The translations under genes were made by a program, and so were the position numbers. From positions 32,596-96,595 of the IMG/VR virus record IMGVR_UViG_3300020000_000011: a DNA stretch of 64,000 bases. The stretch is one strand, 5' to 3'. Position 1 is the stretch's first letter. Each line of letters begins with the position of its first letter. Shown here piece by piece: positions 1 through 64,000 of this stretch. The notes beneath the pieces were generated by a model that had not been told where the DNA came from, did not search any database, and saw only the letters and a list, made by a program, of their open reading frames with translations. Source of the stretch: a virus.

Positions 1-176
1 ACGAACCGATTGATCCCGGCCAGGTGCTCGTCGCACCAATAGCGCGCCGAGATCCGCCGGTACCCGCGCTTGCGAACGACCGCCACCGCCGGGTTCTCGC
101 AGTGCGGCTGCGAACAACGATGCTCCATCCCGACCGCCCACGTCGCCTCGTCCTCGACGACCGCCGTCCGCTTCAC
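1..176 (-). CDS. hypothetical zinc-binding-like protein, 3' end cut by window edge
   Basis: The visible part begins at a GTG that overlaps the stop of the upstream gene (GTGA overlap, positions 173-176) and runs off the left edge after 59 codons. The peptide has a Cys/His set, HRCSQPHC followed about 23 residues later by WCDEH, which resembles a small zinc ribbon. It is the last visible gene of a minus-strand operon that starts near 1431. Function is unknown; the GTG start is chosen for the tight overlap. Confidence 0.55.
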   Translation of the reverse strand, partial: MKRTAVVEDEATWAVGMEHRCSQPHCENPAVAVVRKRGYRRISARYWCDEHLAGINRF

Positions 177-442
177 TCGACATACCCGGCCGGTAGCCAC
201 TGGCGGACCGCAGCGAGTCGCCGATCGGCCTCCGGTGTCCCACGGATATCACGCATCACCAGCCCCGTCGCTGACCGCTCGGCGAACGACAGACGTCGAC
301 GCAGGTGCATCGCGATGGTGCCCCGCTCGACCCACTCGTGGTCGGTGTCGCCGACGCCACGCAACGCCCGCTCGGCACGCGCCAGGTGGTCGGCAATCGG
401 CGCGCCGCGGCGCCCGTGGTATGCGATCGAGGCGTGCCACAC
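173..442 (-). CDS. hypothetical protein, 89 aa
   Basis: An Arg-rich, mostly helical soluble protein with no family I recognise. It opens with GTG (MWHASIAYHG) and ends in a GTGA overlap with the next gene, which supports it being real. The preceding small ORF lies in the same frame and ends at a TGA (467-469), so the two could descend from one longer gene. No good Shine-Dalgarno precedes the GTG; the alternative ATG at 474 is in another frame and gives a less protein-like sequence. Confidence 0.5.
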   Translation of the reverse strand: MWHASIAYHGRRGAPIADHLARAERALRGVGDTDHEWVERGTIAMHLRRRLSFAERSATGLVMRDIRGTPEADRRLAAVRQWLPAGYVE

Positions 443-466
443 GGGTCCGCCGTAGCCCTGCTCAAT

Positions 467-598
467 TCATTCATAGCCGGTGTTGATCGTCAACACGAGC
501 GACCAGGCGTCGGTGATCCGATGCCGGAACCGTGGGTGGGTCGTCTCCCCGGCGAGCAGGCACGGATGGGCGACCGCGGCGAGTTGCGCCGGGGTCAC
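467..598 (-). CDS. small hypothetical protein, 43 aa
   Basis: A 43-codon ORF (VTPAQLAAVAHPCLLAGETT...) beginning with GTG and filling the gap between two minus-strand genes. Its GTG overlaps the stop of the upstream ORF (595-597). It is in frame with the following gene, separated by TGA. The only support is position in the operon and protein-like composition. Confidence 0.4.
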   Translation of the reverse strand: MTPAQLAAVAHPCLLAGETTHPRFRHRITDAWSLVLTINTGYE

Positions 599-822
599 GT
601 TTCGGCCTCGCCCGATCGGGCTACCCTCTGGGCATGCTCAGTCTCTTGGCCGACGGTGTGTACATCGGTGGTGGCGCGATCCTGTTGGTCATCGTCATCC
701 TGTTGATCTGGGCGATCTTCTTCCGCTGACAGGATGTGGATGGCGGCTAGGAACCCCTGGCCACACTCGCGGCATTCCGAGCCGGGCAGACCGCGAACCG
801 ACGGCTGATGACGATGCGTCAC
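595..822 (-). CDS. hypothetical CxxC protein, antisense to a small membrane gene
   Basis: Starts at GTG in a 4-base overlap with the stop of the upstream gene (819-822). The first 35 residues look real: VTHRHQPS, then a zinc-type ECRECG. The remaining ~40 residues (Asp/Gln-rich) are read through the complement of the plus-strand ORF at 634-729. No earlier stop exists, so if the gene is real it fully covers that gene in antisense. One of the two may be spurious. Confidence 0.4.
   Translation of the reverse strand: MTHRHQPSVRGLPGSECRECGQGFLAAIHILSAEEDRPDQQDDDDQQDRATTDVHTVGQETEHAQRVARSGEAET
634..729 (+). CDS. small single-pass membrane protein, 31 aa
   Basis: Encodes MLSLLADGVYIGGG followed by an uninterrupted hydrophobic stretch (ILLVIVILLIWAIFF) and a terminal Arg: one transmembrane helix. 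A -10 box TACCCT at 622-627 lies six bases before the ATG, so the mRNA would be leaderless. It is the only plus-strand gene within the left minus-strand operon. Function is unknown; size and topology fit a small phage membrane peptide. Confidence 0.55.
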   Translation: MLSLLADGVYIGGGAILLVIVILLIWAIFFR

Positions 823-968
823 AGTCGCAGTTTCCAATCGTCGATCGACTCGACGAGATCCTCGTCGGCGTACTCGGCCAACGTGTTGAACAACGACTCT
901 CCGGCCGTGTGCGGGTCGACGTCATCGGGAATCGAGACAGTGACCACGACGTCAATCTCGCGGGCCAT
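819..968 (-). CDS. small acidic hypothetical protein, 49 aa
   Basis: MAREIDVVVTVSIPDD... ending in VESIDDWKLRL. A 49-residue acidic protein with a predicted beta strand and a C-terminal helix. The start ATG overlaps the upstream stop by one base (TGATG at 966-970) and the stop overlaps the next GTG, so it sits in a translationally coupled chain. Function is unknown. Confidence 0.6.
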   Translation of the reverse strand: MAREIDVVVTVSIPDDVDPHTAGESLFNTLAEYADEDLVESIDDWKLRL

Positions 969-1210
969 CAGTGCCGGTCCAACTCGCGTAGGTCCACGTC
1001 GTTGATGACCGCCTCGCAACGCAGCCGCCACTTGTCGGGGTCGGGCCTGTCGAACTTGACCCTTTCCTCGTGCAGCTTGTGCGGGATCGCTCCCAGCAGG
1101 GTGACCGTCAGGACCCCGAAGTCGCCCTTCCGTTGCACCTTGCAGCCGTACCAGCCAGCGTCGTAACGGCGCTGCTCCCAAACGGTGTCAGTCATCTCGG
1201 TCATGGTCAT
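968..1210 (-). CDS. hypothetical protein, 80 aa
   Basis: An 80-residue protein (MTMTEMTDTVWEQRRYDAGWYGCKV...) with alternating beta-type segments and a charged C-terminus. The ATG overlaps the upstream stop (ATGA at 1207-1210). The bases just upstream read AAGACCAAGACAAGG, which resembles the repeat seen at other promoters of this genome and also supplies a ribosome-binding AAGG. Function is unknown. Confidence 0.65.
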   Translation of the reverse strand: MTMTEMTDTVWEQRRYDAGWYGCKVQRKGDFGVLTVTLLGAIPHKLHEERVKFDRPDPDKWRLRCEAVINDVDLRELDRH

Positions 1211-1431
1211 GGTTCCCCTTGTCTTGGTCTTGATCTTGTCGCGAGATCGGAGAAGAAGTCGAGCGTCTCGCCGATCGCAGATGGTGTCATCGGTGCCATC
1301 GCCTCGCGGGCCTCGATCTCTCGGGCCAACGTCATCCCCGGGTCGATCTTGTAGGCCAGTTCACGGCCGCGGATCCGTTCCCGCACTGCGGCAATCGCTG
1401 CCGCAATCTTGGCGTCTTGTCTGGAAGGCAT
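1207..1431 (-). CDS. hypothetical protein, first gene of left minus-strand operon
   Basis: A 74-residue helical protein (MPSRQDAKIAAAIAAVRERIRGRELAYKIDPG...). A -10 box TAGTGT (minus strand, 1438-1443) lies six bases before the ATG at 1431 and three before an in-frame GTG at 1434, so it is probably leaderless. It is divergent from the lysin gene at 1490. Function is unknown. Confidence 0.6.
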   Translation of the reverse strand: MPSRQDAKIAAAIAAVRERIRGRELAYKIDPGMTLAREIEAREAMAPMTPSAIGETLDFFSDLATRSRPRQGEP

Positions 1432-1489
1432 CACGGCACACTACTCGACCTGTTACGGTTACCGCAACGGGCAACTTGGAGGGAAACCC

Positions 1490-2170
1490 ATGATCAACTT
1501 TCTACGACGCAACGACCTGACCACCGACTGGGTCCGATGGGCCGTCGGTGCTCTGCTCGTCGCCGGGCTGTTCTGCCCGTACCTGACATCGTCGACGGCC
1601 ACCGCCGCGCCAGCACCGGCCACCAAGGCGCCCGCCGTCGCCAAGACCACCCCGATCGGGGTGACGAATACGTTGAGGGCGCTCGATAAGTTGAGGTCCT
1701 TCGGCTACTCGATCGACACGCCCGCCCGCGCCGCCAAAGCAATCCGGCACTGGCAGAAAGTCAACGGTTTAGTCGTCGATGGGATCGTCGGTTCGGAGAC
1801 TCTCGGGTCGCTGAACCTGAGCGCGCAGCCCACCGTCCCGGCTGTTCGTCTCAACCCGCCAGCCCCGGCGCCCGAACCGGTGGTGGGTAACGATCCCGCG
1901 TCCACCGAGCAGATCATCCGCGAGGTGTGGCCCGACAACATCGAAGACTGGGCGGTGCGGATCGCCAAACGCGAGTCCGGCCCGAACCTCAAAGTCGACG
2001 CCGCCAACTACTGCTGCTACGGAATCTTCCAGATCTACTACTCGGTCCACCGGGCCTGGCTCGCCGACTACGGCGTCAACCAGCCGTCCGACCTGTTCGA
2101 CCCTCGCGTCAACGCCACCGTCGCACTGGCCCTGTACGGACAGGTGGGGTGCCGACCGTGGGGATGCTGA
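1490..2170 (+). CDS. secreted lysozyme-like endolysin with peptidoglycan-binding domain
   Basis: Probable lysin. Start is the ATG at 1490 behind a good Shine-Dalgarno (TTGGAGGGA, 1476-1484) rather than the upstream in-frame codons. The N-terminus has a charged stretch then a hydrophobic segment (RWAVGALLVAGLFC) and an Ala/Pro-rich linker: signal or membrane anchor. Residues ~55-110 match a PG_binding_1 fold (RALDKLRSFGYSID...AIRHWQKVNGLVVDGIVG). Residues ~145-225 are a lysozyme/Rpf-like domain whose AKRESG supplies the likely catalytic Glu, followed by YGIFQIYY. Peptidoglycan hydrolysis at lysis fits; an internal signal-anchor suggests export by the host Sec route. Small membrane genes follow. 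Confidence 0.8.
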   Translation: MINFLRRNDLTTDWVRWAVGALLVAGLFCPYLTSSTATAAPAPATKAPAVAKTTPIGVTNTLRALDKLRSFGYSIDTPARAAKAIRHWQKVNGLVVDGIVGSETLGSLNLSAQPTVPAVRLNPPAPAPEPVVGNDPASTEQIIREVWPDNIEDWAVRIAKRESGPNLKVDAANYCCYGIFQIYYSVHRAWLADYGVNQPSDLFDPRVNATVALALYGQVGCRPWGC

Positions 2171-2325
2171 CCACCAAGGACCTGCTCGACGAAGCCGAAG
2201 CACAACTGAACAACTCCGACAACGAAGCCGACACCGTCTCCGAGCGGGTCCTGTGGGCGCTGAAGTCGATCGCCGCGTCGCAACTCGTCATCGCCCGCGC
2301 CAGCGCCGGGATCCGAGCGAAGTAA
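2164..2325 (+). CDS. small helical hypothetical protein, 53 aa
   Basis: Starts at an ATG overlapping the lysin stop (ATGCTGA, 2164-2170) and ends in a TAATG overlap with the next gene. Sequence MLTTKDLLDEAEAQLNNSDNEAD... is acidic and helical. Being sandwiched between two overlaps supports expression. Function unknown. Confidence 0.6.
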   Translation: MLTTKDLLDEAEAQLNNSDNEADTVSERVLWALKSIAASQLVIARASAGIRAK

Positions 2326-2564
2326 TGCCGAAGCAATCCGCAGTCAACGTGTTCGACGTCCCGGCGTTCTCCGAGGATGTCGAACGGTTCAGGGTCCGGC
2401 GCGGCTGGTCGAAAGCGGAGATGGCCGACGTGTGCGGGATCTCACTGTCGACGTTGAAGATGTTCGTCCAGAACTCGCGCCCGCCGGGCCTGTTCCTGGT
2501 GTGTGTCCTCGCCGACGTCTGCGACCTGTCGCTCGACAAGTACCGAGTCAACGAGGGCATATGA
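2325..2564 (+). CDS. XRE-like helix-turn-helix protein, 79 aa
   Basis: A small DNA-binding protein. Residues ~22-70 show the Cro/CI pattern: RVRRGWSKAEMADVCGISLSTLKMFVQNSRPP, with the turn at CGIS and a recognition helix LSTLKMFV. The chosen ATG overlaps the upstream TAA (TAATG). It lies in the lysis-side cluster, so it may be a local regulator, but its targets cannot be read from sequence. Confidence 0.65.
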   Translation: MPKQSAVNVFDVPAFSEDVERFRVRRGWSKAEMADVCGISLSTLKMFVQNSRPPGLFLVCVLADVCDLSLDKYRVNEGI

Positions 2565-2725
2565 GATGGCAGTTGGTCAACCTGGAGAAGCACTACGCGA
2601 TGAGCGAGGCGATCTTCACCCCGAAGCTGAAACGGGCCAAGTGCGGCCTGTGTTTGCAGGAGTTCGGTCCGGCGCCGATCACGGAACTGGGCGACACGAT
2701 CGTTCACGTAGCGTGCGTGCCGTGA
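2561..2725 (+). CDS. small CxxC zinc-binding-like protein, 54 aa
   Basis: ATGA overlap with the upstream stop. The peptide carries CGLCLQEFG and a C-terminal HVACVP, giving a plausible C-x2-C...H-x2-C zinc site. N-terminal half is helical. Function unknown; it is one of many tiny Cys-pair proteins in this genome. Confidence 0.6.
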   Translation: MRWQLVNLEKHYAMSEAIFTPKLKRAKCGLCLQEFGPAPITELGDTIVHVACVP

Positions 2726-2817
2726 TCCCTCACTGGCTCGTCATCTGGTGGCTCTGTGGCCTGTCGATCGCCCTCGCGTTGATCGTGGTCGCCGTTGTCG
2801 TCGGGAGGAACCCGTGA
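2722..2817 (+). CDS. small membrane protein, 31 aa
   Basis: GTG start in GTGA overlap with the upstream stop. VIPHWLVIWWLCGLSIALAL... is one long hydrophobic helix ending RNP. Position two genes after a lysin makes a holin or holin-accessory role possible, but that is inference only. Confidence 0.55.
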   Translation: MIPHWLVIWWLCGLSIALALIVVAVVVGRNP

Positions 2818-3038
2818 CCCCGAAGTGGACCTGGTCGGCGTTCGCGTTCGGGGTCGGGGTCGTCATCGTGTTGATCCTCGTCATCGTCGGCTGCTCGGCC
2901 CTGCCGACTCACTCGGATGATCCGAAGACGTGTCGTGAGCGGGCCGCGTACCGGCTCGCTGACACGTACCCGGATCCGGCGAACCTGGCGTTGGCGCTCA
3001 ACACCGTCTGCCAAGACCAAACCGGGACCGTGCCATGA
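2814..3038 (+). CDS. membrane-anchored, lipoprotein-like protein, 74 aa
   Basis: GTG start in GTGA overlap. A hydrophobic segment (FGVGVVIVLILVIVGCSAL) ends with a lipobox-like IVGC, followed by a hydrophilic outside domain with two further cysteines. It may be a lipoprotein or a one-pass membrane protein. Together with the preceding 31-residue membrane peptide it follows the lysin, so a lysis role is possible. Confidence 0.55.
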   Translation: MTPKWTWSAFAFGVGVVIVLILVIVGCSALPTHSDDPKTCRERAAYRLADTYPDPANLALALNTVCQDQTGTVP

Positions 3039-3313
3039 GTGAACGTGACCCGATGTCGCCGATCCCACCGATCGCTCAACACGCGACGTCGCCGCAGAAC
3101 CGCAACGGGCCGCACCACGGCACCGTCGACATCACCGCCGCCGACTCACTGCACGAAGCAGTCGACCTCGCCGCGGCGTGGATCTCCGAGTTCATCGACG
3201 GCCGCAACTTTGTGATGGCGTCACACTCGACACCGATCATGATCCACCTCGGCGACGGCGTGTCGCGAGTGGCCGGGTGGAACGTGTCGATCGACTGGCG
3301 TGTCGTCAGCTAG
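3035..3313 (+). CDS. hypothetical protein, 92 aa
   Basis: ATGA overlap with the upstream stop. N-terminal ~30 residues are Pro/Asn/His-rich, the rest forms a compact alpha/beta domain (AVDLAAAWISEFIDGRNFVMASHST...). It ends convergently with the next minus-strand gene, the two stops overlapping by four bases. Function unknown. Confidence 0.6.
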   Translation: MSERDPMSPIPPIAQHATSPQNRNGPHHGTVDITAADSLHEAVDLAAAWISEFIDGRNFVMASHSTPIMIHLGDGVSRVAGWNVSIDWRVVS

Positions 3314-3498
3314 AGCACGAACGCGGCGACCGACACCAGACAGAGGCCGAGCGCAATGAGCACCGCTGCGGCCTTGTCTTTGGCCGGGGCGGGCGTGTGG
3401 GTCCATGTGTAGATGACGTGGACGGCGAACACGACGGCGGCGACGAGGAACAGGAAATCGGCCAGGTCGATGTGACCCTCCGAGATCTGAGCGATCAT
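3310..3498 (-). CDS. two-helix membrane protein, holin-like, 62 aa
   Basis: Two hydrophobic segments (ADFLFLVAAVVFAVHVIYTW and AAAVLIALGLCLVSVAAFVL) separated by a short Lys/Asp-containing loop, with an acidic N-terminus: the usual topology of small two-pass holins. A -10 box TACGGT (minus, 3505-3510) lies six bases before the ATG, so it is probably leaderless with its own promoter. Placement beside the lysin block supports a lysis role; no sequence signature proves it. Confidence 0.6.
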   Translation of the reverse strand: MIAQISEGHIDLADFLFLVAAVVFAVHVIYTWTHTPAPAKDKAAAVLIALGLCLVSVAAFVL

Positions 3499-3512
3499 GC
3501 GCGCACCGTAGC

Positions 3513-3593
3513 ACTTGCCGCTACTTGCCAAGTTAGGGCAAGTCTGGGCAAGGCGAAGGGCAAGCGAAAGGCAGCGAAAGGCAAGCGAAGCTG
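3513..3593. repeat. GGCAAG repeat cluster between divergent promoters
   Basis: Six copies of GGCAAG: two inverted (at 3513 and 3523) and four direct (3537, 3547, 3559, 3580), several about one helical turn apart. ACTTGCC (3523) and GGCAAGT (3537) can form a hairpin. A perfect tandem 10-mer GCGAAAGGCA occupies 3564-3583. The array lies between divergent -10 boxes at 3505-3510 (minus) and 3638-3643 (plus). This arrangement suits an operator array or iterons. Confidence 0.6.
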
Positions 3594-3615
3594 CACACCC
3601 GATCTGGGTGACACG

Positions 3616-3643
3616 TTGCGATACTGGGATAGCGCGCTATACT
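3616..3643 (+). promoter_or_regulatory. promoter with palindromic -10 region
   Basis: TTGCGA (3616-3621), 16 bp, TATACT (3638-3643). The -10 is the right arm of GATAGC-GC-GCTATACT (3628-3643), the form seen at several other promoters here. The GTG start of the next gene follows after six bases, so the transcript would be leaderless. Confidence 0.65.
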
Positions 3644-3649
3644 AGAACC

Positions 3650-3925
3650 GTGACCGAGATGCTGACTTCCTCCCTCCTGGCCGGGGCCGACTTCGTGCCT
3701 GCTGGCACCGTGTTCTTGAACTGCGGCACGCTGGCCTCCCCGGCCACGATGGCCGCGGCCAACAACACGTGCGTGTGGTGCCACGAGTTGATGGTCGCCA
3801 AGGTCGGCGGTGGGCTGGTCGCCGGTGCGATGATCGGCCAACGGGCCTCGGCCTCCGACGAGTGGACCTGGTCCGGTCCGTTCTGCAAGGCATGTGATAA
3901 GGCGCACGGGCGGATGCTCGACTGA
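3650..3925 (+). CDS. zinc-ribbon-like hypothetical protein, 91 aa
   Basis: Starts at the GTG six bases after the -10 box; the longer in-frame extension to 3515 would run through the repeat cluster and promoter. Two Cys pairs, CVWCHE and CKACDK, about 38 residues apart, suggest a zinc ribbon. The first codons (GTGACCGAGATG) resemble the GACC/AGAC repeat at other start sites. Function unknown. Confidence 0.6.
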   Translation: MTEMLTSSLLAGADFVPAGTVFLNCGTLASPATMAAANNTCVWCHELMVAKVGGGLVAGAMIGQRASASDEWTWSGPFCKACDKAHGRMLD

Positions 3926-3942
3926 CCCGCTACCGTAGCGTG

Positions 3943-4215
3943 ATGGCAATCCGGCTGGTCCACACCCTGTGCGGCGACACGGCGTTCTTCTACGACGACA
4001 TGCTCGTGCCCGGCACCGCGATGCGCGCCGAGAAGGCGACGATGCCCGACGGCACCCACCCGATCAACGGGATGATGATGAAGTGCGGTTCGTGCGGTGA
4101 ACCGATCCCGACGTTCGACGGCACCGTGTTGGAACTGGAAGTCGACCCGACCACCGCCAAGCGCCTCGACGATCCCGTCGACTGGCCCGGCGAGTGGGAC
4201 GGACACGCTGGCTGA
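3943..4215 (+). CDS. hypothetical CxxC protein, 90 aa
   Basis: A -10 TACCGT (3931-3936) lies six bases before the ATG at 3943, so it is probably leaderless. A central KCGSCGEP Cys pair suggests metal binding; the C-terminal third is acidic (DDPVDWPGEWDGHAG). It ends just before the minus-strand tRNA genes. Function unknown. Confidence 0.6.
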   Translation: MAIRLVHTLCGDTAFFYDDMLVPGTAMRAEKATMPDGTHPINGMMMKCGSCGEPIPTFDGTVLELEVDPTTAKRLDDPVDWPGEWDGHAG

Positions 4216-4216
4216 G

Positions 4217-4287
4217 CAGCCCCAACGGGATTCGAACCCGTGTTTCCACCCTGAGAAAGTGGAGTCCTGCCGCTGAACGATGGGGCC
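4217..4287 (-). tRNA. tRNA-Glu (anticodon CTC)
   Basis: On the minus strand GGCCCCA pairs with TGGGGCT (first pair G-U). The D-stem is GTTC/GGAC, the anticodon stem CCACT/GGTGG with loop TTCTCAG giving anticodon CTC, and the T-arm ACGGG-TTCGAAT-CCCGT. No CCA is encoded. It reads GAG codons, which are frequent in this GC-rich sequence. It lies four bases downstream of tRNA-Gly and is probably co-transcribed. Confidence 0.9.
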
Positions 4288-4291
4288 GTGG

Positions 4292-4364
4292 AGCGGATGA
4301 CGGGAATCGAACCCGCGACCTCGACCTTGGCAAGGTCGCGCTCTGCCAACTGAGCCACATCCGC
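4292..4364 (-). tRNA. tRNA-Gly (anticodon GCC)
   Basis: Minus strand: acceptor GCGGATG/CATCCGC, D-arm GGCTCAGTTGGCAGAGC, anticodon stem CGACC/GGTCG with loop TTGCCAA (anticodon GCC), T-loop GGTTCGATTCC. All arms pair fully; no encoded CCA. It reads GGC, the dominant Gly codon here. It is the promoter-proximal member of a two-tRNA unit. Confidence 0.93.
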
Positions 4365-4490
4365 TTGGTTGGCCCGGGCATCCCGGGTCGGTTGAGAGGT
4401 TTTGCAACCACCAACCAAGGACGCCGGACCGGCCACGACGATAGCCAGATCCGCTCCCGAAAGCACCGGCGCGTCTAACGTGTCGTACTC

Positions 4491-5183
4491 GTGAAATGGG
4501 GACTGTCGAACGGCCACGTGGCTAGCTGGTTCATCAACCCCCCGAGCCTCATCGCTGCGGCGCATGAACGCGACGCGATGCGCTCGATGTACCGGGCGTT
4601 GATGGTCGGCTCGCGACGCACCACCGACCTCACAGAGCGTGCCGCGCTGCAAGCCTCCGCGGCGGTCCTACGGCGCGCCCTGGTCGCCTCCGGCGGCTTC
4701 GATGGGGCTGCGCTCGTGCTGATGGTCGAAGGCGACGAGACGCACACCTACGACGACGGGGAGGCAGCCCCGCTGCACTGCACGATCAAGTACCTCGGCC
4801 CCGCCGCGGACCTGTCGACGATCGACAAGCACCGGGTGATCTCCACCGCCCAACGCATCGGCGACGCCGTCGGCCCGTTCACCGCCGGGGTCAACGCCGA
4901 CGCCCAGTTCGGACCCGACGGCAACGTCCCGGTGAAGATCGTCGAAGCCGACGAGTTCAACACCGTCCGAGATCTCGCCCTCGACGATGCCACGGTCCGC
5001 CACTACGGCGACCTCAACGACGAACACCCGCAGTGGATCCCGCACGTCGCTGGCCTCGACGACCGTGACGACGTCCGCTTCGACCGTGTCGCCGCGTTTC
5101 TCGGCGGCACCAACCACATCTATGACCTGACAGGAACCCAGACCCCTGACGCAGACCTTGACTCTGAGATCCACAGGAGATGA
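4491..5183 (+). CDS. 2H phosphoesterase (2'-5' RNA ligase-like) beside capsid protease
   Basis: In several actinophages a 2H phosphoesterase domain lies with the capsid protease. The first motif is clear (LHCTIKYLGP, residues ~97-106, HxT). The second is WIPHVAG near residue 183, where the expected Thr/Ser after His-x is Ala, so activity may be altered. The N-terminal ~70 residues are helical. GTG start at 4491, nine bases after a TAACGT box. The stop is inside the ATGA overlap with the protease gene, so the two are coupled. Substrate unknown; cyclic phosphates of RNA would fit the family. Confidence 0.7.
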   Translation: MKWGLSNGHVASWFINPPSLIAAAHERDAMRSMYRALMVGSRRTTDLTERAALQASAAVLRRALVASGGFDGAALVLMVEGDETHTYDDGEAAPLHCTIKYLGPAADLSTIDKHRVISTAQRIGDAVGPFTAGVNADAQFGPDGNVPVKIVEADEFNTVRDLALDDATVRHYGDLNDEHPQWIPHVAGLDDRDDVRFDRVAAFLGGTNHIYDLTGTQTPDADLDSEIHRR

Positions 5184-6439
5184 CCCCAATGACCGTTCTT
5201 GAAGACTTCGACGTGGCCGACGGCGTGTACGCCGGAACCCTCGACTGGGAAGGGATGATCCGCCAACCGGCCAGTGCGCTTGTCGCTGCCGGGTTCCCGG
5301 CCAAGCCACCCTCGGCGTGGTTCGCGAACCCGAACTTCGATCGGCTGATGCCGTTGTCGATCACCAGTGACGGTCACGCGTTCGGGCACATCGCCTCGTG
5401 GCGCCAGGACCACATCGGGATGTCCGGCAGCATCAAGGCCCCGAAGTCGAAGTCCGGGTACGCGTTCTTCGCCACCGGTGTGCTGGAGACGCAGGAAGGC
5501 AAGCTGGTCAACGTCGGCCAGATCACCCTGACCGGCGGACACGCACCGTTGGAAGCCAGCGTTGCCGAAGCGGTCGCCCACTACGACAGCACCGACTCGG
5601 CGATCATGGACGTCGCCGTCGGCGAGGACAAGCACGGGATCTGGGTCGCCGGTGCGTTGCGCCCGACCGTCGACGAGAACCAGTTGCGTGCCATCCGCGC
5701 CAGCAGCGTGTCCGGCGACTGGCGTCCGATCAACGGCTCGTTGGAGATGGTCGCCGTGTGCGCGGTCAACGTGCCCGGGTTCCCGATCCCCCGCGCCCGT
5801 GTCGCCAGCGGACACCCGATGGCTCTCGTTGCCGCCGGGACCGGCGCCCTCGTCGACCTGGCCACGCACCTCGACACCGGTGCCACCGCCGACGTCGCCC
5901 AAGCGTTCGAAGACCGGTTGCGGTTCGTCGAGAACGTGTTGCTCGGCAAGGTCGAAGACGTCCGTATGGCGATGACCGCAGCAGTCGAGCAGGCCCGGGT
6001 CAACAACGAGGACCAGGCGATGATCGCCGCCGCGTTGCGTGACCGTGTCCACGGTTCGGCAGCCGCCGTTGTCGCCTCGTTGCGTGACCGCGTCCACGCC
6101 AACGACCCGCAAGAGATCTGGGACGGCGACGGGATGCCGATCGACGAGACGACCGTCGACTGCCACCAGTTGGCAATGCGCGCCAGCGTCCACCCCGAGC
6201 AGTTCCCGCTGATCGCCCGAGCCACGAAGTCGTGGACGGCAGGTGAACGCAAGAAGGCCGAGTCCCGTGGCGCGGCGATGCCCGGCGGACGGTTCCCGAT
6301 CTCCGACAAGCGCGACGTCACCAAGGCCGTCCATGCCCTCGGCCGGGCCAAGGGCGACAAGGCCAAGATCAAGTCCCACATAAAGAAGCGTGCCCGTGCG
6401 CTCGGCGCGATGGACTCGATCCCCGACAGTTGGAAGTGA
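5180..6439 (+). CDS. capsid maturation protease
   Basis: Resembles the actinophage prohead protease family. Signature region IRASSVSGDWRPINGSLEM (residues ~174-192) carries the likely nucleophilic Ser, and GHAFGHIASW (~61-70) a candidate His. The C-terminal ~60 residues (Lys/Arg-rich, ending ALGAMDSIPDSWK) form a basic tail seen in this family. The central part is helical. ATG at 5180 overlaps the upstream stop; a second ATG at 5189 is possible. Expected role: cleavage of scaffold and capsid N-termini during head maturation; the capsid gene follows at 7141. Confidence 0.8.
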   Translation: MTPMTVLEDFDVADGVYAGTLDWEGMIRQPASALVAAGFPAKPPSAWFANPNFDRLMPLSITSDGHAFGHIASWRQDHIGMSGSIKAPKSKSGYAFFATGVLETQEGKLVNVGQITLTGGHAPLEASVAEAVAHYDSTDSAIMDVAVGEDKHGIWVAGALRPTVDENQLRAIRASSVSGDWRPINGSLEMVAVCAVNVPGFPIPRARVASGHPMALVAAGTGALVDLATHLDTGATADVAQAFEDRLRFVENVLLGKVEDVRMAMTAAVEQARVNNEDQAMIAAALRDRVHGSAAAVVASLRDRVHANDPQEIWDGDGMPIDETTVDCHQLAMRASVHPEQFPLIARATKSWTAGERKKAESRGAAMPGGRFPISDKRDVTKAVHALGRAKGDKAKIKSHIKKRARALGAMDSIPDSWK

Positions 6440-6475
6440 CGAGCGATTCGCAGAATCGTTCTGCAATTCGCTCGT

Positions 6476-6604
6476 TCACCCGTTGCTGATCGACACGACC
6501 CGCTGACGTAGGCCCGGCCGGTTCGGGCACCTGTTGGATCGGTGCCCGTTCTGCCCGCAGTACGAGCAGTCCCCAGCGTGGATCCAGATGTGGTACTCGA
6601 TCAT
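6476..6604 (-). CDS. CCHC zinc-knuckle microprotein, 42 aa
   Basis: Encodes MIEYHIWIHAGDC... with CSYCGQNGHRSNRC, an exact C-x2-C-x4-H-x4-C knuckle, the module that binds single-stranded nucleic acid in retroviral and eukaryotic proteins. The ATG at 6604 is the only good start. It lies on the minus strand between protease and capsid, downstream of another minus-strand gene. The knuckle is well defined; the target is unknown. Confidence 0.6.
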   Translation of the reverse strand: MIEYHIWIHAGDCSYCGQNGHRSNRCPNRPGLRQRVVSISNG

Positions 6605-6656
6605 GTGATGTGGCCCGATGTCGGGAACCTCGTCGGGTCGAGTGTGTAGCGGCGCG

Positions 6657-6923
6657 TCAGGCGATGGGCGCATCGTCGGCCGTCGCTGACGAGAAGTCGA
6701 CGAACACCTCCGGCTTGCCGCGGCCCTCGCGGGCATCGTTGAGGATCGAAGCGAACCAGTCCAGCGCGGGCTGGTTGAGGATCGACATCTTGATCTCGCC
6801 GGACGGTGTCGCCTGGCTCCACGACTTGTTCTCGTCGCCGCGGCACACCGGGAACAACGACACCGACCCGCCCGAGATCGACTGAGTGATGTCTCTGACT
6901 ACGAACTTGGCACGTACGCCCAT
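6657..6923 (-). CDS. conserved-type actinophage protein near capsid gene, 88 aa
   Basis: MGVRAKFVVRDITQSISGGSV... with a beta-rich N-terminus and a C-terminal helix. Good Shine-Dalgarno (AGGAGA) seven bases before the ATG. It is transcribed against the capsid module. Similar short proteins occur in actinophages by my recollection, but I cannot assign a function. Confidence 0.7.
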   Translation of the reverse strand: MGVRAKFVVRDITQSISGGSVSLFPVCRGDENKSWSQATPSGEIKMSILNQPALDWFASILNDAREGRGKPEVFVDFSSATADDAPIA

Positions 6924-7004
6924 GACTGTCTCCTGTTGGTTGAAGGTGCTGTCACGGATGCGACGGGCGTTCGCCAGGCCGACCTGTCCGAAGGGTATCA
7001 CCGT

Positions 7005-7020
7005 CCGATGCTTGCATCGG
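7005..7020. promoter_or_regulatory. 16-bp perfect inverted repeat upstream of capsid gene
   Basis: CCGATGC-TT-GCATCGG. It lies between the divergent gene at 6923 and the capsid gene, about 120 bp before the capsid start. It may be an operator or small RNA hairpin. Confidence 0.45.
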
Positions 7021-7109
7021 TGTAACTCGTGGTCTACTGTTCCGCCCCAGGAGCGACCCGACAGAGTCTGGTACCTCCCGCATCCTGACCTTCAGACCTC
7101 CGTCGCTAT

Positions 7110-7131
7110 CCCGTTATACGGGAAGAGAAGG
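7110..7131 (+). promoter_or_regulatory. candidate capsid promoter -10 and ribosome-binding site
   Basis: TATACG (7115-7120) lies inside CCCGT-TAT-ACGGG (7110-7122). It is followed by AGAGAAGG (7124-7131) and nine bases later by the capsid ATG. A TTCAGA 18 bp upstream (7091-7096) could serve as -35. Confidence 0.5.
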
Positions 7132-7140
7132 TGAATCGAA

Positions 7141-9132
7141 ATGGATGCTTTCGCAGATCGTCTGGCCCGGCTCGCAGAGTTGACACCGGATGAGATCGAG
7201 GCCCTTGAAGCCGAACTCGTTGCCGCATTCGACGCGGCCGACTCGTCCGGCGACGTGGACCTGATGCAGGCCCTCGCCGACGCACTCGACACGGTTCGGG
7301 CAGCGAAGACAGCGACGCCACCCGAAGAGGCCGCACCAGCGGCTCCCGGGCAGGCCGCGCCGGTCGCCGCAGCCGCCGACGTGCTCGACGCCGACAAGGT
7401 CCTTGCAACCGACGTTCCCGAGGTACCCGAGGTCCCGACCCCGGACGTACCAGAGGCACCCGCACCCGGCGAGGTGCCTGCGGAGCCAGAGGCTCCCGAA
7501 GGCGCACCAGCGGAACCCGCGGACCCAGCAGTCCCCGCCACCGACGACGAGATCCTGAAGGCCCTCGTGAAGCTGACCGAAGCCGAACTGAAGGCTCTCG
7601 CTCTGCTCCCCGAAGAAGACCGGCAGGCGCTCGCACAGATGGCGATCGCAGCACAAACACCAATCCCCACGGAGGCGGAGCAGGTCGCTCCCGAACTGGA
7701 GCCACAGGAGGAACCACCCGTGTCAACCGCAGTGGTCACGCAATCAGACGTGCCGGACGCCAACAAGCCGGTCCCTGTGGCCGCATCGGCGATGCCGTTC
7801 ACCATCACAGCCGGTGGAGACATCCCCGGCGTGACATCAGGTCAGAAGCTGGACGGCATGGATGATGTCGTCGAAGCAATGACGAAGAAGATCAACTCGA
7901 TGCGCGGCGTCGGTGGTGATGGCGAGTACGTCATCGTTGCCTCGCTCCGTCGAGATGAGGATGCCGTCGACGAAGACAAGATGCTTCGCAAGTCGGATCC
8001 CGAGGGGAACTCGCAGAAGATCCGCAAGTTCCTTCAGGAGAACGGCTCCCGCGAGGCGATGACCGCCGCCGGTTGGTGCGCCCCGCGCACGCCGCTGTAC
8101 GACATCCCGGGCATCGGTTCGACCGATACCCCGGTGGCCGACAGCATGGCGTCGTTCGGTGTCGACCGTGGTGGCATCATCTGGACCGAGCCGCCGTCGA
8201 TCGGTGGCGTGATCGCCTCGATGGGCGCCAACGCATTCGTGCGTTGGGACCCGAACGCAGCGACCGGCTCGATCGCCCAGACCGGCGTCATCGGCACCAC
8301 GCCGACCGTCCCGGCCGACACGAAGCCGTGCATCGACATCACCTGTGGTGTCGAGCGCCACGCAGACCTGATCGCCTTGCCGATGTGCTTGTGCTTCGAT
8401 CTGCTCTCCAGCCGGACGAACCCCGAGTTCGTCAAGGCCGCAACCGATCTCGTGCAAGTCGCCCAGGCGCACTTCAAGGAGCAGTACCTGTTGGCCGCGA
8501 TGTGGAGCGCCCCCGGCGTTGTCAACCACTCCGCCGCCAACATCTACGGCACCCCCGACGTCAAGGTCGGCATCGCCCGCGACTGGCTGATCACGATCCG
8601 CGTCGTGGCCGCACAGTTCCGTTGGCGCAACCGCCTCTCGGCAACCCAGCAGGTTCGTGTGTACGCACCGGCATGGTTGCGTGACGCAGTCGCAGCCGAC
8701 CTGATGTTGCAGATGCCCGGCGACGACACGATGTCGACGTCGTACGCAGAAGTCGACGGCTACCTCGACGATGCCAACATCGACCCGGTGTGGTTCATCG
8801 ACGACGTCCCGGCAGTCGGCGACAACGTCGTGGCCGCGACAGCGAACTTCGATTCGTACCTCGGGTTCCCGCTCAACGCCGAATGGTTGGTGACCACGCC
8901 AGGCGTGTTCACCCGCCTCGACGGTGGCCAGGTCGACCTGGGTGTCGTGCGGACCAAGGACGACGTGCAGAAGAACAAGTTCTGCGAGTTCGCAGAGACG
9001 TTCGAAACGGTCGCCTACATGGGGCCGCAGGACGCGGCCAACGCATGGGCGGTTCGTGGCACGACACCGGTGCTGATCGCTGGGGCAACGGCTCTCGGCG
9101 TGAACACAGCCACCGGCGTCATCAACGAGTAA
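7141..9132 (+). CDS. scaffold-major capsid fusion protein, 663 aa
   Basis: Residues 1-~190 are acidic and helical with a Pro/Glu/Val/Ala-rich middle (PEVPEVPTPDVPEAP), as expected for a scaffold or delta domain removed by the upstream protease. Residues ~194-663 are the capsid domain (DGMDDVVEAMTKKINSMRG near the N-arm, later WLITIRVVAAQFRWRNRL and the C-terminal DVQKNKFCEFAETFETVAYM), the HK97-type capsid pattern of large actinophage capsids. A strong Shine-Dalgarno with an in-frame GTG at 7720 lies exactly at the junction, so a 470-residue capsid may also be made by internal initiation. The tube gene follows 33 bp downstream. Confidence 0.82.
   Translation: MDAFADRLARLAELTPDEIEALEAELVAAFDAADSSGDVDLMQALADALDTVRAAKTATPPEEAAPAAPGQAAPVAAAADVLDADKVLATDVPEVPEVPTPDVPEAPAPGEVPAEPEAPEGAPAEPADPAVPATDDEILKALVKLTEAELKALALLPEEDRQALAQMAIAAQTPIPTEAEQVAPELEPQEEPPVSTAVVTQSDVPDANKPVPVAASAMPFTITAGGDIPGVTSGQKLDGMDDVVEAMTKKINSMRGVGGDGEYVIVASLRRDEDAVDEDKMLRKSDPEGNSQKIRKFLQENGSREAMTAAGWCAPRTPLYDIPGIGSTDTPVADSMASFGVDRGGIIWTEPPSIGGVIASMGANAFVRWDPNAATGSIAQTGVIGTTPTVPADTKPCIDITCGVERHADLIALPMCLCFDLLSSRTNPEFVKAATDLVQVAQAHFKEQYLLAAMWSAPGVVNHSAANIYGTPDVKVGIARDWLITIRVVAAQFRWRNRLSATQQVRVYAPAWLRDAVAADLMLQMPGDDTMSTSYAEVDGYLDDANIDPVWFIDDVPAVGDNVVAATANFDSYLGFPLNAEWLVTTPGVFTRLDGGQVDLGVVRTKDDVQKNKFCEFAETFETVAYMGPQDAANAWAVRGTTPVLIAGATALGVNTATGVINE
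7706..7722 (+). promoter_or_regulatory. internal ribosome-binding site and start within capsid gene
   Basis: AGGAGGA (7706-7712), seven-base spacer, GTG (7720-7722) in the capsid reading frame (codon 194). The product would begin VSTAVVTQSDVPDANK and lack the whole scaffold-like region. Confidence 0.55.
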
Positions 9133-9165
9133 TCCCGACCACTCTGAAACCGGAGGAATTGAACG

Positions 9166-10143
9166 ATGGCAAGCAGAGATGGTGCGGCGAGCATCCAGGG
9201 CGAGATGATTCGCATTACGCCGTTGTACCTCGACGGCTCAATCGACCCAACACGCCCAATCCTCACCACCAACGGGTTCATCACGGCCTCGTTCGGTACC
9301 GAGTTCGAAGACGGCGACGAGATCACAGAGAAGGCCGCAGACGGCACGATCTGCATCCAGTACAAGGCCGACGACTCGATGAAGGGGATCACCTTCAACC
9401 TGTCGTTGTGCACGCCTGACCCGGAAGCCGCGGCGCTGTTGGCTGGTGGCAAGATCATCTGTGCTGCCGCGGACGTCATCGAGGGCGGCAACACGGTGGT
9501 CGCCAAGGGTGAAGTCATCGGCTACTCGTCCCCACCGGTCGGCGGTACCGTCGGCAACCCGGTGGCCATCGAGATCTGGTCGAAGGCGATCGTCAAGGGC
9601 AAGCCCGCACAAGGCACCCCGTACTGGCACTGGGCGTTCCCATACGTTCGTGTCCGTTACGAAGGCGACCGCGAGTTCACCAACGGTGCGCTGGCCAACG
9701 ACTACTCGGGTACCGGTGTCGGCAACGAGGCGCTCGTCGCCGATGGGCTGAACCCGGACAACGCCGGTGACGACTTCGTGACCTACAAGGACGCGTTGAC
9801 CAACCCGTTCAGCTACGTCCGCTCGACGTCGAAGCCGGACATCTCGCTCGGTCACTGGACCGGCGGCGCCGGGGACACCGGCGACTGGGAGAAGACCACG
9901 GCCAACTCGATCTCGTGCGACGCGGTCGTGCAGGTCGGTACCGCCGGGGCAGCCAATGTCGCGGGAACCTGGTCCGCCCCGGCGAGCCGACCGGCCGACG
10001 CTGCCGCAGCGAACGCGATGGGCGCCACGGCCTCACCGACCGGCAACTGGTTGACGAACACGTTCGTGCAAGGCTCGATCGCTGGTGCGTCCGGCGAGAT
10101 GCACTGGACCGGTTCGACCTGGGCGTCTGGGCGAGGCGTCTAA
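9166..10143 (+). CDS. major tail (tube) protein
   Basis: 325 residues, beta-rich, following the capsid gene with a good Shine-Dalgarno (GGAGGAATT). It begins MASRDGAASIQGEMIRITPLYLDG and has the strand-rich layout of tube proteins (RITPLYLDG...ILTTNGFITASFG...). The C-terminal ~100 residues are Gly/Ala/Thr-rich and end in WTGSTWASGRGV, probably a surface domain. A terminator hairpin follows, fitting a highly expressed virion gene. Assignment is by position, size and composition, not by a catalytic motif; a capsid decoration protein is the alternative. Confidence 0.6.
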   Translation: MASRDGAASIQGEMIRITPLYLDGSIDPTRPILTTNGFITASFGTEFEDGDEITEKAADGTICIQYKADDSMKGITFNLSLCTPDPEAAALLAGGKIICAAADVIEGGNTVVAKGEVIGYSSPPVGGTVGNPVAIEIWSKAIVKGKPAQGTPYWHWAFPYVRVRYEGDREFTNGALANDYSGTGVGNEALVADGLNPDNAGDDFVTYKDALTNPFSYVRSTSKPDISLGHWTGGAGDTGDWEKTTANSISCDAVVQVGTAGAANVAGTWSAPASRPADAAAANAMGATASPTGNWLTNTFVQGSIAGASGEMHWTGSTWASGRGV

Positions 10144-10159
10144 CCCACAACACGTGAGT

Positions 10160-10211
10160 GCGAGAGTGCGTCGGCCCCCTGGCCCTAACCCCGGGGTCGG
10201 CGCACTCTCGC
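10160..10211 (+). terminator. long hairpin terminator after capsid/tube operon
   Basis: GCGAGAGTGCG-T-CGGCCCC (10160-10178) pairs with GGGGTCGGCGCACTCTCGC (10193-10211): a 19-bp stem with two G-U pairs and a 14-base loop. There is no long U-tract, as often in actinobacterial terminators. It separates virion genes from the accessory block. Confidence 0.75.
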
Positions 10212-10234
10212 GTCTGGGGACTCGTATAGCGTGG

Positions 10235-10287
10235 TTGTGAAGTTGGGATACTGGGATATACTCGGGGCATGACCAAGACCAAGACCC
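10235..10287 (+). promoter_or_regulatory. promoter, palindromic -10 and GACCAAGACCAAGACCC repeat
   Basis: TTGTGA (10235-10240), 16 bp, TATACT (10257-10262), with the arm pair GATACT-GG-GATATACT (10247-10262). The ATG at 10269 follows after six bases. The repeat GACCAAGACCAAGACCC (10271-10287) begins within it. Confidence 0.65.
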
Positions 10288-10709
10288 ATCCACCGCCCAT
10301 CGACCTCATCCCCGAGGAACCCATGTCCACAGCCACAAAGCCCACCAAGTCCAAGGCCCGCAAGCCCCGCAAGCCAGCGAAGAAGGTCGACACCCGCACG
10401 TCGGCACTGCCCGCGCTGGAACCAGAGATGATGAACGACATCCTGCTTCAGATCCACGAGAAGGCCAAGGAAGTCGACGAAGCCCGCCTGCACCTCGACA
10501 AGATCGTTGCCGAGTCCGACGCCCTCGTGCGTGAAGCCGTCGACGACGGTGAACGGTACCGAGACATCGCCGCGTCCGCCGATCGAACGGTGCCGTGGGT
10601 GCAGATGTCGCTGCGCCGGTACGCCGGTGTGCCGACCCATCCCGCTGCGCCGATCCCGGTGTCGCGTGTTCGCCGAACCCCGGCCACCCCGGCACGGAAA
10701 GCATCCTGA
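10269..10709 (+). CDS. basic HTH-like DNA-binding protein, 146 aa
   Basis: First gene of the accessory block. Two starts are possible: ATG 10269, leaderless, or ATG 10323 with GAGGAA ahead of it, which would leave the repeat in a 54-nt leader. Residues ~20-45 are Lys/Arg/Pro-rich (KSKARKPRKPAKK). Residues ~55-90 form a coiled helix. RYRDIAASADRTVPWVQMSLRRYAG (~97-121) looks like a helix-turn-helix. It may regulate the MoxR/VWA genes downstream or compact DNA. Confidence 0.65.
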   Translation: MTKTKTHPPPIDLIPEEPMSTATKPTKSKARKPRKPAKKVDTRTSALPALEPEMMNDILLQIHEKAKEVDEARLHLDKIVAESDALVREAVDDGERYRDIAASADRTVPWVQMSLRRYAGVPTHPAAPIPVSRVRRTPATPARKAS

Positions 10710-10749
10710 CCGTGTAACACCCCTGTGGTTGACTGATCCCGCTGGGACG

Positions 10750-10801
10750 TTGCCACATCCTGTACAACCCGCTATAGTTACTTCCAGACCCAGACAGAAA
10801 G
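10750..10801 (+). promoter_or_regulatory. promoter and CCAGACCCAGAC leader of MoxR gene
   Basis: TTGCCA (10750-10755), 17 bp, TATAGT (10773-10778). The transcript is expected to start near 10785, exactly where CCAGACCCAGACAG begins. AGAAAG (10796-10801) is a ribosome-binding site; a second CCCAGACCC copy precedes the ATG at 10812. Confidence 0.7.
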
Positions 10802-10811
10802 ACCCAGACCC

Positions 10812-11771
10812 ATGACCGACACATCCACCATCAACCTGCCCGATCTCGTCGGGCTGTTCTGGTCGCCGCTGGCCCACCAGGCCAACTTCTCCGACTTCAC
10901 CTCGACGTCAGCGGCGACCAGCACCGACGACCCGACCATCCCCGCCACGACCACGAGCGTCGTTGTCGAGCAGAAGGAATACCTGCGCCCGAACGGCCTC
11001 GTGTACCTGCCCCGCTCGCTGATGGTCAACGAGGTGAAGAAACAAGACGTCACCTTGGTGCGCGAGTCGATCGCCGCCGGACTCACCGTCCTGCTCTACG
11101 GCGAACCCGGCTGCGGCAAGACCGCCCTCGTCGAGGCAGCGTTCGGCGACGACCTGTACACCGTGCAGGGCACCGTCGAAACCGAGACGGCCGACTTCGT
11201 CGGTTCGTGGGTGCAGCAGCCTGACGGCACCTACCTGTGGGTCGACGGCCCGCTGATCCGTGCGGCCGAGGAAGGCAAGAAACTGCTGGTCGACGAGATC
11301 GCTCTGATCGACTCCCGCGTCATGGCCGTCGTCTACGGCATGATGGACGGCCGAGGCGAACTCGTCGTCACCCAGAACCCGCTGCGCGGCTCCGTGAAGG
11401 CCAAGGAAGGCTTCGCCGTCATCGGCGCCTGCAACCCGAACGTGCCCGGCGCCCAGATGTCCGACGCGCTGCTGTCCCGCTTCGTGATCCACGTCGAGAT
11501 GGGCACCGACTGGGGCCTGGCCACCAAGCTGGGCTGCGGATCGAAGATCATCCAGGTGACCCGCAACCTCGTCGAGAAGTACGGCCGGGGCGAGATGACC
11601 CAGGCCCCGCAGTTGCGTGAACTGCTCCAGTTCCGCGACGTGTCCGCCACCTTCGGCGAGACGTTCGCCCTCCGCAACTTCATCTCCCAGGTGCGTCCCG
11701 AGAACAGGGCGATCGCACAGGCAGCCGTCGAGGCCGTGTTCGGCAACAATGTCGCCCCGCTCACGGTGTGA
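10812..11771 (+). CDS. MoxR-type AAA+ ATPase
   Basis: An ATP-driven chaperone-like ATPase. Walker A is GEPGCGKTA (residues ~97-105), Walker B LLVDEIALID (~158-167), then GACNPN as sensor 1 (~203) and DALLSRF (~216) as arginine-finger region. This order matches MoxR/CobS. The N-terminal ~70 residues (Thr/Ser-rich) are variable. MoxR proteins act on partners carrying VWA domains, and a VWA protein lies two genes downstream, each gene with the same promoter-leader type. It follows a terminator, so it is expressed independently of virion genes. Family assignment is firm; the role in infection is unknown. Confidence 0.85.
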   Translation: MTDTSTINLPDLVGLFWSPLAHQANFSDFTSTSAATSTDDPTIPATTTSVVVEQKEYLRPNGLVYLPRSLMVNEVKKQDVTLVRESIAAGLTVLLYGEPGCGKTALVEAAFGDDLYTVQGTVETETADFVGSWVQQPDGTYLWVDGPLIRAAEEGKKLLVDEIALIDSRVMAVVYGMMDGRGELVVTQNPLRGSVKAKEGFAVIGACNPNVPGAQMSDALLSRFVIHVEMGTDWGLATKLGCGSKIIQVTRNLVEKYGRGEMTQAPQLRELLQFRDVSATFGETFALRNFISQVRPENRAIAQAAVEAVFGNNVAPLTV

Positions 11772-11778
11772 CCCGACA

Positions 11779-11816
11779 GATACCCCGCTATACTCCACTC
11801 CAGACCCAGACGAAAG
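11779..11816 (+). promoter_or_regulatory. promoter and CCAGACCCAGAC leader
   Basis: GATACC-CC-GCTATACT (11779-11794) contains the -10 TATACT (11789-11794). CCAGACCCAGAC (11800-11811) follows at the expected transcript start, then GAAAGG as ribosome-binding site nine bases before the ATG. Confidence 0.7.
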
Positions 11817-11824
11817 GCAACACC

Positions 11825-12436
11825 ATGACCAGCACACCAGTCCCCAACTCACCCGGCCCCACGATCGGCACCCTGATCCGAGGCGACGTCACGATCCACG
11901 CCCGCGACGGAGCAGCCAACACGCTGCTGCTCGACAAGCTGGCAGCGATCCCGCACTGCTCCGGCTTCGTCCAGAAGGCCCGCACCGGTGAAGGCACCGG
12001 CGTCGTCGGCCTGTACATGGAAGCGGTCGTGTTCACCGCCGCCGGGGCGCCGTTCGCCCACCTCCGGTTCTTCGTCATCGACCGCCACATCTACGTGTAC
12101 AACCGCTCGGCCGGTGACACCCGGGCCAACTGGCGGATCCGCACCGAGCAGTCGCTGGCCCACGCGCTGATGGTCGTCCACGAGGCGTTGAACCGCCCGA
12201 ACGTGCGCCTCTTCGGTCACCCTGTGGTGGTCGAGTTGACCGCCGACGACCTGTCCGCCGTCGAGTCCGGCGCGATGCCACCGGCCCGGTTCCGTGGCGC
12301 CTACCGGATCGAGCGCGACTTCGGCCGCTACGACTTCGTGATGGACGTCGTGTCGAAGCCGCTCCCGGCGAAGATGGAGAAGCTGCTGTCTGATCCGTCG
12401 TGGATCGTTCCGGCCGTCACGCCCGTCTCGGTGTAG
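11825..12436 (+). CDS. unknown protein between MoxR and VWA genes, 203 aa
   Basis: MTSTPVPNSPGPTIGTLIRGDV... A soluble alpha/beta protein (IHARDGAANTLLLDKLAAIPHC; FAHLRFFVIDRHIYVYNRS). No motif I recognise. It lies between the ATPase and the HExxH/VWA gene, each preceded by the same promoter element, so it is likely a third component or substrate adaptor of that system. Start ATG 11825 is supported by GAAAGG. Confidence 0.75.
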   Translation: MTSTPVPNSPGPTIGTLIRGDVTIHARDGAANTLLLDKLAAIPHCSGFVQKARTGEGTGVVGLYMEAVVFTAAGAPFAHLRFFVIDRHIYVYNRSAGDTRANWRIRTEQSLAHALMVVHEALNRPNVRLFGHPVVVELTADDLSAVESGAMPPARFRGAYRIERDFGRYDFVMDVVSKPLPAKMEKLLSDPSWIVPAVTPVSV

Positions 12437-12470
12437 AACCCGCTATACTGACTCCAGACCTAGACGAAAG
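12434..12470 (+). promoter_or_regulatory. promoter and CCAGACCTAGAC leader of VWA gene
   Basis: GCTATACT (12442-12449) with a weak left arm TAGAAC. CCAGACCTAGAC (12454-12465) follows four bases after the -10, then GAAAG (12466-12470) eight bases before the ATG at 12479. Confidence 0.68.
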
Positions 12471-12478
12471 CCGATCCG

Positions 12479-14434
12479 ATGCCCCGACAAACCATCCTCC
12501 ACAACCTGCACTCCACCAACTCCAGGCTGATGGAACGCTCCGCCGACCTGAACGCTCTCTCGTTCGTCGGCACGATCGCCGGGCCAGGCAAGTACCCGCT
12601 GGCCCGCTACGTCGACAACGGTGACCTGCCGAACCCGCCAGCACCGGCGTGGTACCTGCCCGACACCGGCGACATCTACATCCACGTCGACGACGCCAAG
12701 GTCGGCAGCCCCGAACGGATCCTGGCAGCCGACATCCACAGCACCAGCCTGATATCGAACAAGCAGGCCCGCATCCTCGGCCTGCTGGCCCACGAAGCCG
12801 CACACGCCGGGATCTCCGACCGGATCACGGTCATCGAGAAGCTGGCCCCGCACCACCAGTCGCTGCTCACCGCGCTGGAAGAACTCCGAGTCGAGAACCA
12901 CGCAGTGCGTACCGCACCGCCGGTCCGCCGGTTCCTGCGGGCATCGTTCGGTCTGATCCTGGCCAACCTGCCCGACACGTTTGAGAACAACTCGCACGTC
13001 GTCCGAGCATGGATGCTGGCCCGAGGCCGGACCCTGGCCGGGGTCGCCGCACCCGACGAAACCGACGCCGTCGACACCGCCGCACGAACGCTGCTCGGTG
13101 ACGAGATCATCGACGCACTAACCGACCTGTTGCAGGAAGCGTTGACGCTGCGGCTCGACTCAGAGACGTCCCGCGCTGCGCTGCTGCGAATCTGTGACGA
13201 GTGGGTCGCACTGGTCGGCGAACCTGCCGAGTCGACAAGCTGCACCGGTTGCGCCCGACGGGCACGACCCGGCGAGAAGCCCGACGTCATCGCCGAACCA
13301 TCCACCGGCAAGGGCGAAGGCGACGACGAAGAGGGCGACGAGGGCGCAGGCTCCGGTTCCGGCGACGGCGACGAGCACTACGACGGCGACGACTTCGAAT
13401 CCGACTACGGCACCCCCGGCCAGGACGACCCGGCCGACGACTCCGATCTCGCCCACCTCGACGACGAACTACTCGACGACGAAGATGCCGAACTGCTGAA
13501 GATGCTGATGCGCGAAGTCGCCGAGACGATGGACGACGACTGGAAGAAAGACACCGACATGGTGCAACTCTCCAACGCCGCCGAGTGGGGCGCCAAGATC
13601 TTCGGCAACCGACGCAAGTCGCAGCGAGTCATCGCCAGCCAGCCGACGGCGAAAGCCCGCCAGCACGTCGTCGAGGTCGCCACGGTGCTGTCCAGCCTCG
13701 CTCTGCCCTCGATCACCAAGCAGGCCCGCCCACAGCAGGCGCCCCCAGGCCGCATGCGGTCACGAGAGGCCCTCAGAGCGTCCGCTGAGCGTGCCCAGGG
13801 CAAGATGATGACCGCCAAGCCGTGGAAGGCCACAGTGCGCCGCCACACGTCAGCCAAGCCCCTCGTGGTCGGTGTCGCCACCGACACGTCCGGCTCGATG
13901 AAATGGGCCGAGTCCGGTGTCGCCGAGTTCGCCTACGTCTACGCCAACGCCGGGCACCGCATCGGCGCCCGCACCGCCGCGGTCACCTTCGGTGATCACG
14001 TCCACCGCATCGCCCGCCCCGGCGAAGTCCTCAACGAGGTACTGACCAAGACCGCCAACGACGGCACCGAAGAGTTCGACCAGGCAATGGCGGCACTCGA
14101 CGGGGTCCTCCACCTGACCACGCCGGGCACCTCAGCACGAATCCTGATCGTCGTCTCCGACGCCCAGTACGTGAAGTCCAACGAGGCCGAGCGTGCCTAC
14201 CGCTGGGTGCAGGCGATGATCAAGGCCGGGACGCACATCGTGTGGATCACCGACCGCTCACAGAACATCGCCAGCGGCTCGTACACCCACTGGGTCCGCA
14301 AGGCGATGCTGCTCCCCGGCTTCACGCTGGTCGGCGCGTTCGACGGGGCCACCGACCGGTACACCCGCTCACACGTCGGAGTGTTCGACAAGCTGAACGA
14401 GGTCGCCCTCGCAGCGATCCGCGGCGCCGACTAG
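12479..14434 (+). CDS. HExxH metallopeptidase-like / VWA-domain protein
   Basis: 651 residues. LAHEAAHAG (~103-111) is an HExxH zinc-protease motif; EELRVENHA about 25 residues later may give the third ligand. Residues ~278-345 are an acidic linker (Asp/Glu/Gly). The C-terminal VWA domain has the MIDAS motif DTSGSM (Asp ~469) and later Thr/Asp positions (TNDG-like TANDGTEEFD; VVSDAQ). This is the metallopeptidase-plus-VWA arrangement of CobT-like partners of MoxR ATPases. With the upstream ATPase it should form an AAA+/VWA complex acting on a protein or metal centre. It ends convergently with a minus-strand gene (four-base stop overlap). Confidence 0.82.
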   Translation: MPRQTILHNLHSTNSRLMERSADLNALSFVGTIAGPGKYPLARYVDNGDLPNPPAPAWYLPDTGDIYIHVDDAKVGSPERILAADIHSTSLISNKQARILGLLAHEAAHAGISDRITVIEKLAPHHQSLLTALEELRVENHAVRTAPPVRRFLRASFGLILANLPDTFENNSHVVRAWMLARGRTLAGVAAPDETDAVDTAARTLLGDEIIDALTDLLQEALTLRLDSETSRAALLRICDEWVALVGEPAESTSCTGCARRARPGEKPDVIAEPSTGKGEGDDEEGDEGAGSGSGDGDEHYDGDDFESDYGTPGQDDPADDSDLAHLDDELLDDEDAELLKMLMREVAETMDDDWKKDTDMVQLSNAAEWGAKIFGNRRKSQRVIASQPTAKARQHVVEVATVLSSLALPSITKQARPQQAPPGRMRSREALRASAERAQGKMMTAKPWKATVRRHTSAKPLVVGVATDTSGSMKWAESGVAEFAYVYANAGHRIGARTAAVTFGDHVHRIARPGEVLNEVLTKTANDGTEEFDQAMAALDGVLHLTTPGTSARILIVVSDAQYVKSNEAERAYRWVQAMIKAGTHIVWITDRSQNIASGSYTHWVRKAMLLPGFTLVGAFDGATDRYTRSHVGVFDKLNEVALAAIRGAD

Positions 14435-14595
14435 GACGGTTCCTCGTCCACGCCCTCGGGCGGGCCGGGATGATCGTCGGGGAGTTCCGGCTCGGGAAGA
14501 TCCGGCTCGGGACCGACGGTGTGGATGATCTTCGGGTCGAGTGTCGCCGGTCCGCCGTCCTCGATCATCGGCTCCGGTTCGGGGGTGTCGCTCAT
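14431..14595 (-). CDS. acidic Pro/Glu-rich protein, 54 aa
   Basis: MSDTPEPEPMIEDGGPATLD... ending EGVDEEPS: strongly acidic and probably disordered. The ATG overlaps the stop of the next minus-strand gene (ATGA at 14592-14595). Function unknown. Confidence 0.6.
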   Translation of the reverse strand: MSDTPEPEPMIEDGGPATLDPKIIHTVGPEPDLPEPELPDDHPGPPEGVDEEPS

Positions 14596-14804
14596 CTGTC
14601 CAAGAGGGCGTTGCCCAACTCGTCCAGCTTCTGGTCGATCTTGTCCTGAATGGTCTGGACGCGCTGGCGAGCATCGTCGGCCAACTCGGCCAGCTTCGGC
14701 CCCACCTCGGCCTTGATCTCGGTGACCGCTTGCTTGATCTCATCGACGAGATTGCTGAGTCGGGAGTTGTCCTCTGTGGGTGTGTCTGGGTTGGTGTCTG
14801 TCAT
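14592..14804 (-). CDS. coiled-coil protein, 70 aa, leaderless
   Basis: MTDTNPDTPTEDNSRLSNL followed by heptad-type helix (VDEIKQAVTEIKAEVGPKLAELADDARQ..., residues ~18-68). A minus-strand -10 TACCGT (14812-14817) is seven bases before the ATG. The first codons carry ACAGACACC...CCAGACACA, the same repeat that marks other accessory starts. It resembles a small apolipoprotein-like amphipathic helix; function unknown. Confidence 0.68.
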   Translation of the reverse strand: MTDTNPDTPTEDNSRLSNLVDEIKQAVTEIKAEVGPKLAELADDARQRVQTIQDKIDQKLDELGNALLDR

Positions 14805-14834
14805 GGGCGCGACGGTAGCCCATAGTCTGAGCGT

Positions 14835-15242
14835 GTGGCCGAGATGGTGTTCGTCCCCAACGTCGTCAACTGGGAACGCGAGTTCAACGGGCCGACCGGG
14901 ATGGTCGCCGAACACATCCGCAAGATCGCCCTGGAAACCACCGCCGAAGCGAAGCTGGCCGCACCGAAGAAGACCTGGCAACTCACCTTCTCGATCGTCC
15001 CGTCGCCGACCGGCGCCACCGAGTGGAAGGTCGAAGCCCAGGCCCGGTACTCGCTGTTCGTCCACGAAGGCACCGCAGCGCACACGATCAAACCGAAAGG
15101 CCCCGGCTACCCGCTCAGGTTCTTCTGGCCGAAGGTCGGCAAGTGGGTGGCGTTCATGTCGGTCCGCCATCCCGGCACCAAGGCGCAACCGTTTCTCACC
15201 GACCCGCTCACCAAGATGATGCGCCGCTACACCAAGCACTGA
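14835..15242 (+). CDS. HK97 gp10-like neck / tail-completion protein
   Basis: The region VHEGTAAHTIKPKGPGYPL (residues ~78-96) followed by VRHPGTKAQPFL (~114-125) is typical of the HK97 gp10 family, which joins the head connector to the tail. 135 residues, usual size. GTG start eight bases after CATAGT (14821-14826), probably leaderless. First gene of the neck/packaging run. Confidence 0.75.
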   Translation: MAEMVFVPNVVNWEREFNGPTGMVAEHIRKIALETTAEAKLAAPKKTWQLTFSIVPSPTGATEWKVEAQARYSLFVHEGTAAHTIKPKGPGYPLRFFWPKVGKWVAFMSVRHPGTKAQPFLTDPLTKMMRRYTKH

Positions 15243-15286
15243 CCCGGTTCCCGTTGGTGGAGGTGGCCGCGGACTAGCCTCGGTCC

Positions 15287-16273
15287 GTGCATGTAGCCAC
15301 GGTGCCGACGTACGAAGAGATGTGGGTCCATCCGGCGATCGTCGCCGCACTCTCCGACGGGATGTACACGTACACCCCGGCGCTGCCGTGGGATCCGCTC
15401 GTCACCTACGAAGTGGGTGAGCACGTGCTCGCCGGGGAGTGCCCGTTCGACGGCTGCATCTACACCGCGTTGCAGTCGAGCATCGGGATCGACCCGACCA
15501 CCAACGACGTCGTCTGGGACTTCAACGAAGCGTTGACCGGTGAACGGCTGCGCCTGTACACGGCAACGACGCAGGCCACATGGCTGCTCGACACGTTGAC
15601 CGGCTACCGCCTCCACGGCTACGAGTCCTGGCTGGAGGACTACCGGGTGCAGTCGTCGACGATCACGCTGCGCCGCCAACCCGTCGCAGCGGTCACCTCG
15701 GTCAAGTCGGTGCACCGCTGCAACCAGATCGGCGAAGAGATCTCCGGGTGGTGCTGGTCGGCAGCGAACCAGGTGTCGCTGGCCTGCTCCGGCGGGCAAC
15801 CGATCCCGTGGTACCCGGGGTATATCGACCCATACTACAGCGGGGGTACGATGCCGAGGCTCGGCTGCGGCTGCGACGACAACGTCGTGCGTGTCGCCTA
15901 CGACATCGAATCGAACCTCCCGCCGGGCAGCGAAGGACTGGTCGCCTGGATCGCCGTCGAGTACGGCAAAGCCGCCGCCGGACAGGCGTGCGCGCTGCCG
16001 GAACGCATCTCCAACGTCACCCGTCAAGGTGTCTCGTGGACGATCCTCGACCCGCAGGACTTCCTCGACAAGGGTTACACCGGGATGTCGCGAGTCGACA
16101 ACTGGTTGGCCCCACTGAAGATGACGTTGGGCGGCAGGATCATCGACCCGTTGCGCTCGACGCGCCTGTTCAGCCAACGCCAAGACCGCGCTCCCGCAGA
16201 GCCGATCCCACCACCGGCGTCCGGCTACGGCGCCAGCCCCTACGGCACCGGCCCCTACGGAGGATCCTCATGA
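15287..16273 (+). CDS. probable head-tail connector (adaptor) protein
   Basis: 328 residues beginning VHVATVPTYEEMWVHPAIVAAL. A long helical middle (TATTQATWLLDTLTGYRLHGYESWLEDYRV) and a C-terminal region ending in a Gly/Tyr/Pro tail (GYGASPYGTGPYGGSS). Size and position next to the gp10-like gene fit an actinophage connector. TAGCCT (15275-15280) lies six bases before GTG 15287: leaderless. Function inferred from context. Confidence 0.55.
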   Translation: MHVATVPTYEEMWVHPAIVAALSDGMYTYTPALPWDPLVTYEVGEHVLAGECPFDGCIYTALQSSIGIDPTTNDVVWDFNEALTGERLRLYTATTQATWLLDTLTGYRLHGYESWLEDYRVQSSTITLRRQPVAAVTSVKSVHRCNQIGEEISGWCWSAANQVSLACSGGQPIPWYPGYIDPYYSGGTMPRLGCGCDDNVVRVAYDIESNLPPGSEGLVAWIAVEYGKAAAGQACALPERISNVTRQGVSWTILDPQDFLDKGYTGMSRVDNWLAPLKMTLGGRIIDPLRSTRLFSQRQDRAPAEPIPPPASGYGASPYGTGPYGGSS

Positions 16274-16728
16274 GCGACACCCCGCCAGTCGTCGGCCAAG
16301 AACCGTGGGGCGACGACCTCAACGCCTACCTCGCTGCGCTGGAAGCCCGCATCGCCGCCGTCGAGTCTCGGCCCGAGTACGTGTACAGCAGCTACTCGTG
16401 GCAATACTCCAGCGCCGCGCCGCCACCGACCGGCAGCCAGGTGCGGTTCAACAACGCCTCGCTGCCCGCGGCGACGATCATGGTCGCCCGGCTGATCGAC
16501 AACGACGGCGGTGACCGCACCGCCCTGTTCCGTGCTCTCGACGTCGACTCGCACATCCGCATCAACGACTGGGACGACGCCGACACCGCCCACCGGTTCA
16601 GCGTGACCGGCCCGGTGAGCATCGACGCCACCGATGTCACCATCCCCGTCGTGTGGATCTCGGGCGCCGGGACCATCCCGAACGCCAAGGTCAACGTCAG
16701 CTTCCTCGTCGCTCTGGAGGTGTTCTGA
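16270..16728 (+). CDS. minor virion protein, 152 aa
   Basis: Short N-terminal coiled helix (DLNAYLAALEARIAAVESR) and a beta-sandwich-like rest (YSSYSWQYSS...VNVSFLVALEVF). A trimerising helix plus beta domain suggests a small fibre or collar protein. ATGA overlap upstream, TGATG overlap with the collar-domain gene downstream. Confidence 0.55.
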   Translation: MSDTPPVVGQEPWGDDLNAYLAALEARIAAVESRPEYVYSSYSWQYSSAAPPPTGSQVRFNNASLPAATIMVARLIDNDGGDRTALFRALDVDSHIRINDWDDADTAHRFSVTGPVSIDATDVTIPVVWISGAGTIPNAKVNVSFLVALEVF

Positions 16729-17624
16729 TGCCTGTTGCCAAGACGCAACCGGTCTATCCGCCCGATCCCGGCAAGGCGCTGGAAGCCGACTGGGGGATCG
16801 CCGCGTCCGAACACGTCATCCAACGGTTCGCCGACATCGCCGACCGCAACACGAAGTGGACGACACCACCGACCGGCGCGGTGTGCATCACCCTGGCCCC
16901 GTCGCTGACGTCGTGGATCTACGACGGCTCCCAGTGGATCCCGCTCGGCGGCATCCTGATCGGCGAGATCAAGATGTGGCCCGGGGTGGCGACACCGATC
17001 AACTGGTTCCCGTGCGACGGGCGAGCGTTGTCACGCACCCAGTACGCCGCGCTGTTCGCTGCGATCGGCACCGTGTGGGGACCCGGTGACGGGTCGACGT
17101 TCAACATCCCCGACTTCCGCGGCCGGGGACCGATCGGCACCGGCACCGGCACCGGCCTCACCGACCGGCCGTTGGCATCCAAGATCGGTGCCGAAACCGT
17201 CGCCCTCGGAGCGACCGAGATCCCGTCGCACTCGCACACGATCAACCACGACCACGGCTCGGCGGGCACCGGCCCCGGTAGCGCCCACGCCCACACCGGT
17301 TACACCGGCGGACAGTCGCAGAACCACGTCCACGAAACCGTGCTCGGCGTGTCGTACAACTACGTCATCCAACAAGTCGGTGGCCCGTCGGCGATCCAGT
17401 TGCAACCCGGCTCGGGTGCGACGGTCACCAGTGGCAACACGACGGCCTACGCGGCGTCGGACCACACCCACAACGTCACGACATACGGCGAAGCGTCGCA
17501 CACCCACCAGTTCGACATGCCACCGTTCGGTGGCTCCAGCGGCAACACCGGCTCGGGCGCGGCGCACAACAACATGCAACCCTCGGTCGCGGTCGGGTTC
17601 ATCATCTTCGCCGGGGCCGGATGA
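16728..17624 (+). CDS. phage tail collar-domain protein
   Basis: Residues ~80-135 match the tail collar domain (GEIKMWPG...NWFPCDGRALSRTQYAALFAAIG...GDGSTFNIPDFRGR). The C-terminal half is rich in HSH/HAH/HVH/HTH histidine pairs, as in collar and receptor-tip domains where His pairs bind metal along a trimer axis. Ends VAVGFIIFAGAG, a usual collar-protein ending. Probably a short fibre. Confidence 0.78.
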   Translation: MPVAKTQPVYPPDPGKALEADWGIAASEHVIQRFADIADRNTKWTTPPTGAVCITLAPSLTSWIYDGSQWIPLGGILIGEIKMWPGVATPINWFPCDGRALSRTQYAALFAAIGTVWGPGDGSTFNIPDFRGRGPIGTGTGTGLTDRPLASKIGAETVALGATEIPSHSHTINHDHGSAGTGPGSAHAHTGYTGGQSQNHVHETVLGVSYNYVIQQVGGPSAIQLQPGSGATVTSGNTTAYAASDHTHNVTTYGEASHTHQFDMPPFGGSSGNTGSGAAHNNMQPSVAVGFIIFAGAG

Positions 17625-18079
17625 CCCCGCTCGGGTTCGCTCAGGCGCTCGCCGTCGACCTGGCCCCACCGTTCCCGACGGGCGGGCCGCTACCGGACCC
17701 GTTCCACGCCCAACTCGGCGACGTCGTCATCGACTGCCCGGGCACCTACGTGACGATCCAGACGATCACCGACGTCGACCCGACCGGTGGCGGTGGCCTC
17801 GGGAACCGGAACTGCGACAAGATCGAGATGGCGACCGTGATCATCATCGCCGCTCGCGACTGCTCGTTCGTCGCCAACGAGGACGGCACCACCGACTGGT
17901 CGAAGCAGGACGCCGTGTCCGCCCAACAGGACCGTGACGCCGAAGCGTTGCGCGAGCAGTGCGAGAAGTGGCGGGCCGACGCCTGGTACATCCCGCCCGG
18001 GGTCCCGGTGACGTTGGTGTACGCCAACACCGGCAATCTGGCCTGGGTGCAGATGACGTTACAGTTACCGATCCCGTAG
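17621..18079 (+). CDS. virion protein, probable neck/tail-terminator type, 152 aa
   Basis: MTPLGFAQALAVDLAPPFP... with Cys residues in the middle and beta strands at the end (VTLVYANTGNLAWVQMTLQL). ATGA overlap with the collar gene; the terminase gene starts 10 bp downstream. Position supports a head-tail joining role; no motif proves it. Confidence 0.5.
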   Translation: MTPLGFAQALAVDLAPPFPTGGPLPDPFHAQLGDVVIDCPGTYVTIQTITDVDPTGGGGLGNRNCDKIEMATVIIIAARDCSFVANEDGTTDWSKQDAVSAQQDRDAEALREQCEKWRADAWYIPPGVPVTLVYANTGNLAWVQMTLQLPIP

Positions 18080-18089
18080 ATTCGGGGCC

Positions 18090-19613
18090 ATGACCACGAT
18101 CGCTCCTGACGTCGACATCGACGACATGAGCATCATCGAACAGATCGCGCTGCTCGACGACGACGAACGCGACCGGTTGATCGGCGACTTCGACGAGCAC
18201 GATCTCCACGACCCGGAACTGTGGCTCCGGCCGTCGCAGCTACGAGCACTGCATGACGTCGCTGCGATCGTGGCGATGCTCGCCGGGCGTGGCGCTGGCA
18301 AGACCCGTGTCGGTGCCTCGTGGTCGATCGAGAAAGCCGAAGCGGAACCCGGCTCGATCGGTCACCTCGTCGGGCGGACCGTGTCCGACTGTCGTGACGT
18401 CATGATCCAAGGCGAGTCGGGGATCCTCGCCCTGTCCCGGCCGGACTTCATGCCGACGTACACGCCGTCGCTGCGCCGGTTGGACTGGCCCAACGGCTCG
18501 CACGCGTTGACGTTCTCGTCGGAGGAACCGTCGCAGTTGCGTGGCCCGCAGTCGAACTGGACGTGGGTCGACGAGATGGCCGCGCTCAACCACCGGCCGG
18601 ACAACTCGGGGGCGACCGCCTGGGACCACGTCCGCATCGGTACCCGCCTCGGGCCGCACCCGCAGATCTTCGTGACGACGACACCGAAGCGGATCAAGGC
18701 GATCAAGGACCTCGTCGCTGAAGGCCGGACCACCCGGCGTGTGTCGCTGCACGGGGCCTCGACGTTGGCGAACCGGGCGCACCTGTCGGCCGACTACCTG
18801 CGGAACCTGTTCGACATGTACGCCGGGACCGCGCTGGAGCGCCAGGAGTTGGGTGGCGAACTGCTCGACATCGTCGAGACGGCCCTGTGGCAACCCGACG
18901 ACATTGTTATAGCGGACCATACCTTTCTGGAACGGTTCGTCGGAGTCGACACCCTGTCGGTGATCGGTGTTGACCCGGGCCTGACGACCGGCGGTGACGC
19001 CACCGGGATCGTCGTCACCCGCTCCACCCTGGAACTCGGGCTGACAACCCGGCGGGCGCTCGTCGTTGCCGACTGGACCGAAGACGGGCTGCAACCAGAA
19101 CGGTGGGCCGCTCGTGTCGTCGAGGCGTGGCGCACCGAACACGACCTGACCGGGAACGTGCCGATCATCGTCGCCGAGAAGAACGCCGGTGGCGAGATGA
19201 TCGCCACCACCATCGAAGGTGTCGCCGGAGAGAACGCGCTGCCGATCGCTCTCGTCCCGGCGTCACGTTCGAAGGCTGCTCGTGCCGAACCGATCGTGCT
19301 CGCCTACCGCCAAGGGCGCGTCCGCCACATCGAGGACTTCGTCGAGATGCAAGAGGAAATGACCGGCTGGGAACCACCGGTGCCCGGCGTGTCGAAAGGC
19401 TCCGGCTGGTCGCCGAACAAGATGGACGCGCTGGTCACGGCGTTGCGCGCCCAGCTTGTCGACGACAAGCCGTTGCGCCGGTTCGGCCGGTTGGACGCTC
19501 AGGAGACGTCCGAAGTGCTCCACGTCGAAGAGGCCCGCTGGCGTCGCGGCATCAAGCCGCTCGGGCACATGCCGTGGCGCCAAGAGGCAGAAGACATCGA
19601 CCCGCCGTACTGA
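18090..19613 (+). CDS. terminase large subunit
   Basis: DNA-packaging motor. Walker A LAGRGAGKTRVG (residues ~64-75), Walker B WTWVDEMA (~153-160), coupling motif near VTTTPKR (~193), and a nuclease domain with VIGVDPGLTTGGD (~291-303) and later acidic positions. 507 residues, normal length. TAGATT (18077-18082) is seven bases before the ATG: leaderless. It is unusual that the probable small subunit lies 18 kb away, next to the portal. Confidence 0.92.
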   Translation: MTTIAPDVDIDDMSIIEQIALLDDDERDRLIGDFDEHDLHDPELWLRPSQLRALHDVAAIVAMLAGRGAGKTRVGASWSIEKAEAEPGSIGHLVGRTVSDCRDVMIQGESGILALSRPDFMPTYTPSLRRLDWPNGSHALTFSSEEPSQLRGPQSNWTWVDEMAALNHRPDNSGATAWDHVRIGTRLGPHPQIFVTTTPKRIKAIKDLVAEGRTTRRVSLHGASTLANRAHLSADYLRNLFDMYAGTALERQELGGELLDIVETALWQPDDIVIADHTFLERFVGVDTLSVIGVDPGLTTGGDATGIVVTRSTLELGLTTRRALVVADWTEDGLQPERWAARVVEAWRTEHDLTGNVPIIVAEKNAGGEMIATTIEGVAGENALPIALVPASRSKAARAEPIVLAYRQGRVRHIEDFVEMQEEMTGWEPPVPGVSKGSGWSPNKMDALVTALRAQLVDDKPLRRFGRLDAQETSEVLHVEEARWRRGIKPLGHMPWRQEAEDIDPPY

Positions 19614-19632
19614 GTGGCTACGCTCGCGGTTC

Positions 19633-19881
19633 ATGAGCGATACCGGAGTTTCGTACAACGACGCACCGACGGAGGGCACGGAGGAAGTCGTCATCCCGGC
19701 CCCGTGCGCTGTGTCGATCTACACCGGAGTGATCACCGCCGGAGGCGAGATCGACGACATCGACCGTCGACTGCTCGTCGGCTGGAACTCGGCCGGTTCC
19801 CCGATCGTGGTCGGCGACAACGGCGCGCTGCGCCTGCTGGAACCCGGCGAAGCGGTCACCGCCCTGGAGTGGTCCGACTGA
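19633..19881 (+). CDS. small virion-cluster protein, 82 aa
   Basis: MSDTGVSYNDAPTEGTEEVV... Acidic N-terminus then a beta-rich domain. TACGCT (19619-19624) lies eight bases before the ATG. TGATG overlap with the next gene. Function unknown. Confidence 0.6.
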   Translation: MSDTGVSYNDAPTEGTEEVVIPAPCAVSIYTGVITAGGEIDDIDRRLLVGWNSAGSPIVVGDNGALRLLEPGEAVTALEWSD

Positions 19882-20276
19882 TGCCCGGTGTCATCTCGGC
19901 ACCGGCGCGCACACCGGTGTTCCTCGTGTGGGGCGCCTACGTGGCGATCACCGGTGCCCGCTCCCATCCTCGTGGCCGTGTGTGGATCCTCGCCGACTCG
20001 GCCGACATCGACGCTCGGATGACGTGCGTGATCGCCTGGAACGACCCTGTGACCGGACGGGCCACGTACGAAGATCTCGGCGAACTCGCCCAAGCCTCGG
20101 TGCGCCCGAAGAAGCATTCGGAGTTCCACATGATCTCGGGTGAGACGATCATGACTGTCGAGCATCCGTGCGTGTGCGGCGCCGGGCAGGTCGGTAACGC
20201 CGCTCCCGCCGAAGGGCGGATCACACTGACGTACGTCAACCCGTACAACCGGCCGCGTCTGAACCTGCTGACGTGA
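19881..20276 (+). CDS. hypothetical protein in head cluster, 131 aa
   Basis: Beta-rich, with CVCGAG near the C-terminus. Coupled to both neighbours by TGATG and GTGA overlaps. Between terminase and MuF-like protein, so possibly a head protein; no recognisable domain. Confidence 0.55.
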   Translation: MPGVISAPARTPVFLVWGAYVAITGARSHPRGRVWILADSADIDARMTCVIAWNDPVTGRATYEDLGELAQASVRPKKHSEFHMISGETIMTVEHPCVCGAGQVGNAAPAEGRITLTYVNPYNRPRLNLLT

Positions 20277-20440
20277 GAGCCGCGCAGATCGCGATTGCTG
20301 TGCTCGCCGGTGTGCTGATCGCCGCCGGGACCGTGCTGCTGGTCACCGACCGGACCGTGTCCGGCTGGATCATGGGCGGGTTCGGGCTGCTCGGGTTCAT
20401 GACGCTGCTCGGCATGGTCGCCGCGGACCGGCGGACGTGA
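20273..20440 (+). CDS. two-helix membrane protein, 55 aa
   Basis: GTG start in GTGA overlap. Two hydrophobic helices (AAQIAIAVLAGVLIAAGTVLL and WIMGGFGLLGFMTLLGMVA) with an Asp/Arg turn. Topology of a small holin, though it lies in the head cluster. Confidence 0.55.
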   Translation: MRAAQIAIAVLAGVLIAAGTVLLVTDRTVSGWIMGGFGLLGFMTLLGMVAADRRT

Positions 20441-20443
20441 GTC

Positions 20444-21253
20444 GTGGCCACCGCCGACGACGCAGCCGAGGCGGCACGAGCGCGTGACGACATCGAAACT
20501 CAGACGAAGCTGGTGTACGCAGCGGCGCTCGCATGGGTGGCGTTCCACGGCGAGGACGAGGAACCGGCCAAGGACTCCACACTGGCACGTGCGTCGACGA
20601 CGCTCTCACTGATGCTGCTGCGCTCGCTGAAGCGCATGACCCGAGCGCCGGTGCCGATGCCCCGCGGCGAGGACAGGGCCAAGTGGATCGACAGCACCGC
20701 CCACGATGTCACCAGACGGGCCGTGAAGGACGCGAGGGCGCATTGGTCCACCGTGTACAAGCGGGAGAAGCGCAAGGCCGCTGACGTGTCGCTGCGGACC
20801 GTGCAGACGGTGTTCGCCGACGAGAAGGCATGGTCGGAGGCGGCAGCGCGCACCGAAGCCACCCAACTCGCTGCCGAGTCGGCGATGACGCTGCACCCCG
20901 ACGTCGAGACGATCACCGGGGAACCGCACTCCAAGATGTGGATCTCGCGTGGCGATTCGAAGGTCCGCAAGTCGCACCGCCACCTCCACGCCAACGTGAT
21001 CCCGGTCGGCGACGCGTTCAAACCGGGCCTGAGCTACCCCGGCGACCCGACCGCCCCGCCGGAGGAACGGTACAACTGCCGGTGCGTCCTGTTCCTGGTG
21101 CCGACTGCCGAGGCCGACAAGGCGAACGAGGTGTTCAAGGCGGAGGACTTCGTCGGTGACGCCGACGCTCTGGCGGCATCCGGTGTGTCGAAGTGGGACC
21201 GTGAGCAGGCGCGCAGGGACTGGCTCGTCGAGCAAGGATTAATGAACCTCTGA
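20444..21253 (+). CDS. MuF-like minor capsid protein
   Basis: A 269-residue, helical protein whose C-terminal part has HRHLHANVIPVGDAF and RYNCRCVLFLV (residues ~181-220), the His...CxC pattern of the Mu gpF/SPP1 gp7 head-morphogenesis family. These minor head proteins usually sit beside the portal; here the portal is 17 kb away. GTG start three bases after the previous stop. Confidence 0.72.
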   Translation: MATADDAAEAARARDDIETQTKLVYAAALAWVAFHGEDEEPAKDSTLARASTTLSLMLLRSLKRMTRAPVPMPRGEDRAKWIDSTAHDVTRRAVKDARAHWSTVYKREKRKAADVSLRTVQTVFADEKAWSEAAARTEATQLAAESAMTLHPDVETITGEPHSKMWISRGDSKVRKSHRHLHANVIPVGDAFKPGLSYPGDPTAPPEERYNCRCVLFLVPTAEADKANEVFKAEDFVGDADALAASGVSKWDREQARRDWLVEQGLMNL

Positions 21254-21255
21254 GG

Positions 21256-21316
21256 TTGTGGCACCTACCGTACACGGTGCTATACTTCAGACCATGACCG
21301 AGACACAGACTCCCCC
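21256..21316 (+). promoter_or_regulatory. promoter of DUF6011-like gene with CAGACC repeat
   Basis: GCTATACT (21279-21286) with TTGTGG at 21256-21261. CAGACC (21288-21293) directly precedes the ATG at 21294 and the first codons continue ATGACCGAGACACAGACT. The mRNA is leaderless or nearly so. Confidence 0.62.
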
Positions 21317-22826
21317 GCCCGCCTGCGAGAAGTGCGGCGATACCGGCACCATCCCACCCTTCATGGACGCCTGCACCTGCGGCGCGATGCCCACCAGCTA
21401 CGCACCCGAGTTCCCGGCACCCAGCGTTGTCGAGGCCGGAGCCGCGATGGACGCCTGGGACGCCGAGCACCCCGAGGTCCGCCCCATGATCCCTGGCACG
21501 ACGATCCCGACGCCCGGCTTCCCCGCCCACCCGGCCACCGGCCAGGTTCACCACCACGACAACGGCAGCGCCTACATCTTCACCGGCGCCACCTGGAACG
21601 TGATCCCGTCCGGCTTCCCGCTCGACCCGAAGGTCGGCGAGATCTCGTGGAACATGGGCAAGGCGTACGCCTGGGACGGCTCGACGTGGCGCCAGTTCGA
21701 CACCGAGGCCCTGACCTACGAGCAGTTCCACGCCCGCTACGGCCCCGACGCCGTGCTGCCCGAGGCCGAGGTCGAGCGCGAAGCCGACGACGCTGCGCTG
21801 TTCGCCCGCCGTGCTGCCGAGATGGAAGCCGAAGAGAACACGGCGACATGGGGCGACATCGACGGCGGCACCCCCGAGTCCTCGTCGACCTGGTCCGGTG
21901 GCGCAACGTGGGGTGCGCCCGCAGCCGACGACAAGGTCACCGCTGCCGGACCCGAGATCGAGTGGGCCGACGTCCACGGTGTCGCCGAGGAAACCGACGG
22001 CGAGTACGTGACGACCACCGCCACCATCGCCGAAACCGTCGCAGCCGTCGTCGCCGCTCACCCACCGACCGGTGTGAAGCTGGCCTCGGCTCCGCAAGGT
22101 GCGCTGCTGGCCCGCCTGATCGCCGAACGCGACCCGGCCAACATCCTCGTCCAAGCCGCCAAGAGCGAATGCACCGGCCCGCCGATGACCGCCAAGCGGG
22201 CCTCGCAACTGATCGACGCCCTCGTCAAGCTGCCCTCCACGAAGCCGCCGGTCCGACCGAACAAGTACCCGGGCGCGTGCGTCAAGTGCAGCGGCGAAGT
22301 TGCCGCCGGGGCCGGACGCATCGAGAAGGACTCCAGCACCGGCCGCTGGAAGACCTACCACCTCACCGGTAGCGACTGCATCACCGACGCCGAGAAGGCC
22401 AAGCTGGAGATCGACCGAGTCGACGAGCCGGGCCTGTACAGCTACATCACCGGCGACATCTACCGAGTTCGTCACGCCCGCGGTTCGAAGCGGCTGTACG
22501 GCGAGAAGGTCGTCACCTACGAACGCCACAACCCCGACGGGACCTCCTACACCGAAGTCCGGTTCGTCTACAACGGCAACGCGATGCGGTTTCTCCGCAA
22601 GGTCGACAAGCTGACGTGGGCCGAGGCCCGCGACTTCGGCAAGGCGTACGGCGCCTGCGTGGCATGCGGCCGGACCCTCAACGATCCCCGCTCCCTCGTC
22701 CAGTCGTACGGTCCGACGTGCGCCAAGAAATACCACTGGCCGACCGTCACGCTGAAGCAGGCCGAGGCGATCATCGCCGGGACCGTCACCTGGGAAGAGG
22801 TCACCGGGGCGCTGACCGTCCTGTAG
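21294..22826 (+). CDS. multi-zinc protein with C-terminal DUF6011-like domain
   Basis: 510 residues. N-terminus CEKCGDTG...CTCG (zinc site, residues ~11-29); low-complexity Glu/Ala/Trp middle; a helical segment (LLARLIAERDPANILVQAAK) near residue 275; CVKCSGEVAAGAGRI (~325); C-terminal CVACGRTLNDPRSLVQSYGPTCAKKYHW (~457-484), the DUF6011 signature. Such zinc modules are found with DNA-acting phage proteins, so nucleic-acid binding is likely. It has its own promoter of the accessory type and sits between MuF-like and fibre genes: probably not virion structural. Confidence 0.75.
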   Translation: MTETQTPPPACEKCGDTGTIPPFMDACTCGAMPTSYAPEFPAPSVVEAGAAMDAWDAEHPEVRPMIPGTTIPTPGFPAHPATGQVHHHDNGSAYIFTGATWNVIPSGFPLDPKVGEISWNMGKAYAWDGSTWRQFDTEALTYEQFHARYGPDAVLPEAEVEREADDAALFARRAAEMEAEENTATWGDIDGGTPESSSTWSGGATWGAPAADDKVTAAGPEIEWADVHGVAEETDGEYVTTTATIAETVAAVVAAHPPTGVKLASAPQGALLARLIAERDPANILVQAAKSECTGPPMTAKRASQLIDALVKLPSTKPPVRPNKYPGACVKCSGEVAAGAGRIEKDSSTGRWKTYHLTGSDCITDAEKAKLEIDRVDEPGLYSYITGDIYRVRHARGSKRLYGEKVVTYERHNPDGTSYTEVRFVYNGNAMRFLRKVDKLTWAEARDFGKAYGACVACGRTLNDPRSLVQSYGPTCAKKYHWPTVTLKQAEAIIAGTVTWEEVTGALTVL

Positions 22827-22867
22827 GTCACGGGGCCGGTGGCCTCGGCAACGTAGTGTTGCGGGCT

Positions 22868-23353
22868 GTGAGCAACGTTCCCGCTGTATCGACGGTCTGG
22901 GCCGGGTCCACGGACCCCGCTCCAGCCCCGCAACCGAGCGCGATGGCACGCTCGGTGGCACCACAAGCCCAGCAGACCGTCCAGGTGAGCCTGCAAGCCG
23001 CCTCGCAGACGATCGTGTTCTCTCAGCCCACCGAGGTCGACCTGGTCGTCTACAGGGGCGACACGGGCCGGTTCCGTGTCTCGGTGTCGAACCCCGACGG
23101 ATCCCCGCTCGATGTGTCGGCCGCGACGTGGGACTGCGACATCCGCACCAGCGAGGACGCCGAGCCGCCGTTGGCGTCGCTCAACGTCTACCCCGTCGCG
23201 GGTGAAACCGACACCATCGAGGTCCAACTCAACTCGATCACGTCGAGAACGTTGACCGGCGGCGTGTGGGATCTGGAGATGACCCTCGGCGGCGAAGTGC
23301 AGACTCTCCTGAAAGGCAGAGTCATCGTCCAGAAGGACGTGTCGAGGACGTGA
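22868..23353 (+). CDS. fibre-associated beta protein, 161 aa
   Basis: Probable first gene of the fibre locus. Residues ~55-161 (EVDLVVYRGDTGRFRVSVSN...LLKGRVIVQKDVSRT) look like the beta domain that precedes fibre shafts in many siphophages. GTG start eight bases after TAGTGT (22854-22859). Ends in GTGA overlap with the enzyme-bearing fibre gene, implying a matched pair. Confidence 0.6.
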   Translation: MSNVPAVSTVWAGSTDPAPAPQPSAMARSVAPQAQQTVQVSLQAASQTIVFSQPTEVDLVVYRGDTGRFRVSVSNPDGSPLDVSAATWDCDIRTSEDAEPPLASLNVYPVAGETDTIEVQLNSITSRTLTGGVWDLEMTLGGEVQTLLKGRVIVQKDVSRT

Positions 23354-25200
23354 GCGACGTCGACCCGTGCATGACCGTTGACATCGGTGTCACCGCCGGG
23401 CCGACACCGGAGATCGCTGCTGTTGCGCGCCCCGCTGTCGGCGGGGTCATCGTCTCGACGATCGCCGCGCAACCAGTCGCCGCTGTCGTCGGTGGACGCA
23501 CCTCGACCCTCACCGCCATCCGCCCGGCCGTTCCCCAAGTCGGCGGCACGACCCGCCTCACCGCAGGCGTCACCGCGCCGACACCGTCAGTCGGCCACGT
23601 CGGCCTGATCGGCACCCCCGGCCCGCCAGGACCGCCAGGCCCCGAAGGCCCCGAAGGCCCGGCCGGTCCGCCAGGGTCCGGCGTCGCAATCATCGGCTCG
23701 ATCGAAGAAACCGATCCGCCGCCCGTCGACCCGTCGACCGGTGACATGTGGGTCCTCGGTGACCCTGTCCCGTCGTGGGCGCCACCATCGGCGACCGGTC
23801 CGGCGCAACCAGGCGACGGGATCGTGTGGGACGGCGACGAGTGGATCAACACCGGCCAGATCCAAGGCCCGTCAGGTCCGCCAGGCGAGTCGGGGCTGCT
23901 CCCGCAGTTCCACATCGACGGTGCCACAAGCTGGTTCACGGCCACCGAACCGGGGATGTACTCGACCGACAAGATCGTCCAGCCGACGGTCTTCGCTCCG
24001 CTGTACATCTACCCGAGCTACCTCGGATGGTGGGACCCGTACTACGCGAACCCTCCCGACTGGGGCGTCGTCAACGTCGCCGGTGGGCCGGGGACCGCAC
24101 CGAACTCCGACTACACGTTGGGGATCAACACCTTGCGTGGCCTCGGGTCGAAGCTGCTCGGCTACGTCGACACGAATTACGGGGCCGTGCTGCTGACGAC
24201 CGTGAAGGCCGACATCGACCTGTGGTTCTCGCTGTACAACGTCGACGGGATCTTCTTCGACCGGGTACCGACCGGGGCCTCGGCTCCCGAGATCACGTAC
24301 ATGGCCGACGCCGCGGCCTACGCGAAAGCGAAGCAGGCCGGGTGGAAGGTGGCGTTCAACCACGGCGACTATCCGATCGTCTCCGACTACGCCACGGTCG
24401 CCGACTTCTCGATCGTCTTCGAGAACACGTACACCGTGTACACGACGTTCGCTATACCAAGCTATGCGACATACGTGCCGGGGTTCCCGGCGTCGCAGTG
24501 GGTGCATCTCGTGCACGCCTGCCCCGACGAAACGAGCATGCGCGACGCCGCCGCTCGATGCACCGCCTTCGACGTCGCCAACTTCTACGCGACCGCCGAC
24601 GCCAACTTCGCCGAGATCCCGCCGTACTACTCGGCAGAGTTCGATCTCGCGACGGGGCAACAGGCGGCGCCGGATGCGCGCTGGTCGTCCGGCACGCTGA
24701 CCGTGTTCCAAGGTCTGAGCGACGACCTGATGCAGATGTGGATGGGTGACAACACGAACACCTGGTTCCGTGTCTACACCGCAGAGTTCAACGCGTGGTC
24801 GGCATGGACGACATCGGTGCGCCTCCCCTCCGAGGCCGGGCAGACGTTGGTGTCCGTCGACGACGGCTTCGGAGGGTTCACGTTCTACCCGGGGCCGTAC
24901 GTGTCCGGCGACGACGCGAACGAGGTGTTCATCGGACCCGACGACCCGGGCACCGACGTCGGATTCGAACTGTGGTACGACGTCGACGACGAGGGCACCG
25001 GCGCCGGACTCAGCTACGTCCACCACCAGACCCTGTTGACGACCGTGTGGACGATCGTTCACAACCTCGGCTGGTTCCCGAACGTGCTCGTGATCGACAG
25101 TGCCGGGGCCAACGTCGAAGGCGACATCACCCAGGTCGACCACAACTCGATGCGGATCCAGTTCAGCGCCTCTTTCACCGGGACCGCCTACCTCTCGTAA
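23350..25200 (+). CDS. tail fibre with collagen-like neck and spherulin-4/GH135-type enzyme domain
   Basis: 616 residues. N-terminal Val/Ala/Pro-rich region, then Gly-x-y repeats (GPPGPPGPEGPEGPAGPPG, ~91-112). Residues ~205-435 resemble the spherulation-specific family 4 (GH135/GH114-like TIM barrel): PLYIYPSYLGWWDPYY, a GYVDTNYG strand, VDGIFFDRVP with the candidate catalytic Asp, then WKVAFNHGDYP. Members cleave galactosaminogalactan-type polysaccharides, so it is a likely capsule or exopolysaccharide depolymerase. The C-terminal ~120 residues carry the EVFIGPDDPG...ELWYDV linker found in the next genes. Confidence 0.72.
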   Translation: MSDVDPCMTVDIGVTAGPTPEIAAVARPAVGGVIVSTIAAQPVAAVVGGRTSTLTAIRPAVPQVGGTTRLTAGVTAPTPSVGHVGLIGTPGPPGPPGPEGPEGPAGPPGSGVAIIGSIEETDPPPVDPSTGDMWVLGDPVPSWAPPSATGPAQPGDGIVWDGDEWINTGQIQGPSGPPGESGLLPQFHIDGATSWFTATEPGMYSTDKIVQPTVFAPLYIYPSYLGWWDPYYANPPDWGVVNVAGGPGTAPNSDYTLGINTLRGLGSKLLGYVDTNYGAVLLTTVKADIDLWFSLYNVDGIFFDRVPTGASAPEITYMADAAAYAKAKQAGWKVAFNHGDYPIVSDYATVADFSIVFENTYTVYTTFAIPSYATYVPGFPASQWVHLVHACPDETSMRDAAARCTAFDVANFYATADANFAEIPPYYSAEFDLATGQQAAPDARWSSGTLTVFQGLSDDLMQMWMGDNTNTWFRVYTAEFNAWSAWTTSVRLPSEAGQTLVSVDDGFGGFTFYPGPYVSGDDANEVFIGPDDPGTDVGFELWYDVDDEGTGAGLSYVHHQTLLTTVWTIVHNLGWFPNVLVIDSAGANVEGDITQVDHNSMRIQFSASFTGTAYLS

Positions 25201-25212
25201 AGGGGCACAGCA

Positions 25213-27030
25213 ATGGCACGCAACTTCCTCACCGCGATCAACCTCAACAAGAACGAGTTGCAGAACGCCGCGGTCCAGAACCTTGGTACGGCACCGCTGA
25301 CGCCGGTCAAGGGCCAGTTGTACTTCAACTCGACCGGTGGTGATAACACCCTATACTGGTGGGACGGTACGTCGTGGATCCCGGCCAAAGCGACGTCGAC
25401 GATCGCAATGGGACCAGTCGCAGCGGAGCAGACCTTCGGCAGCGCCTCGGCTGACGGTGTCGCTTCGACGGCGTCACGGTCCGATCACAAGCACGGCAAC
25501 CCGGCACACGACAACGCAGCCCACTCGGCGATCCCGCTGTACGCGTTGCAGAACCCGTTCGGCCCGTCGACGTCCGAGAAGGTGTTCGGCGCCGACGCCG
25601 CGAACGGTGTGTCGAACTCGGCGGCACGAGCCGATCATACCCACGGCAACCCGTACCACGACGGCCCCGCGCACGCCTCCGTCTCGCTCTCGGCGCTCGC
25701 CGCGCCGACCGCCGATCTCAGCATGGCCGGGTTCAAGATCACCAGCCTCGGCACACCGACCGCAGGGACCGACGCAGCCAACAAGGCGTACGTCGACAAC
25801 CTCGCCGCGGGTCTGATCTGGAAAGCGCCGGTGCGGTTGGCGAGTGCCCCTGCGACCAACTACGGGACACTGGCGGGGCTGATCGCAGTCGATGGCGTGA
25901 CTCCGGTTGCTGGTGACCGCATCCTGCTGAAGAGCCAATCGACGCCAGCGAACAACGGCATCTACATCGCAGCCGTCGGTGCATGGACTCGGGCGACTGA
26001 CGCCGACACCAGCGCCGAGTTGGTCGACGCCGCAGTGTTCGTCTCCGAAGGCACCGTCAACGCCGACACCGCATGGGTGCAGACAGCCAACGCACCGATC
26101 ACCATCGGCACGACAACGATCACTTGGGTCCAGTTCGTTGGCGGCGGCGCGGTCACCGCCGGTGCCGGTATGACCCAAGTGGGCAACCAACTCGACGTTG
26201 TTGCCGCCAACGGCTCGATCGTCGTCGGCCCCGACGACATCCAAGTCGGCTACCCCGGCACTGGTGGCGCCAACGGTTCGGCAGTCACCGCGGCGCGCTC
26301 CGACCACAACCACGACGCCACCTACGTCAACGTCACCGGCGACACGATGTCCGACACGCTGAACATCACCAAGAACCTCGGCATCGGCCTCGCCGCCAAC
26401 GCTTCGGCAGTTCAGGCAGCGACCTTCGTCGCCCTCAACGGAGGGCTGGACGGCAACAGCGTCAACCTTCACGGTTCCGGCGCGGCGTTGACGGTCGGCG
26501 GCTCGTTCTCGTCGGTGGACTTCTCCAACCTCGCCGACCAGGTGACGCTCCCGGCGTTCACCCCGGTCCAAAACAACCACGCGGCAACGAAGGCGTACGT
26601 CGATTCTCGCGACGGGGTGATCTCGACCGACGGCGACAAGGGCGACATCACCGTTGGCGGCACCGGCACCACGATGTCGATCGACGCTGCTGCGGTGACC
26701 AACGCCAAGTTGGCGAACATGGCTTCGCTGACGGTCAAGGGCAACAACGTTTCGGCGGGTCCTCCCCTTGATCTGTCGATGGCCCAACTCTCCAACATGC
26801 TCGCCGCGACGTTGGTCAAGAAGTACATCACCCAAGCCGGTGGGTCGACCACTCATGTCATCAACCACAACATGGGCGACAAGGCCGTGATGGTGCAGGT
26901 GTACTCCAACGTCGCACCGTACGACGAGATCGAATGCGACGTCGAACACACCGACATCAACAACGTCACGTTGCGCTTCGCTCCAGTGGCCCCGGCAGCC
27001 AACTCCCTCACGGTGATCGTCCACTACTGA
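25213..27030 (+). CDS. tail fibre protein, 605 aa
   Basis: Begins [21 protein letters not shown] and has [20 protein letters not shown] (~36-55). Three copies of a repeat ending R(S/A)DHxH ([24 protein letters not shown]), suggesting metal-binding His pairs on a trimer axis. Two copies of NKAYVD/TKAYVD trimerisation-type segments and [16 protein letters not shown] near the end, a usual fibre C-terminal domain. AAAGGGG ribosome-binding site. A long shaft protein of the host-binding apparatus. Confidence 0.75.
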
Positions 27031-27842
27031 TGGCCAAACAGTTCCTCGTCCCGATCGTCCTTCCCGCGGACCCGACGGCGCCGTTGGAGGCTGCCACGAA
27101 GCAGTACGTCGACGCGCTCGCTGGTGGCGCATCGAGCGACGAGGTGTTCATCGGTCCGGCCGATCCGCGGCCGGGGATCCCGAACATCGAGTTGTGGTAC
27201 GACACTGACGCGCCGACGACGCCGACGACTCCGAACCCGTTGGATGAGGTGTTCATCGGACCGACGGATCCGCACACGCTGTATCCGTCGGTCGAACTCT
27301 GGTACGACGAATCCGACAACTCCAGCGGTGTCGTGTCGACCCCGTACGCCGGGACACCGGCACCGATCGCCGCGACCGGTTCGCCGGGTGTGTCGCCGTT
27401 GTGGGCGCGTGGCGATCACATCCACGCCCGGAACTCGGAGATCTTCCACACCGAGTTCACCGCTGACGTCACGATCACCGCGCTGGCGGTCGGATCCGCC
27501 CAGACGGTCGTCAACCCTGGCACCTTCAGCTACGACGGGTCGCCGATCATGTTGGAGTTCTTCGCCCAGTTGCTCCCCCCGACCGGTGCCAACCTCCAGA
27601 TCTTGCTCAACCTGTTCGACGGCGCCACCGATCTCGGCTACTGGATGCAGTGCATGAACGTCGCTGCGGCTTCGATGGTCGTCCCTGTCCATGCGATGCG
27701 TCGGCTCACCCCGAGCGTCGGTTCACACAACTACCACGTGCGTTCCTTCGTCAGCGCCAGTGGCACTGGCACCGTTCGCGGCGGTCTTGGCAACGCGGCT
27801 GCCGCGTTCGCGCCGGGGTTCATGAGAGCGACGAGGGTCTGA
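27030..27842 (+). CDS. tail fibre protein with two LWYDT linkers, 270 aa
   Basis: ATG in TGATG overlap. N-terminus has TKQYVDALAG; two linker copies (DEVFIGPADP...IELWYDTDA and DEVFIGPTDP...VELWYDES); RGDHIHARNSE; then a beta-sandwich tip (TITALAVGSAQTVVNPGTFSYDG...). Part of the modular fibre chain. Confidence 0.7.
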   Translation: MAKQFLVPIVLPADPTAPLEAATKQYVDALAGGASSDEVFIGPADPRPGIPNIELWYDTDAPTTPTTPNPLDEVFIGPTDPHTLYPSVELWYDESDNSSGVVSTPYAGTPAPIAATGSPGVSPLWARGDHIHARNSEIFHTEFTADVTITALAVGSAQTVVNPGTFSYDGSPIMLEFFAQLLPPTGANLQILLNLFDGATDLGYWMQCMNVAAASMVVPVHAMRRLTPSVGSHNYHVRSFVSASGTGTVRGGLGNAAAAFAPGFMRATRV

Positions 27843-29179
27843 TGGGGACACTCAAAGCGTGGGTCGGCGGCGCCTGGGTGCCGATCGGGGGCGGCTCCGG
27901 CAGCGGTGGTGGCGCGGAAGAAGTGTGGGTCGGTCCGGCCGATCCGGGTACCGTTGGCCCGTTCGAATTGTGGTACGACACCGACGCCTCCGCGCTCCCA
28001 CCAGCGGGTACCGGGTTGCCTCCTGGTGGTGCGGCCGGGACGGTGCTTCGGAAGAAATCGGCGACGGACTTCAACACTGAATGGTTCGCCCCCCCGCTCG
28101 CCGGTCGCAACCTGCTCGACAACGGGCAGATGGCCGTCAACCAGCGACAGAACGCCAACGGTGTCATCTCGCGTATCAGTGACCGCTGGTCGATCCCTAA
28201 CAACGGGGTCGGCGTGACCACCCTCAACTACGGCACGCTCGCCAACTTCGGTGGGTTCTCGTCCGTCGCCTCGCGCCCTCGGCCAGCGAACGTCCAGTTC
28301 GTGCAGATCTCCACCGCCGAAGCGGCGGGTTCGCTCGCCGCTGCCGACTACTGCCAATGGATCCAGACCGTCGAAGGGTTGAACCTCCAGCACCTCAACT
28401 GGGGCAGTGCCGACGCGCAGCCGGTGACGTACAGCTTCGATATTTACTCGACGATCGCCAGCACGTACGTCGTCGAGTTGTACCGCGCCGAAACCACGGC
28501 ACGAGTGATCTCGGCGCTGCTGCCCGTCCCGGCCGGGTGGTCGACACAGTCGGTGACCTTCCCCGGTGACACGGCCGCTGGGATCACCAACGACAACCTG
28601 GGCCGGTTGCAGGTCACCGTGTGGTTGGCAGCGGGATCGAACTACACGTCCGGCACGTTGCAGACGGCGTGGGGCAACGTCGTCCAGACCAACCGTGCCG
28701 TGGGCCTGTCGAACGCCATCCAGGCGACGGTCAACCAGGTCTTCGCTCTGACGAACTGCCAGTTCGAAGTCGGGTCGGCACCGACGCCGTACGAGGTGCT
28801 CCGCTACGACGTCGATCTGGCTCGCTGCCAGCGGTACGCGTTCTACCCGGGCAAGGACATCCCGACTGCCAACTATGTGGTGCTGGGTGGTGGCATGGCG
28901 ACGGCGACAACGTCGGTGGCGTCACTGTTCTGGCTGCCGGTGGCGATGCGAACGGCGCCCACCTGGGACCTGAACGGCACCGCAGCAACGATCTACGGGT
29001 TGCACGATCGCATCGGCACCGCCGGGGCGGTGTCGGCCATCGCACAGGACGTGGTGTCAACGCCGACGGTCGCCGCGCTCCAGTCGACGTGCAACGCCGT
29101 GCTCACTGTCGGTCGCTACTACCAGATGCTCAGGAACTCGGGCCAGGCCGGTTGCGGTGGATGGACGGCGGACATCTGA
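27842..29179 (+). CDS. modular tail fibre, NLLDNGQM family copy 1
   Basis: 445 residues. N-terminal MGTLKAWVGGAWVPIGG anchor, linker EEVWVGPADP...FELWYDTDA, then the NLLDNGQMAVNQR...LNWGSADAQ...TPYEV domain (~96-325), followed by a unique C-terminal tip. The same domain occurs in the genes at 29179 and 31058, implying duplication and tip exchange. TGATG overlaps on both sides. Confidence 0.72.
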   Translation: MGTLKAWVGGAWVPIGGGSGSGGGAEEVWVGPADPGTVGPFELWYDTDASALPPAGTGLPPGGAAGTVLRKKSATDFNTEWFAPPLAGRNLLDNGQMAVNQRQNANGVISRISDRWSIPNNGVGVTTLNYGTLANFGGFSSVASRPRPANVQFVQISTAEAAGSLAAADYCQWIQTVEGLNLQHLNWGSADAQPVTYSFDIYSTIASTYVVELYRAETTARVISALLPVPAGWSTQSVTFPGDTAAGITNDNLGRLQVTVWLAAGSNYTSGTLQTAWGNVVQTNRAVGLSNAIQATVNQVFALTNCQFEVGSAPTPYEVLRYDVDLARCQRYAFYPGKDIPTANYVVLGGGMATATTSVASLFWLPVAMRTAPTWDLNGTAATIYGLHDRIGTAGAVSAIAQDVVSTPTVAALQSTCNAVLTVGRYYQMLRNSGQAGCGGWTADI

Positions 29180-30372
29180 TGGGCGTCCTACGTGTTCTCG
29201 TCAACGGTGTGTGGGTCGACATCGGTGGCGCGTCCGACGAAGTCGTCGTCGGACCGGACGACCCGATCCTTCTCACCCCGACCGCCGAATTGTGGTACGA
29301 CACCGACGCCACCAGCGTCGCTTCGGCACCGCTGTACTCCGGTCGGAACCTTGTCGACAACGGGCAGATGGCCGTGAGGCAACGCCTGGCGACGTCGGTG
29401 GCGATGGGCGCCGCCACGGTGCTCGCCGACCGCTGGTACGTGATGAATAACGGCCTCGGCGCGTCCACTCTGACCCACGGCACGTTGGCCGGGTTCGGTC
29501 AGTTTCCGCCCGCCGGTCGACCACGGCCGGGCAACATGCAGTACATCCAGATGACCACCGCCGAGGCTGCCGGTGCGCTCGCCGCGGGCGATCAACTGCT
29601 GTTCCAACACGCCATCGAAGGGCTGTACCTCCAGCACTTGAACTGGGGCACGGCTGATGCCAAGCCGTTGACGATCAGCTTCGATATCTACTCGTCGATC
29701 GCCACGACCTACGCGGTCGAGTTGATTCGCACCGAGCCAGCGGCGCGTTCGAACTGTCGACTGCTGCCGGTCCCTGCCGGGTTCTCCACCCAGACCTTCA
29801 CCATCTCGGGTGACGCCGCCGGGACGGCGGTCACCAACGACAACGCGGCCCGGTTGTACTTCATCGTCTGGATCGGGGCCGGGTCGACCGCAACGTCGGG
29901 CGTGATGCAGAGCGGATGGGCACCGGCCGTGTCGGCGAACCGTGCTGTCGGGATCTCCAACGCCTTCGCGGCGACGGTCGGCAACGTCGTGGGGATCACC
30001 AACGTGCAGATCGAGGCCGGGTCGCAAGCCACGCCGTACGAGGTGCGCGGCTACGACCAAGAATTGATGAAGTGCATGCGCTACTTCCGTCAGACCGAGA
30101 GGTCATCCAACCTCCACGGTGAAGGCGGCTGGTACGGCTACAGCCCATCAGCGATGACCTTCATGCACAACATCCCCTTCCCAGTGCCAATGCGAACTAC
30201 ACCGTCAAGAACCTTCCGGGGTACCTTCGCCAACAACGGGCAGGTCGCCTCGCATGATGTCCTCGTCAACTCGACGTCGTACACGATCTCGATCGCAACG
30301 GTCGCTGCGGCGGGCAACTGGGCGATCTACAGCAACAACAACGGCTACCTAGAGTTCTCGGCGGAAATCTGA
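29179..30372 (+). CDS. modular tail fibre, NLLDNGQM family copy 2
   Basis: 397 residues: MGVLRVLVNGVWVDIGG anchor, DEVVVGPDDP...AELWYDTDA linker, NLVDNGQMAVRQR...LNWGTADAK...TPYEVRGYD domain, then a different tip (MRYFRQTERSSNLHGEGG...). Close paralogue of its neighbours; carries several less GC-rich stretches near the 3' end, as expected for a diversified tip. Confidence 0.72.
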   Translation: MGVLRVLVNGVWVDIGGASDEVVVGPDDPILLTPTAELWYDTDATSVASAPLYSGRNLVDNGQMAVRQRLATSVAMGAATVLADRWYVMNNGLGASTLTHGTLAGFGQFPPAGRPRPGNMQYIQMTTAEAAGALAAGDQLLFQHAIEGLYLQHLNWGTADAKPLTISFDIYSSIATTYAVELIRTEPAARSNCRLLPVPAGFSTQTFTISGDAAGTAVTNDNAARLYFIVWIGAGSTATSGVMQSGWAPAVSANRAVGISNAFAATVGNVVGITNVQIEAGSQATPYEVRGYDQELMKCMRYFRQTERSSNLHGEGGWYGYSPSAMTFMHNIPFPVPMRTTPSRTFRGTFANNGQVASHDVLVNSTSYTISIATVAAAGNWAIYSNNNGYLEFSAEI

Positions 30373-31058
30373 TGGGCGTCCTCCGTGTTCGTGCCGGTGG
30401 CACTTGGGTCGACGTCGGTGGTGGCAGCGACCCGATCTGGGTCGACCCTTCGGCACCGACCGATCCGAGCTACGAGTTGTGGTACGACACCGACGCCAAC
30501 GCGTCGCTCGCCACGAGTGGCGGGTTGGATGGGTCGAAACCGGCAGCGGCTCCGGCGCTCGCCGGGATGCACTACTTCGCGACCGACACGGGTCGCGACT
30601 GGTTGTGTGACGGGACCGGATGGATTGTCATGTCCGAACCCGACCAGCCGTGGGTGGTGACAACGACGAACGTGTCGTTCGGTGGTGGCGGCGGGTCGGT
30701 GAACTCGACGTTCCATCGCAGCGACGGCTACTGCGACGCGCTGCTCATCATGGGCCTCGGCTCGTCGACGTCGGGGAGCATCGGTACCGGCCCGACGTTC
30801 ACGCTGCCGCGAGCGTCGCACGCCAACGAGGTGCTGAACGTGATCGGCCAGTTCTCGTTCTACGACGCGACCGGCCCGGTGTTCTCGCTCGACCCGTTGT
30901 TGGTCACTCCCACCTACTTCGAACCACGGTTCCTTGCCACGGTGGGCAGCGGTGCACCGGCGCTCGGGCAGATCGGGGCGACGTACCCGGCAGCGATCGG
31001 TGTCAACGACTCGTTCTTCGCCAGGCTCCGCTACCGCATGGCAACGAGGTACCTCTGA
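30372..31058 (+). CDS. modular tail fibre, short type, 228 aa
   Basis: Anchor MGVLRVRAGGTWVDVGG, linker IWVDPSAPT...YELWYDTDA, then HYFATDTGRDWLCDGTGW, a module also in the gene at 32870, then a beta tip. Lacks the NLLDNGQM domain, showing that the modules assort independently. Confidence 0.7.
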   Translation: MGVLRVRAGGTWVDVGGGSDPIWVDPSAPTDPSYELWYDTDANASLATSGGLDGSKPAAAPALAGMHYFATDTGRDWLCDGTGWIVMSEPDQPWVVTTTNVSFGGGGGSVNSTFHRSDGYCDALLIMGLGSSTSGSIGTGPTFTLPRASHANEVLNVIGQFSFYDATGPVFSLDPLLVTPTYFEPRFLATVGSGAPALGQIGATYPAAIGVNDSFFARLRYRMATRYL

Positions 31059-32092
31059 TGGGTGTGCTACGCGTCAAGGTCGCCGGGCAGTGGATCGACG
31101 TCGGCACGTCGACGGTGGCGCTCGCCGCCGGGCGCAACCTGCTCGACAACGGCCAGATGGCCGTCAAGCAACGAGCCACGACCGGGTTCGCTCTCTCCAG
31201 TGCGCTGCAATTCCTGTCCGACCGGTGGGGGCTGTACAACAACGGCGTCGGTGTCATCAACGTCGGCGTCGCCGCGTTCGGTGCCGGTGCCCTCGCCGCT
31301 GGTCGGCCGCGTCCCGGCAACCAGCAATACTTCACGGTCGCCACCGGTGAGGCTGCCGGTGCGCTCGCCGTCGGCGATTACTGGCAGATCGCCCAAGGCA
31401 TCGAGGGCCAGTTCCTTCAGCACTTGAACTGGGGCACACCGGGAGCGCAATCGTTGACCGTCAGTTTCGACATCTACTCGTCGGTCGCCGGGAACTACGT
31501 CGTTGAGTTGTACCGGCAAGAGACGGCGCAGCGTTCGATCTCGGCGCTCGTCACTGTCCCGGCGGGGTGGTCGACGCAATCGGTGACCTTCCCCGGCGAC
31601 ACGGCCGCTGGGATCACCAACGACAACGCATCGCGGTTGGTCCTCGTCCTCGCGCTCACGGGCGGATCGACGTACACGTCGGGCGTGTTGCAATCCTCGT
31701 GGGGGGCGGTGGTCAACGCCAACCGTTGGCCCGGGATGACGAACACCATCGCTGCCACCGCGGGCAACCAGATCGTCGTGACCAACGTCCAGATGGAAAT
31801 CGGCACCCAGGCGACCCCGTACGAAGTGCGCGACTACGTCCAAGAGTTACAGAAGTGCAGGCGCTATTTCGAGACGACGGGGTACGTGTTGAACGCCACG
31901 GTGCCTCCGTATATCCCAGGATACTGGACGGCGCAGAAACGTGCGATCCCGACGGTCACCCACGCCCCGCAAGCTGGCACCGGTGCAGTGTTCAACATCG
32001 TCGCGGGCTACGGCGAAGGGTCGATGTTCTACCAGAACTCCAACCACTCGGTCGCCGCGCTCACCCTCGTCACCGGAAACTCGGAGATCTGA
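31058..32092 (+). CDS. modular tail fibre, NLLDNGQM family copy 3
   Basis: 344 residues. Anchor MGVLRVKVAGQWIDVG joins directly to NLLDNGQMAVKQR without the LWYDT linker. LNWGTPGAQ and TPYEVRDYVQELQKCRRYF follow, then a short distinct tip. TGATG overlaps at both ends. Confidence 0.72.
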   Translation: MGVLRVKVAGQWIDVGTSTVALAAGRNLLDNGQMAVKQRATTGFALSSALQFLSDRWGLYNNGVGVINVGVAAFGAGALAAGRPRPGNQQYFTVATGEAAGALAVGDYWQIAQGIEGQFLQHLNWGTPGAQSLTVSFDIYSSVAGNYVVELYRQETAQRSISALVTVPAGWSTQSVTFPGDTAAGITNDNASRLVLVLALTGGSTYTSGVLQSSWGAVVNANRWPGMTNTIAATAGNQIVVTNVQMEIGTQATPYEVRDYVQELQKCRRYFETTGYVLNATVPPYIPGYWTAQKRAIPTVTHAPQAGTGAVFNIVAGYGEGSMFYQNSNHSVAALTLVTGNSEI

Positions 32093-32322
32093 TGCCCGGC
32101 GCACTGTTCGCGTGGGTCGGTGGGGCGTGGGTCCCGATCGGTGGGCAAGGCGCGTTCCCTCCCGTACCACCGGCGCAAGTTGGGCCGGTCGCTCCGGCGT
32201 CGCCGACATCGGGGATGTTGTGGTGGGACACTGCCGACACATCGGTCGACAACGGTGTCGACGTCGACGGCGGCAGCCCCGCTTCGTCGAGCACCGACAC
32301 GATCGACTGTGGGCCACCATGA
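32092..32322 (+). CDS. small fibre-locus protein, anchor only, 76 aa
   Basis: MPGALFAWVGGAWVPIGGQGAF, then a Pro-rich stretch and GMLWWDTADTSVDNGVDVDGG. Consists of the anchor and linker-like parts without a tip: a truncated fibre or adaptor. Overlaps the next ATG. Confidence 0.55.
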   Translation: MPGALFAWVGGAWVPIGGQGAFPPVPPAQVGPVAPASPTSGMLWWDTADTSVDNGVDVDGGSPASSSTDTIDCGPP

Positions 32323-32483
32323 CCCGGTTGCAGATGCGGCGCGGCACCAGCGCGCAGTGGGCGTCGGCGAACCCGATCCTCGCCGCCGGTGAACCCGGTC
32401 TGGACACGACGACCGGTCTGATGAAGGTCGGTGACGGGCGCACCGTGTGGGCGGCGCTCGTGGCCGAGTGGGCACCGGCGTAG
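32319..32483 (+). CDS. Mtd_N-type fibre fragment ending at in-frame TAG
   Basis: 54 residues: LQMRRGTSAQWASANPILAAG...GLMKVGDGRTVW is the short N-terminal domain seen in major-tropism-determinant-like fibres. It ends at TAG 32481-32483, directly followed in the same frame by ATG of the next ORF. In the paralogue at 33502 the two parts are one protein, so this gene looks split by a stop codon. Confidence 0.6.
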   Translation: MTRLQMRRGTSAQWASANPILAAGEPGLDTTTGLMKVGDGRTVWAALVAEWAPA

Positions 32484-32870
32484 ATGATCGCCAGCACACC
32501 ACGAGGCGTGACCGCTGCCGGGATCGGATCGGCGATCAACGGCATCGCCATCAACGCGTCGAACACCTACCTGTGCAGTCTGTTGACGTTCACGTTCGAC
32601 ATCACCCGCCGTTATCGGGTCTGGTACGTGATCCGTGCGATCACCGCCGGGTTCATCAACTTCGGTCTGTATAGCCCCACGCTGGGCGGCTCGATCGGTG
32701 GCGACCAGTGGATGTCCGCCGACCGCAGTTACGGCGGCGCGACGTTCACGTGGTTGATCAGCGGAGTCGGCGGTGCCATCCAGTTCGCGCCTCGCGTCAG
32801 CACCAACTACCTGACCGGGGTCACGGTCTACGGTCGGGATTTCTACGTCGAAGATGTTGGAGCGGCCTGA
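32484..32870 (+). CDS. fibre tip domain, separated from Mtd_N part by TAG
   Basis: 128 residues, STPRGVTAAGIG... ending VTVYGRDFYVEDVGAA; parallel to the C-terminal half of the gene at 33502 (SAPRGVVATGVA...MTIYGRDYYIEDIGAL). It begins at the ATG immediately after the amber codon with no Shine-Dalgarno of its own, so it depends on re-initiation or read-through. TGATG overlap downstream. Confidence 0.6.
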   Translation: MIASTPRGVTAAGIGSAINGIAINASNTYLCSLLTFTFDITRRYRVWYVIRAITAGFINFGLYSPTLGGSIGGDQWMSADRSYGGATFTWLISGVGGAIQFAPRVSTNYLTGVTVYGRDFYVEDVGAA

Positions 32871-33502
32871 TGCCTGACAGCGCGATTGCCTCACTGACAG
32901 CACTGACCGTGTTGGCCTCGGTCGACGAGTTCGTGATCGTCGACAAGTCCGACGCGACGATGGCAGCGTCGGGCACCACGAAGCGGATGACGGTGGCGGC
33001 GTTGCTCGCCGACCCGCTGTTCCTCAACGCCGGGTTGGAAGCTGCGAAACCGGCAGCCGTCGCGGCGTTGGCCGGGCGTCGTTACTTCGCCACTGACACG
33101 TTGCGCGACTGGCTGTGCGACGGCACCGGCTGGATCATCATGTCGGAGCCGACTATCACAACCCATGCACCCAACCTGGTGGCAAACGCTGGAACGCTCA
33201 CCACGGTCGGGGCGCAATCGTTCCGCTACAGCCGCAGTTGTGGCTGGGTTAGATGGGGAGCATCGTTCGCAATCACGACGAACGGCACCGGCGCAGGGTC
33301 GCTGGGTTTCACGCTGCCTGTGGCGACCGCTTCACGCGTCATCGGTACGGGACGAGAGGACAACCTCAACGGCCACATGCTCAACTGCACCGGGTCTGGG
33401 ACGTTGGGGGGCATCGGCAAGTACGACAACACGTACCCAGGAGCCAATGGCTGCTTGCTCAATGTCGGTGGCTCATACGAGATGGCGTCGAGGTATACCT
33501 GA
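32870..33502 (+). CDS. tail fibre protein, 210 aa
   Basis: N-terminal SLTALTVLASVDEFVIVDKSD segment common at the start of short fibres, then RYFATDTLRDWLCDGTGW as in the gene at 30372, then a Gly-rich beta tip. Shows exchange of whole modules between neighbours. Confidence 0.68.
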   Translation: MPDSAIASLTALTVLASVDEFVIVDKSDATMAASGTTKRMTVAALLADPLFLNAGLEAAKPAAVAALAGRRYFATDTLRDWLCDGTGWIIMSEPTITTHAPNLVANAGTLTTVGAQSFRYSRSCGWVRWGASFAITTNGTGAGSLGFTLPVATASRVIGTGREDNLNGHMLNCTGSGTLGGIGKYDNTYPGANGCLLNVGGSYEMASRYT

Positions 33503-34194
33503 TGGCCGACGGGCTGCTTCGCGAGGACGGCGGGAAACTGCTGACCGAGGACGGCGGTTCGATCCTGCTCGCACCCGTCGTGGTGATCCCTCCCCCGCAG
33601 CACGTTGCTCGGACGGTCCCGCGCAGGATCCCGAAACTCCAGTTCCGTCGCGGCAACACCGCCGAGTGGGCGACAGCCAACCCGGTCCTCGCCCAAGGCG
33701 AACCCGGGGTTGATCTCGATACCGGCGACTTCAAGATCGGCGACGGCGCCACCGCTTGGAACTCGCTGCCGTTGCCGTACGCGCCACTGTCGTTCCAGAC
33801 GAGCGCACCACGCGGGGTCGTCGCCACCGGTGTCGCATTCGACCCGGTGACCATCGCTACGGCGGGCGCGCAGGTCGATCTCACCGGCTCGATCCGCTAC
33901 GAGTTCGACCCGACCCGGCTGTACCGGATCAACTACACCATCCGAGCAATGTCTGGCGCGGCGGCTGGCAAGGTGGCGGGCACGTTGCAGTTCTGGCTGT
34001 GGAACATGATCACCGGCCAGAACGGTGTCGATCAGATCGTCGCCACCGACACCGCTTACTACAGTGGCGCTGCCTACACGTTCCTGTTCACCGCCAACGG
34101 GCTGATGGAACTTCGGATCCGCACCAGCACGTACGGCAACGTGATGACGATCTACGGACGCGACTACTACATCGAAGACATCGGTGCCCTATGA
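33502..34194 (+). CDS. Mtd_N-type tail fibre, 230 aa
   Basis: N-terminal MADGLLREDGGKLLTEDGG tandem (LLxEDGG twice), then LQFRRGNTAEWATANPVLA...FKIGDGATAW (Mtd_N type) and the SAPRGVV...YGRDYYIEDIG tip. It is the intact counterpart of the split pair at 32319-32870. Confidence 0.68.
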   Translation: MADGLLREDGGKLLTEDGGSILLAPVVVIPPPQHVARTVPRRIPKLQFRRGNTAEWATANPVLAQGEPGVDLDTGDFKIGDGATAWNSLPLPYAPLSFQTSAPRGVVATGVAFDPVTIATAGAQVDLTGSIRYEFDPTRLYRINYTIRAMSGAAAGKVAGTLQFWLWNMITGQNGVDQIVATDTAYYSGAAYTFLFTANGLMELRIRTSTYGNVMTIYGRDYYIEDIGAL

Positions 34195-34706
34195 GCAAGA
34201 TCCGACTCCGCCGCGGCACCACCACCGAGTGGACGTTGGCGAACCCTGTGCTCGCCGCGGGTGAACCAGGCGTGGACACCACAACCGGCGTGTTGAAGAT
34301 CGGAGACGGGTCGACGGCATGGCTGTCACTTCCCACCCCGTACGCCGCTGGATCGTCTCTGGTGCCTCTCCAGGCGGCAATCATCGGTACTCCGTGGGCC
34401 GCGCCGCCGTTCACCACCGGGTGGCAGACGTACGGTGGCGGCTACCAGAACTGCGGGTACCGCAAGATCGGCGATCTCGTGTACCTCCGGGGGCTGCTCC
34501 AAGCGACCACCGGTGTCACCTCGACGGCGTGGACGTTCCCCGCCGGGTTCCGGCCACCGCTCACCGCGTTGACGGGAATGATGACGTCGGCCGGTGCCTG
34601 GCGTCGCGTCGACATCACCACGGCCGGTGCTTTCAACGTCACCAGCCCGGCGGTCGGCGAGTGGTTCGCTCTCGAAACCGTTCCTCCGTTCTCGGTGACG
34701 CCATGA
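34191..34706 (+). CDS. Mtd_N-type tail fibre with distinct tip, 171 aa
   Basis: IRLRRGTTTEWTLANPVLAAG...LKIGDGSTAW N-domain, then a tip with WQTYGGGYQNCGYRKIGDLVYLRG and FRPPLTALTGM, a common fibre-tip fold. ATGA overlaps on both sides. Confidence 0.68.
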   Translation: MSKIRLRRGTTTEWTLANPVLAAGEPGVDTTTGVLKIGDGSTAWLSLPTPYAAGSSLVPLQAAIIGTPWAAPPFTTGWQTYGGGYQNCGYRKIGDLVYLRGLLQATTGVTSTAWTFPAGFRPPLTALTGMMTSAGAWRRVDITTAGAFNVTSPAVGEWFALETVPPFSVTP

Positions 34707-35158
34707 GCCGACTGAAGATCTACGACATGGCCACCGGCACGTGGCAGTACGCCGGGACGGTCGACCCTGCGGCGCTCGCTGCCGACCCGGCGTTCCGCAA
34801 CGCGCTGGCCAGCGACCCGGTGCTGATCGCTGCCATCTCGGCGTCGCTCGCTTCGGTCGTCCGACCCTCGACCGTCGCCGCGGTGACACCGGTGCTCGGC
34901 GACGAGAACTGTCTGATCACTCTGTCGAACGCGTTGGCGATCACGATCACGTTGCCGTCGAACGCGACGGTGCCGTTCAAGGTCAACTCCGAGATCAGCT
35001 ACCTGTGGCTCGGCGTCGGGCAACCATCGTTCGTTGCCGGTGCCGGAGCGACCGTGAACGCGACACCAGGGTTGAAGCTGCGCGCCCAGTACAGCGCAGC
35101 GACAGCGAAGAAGATCGCCACCGATGCGTGGGTCGTGATGGGAGACGTCGGTGCGTAG
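34703..35158 (+). CDS. fibre-locus protein with [10 protein letters not shown] domain, 151 aa
   Basis: N-terminal helix (PAALAADPAFRNALASDPVL), C-terminal beta domain with ENCLITLSNALAITITLPS and [17 protein letters not shown]. The same domain ends the collagen-like protein at 36768. Likely a small capping tip. Confidence 0.65.
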   Translation: MSRLKIYDMATGTWQYAGTVDPAALAADPAFRNALASDPVLIAAISASLASVVRPSTVAAVTPVLGDENCLITLSNALAITITLPSNATVPFKVNSEISYLWLGVGQPSFVAGAGATVNATPGLKLRAQYSAATAKKIATDAWVVMGDVGA

Positions 35159-36755
35159 CGCAGTCGGAGTTGTCGCCTCAGCAGTCGTGATCACGCTGTA
35201 CCCACCGACGTCGGTGACAGCGGTGTACGTGCCTGCCGGAACGAAGGTCACCGTCGCGTGGGTGCCACCGGATCTGACCGGCGCCGACACGTGGGTGGTC
35301 CGCCGCTTCGACGGCACAGTCGTCGCTACGGTGCCTGTGGGCACGCTGACGGTCGACGACGGCTCGCCGGTGCCCGGAACAGGCACGTACAGCGTCGAGG
35401 GCGTCCAGGGCGCCTACACAGGCTCCAAGGCGTTCTCGGCGTCGATGACGATCAGCTTGCAACCGGCCACCGCGACGGCGACCGTGTCGGGCGAAACGAT
35501 CATCGTCAACTGGACCGCCGGACCGCAGGGCGACCCTGATGCGTGGTACATCTACAACGCCACCGAAGGCGGCTGGCTGGCGACCGGCCTCGCCGGATCA
35601 GCGCGGACGTTCACGACACCGGCGATGACACCGGGCCGGGTGTTCACGATCGGCGTGTGGCCGTACCTGTCCGGCGCGCAGGCCACCGGCCGCAACACCA
35701 ACACCGCAGGGATCCCACCACGAGTCACCCGCCCGCAAACCTGGGGACCGGTCGGACTCAACACGTTGCAGTACACGTTCTGGGGACCGGCAGCCGGACT
35801 CGCCGACAACTACGACATCGACTACTACATCTCGTCGTGGGTGCCGTGGATCTACGGCACGACCTCGGGTGGCCCACACAACCTCGGCACCGGATCCCCG
35901 GCGTACGTGCGCTCCCGAACGAACTCGCAGGGCATGTCGAGTGGGTGGACACAGTCCGGGCCTGCGACCCCGACCACCGACGTCACCGGCCCACCATCGA
36001 CCGCCATCACCATCGGCGCATGGGACGTCAACCAAGCCGCGTACAACGTGTCGTGGCCCGCCCACTACGACTCGTCCGGCAACGGCGTCACCAGGTTCCA
36101 GTACAACATCAACAGTGGTGGCTGGCAGGAATCCGGCGTCGCCTACCCGGCCGGTCCGGCCTACTCGGGTCTGGTCGGCGGCTTCGGTCGCGGTGTCACC
36201 GTCAGCTTCCGACTGCGAATGACCGACGCTCTCGGCAACACCACGTACGGTCCGGCGACGGGAACGGTGTGGACCCGACCGCTCGGCGGGTTCATCGCCT
36301 ACGCCAACAACAGCTACACGTGGGGCAACGTCTCGGGCTTCGGTTGGATGGGCAACGACCGCTGCGTCGGCGGCAGCTACGGCGGCAACGAGAACTACGG
36401 GTTCTGGTGGTACGGCGCGAACATCACCAACATCTGCAAGACGTTCACGCCGGACCGCATGTTCTTCTGGTCGCAGAAGGTGTCCGGCTTGTCGTCCGCC
36501 GGTACCGCCTACCTCGCCGTGCACAACCAGGCCAACTACGACGGCACCGTCCCCGGCGTCGGTGGGATCTTCCACGCGCCCAGCTTGGCGGTCGTGGCCG
36601 ACAACACCCAGTTCGGTGCAGGCTGGTACCCGGGGTTCGCCAACGGCCAGAACGCGGGCGCCTGCGTCGTCGGCAACGGCCAACCGTTCAAGGCGCTGTA
36701 CGGCAAGAACGAAGCGTCCGATTCGGGCGCCATCACGATCTACTTCGATGCGTAA
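35151..36755 (+). CDS. large fibre/adhesin with fibronectin-type repeats, 534 aa
   Basis: GTG start overlapping the upstream gene by eight bases. Several beta-sandwich repeats of FN3 type ([59 protein letters not shown]), then a C-terminal Gly/Tyr/Trp/Asn-rich domain (~380-534) ending ITIYFDA. FN3-like repeats bind carbohydrates or space receptor domains in tail proteins. Confidence 0.68.
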
Positions 36756-36767
36756 AGGGGGAACCAG

Positions 36768-37268
36768 ATGGGTGTCTTGAAGGTCAACATCCCAGGCACC
36801 GGTTGGGTCCCGACGACCGGCCCTCCCGGCCCGACTGGCGCCCCTGGCGCTCCCGGCGCCCCTGGTGCGGTCGGCCCTCCTGGCGCTCCCGGCACCGATG
36901 GTGCCCCCGGTCCGCAAGGTCCACCAGGCGTCCAAGGCCCCGTCGGTCCGGCACCCCCGGCGTTCGCCGTCAAGAACTTCACGTCCAACGCCGTCGCTCC
37001 CGTGCTGGCCGACGAGAACTGCCTGTGCACCTTGTCGAACGCCGCGGCGATCACGATCACCATGCCCAGTGATGCGACCGCACCGTTCCAGATCAACGCC
37101 GAGGTCAGCTACCTGTGGCTCGGTGTCGGGCAACCGACGTTCCTCGCCGGACCGGCAGCGGTGGTCAACGCCACGCCAGGGCTGAAGATGCGCGCCCGGT
37201 ACTCGGCGGCGACGGCGAAGAAGATCGCTGCCAACACCTGGGTGATCATCGGGGACCTGAGTGCCTGA
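36768..37268 (+). CDS. collagen-like tail fibre, 166 aa
   Basis: [15 protein letters not shown] anchor, then about 14 Gly-x-y triplets ([17 protein letters not shown]..., ~17-64), then [19 protein letters not shown]...[10 protein letters not shown], the tip of the gene at 34703. Ribosome-binding site AAAGGGGG. The collagen shaft swaps with other shafts in this locus. Confidence 0.72.
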
Positions 37269-37292
37269 GTAGCAGTTGGGTATACCGTTGAC

Positions 37293-37643
37293 GTGATGGA
37301 CATCCCCCGGCGCGTCGTGTCGCTCGACGAGGCAGCCGCCGCCGTCGAAGCTGCGGTCAAGGCGAAACTCGTCGCCTCGTACGCCGCCCTCGTGGATGCC
37401 ACCGACGTCGCCGTCGGCACCCTGATTGATATCGCGATGTACGGCAGGCGGGAAGAAGCCCGGGTGATGGCAGCCCGTGAGATCCTCGACCGGTCCGGTC
37501 TGTCGCCGGAGATCCGTATCTCGCTCGACACCCAAGGCTCCGAGCGCGACCAGCGGATCGCCGAACTGCGCCGCAAGCTGGACGGGGTCCGCACCTCGCT
37601 GACCACCCCACTGGAACTGGAACGAGGACAGGACGCCGGATGA
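37293..37643 (+). CDS. probable terminase small subunit
   Basis: 116 residues, all-helical. AAREILDRSGLSPEIRI (~68-84) resembles the C-terminal part of actinophage small terminases, and it lies just before the portal. TATACC (37281-37286) is six bases before GTG 37293 (ATG 37296 follows): leaderless. Assignment is by helix pattern and context; the large subunit is 18 kb upstream. Confidence 0.55.
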   Translation: MMDIPRRVVSLDEAAAAVEAAVKAKLVASYAALVDATDVAVGTLIDIAMYGRREEARVMAAREILDRSGLSPEIRISLDTQGSERDQRIAELRRKLDGVRTSLTTPLELERGQDAG

Positions 37644-37987
37644 GGTACTTCACGCTGCCGGTCATCATCATCATCGGCCTGGTCGCCTACCGCCTCGCTC
37701 GGGTGCTGGCCCACGACAAGATCGGCGAACCGGTCCGCAAGTGGGCGTACAAGCAGTCGTGTGAGCACGGGCGCGCCGGGCGCTGGTTGAACGCCCTGAT
37801 CACCTGCCCATTCTGCCTTAGCGTATGGTTCGCTATAGCTGCGTCCGGTTGGTATGCGTGGATGGTCGCCCCCACCTGGCCCGGCTGGGGCGAGTTCCTC
37901 CTGGCCATCGCCGCCAGCGCCGGGATCGGTTCGTTCCTGTCGTCGGCTGATCTGGCCATGACCGTCTACGTCGAGGGCAACGAGTAA
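37640..37987 (+). CDS. DUF1360-like membrane protein
   Basis: 115 residues with three hydrophobic segments and the CPFCLSVWFAI motif (~53-63) typical of DUF1360, which is common in actinophages next to structural genes. LAYRLARVLAHDKIGEPVR-type N-terminus also fits. Function unknown. Its TAA stop (37985-37987) is part of the -10 box of the portal gene. Confidence 0.7.
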   Translation: MRYFTLPVIIIIGLVAYRLARVLAHDKIGEPVRKWAYKQSCEHGRAGRWLNALITCPFCLSVWFAIAASGWYAWMVAPTWPGWGEFLLAIAASAGIGSFLSSADLAMTVYVEGNE

Positions 37988-37997
37988 CCTCCCCGAC

Positions 37998-39611
37998 GTG
38001 GCCAAGTTCTTCAGTGACGAACCGACGGTCGACCAGCCAGGCCCTCGCAAACTGCCGCCGTACAACACGCCCCGGCCGATGGTCGGCGCCGCGCAGAAGC
38101 TGAACCTGTCGAAGGTCGGCGACAAGTTGGACAAGCGCCCAACGGCGCAGTGGCAGATCGCTGCGTGGAGGTTCTTCGAACAGATCGGCGAGATCCACTA
38201 CGCGTTCAACCTGATCGGCTCGATCTGCTCCAGAGTCCGCCTGTTCCCGGCCGTGGTCGCCGCCGCCAACGAGACACCGGTGCACGTCGACACGTGGCTG
38301 GAATCGTTGGACGACAAGGGCAACACCGACAAGTCCCGCGACGTCGTCGACAAGGCCAAAGAGTTGATGGAGGACCTGACGGAGAACACCCCTGGCCGCA
38401 CGTCGGGGATGATGCGGACGATGGCGATGAACTTCGGTGTGCCCGGCGAGGTGTACCTGTGCCAGGACACGGCCAACAAGCAGTGGCTCGTCGTGTCGTC
38501 CGAGGAACTGACGTCGCAGTCGAAGCAGTGGCGCATCCGCCGGTCACGCAGCGCACGGTCGAACTCGCAAGGCTCCAAGGACCTGACGTTGCCCGGCGAC
38601 GCGTGGGTTGCTCGACTGTGGCGCGCCCACCCCCGCTTCGGCGACGAACCCGACTCGTCCATGCTGGGCGTGCTCGACCAGTGCGAACAGTTGGTGCTGC
38701 TCGACCAGGCGATGAGGAACATGGCCCGCCGGGCGATGAACGCCGGACTCGTGTTCCTCCCCGACGGGATCGTTGCCTACTCGGCGTCCGACAAGGAACA
38801 GACGATCGCTGATGCGATTGCCGAGTCGGCGTTGCAAGCCGTCGAGTCGGAATCGGCTCTGTCGACCGTCACCCCGAAGGTCGTGTCCGGTCCGCCGGAG
38901 TTGGGCGAGAAGATCAAGTTCATCACGCTCACCCAGGCGACCGACCCGAACCTGGCGACCGCCGCGCAGAAGCTGCTGGAACGGATCCTGATCGGCATCG
39001 ACATCCCCAAGGACGTCGTCAAGGGGTTGGCCGATGTGAAGTACGCCAACGCCATCGTCATCGACGACGACCTGTACCGGGCGCACATCGAACCGTTGGT
39101 GCTGCTGATCGTCGACACGCTCACCTCGGTGTACCTGCGCCCGATGCTGATGAAGGGCCTCGACGAAGCGCAGATGAAGATCGCTGAACGGATCGTGGTG
39201 TGGGCCGACACGTCGGCGATCGTCACCCGGCCGGACAAGTCGCAGGCATCCAACGAGGGCTTCGACAAGATGCTGCTGTCGGGTGAGGCGTGGCGCCGGT
39301 CGCGAGGGTTCTCCGAAACCGACAAGCCGTCCGAAGAAGAACTCGTGCTGCGCGTGGCGATGGCCCGGGCGCCGATCCCGCCGGAGATGGCGTCGGTGAT
39401 GCTCACTGCGTTGAACCCGGCGTTCTTCGAACAGGCAGCGAAGGCCGGTGAGGAACAGGCCGGGATCCCCGACGACGTGTCGGAACTGTTGAAGGGGCCA
39501 CCTGGTACCGCACCGAACGAGCCGTCGGCGATGGAACGCGCCGGTGGCCCACTGAACGGTGGTCAGGTCGTGTCGCCCGGCGGCAACCTTCCGCCGCAAC
39601 CTGCGCGCTAG
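37998..39611 (+). CDS. portal protein
   Basis: 537 residues of phage portal type: N-terminal wing (WRFFEQIGEIHYAFNLIGSICSRVRLF), a stem-helix region near LLERILIGIDIPKDVVKGLADVKYANA (~325-351), and a helical crown. It forms the dodecameric head vertex for packaging and tail joining. TAACCT (37985-37990) is seven bases before the GTG: leaderless. Separated from protease and capsid by ~29-33 kb, an unusual arrangement. Confidence 0.8.
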   Translation: MAKFFSDEPTVDQPGPRKLPPYNTPRPMVGAAQKLNLSKVGDKLDKRPTAQWQIAAWRFFEQIGEIHYAFNLIGSICSRVRLFPAVVAAANETPVHVDTWLESLDDKGNTDKSRDVVDKAKELMEDLTENTPGRTSGMMRTMAMNFGVPGEVYLCQDTANKQWLVVSSEELTSQSKQWRIRRSRSARSNSQGSKDLTLPGDAWVARLWRAHPRFGDEPDSSMLGVLDQCEQLVLLDQAMRNMARRAMNAGLVFLPDGIVAYSASDKEQTIADAIAESALQAVESESALSTVTPKVVSGPPELGEKIKFITLTQATDPNLATAAQKLLERILIGIDIPKDVVKGLADVKYANAIVIDDDLYRAHIEPLVLLIVDTLTSVYLRPMLMKGLDEAQMKIAERIVVWADTSAIVTRPDKSQASNEGFDKMLLSGEAWRRSRGFSETDKPSEEELVLRVAMARAPIPPEMASVMLTALNPAFFEQAAKAGEEQAGIPDDVSELLKGPPGTAPNEPSAMERAGGPLNGGQVVSPGGNLPPQPAR

Positions 39612-39612
39612 A

Positions 39613-39912
39613 TCACTTGGCGTTGAGGATCCGTACGAGGCGCTTCAGTCGTTCGTCCTCGATCACCAGTTCACGGATCTCGTCGTTGATCTGAGCACGG
39701 GAGTCGCGCAGTGTCGCCAACTGAACGGTGACTCGTTCGGCTGCCCGGCGGATCGCTACCGCGGCTTCGTCGAGCGGGGTCGGTGACAACATCGGCGGCT
39801 CCACGTCGAGGGCGTCCTCGTCGCTGTGGTGCTGCCATCCCTGGTCGGGTGGCTGGACAACACCGAGCAGGGAGGTGGGATCGTCTGGTATCAGGTCTGG
39901 GGTCGTGGTCAT
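39613..39912 (-). CDS. coiled-coil protein on minus strand within tail cluster, 99 aa
   Basis: Start ATG 39912 (MTTTPDLIPDDPTSLL), not the longer upstream reading. A minus-strand TAGGGT (39920-39925) is seven bases away: leaderless. First codons carry CCAGACC and CCAGAC copies. Residues ~45-99 are a continuous helix (EAAVAIRRAAERVTVQLATL...RLVRILNAK). It is transcribed against the virion genes and divergent from the tail chaperone gene, so it probably belongs to the accessory/early class. Confidence 0.65.
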   Translation of the reverse strand: MTTTPDLIPDDPTSLLGVVQPPDQGWQHHSDEDALDVEPPMLSPTPLDEAAVAIRRAAERVTVQLATLRDSRAQINDEIRELVIEDERLKRLVRILNAK

Positions 39913-39936
39913 CTTGTATACCCTAGTACGTCTGCT

Positions 39937-40019
39937 ACGGTACCGACCGAGACAAAGACGCAGACCCGGACTCCGACGTAGACGAACCCAATGGTCCACC
40001 CAGAGATGGGGTCTACGTC
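39937..40019 (+). promoter_or_regulatory. chaperone-gene promoter leader with AGAC repeats and hairpin
   Basis: -10 candidate TACGGT (39937-39942) followed by GAGACAAAGACGCAGACCC and a 9-bp perfect inverted repeat GACGTAGAC (39975-39983) / GTCTACGTC (40011-40019), extended by CCCA/TGGG. The hairpin ends 20 bases before the ATG at 40040. A translational control element or RNA-end structure is possible. Confidence 0.5.
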
Positions 40020-40039
40020 GTGAACCCAGGAGCACCCAC

Positions 40040-40384
40040 ATGGTCAAGTCGTTCAAGGGTTTCGTGCCCTCCGAAACCGTCACGTTCGAACTTCAGTCGC
40101 CAGACGGAACCAACACCGTCACGTTCCGCTGCAAGCCCAACGTCCCCGGTTCGAAGTTCTTGGAGTACATGGAACGGGCCGAGTCCGTGCAGGACTTCGG
40201 TGCGATGGCCAAGGCTGTGCGCGACATCATCAACACCGCGCTCACCCCTGAATCGGCGAAAGAGTTCTGGGCGTTCGCCGACAACGAAGTCAACGGCATC
40301 AGTCTCGACACGCTCTCGGAGATCTCCGGGTGGCTCGCAGAGACGTTCGCTGGTAACCGCCCTACGGTGCCTCAACCAGCCTGA
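40040..40384 (+). CDS. tail assembly chaperone (gpG-like)
   Basis: 114 residues. N-terminal beta domain (VTFELQSPDGTNTVTFRCKP) and helical C-terminus (DFGAMAKAVRDIINTALTPESAKEFWAFAD), typical of the first tail-assembly chaperone upstream of the tape measure. A -1 frame with no stop opens at 40357, within the last nine codons, as in gpG/gpGT pairs made by programmed frameshift. Confidence 0.75.
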   Translation: MVKSFKGFVPSETVTFELQSPDGTNTVTFRCKPNVPGSKFLEYMERAESVQDFGAMAKAVRDIINTALTPESAKEFWAFADNEVNGISLDTLSEISGWLAETFAGNRPTVPQPA

Positions 40385-40680
40385 TCTCCTGGCTGGCTGG
40401 GGAAACCTGGATCTCGGCCGCGGGCGAGTACGCGTTCTACAACGGTGGGGCCTGGCTCGGCGATGTGCCGACACCACGGCTGGTCGAGATCGCTTACTTC
40501 CTGTTGAAGCGCGAGGTGCTCTCAGGGGTCGTCGAGCAACCGGTGGCTCGTGCCCGGGACCAGGCGATGCGGCGGGTCGACGGTTCGTTGCAGATGGCCG
40601 GGGACGACGATGACACCGGCCTCCCTGCGTGGGTCGTGTCGGCAGGGATCATGCCCGCCGACGGTTCAACGCTCGACTAG
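40357..40680 (+). CDS. tail assembly chaperone, second part (gpT-like), -1 frame
   Basis: Open in the -1 frame relative to the first chaperone from 40357 to 40680 (about 107 residues: ...SWLAGETWISAAGEYAFYNGGAWL...GSTLD). Initiation by frameshift from the upstream gene is expected, giving a ~213-residue fusion. Alternatives are CTG at 40381 overlapping the stop (CTGA) or GTG at 40465. The slip must occur between 40357 and 40384, where I see no canonical heptamer. GGGGAAA at 40399-40405 is downstream of the stop. Confidence 0.65.
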   Translation, partial: PPYGASTSLISWLAGETWISAAGEYAFYNGGAWLGDVPTPRLVEIAYFLLKREVLSGVVEQPVARARDQAMRRVDGSLQMAGDDDDTGLPAWVVSAGIMPADGSTLD

Positions 40681-40689
40681 GCGCGCCTG

Positions 40690-43600
40690 ATGGCGCTCTC
40701 CGATGTCGGTACCGCCTATGTGATCATCAAGGCCAACACCGAACAGTTGGCCGGAGACATCGGCAAGGGGTTCAAGAAGGGCGCCGCCGACGCTGACGAC
40801 GACATCGCCAAGTCCGGTTCCGAGGGCGGCAAATCGTACAAGAAGGGGATGCTCGGCGAGATCGGCGACGGCGAGATCGGCGACGGTGTCACCGAGTCGT
40901 TGAACACCCCGGAGATCAACAAGAACTCCGAGAAGGCCGGGGCCAACGTCTCGCGTCGCGTCAAGAAGGGCCACGACAAGGAGAACAAGAAGCACAACCC
41001 GTTCGCGTCGCTCGGCGACTCGCTGGGTCAGGTGTTCTCGGGGATGGCCAAGCTGAAGTGGCCCGCGATTCTGCTCGCCGCCCCCGACGTTCTCGGCGGT
41101 CTGGCCAACATCATCGGGGCGTCGCTGGCCGGGATCACCGAAGCCCTCGGGTTCCTCGTCGAAGCCGCCGCCGGTGCCGGTGCCGCACTGGTCGGGATCG
41201 GTGTCGTGGCGATCCCTGCGCTCGCCGTCCTGTTCGCCGCGTTCAAGGTCAGCACCGACGAACTCGACTCATTCAAGGAAGCCGCCAAGCCGCTCATCGG
41301 CCAGTGGAAGAACGTTGCCGTCGCGGTGCAGAAGAAGGTCCTCCCGGCGATGCTCGGGTTCCTCGAAACCAGCCAACTGCTGATCCCGATGTGGGTCGAG
41401 TTCGGTGACCACATCGGCACGATCGCAGGCAACTTCCTGACGATGGCCGGGAACGTGCTGACGTCGAACAAGAACCTCGACGCCTTCGCGACGATCATGG
41501 AGAACAGCGAGAAGTTCTTCGGTCTGATCTCCGAATCGCTGCTCGTCGTCTTCGATGCGTTGATCCCGGTGTTCGCCATCCTCGCGCCGCTCGGCGTGCA
41601 GTTCGCCGAGTCGCTCCGCAAGATGGCCGACCACCTCGCCGAGTTCCTCGCGCAACCCGGCAAGCTCGACGAACTGTCGGTCAAGTTCCAAGACTGGTAC
41701 GACAAACTCGCGCAGGTCTTTCGGATCATCGGCAACGTGTTCACCGCGCTGTGGGAGATCCTCGGTGTCGGCGCCGAGTTCGGCACGAGCATGTTCGATT
41801 CGTTGGAGAAGGTCACCGGCAAGTGGGCCGAGTGGACCCAGTCGATCGAGGGGCAGACCGCGTTGCAGGACTGGTTCGCCAAGTCGCAACCGTTGATGCA
41901 CGAGATCTGGTTGCTGATCAAGGACATCGCCGACATCGTCATCGGGCCGATCATCGACGTCGATTCGCAGCAGGGGACCATCGACTTCGTCCACACACTC
42001 CGCACCGACTGGTTGCCGACCTTCAAGGACATCTTCGACGCGTTGGGTAACGCCGGTGTCGGTGAGGCCCTTCAGACACTCGCCGACGCCCTCGTCGACT
42101 TCATCAACTCGTTCTCAGGGTCGTCGACGATCGTGGCGACCATCGACACCTTCGCCAAGGTCATCGAGGGCTTCGCCAAGGTGTTGTCGGACCCGTTGGT
42201 GGCCGAGGTCGCGCCGACGTTGGCGGCGATCTACGGCGGACTCGCGGTGTTCAAGTTCCTCAAACTCGACAACCTCGCCAAGGACGTCTTCGCCGTCGGC
42301 AGCGGGTTCCTCAACCTTGGCAAGGGTCTGTTCGCGACAGGTGAAGGGGTCGCTGCTGCGAAAGCGGCCGGTGGGCTGCAATCGCTCGGTGCGACGCTCG
42401 CTCCGATCGCCGGGCCGCTGCTGGCCGTCGCCGCGGCGATCGCAGCGATCTGGGCCGTGTGGCACTTCTGGGACGAGATCATGGCCGGGCTGAAGACTGC
42501 GTGGGAATGGTTCACGAAACTGTCGACGCCGATCCAGATCCTCGTCGGGATCCTCGCCGGGATGACGGCGATCATCATGGCCCCGCTGCTCGGGTTCATC
42601 GGGCTGATCTTCGGTGTCATCGCAGTGTTCAAGAACTGGGAAGCGATCGCCGGGTTCGTCGACCGAGTATGGGACGCTATATTCAACTTCTTCACGGGAC
42701 TGCCCGACCTGATCGGCAAGCTGCCCGGGTTGCTCGGCGGGGTCGGTCTGTCGATCCTCAACTTCTTCGAAGGGGTCGGCGAGTCGATCCTCGGGTTCCT
42801 CGGTCGCCTGCCAGGGATCATCGGTGGCGCCCTGCTCGGAGCGTTGACGGCAATCCCCGGTCTGGTGATGGACGCGCTCTCCGGGCTGGCCAACGTCGGG
42901 TTGGGGATCCTCCAGTGGATCGCCGACGGCATCGTCACCGCCGCGCCGGTCGTCGCCCAGTTCTTCACCGAGCTACCGATCAAGATCCTCGGCTGGGTCG
43001 GTCAGGCGTTCTCGGCGCTCACCGGCCTCGGCACGAACATCTTGCAGTGGATCATCGAGGGCCTCGTCGAATGGTTGCCGAAGGTCCTCGTGTTCTTCAT
43101 CAAGATGCCGTTCGAAATCCTCACCCTGCTCCGCAAGGCCAACGTCGAGATGGTCAAGATCGGCTGGCGGATCCTGATGTGGATGATCGACGGGCTGGTC
43201 GAAGCGTGGCCGTCGATTCTCGACTTCTTCAAGAAGCTGCCGCGCCGGATCATCGACGCCTTGGAAGCCGCCGGGAAGTTCCTGCTGTCGGTCGGCAGGT
43301 CGATCATCGACGGGATGTGGCAAGGCATCCAGACGGCGTGGGACATCGGCCTCGACTTCTTCAAGAAACTGCCACGACGGATCCTCGACGCGTTGATCAA
43401 CTCGGCCATGTGGCTGCGTGATGTCGGCAGCGGGATCATCAACGGGATGTGGCAGGGCATCCAGTCGTCGTGGGATGCCGGGCTGGAGTTCTTCACCGGG
43501 CTACCGGCGCGGATCATGGGCTACTTCACGTCGACGATCGACTGGCTGAAGCAGGTCGGCGGCGACCTGATCCAAGGACTATGGAACGGTATACAAGAGG

Positions 43601-44577
43601 TGTTCGCGTCGGTCAACGAGTTCTTCATGGGCATGCCCCAAGCCCTGCTCGACCTCGTCCTCGCCGGTGCCCCGATCGTCGCCTCGATCGGGTCGAGCGT
43701 CATCCAGTGGATCCTCGACGCGATCACCACCGCAGCCACCACCGTGTGGGACTGGTTCACCGGGCTGCCGCAAGCCCTCTGGGATCTCGTCAGTGGCGCC
43801 TCGCAGAAGATCATCGACATCGGTAGCGACGCCATCGGCTGGATCGTCAGCGGCCTCGTGTCCGTCGCCCAGGACGTGTGGAACTGGTTCCTCGACTTCC
43901 CGCAGGCGGCGTGGGACACCGTCAGTGGGATCTCGCAGAAGATCATGGACATCGGCCTCGACGCCATCGGTTGGATCCTCGACGGCATCCACGACGCCGA
44001 GGTCGACCTGTGGACCTGGTTCACCGAACTCCCCGGCGTCGTATGGCAGAAAGTACAGGACGTCTCACAGAAGGTCATCGACATCGGCAAGGACATGATC
44101 GGCTGGATCGTCGAAGGCTTGGAGGGGTTGGCCTCCACCCTGTGGACGACGTTGACCGAGGCGCTGCCGTCGCCGTCGGATGTGATGGGGGCGATCAAGG
44201 GGATCTTCACCTCGGCGATCAACCTGCTGCCCGATCTCACCCCCGGCTTCGATGTGCCCGGCGTCCCGTTCTTCGAAATGGGTGGCATCATCCCGGGTTC
44301 GGCGTTGGGCATGCCGGTGATCGTCGGTGAACGGTTCAAGTCGGAAGCGATCGTGCCGATGGAACGTCCCGGCCGTGCGCTGGCCGTGATGCAACAGGCG
44401 GGCCTCGACAAGATGGTCCTCAACGCCTACATGGGTTCATCCACTGACGCACCGGCCGGTGTCGCCGGGCGCGACGTCACCATGTTGCACATCGACCGGG
44501 CCACGATCACCGCTCCAGTCGACGCCGACATGATCGTCCAGAAGATCGCCACCGCATACAGGAGAATGGCGTCATGA
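40690..44577 (+). CDS. tape measure protein, 1295 aa
   Basis: The longest gene, directly after the chaperones. N-terminal helical region with Lys/Glu; several hydrophobic segments (e.g. ILLAAPDVLGGLANIIGASLAGI; VGILAGMTAIIMAPLLGFIGLIFGVIAV); residues ~700-1160 contain repeated Trp-bearing helices (IQWILDAITTAATTVWDWFTGLP, IGWIVSGLVSVAQDVWNWFLDFP) about 40 residues apart. It sets tail length, and at ~0.15 nm per residue would imply a tail near 190 nm. Starts 9 bp after the chaperone stop, beside palindrome AGGCGCGCCT (40680-40689). Confidence 0.92.
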   Translation: MALSDVGTAYVIIKANTEQLAGDIGKGFKKGAADADDDIAKSGSEGGKSYKKGMLGEIGDGEIGDGVTESLNTPEINKNSEKAGANVSRRVKKGHDKENKKHNPFASLGDSLGQVFSGMAKLKWPAILLAAPDVLGGLANIIGASLAGITEALGFLVEAAAGAGAALVGIGVVAIPALAVLFAAFKVSTDELDSFKEAAKPLIGQWKNVAVAVQKKVLPAMLGFLETSQLLIPMWVEFGDHIGTIAGNFLTMAGNVLTSNKNLDAFATIMENSEKFFGLISESLLVVFDALIPVFAILAPLGVQFAESLRKMADHLAEFLAQPGKLDELSVKFQDWYDKLAQVFRIIGNVFTALWEILGVGAEFGTSMFDSLEKVTGKWAEWTQSIEGQTALQDWFAKSQPLMHEIWLLIKDIADIVIGPIIDVDSQQGTIDFVHTLRTDWLPTFKDIFDALGNAGVGEALQTLADALVDFINSFSGSSTIVATIDTFAKVIEGFAKVLSDPLVAEVAPTLAAIYGGLAVFKFLKLDNLAKDVFAVGSGFLNLGKGLFATGEGVAAAKAAGGLQSLGATLAPIAGPLLAVAAAIAAIWAVWHFWDEIMAGLKTAWEWFTKLSTPIQILVGILAGMTAIIMAPLLGFIGLIFGVIAVFKNWEAIAGFVDRVWDAIFNFFTGLPDLIGKLPGLLGGVGLSILNFFEGVGESILGFLGRLPGIIGGALLGALTAIPGLVMDALSGLANVGLGILQWIADGIVTAAPVVAQFFTELPIKILGWVGQAFSALTGLGTNILQWIIEGLVEWLPKVLVFFIKMPFEILTLLRKANVEMVKIGWRILMWMIDGLVEAWPSILDFFKKLPRRIIDALEAAGKFLLSVGRSIIDGMWQGIQTAWDIGLDFFKKLPRRILDALINSAMWLRDVGSGIINGMWQGIQSSWDAGLEFFTGLPARIMGYFTSTIDWLKQVGGDLIQGLWNGIQEVFASVNEFFMGMPQALLDLVLAGAPIVASIGSSVIQWILDAITTAATTVWDWFTGLPQALWDLVSGASQKIIDIGSDAIGWIVSGLVSVAQDVWNWFLDFPQAAWDTVSGISQKIMDIGLDAIGWILDGIHDAEVDLWTWFTELPGVVWQKVQDVSQKVIDIGKDMIGWIVEGLEGLASTLWTTLTEALPSPSDVMGAIKGIFTSAINLLPDLTPGFDVPGVPFFEMGGIIPGSALGMPVIVGERFKSEAIVPMERPGRALAVMQQAGLDKMVLNAYMGSSTDAPAGVAGRDVTMLHIDRATITAPVDADMIVQKIATAYRRMAS

Positions 44578-45593
44578 CCTATCCGGCGAACTGGCCCACC
44601 CCGGGCAAGATGCACTTCCGGTTGACCGAACCGCGCCTCGGCCAGTTGGATCTCGACTGCGACGCCGGGTACGTCGTGTCGTCCTACGACCTCGGGTTCC
44701 CGGCCGTGCGCGAGGTGTCGGTACCGAACTCGCTCGACGACGGCACGTACGACATCTCGCACTTCTACGGGGCGCGCAGCATCACGCTCGATGTGATCGT
44801 GAAGCCGCACACCGGCCTCGACTCGACGTCGTCGCCGACTGCTGCTGAAGCGGTGCTGCGTGACCGGCTGCTGGCCTACATGTACCCGGGTGTGCGACCG
44901 ACGCTGATCTTCTCCGAGCACCAGGACGCTCGGGTCAAGCAGGTGATGTTGCGTGGCGCGCAAGGGTCGGTGGCGGTCAGCCGACGGAACTACAACAAGA
45001 TCAGCGCCTCGTGGGTCGCGCCGCGTGGTGCGCTGCTGTCGTGGGATCCGCAGTGCTACGCGTACATGTTCTCGTCGAACACCGCCGACACCCAGTCCCA
45101 GACGATCCACAACAACGGGTCCGCTCCGGCGCACTGGCAGGCGACACTGGTCGGTGAGTCGATCAAACCGCGGTTCATCCTCAACGGTCAACAGGTGCTG
45201 CAACTCGACTACGAGACGTCGGTCGGTGACACGATCGTCATCGACTCGTTCTCGCGGACCGTGACGATCGACGGTGTGCAAACCGGCTACAAGTACGTCG
45301 GTGGCAACGCCTCTTGGGCGCAGGTCCCGCCGGGCGCCTCGACGTTGACGATCGAGCAGGACACGTACACGGTCGAGGGGTACCCGTTCGCCTACTGGCA
45401 GCCGACCGCGCCGATCGTTCCGAACCCGGCGAAGACACCGACGAACTGGGCGACGCCGCCGGGAACGACTCCGCCGAACAACCCGCCTCCTGGTGGTAAG
45501 CCGCCGTGGGCGTGGACCACGAGGATCGACCCGAGCACCGGGGAGCCGGGCCGGTTGGATATCAACTTCTGCTTCTACGACACATTCGTATGA
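44574..45593 (+). CDS. distal tail protein (Dit-like)
   Basis: 339 residues, ATGA overlap with the tape measure. N-terminal half (LDLDCDAGYVVSSYDLGFPAVREV...ARSITLDVIV) has the Dit beta-sandwich pattern; the second half is a further beta domain with a Pro/Thr-rich C-terminal segment (TPTNWATPPGTTPPNNPP). Position after the tape measure is the usual one for the tail-tip hexamer joining tube to hub. Confidence 0.75.
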   Translation: MTYPANWPTPGKMHFRLTEPRLGQLDLDCDAGYVVSSYDLGFPAVREVSVPNSLDDGTYDISHFYGARSITLDVIVKPHTGLDSTSSPTAAEAVLRDRLLAYMYPGVRPTLIFSEHQDARVKQVMLRGAQGSVAVSRRNYNKISASWVAPRGALLSWDPQCYAYMFSSNTADTQSQTIHNNGSAPAHWQATLVGESIKPRFILNGQQVLQLDYETSVGDTIVIDSFSRTVTIDGVQTGYKYVGGNASWAQVPPGASTLTIEQDTYTVEGYPFAYWQPTAPIVPNPAKTPTNWATPPGTTPPNNPPPGGKPPWAWTTRIDPSTGEPGRLDINFCFYDTFV

Positions 45594-45606
45594 TCGGGTA
45601 TATCTC

Positions 45607-46881
45607 ATGTCGATGATCATGCCGCCGTTCCCGCAAGTGCTGGAAGAGGCCCCGCACCTGTGGCAGATCCTGGTCGTCAACGGCGCCGAGCGCGTCGTGC
45701 TCGACCAGTGGACGTCGTTGTCGATCAGCGAAGACCACGACGGTGTCCGCATCGAACTGGAAGTCAACGGCATAGACCCGATGATCGCCGTGATGCGAAT
45801 GATGGTCACCGACCTGGAGTTCTACTGGAACGATCAACTCACCTACCTGGTCCGCATCGCCGACGCCGAAGACACCCTGACCCGCGACGGCCACGCCGTG
45901 CACTTCTCCTGCGTCGGCTACGAGAAGCTGTTGGAGCGTCGCATCCTGCGTCCCAACGACGGCCTCGGGGCCGAAGGCACGTACGTGCTCGACACGCTCG
46001 ACATCGACGCCGCCTGGTCGCTGATCGCCTACACCCAAGCGAAGCTGTCGTTCGGGATCACCCGTGGCACGACCGCTCACGGGGTCCGCCGTCAGCGTTC
46101 GTTGAACTGGGGCGACACGATCATCGAGTGCATCAACAACTTCGCCGAGTCCGACGCCGGGTTCGACTGGTGGATCGACGCCCACAAGGTGTGGTGGGCG
46201 CAGAAACCGCGGCGTGGCACCGCTCACGACGTCGAGTGGCGGTGGGGCGGTGAGATCGCCGAACTCGTCCGGCAGTCGGCGATGGAGGATTACGCGTCGC
46301 TGGTGGTGACGACCGGCGCCCAGAACGAAACGTCGATCCCTGACCCACCGAACCCCGACCGTGTCTACCCGCCACCGGCGCCGCAGATGGTGCAACTGGC
46401 CACCAAGCCGCTCGGGCTGTGGGAAGTCGCTGTGTCGTACTCGGATGTGATCACCGAGCCGTCGCTGCTGGAGAAGGCGAACTGGCACCTGTCCGACCTG
46501 GCCACGATCCGCCCGACGTACAAGATCACGCTGGAACCGGGGATCTGGAACCCTGGTTTCAAGATCGGTGACACGCTGGTGATGCGCGTCGCCAGTGTGG
46601 CCCGCCTCAACATCAAGGTCCCGATACGGATCGAGGAAGTCCAGATCGGGATCACCGCCGACGGCGAAGAAGCGGTGGCCATGTCGGTGCGCGCCGAGGA
46701 AGCCGAAACGTTCATCACCCCGACGGCGACACCGCTCGACGAACCGGACCCGCAGATCGCTCCGGCGCTGTACGGGCGCACCGTCGCCCACCACCGGCTG
46801 AAGCCGTGGGATGACCTGGCGGCAGTGATGCGGACCGTCAACCAGCGCCTCGGACGGCAAGAACGCTCTCCGAGCGCCTGA
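45607..46881 (+). CDS. tail hub protein (Tal/gp27-like)
   Basis: 424 residues starting MSMIMPPFPQVLEEAPHLWQI (ATG 45607; ATGs at 45613 and 45619 also possible). The N-terminal domain has alternating strands (WTSLSISEDHDGVRIELEVNG; LTYLVRIADAEDTL), as in baseplate-hub proteins, followed by a helical and a further beta region. A TATGAT box (45590-45595) lies 11 bp upstream. Downstream of Dit, as usual for siphophage hub or tail-associated proteins. Confidence 0.7.
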   Translation: MSMIMPPFPQVLEEAPHLWQILVVNGAERVVLDQWTSLSISEDHDGVRIELEVNGIDPMIAVMRMMVTDLEFYWNDQLTYLVRIADAEDTLTRDGHAVHFSCVGYEKLLERRILRPNDGLGAEGTYVLDTLDIDAAWSLIAYTQAKLSFGITRGTTAHGVRRQRSLNWGDTIIECINNFAESDAGFDWWIDAHKVWWAQKPRRGTAHDVEWRWGGEIAELVRQSAMEDYASLVVTTGAQNETSIPDPPNPDRVYPPPAPQMVQLATKPLGLWEVAVSYSDVITEPSLLEKANWHLSDLATIRPTYKITLEPGIWNPGFKIGDTLVMRVASVARLNIKVPIRIEEVQIGITADGEEAVAMSVRAEEAETFITPTATPLDEPDPQIAPALYGRTVAHHRLKPWDDLAAVMRTVNQRLGRQERSPSA

Positions 46882-46900
46882 GCGAACTACCATTCCGCCC

Positions 46901-47734
46901 ATGCTCCAGATCGTGAAGGCCCCGGCCCTGCGAGCCGCGAAGAACGGACTCGTCGAAGTCGGCAACAGAATCGACGTCGGTGACGAGAAGTGGGAAGACG
47001 GGGTGACGTTCACCCCCCACGGTTGCCAGACGATCTTCGCTCACTCGCCCGGCTGCCCGTCCGAGAACAAGTCACCGTTCCACGACTGCACCCCGGCCGT
47101 CTCCGCGCACGCCTGGCTGCTGGAGGTGGGCCTCCAATGGTCGATGATGGACATGGGCGCCGACCCCAAGGACATCCTCACCGAAGCCTTTGAGATCGGC
47201 ACCTCGGCCGTCTTGGAGCGTCTCACGTGGGAAGGCGTCGTCGACGTCGCTGCCGGGTCGCCGCTGGTGCTGCCGACGATCTCGGGAACGATCTCGACCG
47301 GCGGGATCTCCGGTCGGGTGATGGGCACTGCCGCCGTCCCCCCGGTCCTGACGACCACCGCGCTCGACGTCGGGTCGGCCACCAACATCGCCAAAGCGGT
47401 CGGGATGGTCGAAGCGAAACTGCTCGACGCCTCCGACCACATCGGTCAGGCCGGGACGATCTTCATGTCGCCGGTGATCGCCTCCCAAGCCGCCGGAGCC
47501 GGAGTGTTCGACCCCGACAACCTCGTCACCCGGGCGACCGGGTCGCAGGTCATCGTCGGCAACTTCGACTCCGACAAGATCATCGGGGTGATCGGCGAAG
47601 TCGACGTGTACCTCGGCAGCGTCATCGTGTTGGAGGCCACCGAACGATCGAAGAACGAGTGGGTCGGCCGGGCCGAACGACGGGCGGTCGCGGTGTGGAA
47701 CCCGTGCGGTGTGTTCTCGGCGACGATCACCTGA
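46901..47734 (+). CDS. probable virion protein, capsid-fold candidate, 277 aa
   Basis: TACCAT (46888-46893) is seven bases before the ATG: leaderless. N-terminal region has four Cys/His positions (GCQTIFAHSPGCPSENKSPFHDC). The middle (LTEAFEIGTSAVLERLTWEGV; AVGMVEAKLLDASDHIG) and the end (IGEVDVYLGSVIVLEATERSKNEWVGRAERRAVAVW) recall the helix and P-loop/A-domain strands of encapsulin or HK97-type shells. It is not the main capsid gene, so it may be a minor shell or tail-tip protein. This is inference. Confidence 0.5.
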   Translation: MLQIVKAPALRAAKNGLVEVGNRIDVGDEKWEDGVTFTPHGCQTIFAHSPGCPSENKSPFHDCTPAVSAHAWLLEVGLQWSMMDMGADPKDILTEAFEIGTSAVLERLTWEGVVDVAAGSPLVLPTISGTISTGGISGRVMGTAAVPPVLTTTALDVGSATNIAKAVGMVEAKLLDASDHIGQAGTIFMSPVIASQAAGAGVFDPDNLVTRATGSQVIVGNFDSDKIIGVIGEVDVYLGSVIVLEATERSKNEWVGRAERRAVAVWNPCGVFSATIT

Positions 47735-47750
47735 TCTGCATAACGCGCTG

Positions 47751-47781
47751 TAGACTGCCTGGCCTAGACACAGACTTGGAG
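47751..47781 (+). promoter_or_regulatory. promoter and CTAGACACAGAC leader
   Basis: -10 TAGACT (47751-47756) followed by CTAGACACAGAC (47764-47775) and GGAG (47778-47781) eight bases before the ATG at 47790. Same layout as the MoxR/VWA promoters but with a weaker -10. Confidence 0.55.
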
Positions 47782-47789
47782 ACGACGAG

Positions 47790-48299
47790 ATGACAACACA
47801 GACCACCGGCTACTACGAGGTACGCGACGGGGCGACCCGAGTCCTCCAATTCGGTGGCCAGCTTCTCGCCGAGGTGTCATCGAGGCGTACTGGCGCGCCA
47901 CGCTGGACCGAGCTACGCCTGTACAAGACCGAAGCCGGTGCGTACGTGATGGAGAAGATCGGCGCATCCGTCGTCGTTCACGCACCGTCGTGCCCGGACA
48001 TCAAGCCGCCGCTGCCACGCTTCCAAGAGATGCACCCCGGCGACGACCCGGCCGATGGGAACTGGTGGTTCTGTGAACGGTGCGGCGACGTCGCCGTGCG
48101 TGACATCACCACGCTGCTCATCGAGGCGAACCGCTACTGGGCGTTGATCTCCGAGGACCCGGCGCAGATCGTCGACTCGTTGTACCGGCGCAAGGACGGG
48201 GCACGGTCGATGCCGAGGATGTCGCTCGACTTACTGGACGAGGCATCCAGAAACGACCCGGCGATCTTGGAGTCGTTCAAGTCAGAGTTCGTGCTCTGA
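47790..48299 (+). CDS. hypothetical protein with Cys pair, 169 aa
   Basis: MTTQTTGYYEVRDGATRVLQFGG... N-terminal beta domain, central Cys (APSCPD) and a WWFCERCGD pair near residue 95 that could form a zinc site, then helices to the C-terminus. Own promoter of the accessory class, so probably not virion structural. Function unknown. Confidence 0.68.
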   Translation: MTTQTTGYYEVRDGATRVLQFGGQLLAEVSSRRTGAPRWTELRLYKTEAGAYVMEKIGASVVVHAPSCPDIKPPLPRFQEMHPGDDPADGNWWFCERCGDVAVRDITTLLIEANRYWALISEDPAQIVDSLYRRKDGARSMPRMSLDLLDEASRNDPAILESFKSEFVL

Positions 48300-48302
48300 C
48301 AC

Positions 48303-48578
48303 GTGGTCACGCTGATCCGGCGGTTGGCGCTGCCAATCGCCATCACCTCCATCGTCGTCAACGCGTTGATGCTCGTCGTGTCGTTGCTGATCTGGTGGCT
48401 GGCGTTCGTGAAGGGCTGGCTCGACGAGGTCGAGTTCGTCGCGCACGTGTCGATGTTGGCGCTGGTGTTCTCGGCGGTGTCCGGTGTTGCTGCGGCGGTC
48501 GCTGGTGTACTGGCTCTCGTGCCGACCGATGATCTGATCGAGATCGACGATAACCTTGGTGACATGCAGGAGCGGTGA
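48303..48578 (+). CDS. two-helix membrane protein, 91 aa
   Basis: GTG start three bases after the previous stop. Hydrophobic helices at ~8-38 (IAITSIVVNALMLVVSLLIWWLAF) and ~48-72 (VSMLALVFSAVSGVAAAVAGVLALV), then an acidic tail (DDLIEIDDNLGDMQER). Holin-like topology; last plus-strand gene before a terminator. Confidence 0.65.
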   Translation: MVTLIRRLALPIAITSIVVNALMLVVSLLIWWLAFVKGWLDEVEFVAHVSMLALVFSAVSGVAAAVAGVLALVPTDDLIEIDDNLGDMQER

Positions 48579-48596
48579 GACTGCAACACCGCACAG

Positions 48597-48631
48597 ACAG
48601 CCCCTCCTAACCGGGGGGCTGTTTCGTTTCA
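48597..48631 (+). terminator. intrinsic terminator between convergent units
   Basis: ACAGCCCC (48597-48604) pairs with GGGGCTGT (48615-48622), followed by TTCGTTTC. It closes the rightward structural/accessory transcription and lies at the 3' end of the leftward ERF operon. Confidence 0.8.
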
Positions 48632-48820
48632 GTCGTCGGGTTGCGGGAACGGCACGGTGCGTGGATCGGCGCGGACGAAGATCCCGCTGTTGGTCGGCAT
48701 CCCGCACCACGAGCAGCGATCGCTGCCGTCGATGGCGCTGACCCCGATCGCTTGCACCGGTGAACGGTCCGGGTTCATCCTCGTCCAGCACGGGCCGCAG
48801 GCGACCTGGTTCCAGTTCAC
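48629..48820 (-). CDS. zinc-ribbon protein, 63 aa
   Basis: GTG in GTGA overlap with the upstream gene. CGPCWTR and CSWCGMP about 30 residues apart form a two-CxxC ribbon. Last gene of the ERF operon. Probably nucleic-acid associated; function unknown. Confidence 0.65.
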   Translation of the reverse strand: MNWNQVACGPCWTRMNPDRSPVQAIGVSAIDGSDRCSWCGMPTNSGIFVRADPRTVPFPQPDD

Positions 48821-48912
48821 TGCGACACCACCGCTCGACACCCGACGATGATCACCAACCACATGAGCGCGCCGACACCCAACCAGGCGACCATCTTCCA
48901 GTCCCAGTTCAC
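48817..48912 (-). CDS. single-pass membrane peptide, 31 aa
   Basis: VNWDWKMVAWLGVGALMWLVIIVGC... is one hydrophobic helix. The GTG directly follows the ERF stop (TGAGTG) and the stop overlaps the next GTG. Support is from tight spacing only. Confidence 0.55.
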   Translation of the reverse strand: MNWDWKMVAWLGVGALMWLVIIVGCRAVVSQ

Positions 48913-49557
48913 TCAGTCCGCGCCGACCGTGTCGTCGGCGGGTTCCTCGGGGGCGTCGCTCTCGATGATCTCCAGGTACGCCTCGACTTGGTTCAGCCAC
49001 TCGGCGTCTTCGAACAGGGCCTTGCCGGACAACCGGCGATCCTCACGTTCGGCGAACGACTTCATCTCCAGCTTCTGCTTGTCGGACAGTTCCGTCAACC
49101 GTCGCAGGACGTCGTCGACACGACCGGCCCGCGGGTTCTCTTCCGCCGTCGCCGCTCCAGTGTCGACCGATCCGGCGCGCCCGTCGTCGTCTTCTGTCGC
49201 CAGGCCGAGGATCGACAACAGGGCATACCGGCGGGCGAAGCTGATCGCCGAACCGACGCCTTGCGGGGTGGATCCGGCCGGGCGGATCAACAGCGGGGGG
49301 AACTCGATGTACTGGCCCGAGGTGTGCCACAACACGGTGGCGACACCGTCCATCGTGGGGACCTGCGTCAGGGCGAGATCGTTCTCTTTCAGGTGCGGGC
49401 GGATCGCATCCAGCACGACGTTGAGTGGGGCGTACGAGTAGCTGTACTTGTCCATCTCTGCGGTCGCGGTGCGGGGGATGTCGTCCATCGCGTTAAGCGC
49501 GGCGACGAACGCCGGGACGACTTTGTCGAACGGTTCGGATGCTTCGAATGAGGCCAT
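48913..49557 (-). CDS. ERF-family single-strand annealing protein
   Basis: 214 residues. ERF features: AMDDIPRTATAEMDKYSYSYAPLNVVLDAIRPHL (~20-53) and GSAISFARRYALLSILGLATEDDD (~98-121). ERF proteins anneal complementary strands in phage recombination and genome circularisation. ATG 49557 is chosen because AGAAAGCAGG precedes it; the longer ORF would include the leader. The last ~90 residues are an acidic helical tail. Confidence 0.88.
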   Translation of the reverse strand: MASFEASEPFDKVVPAFVAALNAMDDIPRTATAEMDKYSYSYAPLNVVLDAIRPHLKENDLALTQVPTMDGVATVLWHTSGQYIEFPPLLIRPAGSTPQGVGSAISFARRYALLSILGLATEDDDGRAGSVDTGAATAEENPRAGRVDDVLRRLTELSDKQKLEMKSFAEREDRRLSGKALFEDAEWLNQVEAYLEIIESDAPEEPADDTVGAD

Positions 49558-49573
49558 CAGGTGCCTGCTTTCT

Positions 49574-49599
49574 GGGTCTGGGTCACGGAGCACAGTATA
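49574..49599 (-). promoter_or_regulatory. ERF promoter and GACCCAGACCC leader
   Basis: Minus strand: TATACT (49594-49599), then GTGACCCAGACCC (49574-49586), then AGAAAG and the ATG at 49557. The same -10/repeat/ribosome-site order as the plus-strand accessory promoters. Confidence 0.68.
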
Positions 49600-49670
49600 A
49601 CTGGCTACACTCGGAAACTTTCTTTCCCAGATCGTTTACATCGGCCGGTCGAACGTCGCTTCGTAGAAGT

Positions 49671-49871
49671 GTGAACGAAGACATGCAACTACTCAGGTCC
49701 TTGCCGATGCCAACCCAGAAGGCGCTGCTGCGCGACTGGGTCGAACGGAGGCGGCTCGGGACGCTCCGCGGTGAGGGCCTCGCCTCCCACGCCGGGTACA
49801 TCAACATGATCGCCCAAGAGCAGGGGGTCACCATCGACGAGATCCTGGCGCTCGACTGGTACCCCGTCTGA
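49671..49871 (+). CDS. small helical protein, 66 aa
   Basis: GTG 49671 (VNEDMQLLRSLPMPTQKALL) or ATG 49683. The helical C-terminus LASHAGYINMIAQEQGVTIDEILAL resembles a small HTH. Nearly all of it is antisense to the C-terminal part of the ORF at 49689-50090. A TAGAAG box lies just upstream but at poor spacing. Function unknown. Confidence 0.5.
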   Translation: MNEDMQLLRSLPMPTQKALLRDWVERRRLGTLRGEGLASHAGYINMIAQEQGVTIDEILALDWYPV

Positions 49872-50090
49872 TCCCGACCAGGCGTCGACGATGTCCTCAT
49901 CGCTCTCTTCGCCGTCGCCGTAGTCGTAGCCGTGGGCGCGCCACCACTCGACCAGATCGAAGACCATGCCGTAGGTGACGAGCGGCAACCAGAACAGGAT
50001 CGTCACCGACCGTTGGATCCCGTTGCCGTCCAATGCCCATGCGAAGCCGATCCCGGCCCACAGGTAGATGATGACCAGCGCGACGATCAT
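49689..50090 (-). CDS. membrane-anchored acidic protein, antisense overlap at 3' end
   Basis: Two hydrophobic helices (MIVALVIIYLWAGIGFAWAL; SVTILFWLPLVTYGMVFDLV), then an acidic stretch (DYGDGEESDEDIVDAW). The remaining ~60 residues are the complement of the plus-strand ORF 49671-49871, so the true end is doubtful. ATGA overlap with the MerR-like gene supports the start. Confidence 0.5.
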   Translation of the reverse strand: MIVALVIIYLWAGIGFAWALDGNGIQRSVTILFWLPLVTYGMVFDLVEWWRAHGYDYGDGEESDEDIVDAWSGSDGVPVERQDLVDGDPLLLGDHVDVPGVGGEALTAERPEPPPFDPVAQQRLLGWHRQGPE

Positions 50091-50383
50091 GCCGCGACTT
50101 CGGCCCACGCCTTCCCTGTGCGGATCGCTTCCAGTTCGGCGTTCGCAGCGCGGTATCGCTGCACGAGGCGCCCGATCGCGGCGACTTCGGGGGCGGTGAA
50201 GAACCGGCGGTTGCCTGAACCTGGTTGGTTGTCCTGGGAGGTCAACACGACCACGCTCGTTCGTAGCCAGTAGTCGAGGACACGGAAGCTGATCCCGGTC
50301 TGTTCGATCACTTCTTGCGTGGTGTACAGCCGTGACGCCAGCGTCTCCCGGCGTGGCTTGGGCCGAGTGTCCGTCATCGTCAT
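50087..50383 (-). CDS. MerR-family-like transcriptional regulator, 98 aa
   Basis: RLYTTQEVIEQTGISFRVLDYWLRTSVV (~18-45) followed by RRFFTAPEVAAIGRLVQRY is the MerR winged-helix DNA-binding domain without an effector domain. It resembles small excise-like/MerR regulators of actinophages. ATGA overlaps on both sides. CCAGACCC lies 25-32 bases upstream of the ATG, within the end of the HNH gene. Candidate controller of the early operons. Confidence 0.72.
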   Translation of the reverse strand: MTMTDTRPKPRRETLASRLYTTQEVIEQTGISFRVLDYWLRTSVVVLTSQDNQPGSGNRRFFTAPEVAAIGRLVQRYRAANAELEAIRTGKAWAEVAA

Positions 50384-50730
50384 GTTGATACTCCTTTGTG
50401 CTCTCCTGGGTCTGGATTACTCGTGGGCAGTTGCTCCCACGACTCGTAGCGTAACCCCGCTATACGGGCTTGCGCGGGATGGGTCGTGACGTGCTCATGG
50501 TGTGCTCTACACAGTGCTATACAGTTGTCGGGGTCGAGGTGGCCACCGGGGCGTACCCCGCGGGACTGAAGTTCATGTACGTCGATCGGACCGGCGCATC
50601 GGATCCCGAACGCGCCCGGGGCTGAGCAGCGGTACATCGCCCGGCGCAACGCAATCTCACGGACCACGTTGCGTTCATCGCGTTCGGCCAGCCGCTTGTC
50701 ACTCACCGGTCGGAGGCGCGAACGCTTCAC
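50380..50730 (-). CDS. HNH endonuclease
   Basis: 116 residues. GTG start (VKRSRLRPVSDKRLAERDERN). HNH motif: IDVHELQSRGVRPGGHLDPDNCIALCRAHHEHV (~62-94), with DVHE, the central Asn and HHEH plus a CRAHH zinc-type Cys. Small phage HNH proteins often act in genome packaging or as nicking enzymes; this one lies in the early operon. Its 3' coding end contains the CCAGACCCAGGAG sequence ahead of the MerR gene. Confidence 0.82.
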   Translation of the reverse strand: MKRSRLRPVSDKRLAERDERNVVREIALRRAMYRCSAPGAFGIRCAGPIDVHELQSRGVRPGGHLDPDNCIALCRAHHEHVTTHPAQARIAGLRYESWEQLPTSNPDPGEHKGVST

Positions 50731-51013
50731 GGCGGACCCTCTTGCGGTCGATGGCTTCGATGGCAGCAACAGAGATCGCCGAGATCTCGACGAACAGACG
50801 TCGAGCGTCGACGATCTCGGCTGCGTCCTTGTGGCACATGTCGACTGCCCGGCGGGCGACCAGCCAGGCGAAATCGGGGATGCCGTGCAGGTCATCGTGG
50901 TCCGGTGTCCACCGACAGTCGTCGATCTGGTGGCGGCGTTCATCGGCGACCTCGGCGAGGACGTCGTACATGTCAATCGGCGCGGATGACCTGGGCGTCT
51001 CGGTGTCGCTCAT
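50699..51013 (-). CDS. hypothetical helical protein, 104 aa
   Basis: MSDTETPRSSAPIDMYDVLAEVADERRHQIDDCRWTPDHDDLHG... resembles the widespread phage family with DVLxEVxxERxxQDxxWGxxHD spacing, whose function is not established. ATG 51013 overlaps the end of the upstream ORF; the stop is inside the HNH gene. Confidence 0.7.
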   Translation of the reverse strand: MSDTETPRSSAPIDMYDVLAEVADERRHQIDDCRWTPDHDDLHGIPDFAWLVARRAVDMCHKDAAEIVDARRLFVEISAISVAAIEAIDRKRVRREAFAPPTGE

Positions 51014-51146
51014 CGAGTGGTCCGCCGGTGATCGTGACGTATCCGCAATCGCTGCATTCTGCAATGGTCCCTTCGTCGGGGAAGCGCGTGTCGGCAGGAA
51101 CAGTGAACAGGATCATCGTCCCCGTGCATTCGTTCGGTGCGGCCAT
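50973..51146 (-). CDS. zinc-binding-like peptide, 57 aa
   Basis: MAAPNECTGTMILFTVPADTR... with CSDCGYVTITGG: a small Cys-pair protein. Minus-strand TATACA (51154-51159) is seven bases before the ATG: leaderless, own promoter. Overlaps the next gene by 41 bases. Confidence 0.6.
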   Translation of the reverse strand: MAAPNECTGTMILFTVPADTRFPDEGTIAECSDCGYVTITGGPLDERHRDAQVIRAD

Positions 51147-51185
51147 GCACGTATGTATACCCGACTACGGGGGAAATCATGTGCG

Positions 51186-51755
51186 TCATTCTGATGACAA
51201 CGGTGTGGACATCTCGGGTTCATCTGTGAGGGCCTGTGGAGAAGGCGTCTTCGGTGTCTTGTTGCGCGTGTACGTGTTCGGTCCGCGAGCGATGATCGAC
51301 GACCCGTACTCGACCTTGTGGAACGGTGTCGGGTCGAGGCGTTTGCGGAGTTCGGTGATCTTCCACTTCGAACTCGTGGCGCCTTGGCCGCAGGCCGGGA
51401 TGACGTCGCGGGCGTCGGCGAGTGGGATCGCTTCGACCATCTCGCCGGTGTCGATGTTGACGAGTGGTTGGGCGAGGGCGCCGAGGACTGCGTGGCCGTC
51501 CCACTCGTGGTGCGTCTCGATGGTGCGGTGCACGGTGAGGCCGTCGGCGGTGGTGTACTCGTCGGGGATCCGCCGGGCGAGGATGACGCCGTGGTCGCGG
51601 CGCACGATCATGGCGTTGGTGATCAGCTTGTCGAGGCGGTCCCACAGTTCGACGGCGTAGTCGATGTCTTGGCGCGCCCAGTCGGCGTCGACGTCCAACT
51701 CGTTGACCGAGGCGTCGATCGCTGCGACCTGTTGGAGGATCTTGGCGAGGTTCAC
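51186..51755 (-). CDS. conserved-type actinophage protein, 189 aa
   Basis: GTG 51755 chosen for GTGA overlap with the upstream stop. Helical N-terminus (AKILQQVAAIDASVNELDVD...), central beta region (THHEWDGHAVLGALAQPLVN), charged Thr/Pro-rich C-terminus (TYTRNKTPKTPSPQ). I do not recognise its function. Confidence 0.65.
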   Translation of the reverse strand: MNLAKILQQVAAIDASVNELDVDADWARQDIDYAVELWDRLDKLITNAMIVRRDHGVILARRIPDEYTTADGLTVHRTIETHHEWDGHAVLGALAQPLVNIDTGEMVEAIPLADARDVIPACGQGATSSKWKITELRKRLDPTPFHKVEYGSSIIARGPNTYTRNKTPKTPSPQALTDEPEMSTPLSSE

Positions 51756-51991
51756 GTCGGGTGCGAGGTGGTCAGCACGATCGACTTGACGGCCCACATC
51801 ACGCAATCCTCCAGGTGGGTGAGTGCCAGTGATCGTTCCCGGTTGTCCTGGCAGTTGTCGACGATCACGAAGCCGAGTTTCTTGGCCCAGTCGCGGACGT
51901 GTTCGATGCGTTCGATCCCGTCGGCGGACGGGGTCTGGTTGGTCAAGGATCGGTCGAGGGCGGCGAGGCGGGCACGGTCGGAATCATTCAT
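51752..51991 (-). CDS. hypothetical protein, 79 aa, leaderless
   Basis: MNDSDRARLAALDRSLTNQTPS... helical. Minus-strand TACGGT (51998-52003) six bases before the ATG, inside the sequence CTGTTACGGTTAC also found at 1450 and, in part, 56169. First gene of the early leftward operon, divergent from the VWA gene at 52050. Confidence 0.65.
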   Translation of the reverse strand: MNDSDRARLAALDRSLTNQTPSADGIERIEHVRDWAKKLGFVIVDNCQDNRERSLALTHLEDCVMWAVKSIVLTTSHPT

Positions 51992-52049
51992 CCCGTAACC
52001 GTAACAGAGGGGTGTAACGTGGTTGAGAACCAACGACGAAAGGACAGAA

Positions 52050-52721
52050 ATGAAGCAGGGATACAGCCACATCACGATGCTCGTCGACCGGAGCGGTTCG
52101 ATGTCGCGCATCGCCACCGACGCCCAGGGCGCAGTCAACAAGTTCGTCACCGATCAACAGGCGGTGCCCGGGGAGGCGACGCTGCTGCTCGTCGAGTTCG
52201 ATGCCAGCGCGGGACTCGCCGACTCCGAGCGGTCCATTCCGTGGTACCACGTCGTCCACGACGGCGACATCAACCAGGCCCCGGCGTACCAGTTGCATGC
52301 CCGTGGGAACACGGCGCTGCTCGATGCGATCGGCCGGGCGATCACCGCCACCGGTGAGCAACTCGCCGCGCTCGACGAGGCCGACCGGCCCGAGCACGTC
52401 TACTTCGTCACCCAGACCGACGGGCAGGAGAACTCCAGCCGCGAGTTCACCGGCGACACGATCCGCGAGATGATCAAGCGCCAGACCGACGAGTTCTCGT
52501 GGGAGTTCCTGTTCTTGGGGATGGGACCGGACTCGTTCAACCAGGGTCACACCCTCGGGTTCGCCAACGTCACCAAGGGCGCGCAAGCCCCGGCCGCGTA
52601 CGCCGGAACCTACGACCTGGCGAGCGCCAACATCGCCGCCCACCGTGGTGGCGTGGTGCACGATCTGTCGGCGACCAACGCCGACGTCGACGAGGACGGG
52701 ACGGTCACCCCTGCCCCGTGA
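52050..52721 (+). CDS. stand-alone VWA-domain protein, 223 aa
   Basis: A single VWA domain of TerY/YfbK-like layout. MIDAS: MLVDRSGSMS (Asp ~13), Thr in RGNTALLDAIG (~90) and the Asp of FVTQTDGQENSS (~119). Metal-dependent protein binding is expected. TAACGT (52015-52020) and ribosome site GAAAGGA precede ATG 52050. It is on plus inside a minus-strand early region, and may be a second partner of the MoxR-type ATPase at 10812. Confidence 0.82.
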   Translation: MKQGYSHITMLVDRSGSMSRIATDAQGAVNKFVTDQQAVPGEATLLLVEFDASAGLADSERSIPWYHVVHDGDINQAPAYQLHARGNTALLDAIGRAITATGEQLAALDEADRPEHVYFVTQTDGQENSSREFTGDTIREMIKRQTDEFSWEFLFLGMGPDSFNQGHTLGFANVTKGAQAPAAYAGTYDLASANIAAHRGGVVHDLSATNADVDEDGTVTPAP

Positions 52722-52747
52722 GAGGTTGGGTGCGCTCGCCGGGAAAT

Positions 52748-53707
52748 CTAGGGGCGTTCGCCGAGCAGGCGAGCGGTTTCGGCGAGCGCATCCGCCATCG
52801 ACCGTTCCTCAGCCGTAACAGGCTCTGTAGGCCCGTCTGCCGTTTCCGGGGGTACTGGTGCCGCCGGACGGGGGGTTCGACCGCCAGAGAGGTGCTGTAG
52901 CGGTTGTGGTGGCTCTCCCAGCACCAACGTCCGGCCGTAATCGTCGTCGGTGAGCCGTCCGCCGAGAGCATCCAGGCTGGCCCTGGTGAGCCGCTGGTCC
53001 CCACCGAACACGTTGAGGACCTTCACGAACGAGCATTCCCAGCCCCCATCGCGGTTCTGGTGGCCGTGGTCACGGATCGCCGCCTCCGCCCTGCCGGGGT
53101 CACCGATGGCCTTGTCGCCGATGTTGCGGCCGGTCGCCTCCCGGTAGGCGTCGTTCATCAGCGCCTGCCCTTCGGCCCACGACACGGTCCGCTGCCTCGG
53201 GTCGTCGTCGTGGCGGGTGTCCAGCTTGCACGCCGGGGGCCTCGTCCAGTCCTTGGGGACCTCCACGAGGTGTTCCAGTTCGGTGCCGTCGAGGTACTTC
53301 TCCCAGTTGTCGGGGTTGCGGAACACTTCGTCCAGCTTCGGGTTGCACCGCGGGCACGGCCGCAACCATCCCGGTTCGCCGCCGGTGTCGGGGATCCAGC
53401 CGGTCCCACCGCACCACGGAGTCGCGGGCGCCGCCAGCCGGGCAGCCACGGCGCGTTCCTCGCGCTGCTCGCGCACCGCCGGATGCTCGTGGTACGCCGT
53501 CAGGATCTGGTGCATCGACGGGCGCAGCTTCCCGGTCCACGTGCGCGACATCTCCCGGCAGACGTCGTTCAGCGCGTCGCCGTCGTCGGTCCCGTCGCGC
53601 AACTGCTCGACGAACTTGGTCAACACCACCTCGTCGTCGAAGCTGAACCCGGGGATGCCAGCGATGAGCAGCCCGGCTGCCGCGTATGCCTGGTCCGTTG
53701 TTGTCAT
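52748..53707 (-). CDS. replication accessory protein, zinc-containing, helicase-loader-like
   Basis: 319 residues starting MTTTDQAYAAAGLL (ATG 53707, ATGA overlap with the wHTH gene). N-terminal helical domain with an EMSRTWTGKLRPSMHQILTAY segment as in loader N-domains. WCGGTGW...RPCPRCN (~98-120) is a zinc ribbon. C-terminus is Pro-rich then helical. Coupled to the replication-initiator-like gene, so a DnaC/loader-type role is plausible but no Walker motif is present. Confidence 0.55.
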   Translation of the reverse strand: MTTTDQAYAAAGLLIAGIPGFSFDDEVVLTKFVEQLRDGTDDGDALNDVCREMSRTWTGKLRPSMHQILTAYHEHPAVREQREERAVAARLAAPATPWCGGTGWIPDTGGEPGWLRPCPRCNPKLDEVFRNPDNWEKYLDGTELEHLVEVPKDWTRPPACKLDTRHDDDPRQRTVSWAEGQALMNDAYREATGRNIGDKAIGDPGRAEAAIRDHGHQNRDGGWECSFVKVLNVFGGDQRLTRASLDALGGRLTDDDYGRTLVLGEPPQPLQHLSGGRTPRPAAPVPPETADGPTEPVTAEERSMADALAETARLLGERP

Positions 53708-54468
53708 CGTGCTTCCGCCTTCGTCTCGGTCTTGGTCTTGTCGTCTGCTGCGAGTGCGGCGCGCACCCGTTCCATCTTGCCCATCGGCTTCACGACGGTG
53801 AGCGGCGTCGCCGATCTCGGTTCGTCGTCTTCCCACCGCCGCTGGTTGAGCCACACGTTACCGGCCGGGATGAACGTCAGATCGGTTTCGTTCGTGGCCC
53901 ACCAGGCGGCGTGGCGCTCGATCCCGGTGAACGCATCGCGCCGGTCCGCCGCGCGCATCGTCCGCCACTTGGTTCGGGCCTGGCCCTTGCCCGTCGCTTT
54001 CTTCGGGTACAACGCCCACCATCGGTCAAACGCCTCATCCACCAAGGAAGACGAAGTCTTCCTACTCTCGTTGTTCTTGCTCTCGTTGTCTTGCTCTCTC
54101 TCGTGGTGCACCGGTGCACCCACCCTGGGTGCATCCGTGCTCCCACCCCTGGGTGCATCCGTGCACCCACTGGGTGCAGATTCGATCCGTTCGTCACCGG
54201 CGAGGTGGTACCGATTCGGAAGCTGCGCTCCGTTCTCGGACCTCGCTTCGACGTACACGGCACCGACTTCGACGAGTCGGTGGAGTGATCGTTTGACGGT
54301 GTCGGCCGACTTGCTGATCTTCTCGGCGATCGTCTGCTGGGAGGGTCTGATGTCGTTGCCGTAGCGGGCGAGCACGCCGTAGACGCGGACGTCGTCGCCG
54401 GTCAGGCCGGGGTGGTACAGGATCCACTCGGGGATCGCTGCGAACTTGTAGCCGAGAACGACGCTCAT
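53704..54468 (-). CDS. winged-helix replication initiator (replisome organiser) protein
   Basis: 254 residues. N-terminal winged helix (IPEWILYHPGLTGDDVRVYGVLARYGND...QQTIAEKISKSADTVKRSLHRLVEVGAV, ~12-70). The C-terminal part (FDRWWALYPKKATGKGQARTKW...FIPAGNVWLNQRRWEDD, ~142-212) is typical of lambda-O/DnaD-like phage initiators. The 3' end encodes DDKTKTETKAEAR, whose DNA carries the AAGACCAAGACCGAGACGAAGG repeat just before the next ATG. The phage origin may lie in or near the gene, for example the repeated GGGTGCA units at 54114-54180. Confidence 0.72.
   Translation of the reverse strand: MSVVLGYKFAAIPEWILYHPGLTGDDVRVYGVLARYGNDIRPSQQTIAEKISKSADTVKRSLHRLVEVGAVYVEARSENGAQLPNRYHLAGDERIESAPSGCTDAPRGGSTDAPRVGAPVHHEREQDNESKNNESRKTSSSLVDEAFDRWWALYPKKATGKGQARTKWRTMRAADRRDAFTGIERHAAWWATNETDLTFIPAGNVWLNQRRWEDDEPRSATPLTVVKPMGKMERVRAALAADDKTKTETKAEAR
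54114..54180. repeat. GGGTGCA iterons inside initiator gene
   Basis: Between 54108 and 54180 the sequence repeats TGCACCC/GGGTGCA about seven times (TGCACCC, GGGTGCATCCGTGC twice, ACTGGGTGCA). They encode a Ser/Thr/Ala/Pro/Gly linker. In lambda-like phages iterons for initiator binding lie inside the initiator gene, so this is a candidate origin. Confidence 0.55.
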
Positions 54469-54503
54469 TGCGACACCGCGAACGGCGAGCCTGATACGAT
54501 CAT
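54465..54503 (-). CDS. 12-residue leader ORF overlapping initiator start
   Basis: ATG 54503 encodes MIVSGSPFAVSQ and stops at TGA within ATGA of the initiator start. It has its own GAGG seven bases upstream, whereas the initiator ATG has no good ribosome site, so coupling through this mini-ORF may drive initiator translation. Confidence 0.4.
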   Translation of the reverse strand: MIVSGSPFAVSQ

Positions 54504-54594
54504 GGCGAACCTCAATTCAGAAATGACGATGCCCTGGTTTGCCGCCGGGGCATTGTCGCGTTTGGGACGGAGTCGCCAGTATCGCGCAGTTGAA

Positions 54595-54924
54595 CTACCG
54601 CTCTGACACTCGCCGCCCGGCCAGCATCCGCACGATCCTCGCGGTGTCCCGTTCCGCCTGCTCCGTCTCGGCGATCGTCCAGCCCTGCTCCAACAGTTGC
54701 GCCCGCACCGACGGCAACATCCCGGCGCTGGCGATCTCTTCGGTGTCACCGGCGCAGTACAGGCAGATGACGTCGCAGATCTCCTGAGCGCCGAGGGATC
54801 CTTCGGATCTCCACAACGGCGCCCGGCATTCCATGCACTCGGCCATGATCGACGGGACGTTGGCGATGGGCATGTCGGCGATTCTCACGCAGACGAGTAC
54901 GGCGGGTTCCTGGTTCTCGGTCAT
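54595..54924 (-). CDS. zinc-finger-like protein, 109 aa, leaderless
   Basis: Start ATG 54924 (MTENQEPAVLVCVRI): minus-strand TATAGT (54931-54936) lies six bases upstream. CMECRAPLW (~33) and CDVICLYCAG (~53-62) form a probable zinc finger; the rest is helical. First codons ACCGAGAACCAG recall the repeat of other accessory starts. Function unknown. Confidence 0.65.
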   Translation of the reverse strand: MTENQEPAVLVCVRIADMPIANVPSIMAECMECRAPLWRSEGSLGAQEICDVICLYCAGDTEEIASAGMLPSVRAQLLEQGWTIAETEQAERDTARIVRMLAGRRVSER

Positions 54925-54947
54925 CCGGCGACTATAACCCGGTACGC

Positions 54948-54989
54948 GAAAGAGCGCCGGGTGGTTCACGGTCCACCCGGCGCTCTTTC
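54948..54989. terminator. perfect 17-bp stem terminator, bidirectional
   Basis: GAAAGAGCGCCGGGTGG (54948-54964) pairs perfectly with 54973-54989 around an eight-base loop. A second hairpin GCTGTTC/GAACAGC lies at 54993-55012, next to the stop of the secreted-protein gene. Together they insulate that gene from the replication operon. Confidence 0.8.
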
Positions 54990-55021
54990 ATGCTGTTCCG
55001 TCCCGAACAGCGATCTGTTGG

Positions 55022-55933
55022 TCAGACGGTCGGGCAGGTCGTGCCCAGGTCCTTCCAAACGAACCAGTCGCCCTTGCCCTTGTCGGCACCCGGGTTGTAC
55101 GGCTTGTTGAAGCCGCGCAGCGACAGAGCATGCTCACCGTTCGGTGTCGCAGGCAGTGCGTGCCACTTCGGGTCGCTCAGCGACGGGACGCCGGTGCCGG
55201 TGAACTTGCCGGTGTAGTTGAACCACACGCCTTTCACGGTCGGCTGGCACGGCGGCTCACAGTCGCCGTTCTGGGTCAGCTTGACATCGTCGATGGCGAA
55301 GTCGTTGCCCGAGTACGCCGTGCCGTTGTTCACGATCTTGACGTTCATCGGGTCGGACGCCGGGACAGCGCCGACGATCTCGATGATGTTGCTCGGGTCG
55401 TTGCTCAACACGGTTTCCGTGGCTCCGAGTGCGACACCGTTGATGTAGACGGTGATCGCCGCGCCACCATCACTGGCAGCGGAGAGCGGGAGGATGTTCA
55501 GCATGTTCGCGCTGAACGTGTAGGTCACCTTGGAGCCGGGTGTGGTGCAGACCACGCCTGGCACCGTCACGTCCAGCACCGTTTGGTCGGTGTTGGTGAA
55601 CCCGTTGACGATGAGCATGTTGTCGGTCGACCCGGCCAGGTCCACCCAGAACGGGTGGAAGTCGTGCGGGTTGGTGCCGATGACGTAGGTGCCGGGATCC
55701 CACATGGATCCGTCGCCACCGGGGTAGCTCGCCTGGCTGAACAGCGTCGTCTGGCTGAACGCAGTCGTCGCTCCGGCGCTCGGGAGCGTGGGGTTGACGC
55801 CCAGCCCGTCGAAGCTGATGTTGAGCGGCTGGTCGCCGTCTGCGGCTGCTGCCGGGGAGACGAGCGCCCCGACTGATGTGATGGCGATGGCTGCTGCAAG
55901 CAGGACGCGCCCCTTCTTCATTGATGCTTTCAA
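55022..55933 (-). CDS. secreted beta-sandwich protein with signal peptide, ~300 aa
   Basis: N-terminus MKKGRVLLAAAIAITSVGALVSPAAAADG is a textbook Sec signal peptide with an AAA-type cleavage site. The mature part is Gly/Thr/Asn/Val-rich with strands (VLDVTVPGVVCTTPG; AITVYINGVALGATETVL; NDFAIDDVKLTQNGDC), like galactose-binding/DUF642-type jelly rolls; CEPPCQ hints at disulphides. Start is TTG 55933 (AGGGGA six bases upstream) or ATG 55921. Secreted proteins with monogenic insulation in a phage suggest host-surface alteration or a lysogenic-conversion factor. Confidence 0.7.
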   Translation of the reverse strand: MKASMKKGRVLLAAAIAITSVGALVSPAAAADGDQPLNISFDGLGVNPTLPSAGATTAFSQTTLFSQASYPGGDGSMWDPGTYVIGTNPHDFHPFWVDLAGSTDNMLIVNGFTNTDQTVLDVTVPGVVCTTPGSKVTYTFSANMLNILPLSAASDGGAAITVYINGVALGATETVLSNDPSNIIEIVGAVPASDPMNVKIVNNGTAYSGNDFAIDDVKLTQNGDCEPPCQPTVKGVWFNYTGKFTGTGVPSLSDPKWHALPATPNGEHALSLRGFNKPYNPGADKGKGDWFVWKDLGTTCPTV

Positions 55934-56241
55934 AGCAGTCCCCTTCAGGGTTCTACGTGAGCGGAATCTCCGCCCGCCGGATCGTGAACCGTAGTCCACG
56001 ACGATGGTGTGAACCTTAGCGGTGCATCAAGGGATCCGCAAGGAATCTGCAAGATATTTGATACCCGGGTATCAATCGAACATGCCACGTCACGCCATAT
56101 GCCGATACCACGGTATGCCCTACCAGGCACGGAACCGCGAAATCCGTGGTTGCGGAACCCGCCCCGAGCGGTTACGGTTACCGCCAGCTACAACACCGTA
56201 GCGACGAACGACTAGCTCGACTAGTCAAGAGAGAGGTCAGC
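55934..56241. promoter_or_regulatory. 308-bp divergent control region with GATACC-nn-GGTATC palindromes
   Basis: No gene seen. Contains the 18-bp perfect palindrome TTGATACCCGGGTATCAA (56058-56075) and a near copy GATACC-AC-GGTATG (56104-56117), both of the arm sequence that overlaps -10 boxes elsewhere. GGTTACGGTTACCGCC (56169-56184) resembles the 1450 and 52000 promoters. GAGAGAGG before ATG 56242 is the ribosome site. Confidence 0.6.
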
Positions 56242-58254
56242 ATGGCTACGCCCATGAAGATGACGGCTGAGGCCGTCGCATCCCGCCTGGAAGAGGACTA
56301 CTCATCCGGCGCCCCCTACCAGTGGGCCATCGAATGGCTCCGCAACGTATGGGCCAAACCCACGGCAACCGAGGCGTTCATCCGCATCGTCGAGATCCCC
56401 GGCAACGGCACCCGCCTCGTCATGATCGACAACGGCGCACCGATCACCGAGGATCTGCTGTACGAGTACATCGCCACCCTCGGCGCCGGTGACGGCTCGA
56501 TGTGGCGGCTCGACAACATGGAGGGCAACCGGCACGCCGGACTCCGCGCCTCGATCCTGCCGTGGGCCGACATGACCGTCGCCGTCTGGGACGACGACAT
56601 CATGCCGAACGGGTTGGAGATCGAACTGTTCTACGACCCGGCCACCACCACCTACGAGTCCAGCGACGTCGTCGCCCTCGATCCCGACATGCTCGCCGCG
56701 CTCCGCAAGGAAGTCACGCCCTACGCAGACTCGCCCGACGAGATCCCGGGACTGTCGCCCACCCACAGCGGTGCGTTCACCCGTGGCGTCGCCTTCATCC
56801 TGTTCGACCGCGACGACACCAAGGACGGCCCGTTCTACGACGAGCGCAAGGGCGAGACGTCCGGCGGTGTCCAAGACGCACTCCGCGACCGTGTCTACGC
56901 GGCGGTCAACCAGGCGACCGGCGACCCGCTGCGGATCGTGGCCGAGGTGACAATGCCCCTCGCCGACACGAAGGACAAGAAAGGCGGCGGCGCAGTCGTC
57001 AACATCAACGGTGCCCCGACCCGTCTGGACAGCCGCGAGATCAAGGGAATCCAACCCTGGTTGGATCGCCCGTCGGTCACCGGCGACCCGCTCGTCGTCG
57101 ACGACTACGGCACCAGGATCCATTGGTGGCTGCTCGACGAACTCGGCGACAACCGGCGTCTGATGAACGCCGGTCGCGGCATCGCAGCGATCCGCTACAA
57201 GAACGAACTCATGCCCCTGTCCGACAGGGTGCAGAACGACATGCGTCGCTTCGGGATCGTTCTCAGTGCCGTCTACGACCGGCTGGCGATCGTCATCGAA
57301 CCGCCGACGTCCGGTCCCGGCTGGCACGTGAAGCAGAACCCGGCCCGTTCACGGGTCGAGTCGTTCAACGGCTTGCCGCTCCCGCTCGACGAGTGGGCCG
57401 AGGCGTTCGTCACCGACATGCCCCTGGCGATCCGTGACGCCAACGCTGCTGCCCGTTCCCTCGGGATCAGCACGTCGAACAGCCACCTTGCCCGAGTGAT
57501 GGAGAAGTTCACCGACCGGTTCAAGGTCCTCGCTGCTTCACGGCGTCGCAAGCCTGGCACCGGTGTCATCGGCGAAGTCGCCAACGACACACCGGCGCCC
57601 AGCGCGGATCCCGGCGACGAGGCTCGTCTGCCTCGCGAGGGCGGCGTCGGCTCGGTCACGGTCGTCAAGCCCTCCGAGAACAAGGGCGGTCGGACCAACG
57701 GTGTGCTCACCGTCAACCGGCCACACACCGGCACGGGTGCCGAGGAATCGGTGTTCCGCGCTGGGGCGAAGCGTCGTGCTCGTCGCGCCCGTGACGTCCC
57801 GGCCGAGGTCGCCGTCGAAGAGAAGGCGATGGGCATGCTGCCGGAGTACCTGTCGAACGCCGAATGGCACGCCCGCTTCGACGGTGCCGCCGACGTCGAC
57901 CCCTACGGCTACTTCTGGGATCGTGTCTCCAAGGTGTTGACACTCAACGTCGACCACCCAGTCCACGAACTGGCCATCGACTACTACACCGGCGCATGGC
58001 TCGACGCCCGCCCGAACATCCGTCGCAGGGCGACGACCGAAGAGATCCGCGACGCAGTCTTGGAGGCGTACTTCCTTGACACGTTGACGGGGATCTCGGC
58101 CGCTGTCCGGCTGCACGGTAGTGAGGGACGGGCACACCTGGAGATGACTCCCGAGGTGATGACCAAGTCGCACTACAACACCGCCGGGGTCGACGCGCTG
58201 ATCGAACCGTGGCTCGGTGCGCTCGGCTCGACACGGCGGGCCGTCGTGGCGTGA
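56242..58254 (+). CDS. GHKL (Hsp90/MORC-type) ATPase, 670 aa
   Basis: ATP-binding fold motifs: N-box AIEWLRN (Glu31, Asn35), G1 box MIDNG (Asp63-Gly65), and a glycine lid NRHAGLRAS (~96-104). This order fits Hsp90/MutL/MORC GHKL domains. The middle has beta segments, and ~425-560 is a linker with KRRARRARD. The C-terminal domain begins LPEYLSNAEWHARFDG. ATG 56242 is used with GAGAGGT upstream; the longer reading starts inside the promoter. It ends in GTGA overlap with a DNA methyltransferase, implying a joint function, possibly DNA protection or structural remodelling. Confidence 0.75.
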   Translation: MATPMKMTAEAVASRLEEDYSSGAPYQWAIEWLRNVWAKPTATEAFIRIVEIPGNGTRLVMIDNGAPITEDLLYEYIATLGAGDGSMWRLDNMEGNRHAGLRASILPWADMTVAVWDDDIMPNGLEIELFYDPATTTYESSDVVALDPDMLAALRKEVTPYADSPDEIPGLSPTHSGAFTRGVAFILFDRDDTKDGPFYDERKGETSGGVQDALRDRVYAAVNQATGDPLRIVAEVTMPLADTKDKKGGGAVVNINGAPTRLDSREIKGIQPWLDRPSVTGDPLVVDDYGTRIHWWLLDELGDNRRLMNAGRGIAAIRYKNELMPLSDRVQNDMRRFGIVLSAVYDRLAIVIEPPTSGPGWHVKQNPARSRVESFNGLPLPLDEWAEAFVTDMPLAIRDANAAARSLGISTSNSHLARVMEKFTDRFKVLAASRRRKPGTGVIGEVANDTPAPSADPGDEARLPREGGVGSVTVVKPSENKGGRTNGVLTVNRPHTGTGAEESVFRAGAKRRARRARDVPAEVAVEEKAMGMLPEYLSNAEWHARFDGAADVDPYGYFWDRVSKVLTLNVDHPVHELAIDYYTGAWLDARPNIRRRATTEEIRDAVLEAYFLDTLTGISAAVRLHGSEGRAHLEMTPEVMTKSHYNTAGVDALIEPWLGALGSTRRAVVA

Positions 58255-58916
58255 CCGGCGAACAACTGTCGTTGGAGGGGGTCGACCATCGGTCGGCCCC
58301 CTTGCCGCGTCTGGTGTACGCCATCGACCCGACGCACTCGACGAACTCGCAGCGGATCTCCGATCTCGCGAGGCTCGGCTACCTACCAACACCGGTCCTC
58401 GACTGCACGTTCGGACTCGGCGGATTCTGGAGCGGTTGGCAACCCGAGTTCCTCGTCGCCTGCGACCTGGACCCGGACAAGGCCCGCGACATCCGCTGCG
58501 ACGTCCACGCCTTGCCGTTCGCCGACCGGTCGTTCCCGGCCGTCGTGTTCGACCCGCCGTACAAGGTTCGCCACGGCGGCAACACCGAAGCCTCGATGAC
58601 CCAGGGCGGGATCGACATCTCCGACCGCTACGGCTCCGAGGGCGACCTGCGTTCGCAGACGATCGGCAAGCCGTGGCTCTCGGGCCTGCCGGAGGTGCTG
58701 CGTGTCGCCGACCGGTTCGTGATCGTCAAGTGCCAGGACCAGGTCGCGGCGTGGCAGTCGTACGACGTGGCCGCGCTGGCCGGGACGCTCGGGTGGCGGC
58801 TGAAGGATCTGCTGCTGCTCGGCAACACGATCTTCAACCCGAACGTCCAGCGCCACGCCCGCCGGAACTACTCGACGTTCGTGGTGTTGCAACGTGTTCG
58901 GAAACGTGGCCGCTGA
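58251..58916 (+). CDS. DNA methyltransferase (DPPY type)
   Basis: 221 residues. SAM site LDCTFGLGGFWSG (~45-57) and catalytic motif VFDPPYKV (~100-107), the DPPY of amino-methylating (N6-adenine or N4-cytosine) enzymes; later FVIVKCQDQ is a typical strand. No restriction partner is visible, so it may be an orphan that protects phage DNA. GTG start coupled to the GHKL ATPase. Target sequence unknown. Confidence 0.82.
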   Translation: MTGEQLSLEGVDHRSAPLPRLVYAIDPTHSTNSQRISDLARLGYLPTPVLDCTFGLGGFWSGWQPEFLVACDLDPDKARDIRCDVHALPFADRSFPAVVFDPPYKVRHGGNTEASMTQGGIDISDRYGSEGDLRSQTIGKPWLSGLPEVLRVADRFVIVKCQDQVAAWQSYDVAALAGTLGWRLKDLLLLGNTIFNPNVQRHARRNYSTFVVLQRVRKRGR

Positions 58917-58925
58917 CCAGGCACG

Positions 58926-58981
58926 TTGTCATTCCGCAGATACCGTGGTATACTGTTGTCATGACCGAGACACCAGACATC
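58926..58981 (+). promoter_or_regulatory. strong promoter with operator-like palindrome over -10
   Basis: TTGTCA (58926-58931), 17 bp, TATACT (58949-58954). GATACC-GT-GGTATACT (58939-58954) forms arms over the -10. ATG 58961 follows after six bases and the first codons read GACCGAGACACCAGACATC. Confidence 0.75.
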
Positions 58982-59203
58982 ACATCCACCCCCCTCGACT
59001 GGGTCGGCAAGACCCTCACCTGGGACGGCAACAAGCGGTTCCACATCGAAGCGGTCGAACCGTGCAACGAGTGGTACTACCGAATGACCGGCGCCAACCC
59101 GAAGATCCCCCGCTGGAACGTTCGCTGCCGCCCGATCCGCCCCAACCGCCCACTCGGCGCCATCCGCGAGTTCGCCCTCACCGCCGACGCGCTGGTCGCC
59201 TGA
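58961..59203 (+). CDS. hypothetical protein, 80 aa, leaderless
   Basis: MTETPDITSTPLDWVGKTLTW... a small mixed protein with EPCNEWYYRMTG. First gene of a rightward accessory operon; the N-terminal MTETPDIT is dictated by the repeat element. TGATG overlap with the next gene. Function unknown. Confidence 0.7.
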   Translation: MTETPDITSTPLDWVGKTLTWDGNKRFHIEAVEPCNEWYYRMTGANPKIPRWNVRCRPIRPNRPLGAIREFALTADALVA

Positions 59204-59469
59204 TGGCCGACATCACCGACGAGACAGTCACGATCGCCGGGCGCACCATCGCCGTCGGCTACTCCATCAAGGTGCTCCCCACCGCCGGGAACAAGACCAG
59301 CTTCATCGGTCGCATCCGCGGCTGGTGGATCGACAACGGCGAAGTCGTCACCATCGACGTCTGGGGCGGACGCCCCGGCAAAGAGAAGATGCGATCGTTG
59401 CGCCTCGACCAAGTCGAGATCCTCTCGACCCGCATGCAGAACAAACTCCAACGAGCAAGGACATCATGA
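59203..59469 (+). CDS. small beta-rich protein, 88 aa
   Basis: MADITDETVTIAGRTIAVGYSIKV... resembles an SH3/Tudor-like small barrel (strands VTIAGRTIAV, TSFIGRIRGWWI, EVVTIDVWGG). Lys/Arg-rich C-terminus (NKLQRARTS). Coupled on both sides. Function unknown. Confidence 0.65.
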   Translation: MADITDETVTIAGRTIAVGYSIKVLPTAGNKTSFIGRIRGWWIDNGEVVTIDVWGGRPGKEKMRSLRLDQVEILSTRMQNKLQRARTS

Positions 59470-59678
59470 ACACCACTCTCACCGGCCCACAGCAAGCACT
59501 GCTGGAACGAGTCCGCAGCGAAGGCACCGTCGTCCAGAACGGCCGTGCCCGGCGCACCGTTCAAGCACTCGTCGACCGCGGCCTCGTCGTCTCCGAGTAC
59601 GACCTGATCCCCCATGCCATCGGATCGTGGACCGAAAGATTCACACTCACGTTGGCTCCCAACGATAGCGAGGTATAG
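59466..59678 (+). CDS. winged-helix-like small protein, 70 aa
   Basis: LTGPQQALLERVRSEGTVVQNGRARRTVQALVDRGLVV is a wHTH pattern as in small phage regulators. It ends TLAPNDSEV, just before the next promoter (its last codons contain the left arm GATAGC). Possible local regulator. Confidence 0.62.
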   Translation: MNTTLTGPQQALLERVRSEGTVVQNGRARRTVQALVDRGLVVSEYDLIPHAIGSWTERFTLTLAPNDSEV

Positions 59679-59711
59679 TTACCGCCATGACACAGACACC
59701 AGACACAGACA
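59652..59711 (+). promoter_or_regulatory. promoter with palindromic -10 and CAGACACCAGACACAGAC
   Basis: TTGGCT (59652-59657), 16 bp, TATAGT (59674-59679); arms GATAGC-GA-GGTATAGT (59664-59679). ATG 59687 follows after seven bases. The repeat ACAGACACCAGACACAGAC lies in the first codons. Confidence 0.7.
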
Positions 59712-59863
59712 AGACCTACAAGATCATCCGGTTCTACCAAGACGCCGACTCCGAGATCATCACCCGCGGCCAAACGCTGGCACAGGCCCAAGCGCACTGC
59801 CAACGTGAGGACACCCACGGCGAAGGCTGGTTCGACGGCTACGACGTGGACGAGCAGTCATGA
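59687..59863 (+). CDS. conserved small actinophage protein (KIIRFYQ...GWFDGY), 58 aa
   Basis: MTQTPDTDKTYKIIRFYQDAD...AQAHCQREDTHGEGWFDGYDVDEQS. The pattern KI(I/V)RF(Y/F)...LAQAQAHC...GWFDGY marks a very common small protein of actinophages, of unknown role. Leaderless; N-terminal residues 1-9 derive from the repeat. ATGA overlap downstream. Confidence 0.78.
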   Translation: MTQTPDTDKTYKIIRFYQDADSEIITRGQTLAQAQAHCQREDTHGEGWFDGYDVDEQS

Positions 59864-60405
59864 GAGTCAACCGAGTCCAACGAGCGACCGGCTCGACGAA
59901 GCGCCCGTGGCGCGACCCGAAGTGCATGAAGTGCCGCAAGGAAATCTTGAAGGGCGAGCCGTACCAGTGGGCGCAAGGCTTCCACGGTCCGAAGATGATC
60001 ATCTGCGGGACGTGCGTGTTCTCCCGCTCCGACCTGACCAACTCCAAGCTGGCGCAGGTCTACGAAGCGTTCGACGGCGCCTACGACGAACTGGCCGAAG
60101 CCGACGAGTCCACCGACTTGCAGTCGATCCTCGACTCGCTCGTTGCCTCCGTGCAAGAGGTCGCCGACGAGTACCGCTCCGCAGCCGACGAATACTTCTC
60201 CGGTGGCGGACCGAACGCCGAGAAGGCCGACGAAGTCGAATCGTGTGTCGACGAACTCGACTCGATCGACGTTCCCGAACTCGTGTCGTTCGAACAGCAC
60301 TGCATCGACGCCGAGGAAGAACAGTCCGAGCGACAGTGGCGCGACTGGATCCAAGAACAGATCGACACCTTCCGCGGTGACATCGAGAACGCCGACTCGC
60401 TATGA
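59860..60405 (+). CDS. zinc-finger and acidic-helix protein, 181 aa
   Basis: N-terminus basic with CMKCRKEILKGEPYQW...ICGTCVFSRSD (~22-56), a zinc finger of the type seen in actinophage accessory proteins. The remaining 125 residues are strongly acidic helices (DELAEADESTDLQSILDSL...). Possibly a nucleic-acid mimic or adaptor; function unknown. Confidence 0.72.
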   Translation: MRVNRVQRATGSTKRPWRDPKCMKCRKEILKGEPYQWAQGFHGPKMIICGTCVFSRSDLTNSKLAQVYEAFDGAYDELAEADESTDLQSILDSLVASVQEVADEYRSAADEYFSGGGPNAEKADEVESCVDELDSIDVPELVSFEQHCIDAEEEQSERQWRDWIQEQIDTFRGDIENADSL

Positions 60406-60557
60406 CGTACCGATCCATCATGGTCCTCGTCGAGATCGACGACACCGTCTCCCAAGGCGACGAGTTCGAAACGCTGATGGCCGACGTCCAGAACTGCGTC
60501 GAGATGTTCCACGACCCGGCCATCAAGCGGACCAAGGTCACGGAGATCACGTCATGA
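60402..60557 (+). CDS. small acidic protein, 51 aa
   Basis: MTYRSIMVLVEIDDTVSQGDEFETLMADVQNC... A short strand followed by a helix. ATGA overlaps at both ends. Function unknown. Confidence 0.62.
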   Translation: MTYRSIMVLVEIDDTVSQGDEFETLMADVQNCVEMFHDPAIKRTKVTEITS

Positions 60558-60838
60558 GGTGCGCGTACTCAGCGATCGACGACTCGATCGTGCTGACCTA
60601 CTCCAACCTCGACGACGGCGTGTGGCTGGAATGCGCCTGCGGCTGGACGACCAACCTCGGCTTCCGCGCCACCCCGCAGAAAGCGATGGAGGAAGTCGCA
60701 GCACACAAGGCGACGACCGCAGCCGATCAGATCTTGGAGATCGTCGCCGAGTTGTACGACTCTCCCGACAACGACCGCTACGGCTCGATCGTCGACCGGC
60801 TGATCGCCGCCGAAGACATCCGGCGGGCGACGTCATGA
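60554..60838 (+). CDS. hypothetical protein, 94 aa
   Basis: N-terminal beta region with CAYS and ECACGWTTN (three Cys) and a helical C-terminus (AADQILEIVAELYDSPDNDRYG). ATGA-coupled both sides. Function unknown. Confidence 0.65.
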   Translation: MRCAYSAIDDSIVLTYSNLDDGVWLECACGWTTNLGFRATPQKAMEEVAAHKATTAADQILEIVAELYDSPDNDRYGSIVDRLIAAEDIRRATS

Positions 60839-61086
60839 GAGCGGCAACGCTCACCACCGCGAAGCGTGTCGCTGCGGCAACCGGGCAGACGTTCCTGTTC
60901 GGCATCCGCGCCAGTGGCAGCGTGTTCGTGCACTGCGACGGCATCGAAGTCGACGGCAACTGGGACGGCTCCGTCCCGGCGCTCGCCACCGAGATCTCGC
61001 AACGCCTGCTCTCCGAACGTAGCAAAGCAACCCAGGCGGTCACCGCGGCCGACAAGAAACTGCGCGTGCTGGACGGTGCGGAATGA
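60835..61086 (+). CDS. hypothetical protein, 83 aa
   Basis: MRAATLTTAKRVAAATGQTFLFGIRASGSVFVHCDG... beta hairpin then helices. ATGA-coupled. Function unknown. Confidence 0.65.
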   Translation: MRAATLTTAKRVAAATGQTFLFGIRASGSVFVHCDGIEVDGNWDGSVPALATEISQRLLSERSKATQAVTAADKKLRVLDGAE

Positions 61087-62162
61087 CGACCGTGTCGCTC
61101 CCCGAGTGCCGCGGCCCACGCGACCTTCCCGAGGTCCGCGCCTGGCTCGCCAACCTGTACCGCCCCGAGTCGCGCTACACCGCAGCGATCGAACGAGGCG
61201 GACTGTCGACCGACTCCCGGTTCATCCGCGAGACACTGAACACCGCCCAACTGTGGTGGGTCACGAAAGAGACATGCGATCTGCTCGCCGCCTCCGCCCC
61301 GTCGATCCCCGACGACGTCGTCATGGACTGGAAAGACGTCCCGGTCCCGGCCGGGTTCGCCGTGTTCGACGAAGACCTGACCGGTTCCGATTCGTACACG
61401 GCCGGTGAACCGGTGCGTGTCTCGGCGATCATGTGGGGACCGGTCGAACTCCCACCGATCGGCGGCATGCGCCTCCCGCTCCCCGGCGGCAAGGTGCTCG
61501 CCGACAAACCGGGCCGCATCGGCCTCGGCATCGGGATGTGGACACGCGCCGATCTCGGTCAAGGGATCAACGGGAAAGAGATGGCGATCCACGCCGGGAC
61601 GTTCTCCGCGCTCGCCGACCACATGCCCCTGTTGTCCACCGGGACGCCCGGCTCAACTCACGTCATCAAGGGCAGCCTGTTCACCTACATCGGGCGGACC
61701 GACTGGCTCGACGGCCGACCGATCAACGAAGTCACCCCCGGCGCACCTCTCGGTAGCTACAACGCCCAGCAGTCGATGACCGAGGACCGCAAGCTGATCA
61801 CCGCCCTGTGGGCGATCACCCGCACCCCGATCGTCTCCCTCGTCCAAGAACACGTCCACCGGTCCACCGCCCGCCGCGCCAAGCGCAAGGGATTCGATCC
61901 TGCGGTGCGTGTGTTGACGCTCCACGGCCCGCGCCTCGACCAGGGTACCACCGAGGCCCACGGCACCGGCACGAGGGACTGGCAGCATTCCTGGGTCGTG
62001 TCGCCGCACTGGCGGTGGCAGCCGTTCGGCCCCGGCCGCACCCAACGCCGCCTGATCCTGATCGGCGCCTACAAGAAAGGCCCCGACGACAAACCGTTGC
62101 TCGGCGGCGAACGAGTCTGGCGTGTCGTCCCTCCGCACGGCGCACCGACGGTGGCGCAATGA
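61083..62162 (+). CDS. conserved-type actinophage protein, 359 aa
   Basis: C-terminal segment HSWVVSPHWRWQPFGPGRTQRRLILIGAYKKGPDDKPLL (~302-340) belongs to a protein type found in actinophages and on actinobacterial plasmids, function not known to me. The N-terminal half is a mixed domain with WVTKETCDLL. IVSLVQEHVHRSTARRAKRKG (~256-276) may bind nucleic acid. ATGA-coupled both sides. Confidence 0.7.
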   Translation: MTTVSLPECRGPRDLPEVRAWLANLYRPESRYTAAIERGGLSTDSRFIRETLNTAQLWWVTKETCDLLAASAPSIPDDVVMDWKDVPVPAGFAVFDEDLTGSDSYTAGEPVRVSAIMWGPVELPPIGGMRLPLPGGKVLADKPGRIGLGIGMWTRADLGQGINGKEMAIHAGTFSALADHMPLLSTGTPGSTHVIKGSLFTYIGRTDWLDGRPINEVTPGAPLGSYNAQQSMTEDRKLITALWAITRTPIVSLVQEHVHRSTARRAKRKGFDPAVRVLTLHGPRLDQGTTEAHGTGTRDWQHSWVVSPHWRWQPFGPGRTQRRLILIGAYKKGPDDKPLLGGERVWRVVPPHGAPTVAQ

Positions 62163-62362
62163 CCCCGCTGTTCGCCCTCCTGTACATCGCACTGGCCGTC
62201 ACGTTCGGTGGCTGGTGGTGGCTCGCTGCCGTGCTGATGACGATCGCGTGGGTCGGCGGCAAGATCGCCGACATCCGTCTCGCCTACTGGCAGGAACGCC
62301 TCCGCGAGGTTTCCTCTGATACTCCGATATACTCGCCCCAAGACCCAGACCAAGAAAGTTAG
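62159..62362 (+). CDS. two-helix membrane protein, 67 aa
   Basis: LFALLYIALAVTFGGWWWLAAVLMTIAWVGG gives one or two membrane helices, then KIADIRLAYWQERL and a C-terminal tail IYSPQDPDQES. The tail's DNA contains the -10 and the CAAGACCCAGACC repeat for the next gene. Confidence 0.65.
   Translation: MTPLFALLYIALAVTFGGWWWLAAVLMTIAWVGGKIADIRLAYWQERLREVSSDTPIYSPQDPDQES
62318..62352 (+). promoter_or_regulatory. promoter within 3' coding end, with AAGACCCAGACC repeat
   Basis: GATACT-CC-GATATACT (62318-62333) holds the -10 TATACT (62328-62333). CCAAGACCCAGACCAAG (62338-62354) follows, then AAAGTTAGGA before ATG 62372. All lies within the end of the membrane-protein gene. Confidence 0.65.
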
Positions 62363-62371
62363 GAACCAACC

Positions 62372-63109
62372 ATGTGGATCATCTCCGACAAAGGCTTCGT
62401 GAGCCTCGTGCAACACGACACCGACCCTGAACTCATCCGAGCACGAGCACGGCGCAAAGCCCACCTGCTCGACACGTTCGACCTGACCGAAGACGAGATC
62501 ATCGACTACGGCCCGAACCCGCCGGACTACCGCTGGCACGCCAACGTTCCCCGTGAGGATGTCGCCGAGGCGATCTCCGACTCGATCATGAACATGTCGT
62601 ACACGTCGCACGTCAAAGAGTCCGTGTCCGGCAACGACCGCCAGATGTACCGGGCGATGATGTCGACCTGGAACGCGTTCTACGAACTGCAACGCCCGCC
62701 GCGCACCGACGGTGACTGGTGGACGAGCCGCTTCGAAGACATCGAAGACGACGACGCTGTTGGCCCCGACGAGTACGACCGAATGTTCCCATCGGCTCGC
62801 CAGGATCGTCTTGAAACGATCCTCGGCCGGGCACGCCAGGGCACGGGCCGCAACCGTGGCGGCATGCGCCGCAACCCACGGGACGGCGACGACTGGTGGC
62901 GGACACCGGCCAAGCCTCGCGACGACGGCAAGGCCGACAAGCCGTTGGAAGAGTTGACCGGCAGCCTCGCTGACCGCATGCTCCAGTCCGCCGGGCGCCT
63001 CGACCAGACGCCTCCCGCCACCGAACACGACGACCTGTTGGCTCCACCGCCGAAGAAGGCCGCGAAGAAGATCCCACCGCCACCGGCCACACCCAAGGCC
63101 AAGTCATGA
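62372..63109 (+). CDS. conserved-type actinophage protein (MWIISDKGFVSLVQH), 245 aa
   Basis: N-terminal MWIISDKGFVSLVQHDTDPELIRARARRKAHL is a well-spread actinophage domain of unknown role. Middle: YRWHANVPREDVAEAISDSIMNMSYTSHVKESV. C-terminus is Arg/Pro/Lys-rich (KKAAKKIPPPPATPKAKS), possibly DNA-binding. Coupled to the next gene by ATGA. Confidence 0.75.
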   Translation: MWIISDKGFVSLVQHDTDPELIRARARRKAHLLDTFDLTEDEIIDYGPNPPDYRWHANVPREDVAEAISDSIMNMSYTSHVKESVSGNDRQMYRAMMSTWNAFYELQRPPRTDGDWWTSRFEDIEDDDAVGPDEYDRMFPSARQDRLETILGRARQGTGRNRGGMRRNPRDGDDWWRTPAKPRDDGKADKPLEELTGSLADRMLQSAGRLDQTPPATEHDDLLAPPPKKAAKKIPPPPATPKAKS

Positions 63110-63306
63110 GCGCCCGAGACGAGTTCCGCCCGGCGAGTGCTGATGGCACCTGCACCGAAGCGGTGTGGGGACCGATGTGCGACGAGATCGACCGGTTGCG
63201 CGCCGAGATGTCCAAGCCGGTGCCGCAGCCGAACAGCCAGGGAATGACGCCGTGGGAAAGCGGGTATGCCGCTCGGTGTGCCGAACTGTACGAGGCGTTG
63301 AAGTGA
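63106..63306 (+). CDS. small hypothetical protein, 66 aa
   Basis: MSARDEFRPASADGTCTEAVWGPMCDEIDRLRAEM... a helix with DEIDRLR, which also occurs in the next gene. Coupled both sides. Function unknown. Confidence 0.62.
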   Translation: MSARDEFRPASADGTCTEAVWGPMCDEIDRLRAEMSKPVPQPNSQGMTPWESGYAARCAELYEALK

Positions 63307-63725
63307 GCGCCTACGACGAGTATCACCACCTGACCGGCAACAAGTTCCGCACTGGCGCCCTCGGTGCCGTGGACTGCGACCGGGCGATGGACGAGATCGA
63401 CCGGTTGCGCGCCTGGAAGGCCGACGCCACCCAGGTCATCGAGAGGTGGGAACGGTGCGCCGATGCAGTGGAGCAGATGGGCTACGCCGGTCCTCTCGGC
63501 GGGTACAAGTCCGATCACGTCCTGGCAACCCTCGGGCAGTTGCACGCCACCCAACACGTCGACCGCGACGCGATGATCGGCCAACTCGTCCTCGACGTTG
63601 ATGCCGCCAACGACCGCGCCAACCGGTGGGCGTACAAGATGACGCTGCTCGTCGGCTGGGTGAAGAACAACTGCACCCCCGAACAGGTCACCGCAGCCCG
63701 CGCTGCGAGCCTCGCAGACCAATGA
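63303..63725 (+). CDS. helical hypothetical protein, 140 aa
   Basis: GTG start in GTGA overlap. AMDEIDRLRAWKADATQVIERWERC (~28-52) is a coiled-coil-like helix; shares DEIDRLR with the preceding gene, so the two may be related. C-terminal LVGWVKNNCTPEQVTAARAASLADQ. Function unknown. Confidence 0.65.
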   Translation: MSAYDEYHHLTGNKFRTGALGAVDCDRAMDEIDRLRAWKADATQVIERWERCADAVEQMGYAGPLGGYKSDHVLATLGQLHATQHVDRDAMIGQLVLDVDAANDRANRWAYKMTLLVGWVKNNCTPEQVTAARAASLADQ

Positions 63726-64000
63726 ACGCATGTCCGTGGTGCGGTAGCCCGCACTGGCCGCAGCGGTACCGGCTGGTCCACGGACGCCCCCGCTCCTGGG
63801 TGCTCCGCGTCAACAAACGCAGAGTCAAGATCAACCACTCGGCCAAGAGCCTCGGCACGTACGGCCTCGCCGCCAACGGTCGCCCGTACATGCGCCGCCC
63901 GGCGTCACGCACCACCGCTCACTGCGCCCACCCATTCCATGATCAAGTCACAGCCGATCCCGAGCCGCCTCGTGTGATCCCCCCGAGAGTCCACAACCCG
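63722..64000 (+). CDS. zinc-binding basic protein, 3' end cut by window edge
   Basis: ATGA overlap with the previous stop. MNACPWCGSPHWPQRYRLV has a CxxC pair, then a Lys/Arg-rich segment (LRVNKRRVKINHSAKSLGTYG) and CAHPFHDQ. 93 codons are visible with no stop. Probably nucleic-acid binding. Confidence 0.6.
   Translation, partial: MNACPWCGSPHWPQRYRLVHGRPRSWVLRVNKRRVKINHSAKSLGTYGLAANGRPYMRRPASRTTAHCAHPFHDQVTADPEPPRVIPPRVHNP

Follow-up and report, generated by a model that had tools for sequence, protein, structure and literature searches.

A divergent GHKL ATPase gene overlapping a DPPY methyltransferase gene in a tailed phage, and its tentative reading as a counter-defence unit

The sequence under study belongs to a 96.6-kb virus record of IMG/VR, the right 64 kb of which make up the window analysed here; and matches in a profile scan to the PHROGs families of the portal, capsid, terminase, tape measure, and replication initiator identify the source as a tailed phage, whose host was probably an actinobacterium. 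The window carries the two-gene layout that the original prediction had described—a 670-residue ATPase gene (P0001) ending in a GTGA overlap with an amino-methyltransferase gene (P0002)—and, upstream of the former, both of the operator-like palindromes proposed there, to which we add a third exact copy farther downstream. The third codon positions are strongly coding, with 86% and 90% GC for the ATPase and methyltransferase genes, respectively. The features, by their positions in the window, are:

56061–56072 (no strand): operator-like palindrome 1, ATACCCGGGTAT, an exact copy upstream of the ATPase gene
56105–56116 (no strand): operator-like palindrome 2, ATACCACGGTAT, an exact copy upstream of the ATPase gene
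56230–56236 (+): ribosome-binding site of P0001, AGAGAGG, graded good from the sequence
56242–58254 (+): P0001, the ATPase ORF, 670 aa, ATG start at 56242 and TGA stop at 58252–58254; by ORF and homology, a GHKL plus S5-like part (residues ~1–440), a low-complexity linker (~440–530), and a variable C-terminal domain (~530–670)
56332–56346 (+): putative N-box E31-W-L-R-N35 (E31xxxN35), our own reading outside the automatic alignment, at almost the same distance from the start as the REFFKN of the relatives
56428–56442 (+): DxG motif D63-N-G65-A-P67, aligning with TDTGAGM and related motifs
56524–56553 (+): G2 box GNRHAGLRAS, residues 95–104 (G95-x4-G100), aligning with GNFGIGAKVS / GNQGMGLKIS
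58251–58254 (+): GTGA stop–start overlap of P0001 and P0002, from the ORF positions
58251–58916 (+): P0002, the methyltransferase ORF, 221 aa, GTG start at 58251
58251–58313 (+): N-terminal extension of P0002 with QLSLE, weakly sliding-clamp-motif-like and suggestive only
58551–58562 (+): catalytic motif IV DPPY followed by a K invariant in 15 sequences, from the alignment
58926–58954 (+): promoter-like TTGTCA-17-TATACT of the next gene (58961–59203), chance expectation 0.4 in a 3.4-kb region
58940–58951 (no strand): operator-like palindrome 3, ATACCGTGGTAT, in the spacer of that promoter and overlapping its -10

The GTG start of P0002 is backed by an N-terminal extension similar to that of a viral relative (L029), and the overlap that this start creates suggests co-transcription and perhaps translational coupling. 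The original prediction had gone further, reading in the overlap a coupled stoichiometry and one complex, which step we do not follow because 4-nt overlaps are commonplace in this phage: with a simple gene caller applied to this one contig, 34 of the 114 same-strand neighbour pairs overlapped by exactly 4 nt and 53 by any length. Two further genes of the window deserve mention in their own right. The divergent neighbour of the ATPase gene (55022–55921, minus strand) has a 299-aa product, which carries an apparent signal peptide at its N-terminus and would seem to be an exported phage-encoded protein outside the known families; and at 52050–52721 (plus strand), near the replication initiator, lies a gene for a Von Willebrand factor A-like protein (phrog_7371, function unassigned).

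The 96.6-kb contig has just three exact copies of the perfect palindrome ATACCnnGGTAT: two precede the ATPase gene and one lies at the promoter of the gene that follows P0002, so that these exclusive copies flank the ATPase–methyltransferase transcription unit. A Markov simulation of 64 kb gave a chance expectation of none for the 12-mer and of 0.07 for its 10-bp core. From this recurrence, which is observed directly, we infer that a regulator of the unit's own, either a repressor or an activator, probably acts at those sites. HTH-like proteins are encoded by the phage at 2325–2564 and 50087–50311 of the window. The palindromes are also possible candidates for the sites methylated by P0002, and ATACCNNGGTAT is an example of a possible candidate motif for modification by that enzyme.

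The assignment of P0001 as a GHKL ATPase could not be made directly. Searches with the protein drew a blank among the Pfam, PHROGs, NCBIfam, and PADLOC profiles and the PDB sequences; tblastn against phages and plasmids found nothing up to E = 10, nor did peptide-pattern scans over the viral and genome contigs; and the single-sequence AlphaFold model had a pLDDT of 36, too low for a reading of the fold. Certain weak Acidimicrobiia matches by phmmer (e.g., the 640-aa frames of L092 and L093) were dropped, these ORFs being unlike GHKL proteins. The entry point was a search of Acidimicrobiia genomes with Pfam HATPase_c_3, which led to proteins of L139 and L142 that are collinear with P0001 and match it at 5e-6 by blastp and 88% by hhalign; L142 then led to L150, to a Caballeronia plasmid protein, and to further plasmid proteins. 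A seven-member HMM built without P0001 ranked P0001 first among 6,129 sequences (3.8e-6), with none of 500 shuffles matching. The last viral scan added L156–L160, among which the proteins of phages L160 and L159 match P0001 by blastp at 6e-11 and 1.9e-6, respectively. With an 11-member HMM of plasmid, phage, and bacterial GHKL proteins, from whose building P0001 was likewise left out, P0001 was the top match among ~6,130 sequences (E 1.2e-10), while hhalign against the same family gave 98% and 1.8e-13 over 369 columns, covering residues 12–430. Segment-wise comparison with the relatives gave z values of 5–7 for the N-terminal part and of 13–16 for the middle. A six-member profile that included P0001 also matched gyrase-B-sized frames, not individually checked, which result is to be expected because the profile is a GHKL one. 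On these grounds of homology the membership of P0001 in the GHKL superfamily, as originally predicted, is confirmed. In two of the added contigs, L156 and L157 (338 kb and 90 kb), the GHKL gene is surrounded by curlin-like, UDP-diacylglucosamine hydrolase-like, and glycosyltransferase-like genes; both contigs are probably bacterial despite their viral listing.

As judged from their sequences, the members of this uncatalogued family consist of a GHKL domain, a middle region that is S5-like, and a C-terminus that varies, and are found on phages, plasmids, and bacterial chromosomes; P0001 is by homology a divergent member of a mobile-element family of GHKL ATPases with an S5-like transducer. The similarity of its own C-terminal domain (~530–670) to those of the bacterial and plasmid relatives is not significant. 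The DxGxG motif is altered to DNGAP in P0001, the second Gly having become Pro, and some relatives change the Asp; despite that alteration, ATPase activity is predicted as likely.

That P0002 is an amino-methyltransferase of the DPPY type was likewise upheld. The protein matches PHROG 24333, a DNA methyltransferase family, at E 3.8e-16; the stretch VVFDPPYK is invariant in 15 aligned sequences; and the AlphaFold model (pLDDT 74) has the class I methyltransferase fold, so that P0002 combines the Rossmann methyltransferase fold and the [DNS]PP[YF] motif of the class I amino-methyltransferases. Its relatives, 31–43% identical, occur in dozens of viral contigs. The substrate is likely DNA, which label derives from the PHROG naming, the model resembling RNA and small-molecule methyltransferases likewise: its Foldseek matches comprise RNA, small-molecule, and DNA enzymes, with METTL5, Bud23, and Trm11 among the top ones. 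The 221 residues of P0002 include no separate target-recognition domain. Sliding-clamp-binding motifs have the form QL[SD]LF, to which the QLSLE of P0002 is a poor match; the N-terminal extensions of its relatives in L029, L054, L059, and L065 carry QLSL, QSSLF, or QSLF, which are beta-clamp-binding-like.

The recurrence of the pair in other genomes was examined from both sides. Searches with P0002 or its profile led to loci on ~66 viral contigs and four bacterial ones, at none of which did phmmer detect a P0001 relative; and the better family HMM found none there except for a MORC-type GHKL protein in L089, where the P0002 match is weak and the GHKL gene belongs to a separate operon with a C5-methyltransferase. 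That operon, at 6414–10562 of the viral contig L089, has in tight tandem a C5-cytosine methyltransferase gene, a 655-aa MORC-type GHKL ATPase gene, and a gene for a 382-aa protein, and looks like a MORC-type restriction–modification operon. Among the loci examined, then, the combination of a P0001-type ATPase with a P0002-type methyltransferase was seen only in this virus. The original prediction had named as grounds for its rejection both a lack of co-occurrence and the lack of the ATPase fold: the genes do not co-occur elsewhere, but the ATPase belongs to the GHKL superfamily by homology.

A broader association is nevertheless suggested by the neighbourhoods of the ATPase relatives, a small sample gathered opportunistically. 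A DNA methyltransferase adjoins the ATPase in three of the ~9 lineages and is of a different kind in each: a C5 enzyme (L142/L150), a phrog_67 amino-methyltransferase (L159), and P0002 itself, which pattern is suggestive only; most relatives (e.g., L160, L158, L152, and L182) have no methyltransferase within ~4 kb. In the two Acidimicrobiia genomes of L142 and L150 the ATPase is accompanied by a C5-cytosine methyltransferase and by what we read, from DLDLV...ALEAKA, as a PD-(D/E)xK-like protein; the corresponding uncatalogued genes (L142, 9017–9862; L150, 11935–12882) encode proteins that are 45% identical, and the gene order differs between the genomes. No homologue of that protein was found in the phage, and no nuclease or helicase profile matched among the scanned neighbours of the phage pair. 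Elsewhere, in plasmids of Dinoroseobacter and Agrobacterium (L153, 7830–14330; L155, 7986–13048), the GHKL ATPase gene lies close upstream of a Gabija-like pair of OLD-like AAA and UvrD helicase genes; the relative in L182 lies near what we read as an Mrr-like gene; and among the phages, that of L160 is near an Erf-like annealing gene and that of L159 near a RusA-like gene and the terminase.

The interpretation that we tentatively favour, while rating it at somewhat below an even chance, is that the pair constitutes a counter-defence unit for DNA modification or remodelling. In such a scheme the two genes would act as an operon of the tailed phage under their own regulator at the ATACCnnGGTAT sites; P0001 would dimerise upon ATP binding and then clamp or reshape DNA; P0002 would methylate the DNA of the phage, perhaps close to the replication fork; and the two together would modify or occlude that DNA and thereby defeat host restriction or some other defence that senses DNA. 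We favour this reading because the GHKL homology is robust, because the ATPase relatives adjoin three kinds of DNA methyltransferase, because L142 and L150 also hold a conserved PD-(D/E)xK-like gene as do operons described earlier (PMC2292703), because rIIA proteins with a GHKL domain and a variable C-terminus are treated as phage counter-defence (PMC7824862), and because the exclusive palindromes flank the unit. The same reading is weakened by the lack of any other locus pairing the two types of protein, by the solitary state of the P0002 relatives and of most ATPase relatives, by the ordinariness of the 4-nt overlap and the altered DxGxG, by the resemblance of the P0002 model to RNA and small-molecule enzymes as much as to DNA ones, and by the possible incompleteness of the phage contig. 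The predicted action against host defence agrees with the restriction–modification-like or defence-rich settings of the relatives (L142/L150, L153/L155, and L182) and with the amino-methyltransferase beside the ATPase of L159. The idea of one complex is not supported by the overlap, and P0001 and P0002 as one machine are unproven. More doubtful is the specific form of the proposal, in which an ATP-driven GHKL/S5 clamp would deliver a methyltransferase lacking a target-recognition domain to phage DNA as counter-defence, the clamp family being common to phages, plasmids, and bacterial restriction–modification clusters and swapping its methyltransferase partners.

The main rival, to which we accord a smaller though still considerable probability, is that one operon holds two independent functions: a T4 rIIA-like ATPase directed against an exclusion system and an orphan methyltransferase that came to lie next to it by chance. 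Dozens of phages with a P0002 relative and no ATPase, the ATPase relatives of L160, L158, L152, and L182, the frequency of 4-nt overlaps, and the shared build of rIIA proteins all speak for this alternative, and P0001 may indeed work like rIIA. Against it, three separate ATPase lineages adjoin a DNA methyltransferase, and a tree splits rIIA and a MORC-type protein from the P0001 family with 96/96 support, albeit with long branches, that of P0001 blurring its exact place within the family. We accordingly rejected filing P0001 under rIIA, since neither it nor its relatives match the PHROG rIIA families, whereas the rIIA of phage Francesca matches phrog_612 at 5e-92; nor does the contig hold a rIIB-like gene, the best tblastn match with the Francesca rIIB having an E of 2.2. 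The L159 protein has a weak tblastn match to Rhodococcus phage rIIA-like proteins. The 'DNA methyltransferase' near the Francesca rIIA is unrelated to P0002.

An unlikely alternative is the unrecognised defence module that had also been proposed, a restriction–modification-like defence or exclusion system whose nuclease would be missing, encoded far away, or provided by the host. The clusters of L142/L150, with their methyltransferase and PD-(D/E)xK-like protein, and the three-gene set of the viral L089 lend it some weight; but with no nuclease beside the pair a complete module is improbable, and only P0002 stands out in the phage as a methyltransferase by motif, the other DPPY being located in the terminase. 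Least probable, by a little, is a reading unconnected with host defence, in which P0002 modifies tRNA or rRNA while P0001 assists phage recombination, replication, or packaging. The RNA enzymes among the top Foldseek matches and the Erf-like, RusA-like, and terminase neighbours of L160 and L159 would point to it, but against it stand the PHROG families named DNA methyltransferase, the medium confidence of the model, and a fold common to all class I methyltransferases.

P0001 belongs to an uncatalogued phage and plasmid GHKL family tied to restriction–modification-like clusters, which family is easily overlooked in surveys of defence and counter-defence because P0001 escaped every profile tried from Pfam, PHROGs, NCBIfam, and PADLOC. 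The pair is small and testable, and bears on the way in which MORC-like ATPases and DNA methyltransferases cooperate, which was raised as a question in 2008 for the prokaryotic MORC and paraMORC proteins (PMC2292703).

Compared with known systems, P0002 shares the fold and the DPPYK motif of the phage orphan amino-methyltransferases of PHROG 24333, whereas those are solo genes with no coupled ATPase and mostly lack the N-terminal QLSL extension. The plasmid and chromosomal GHKL proteins annotated as ATP-binding or hypothetical (L151–L155 and L182) are of the same GHKL plus S5-like family as P0001 by HMM or blastp, but have no DNA methyltransferase within ~4 kb, and several adjoin Gabija-like or other defence genes. 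By homology, the ATPase modules of topoisomerases and MutL share the module build of the family. Like the T4 rIIA-type proteins (PHROG 612 and related; PMC7824862), P0001 is a phage protein of similar size with an N-terminal GHKL domain, a variable C-terminus, and a partner gene immediately downstream; that partner, however, is a methyltransferase and not rIIB, P0001 has no rIIA family match, and the Francesca rIIA matches the family HMM by its GHKL domain only. From the MORC and paraMORC GHKL ATPases of restriction–modification operons (Iyer, Abhiman and Aravind 2008; PMC2292703) the phage pair differs in having no adjoining helicase or nuclease and a small DPPY enzyme as its methyltransferase, and P0001 is too divergent in sequence for placement in paraMORC1–5 by the methods applied, the tree parting it from a MORC-type protein; in common with them, P0001 has the GHKL plus S5-like module, the variable C-terminal extension, and the link to DNA methyltransferase genes, and its relatives in L142 and L150 have, as in those operons, a PD-(D/E)xK-like gene alongside.
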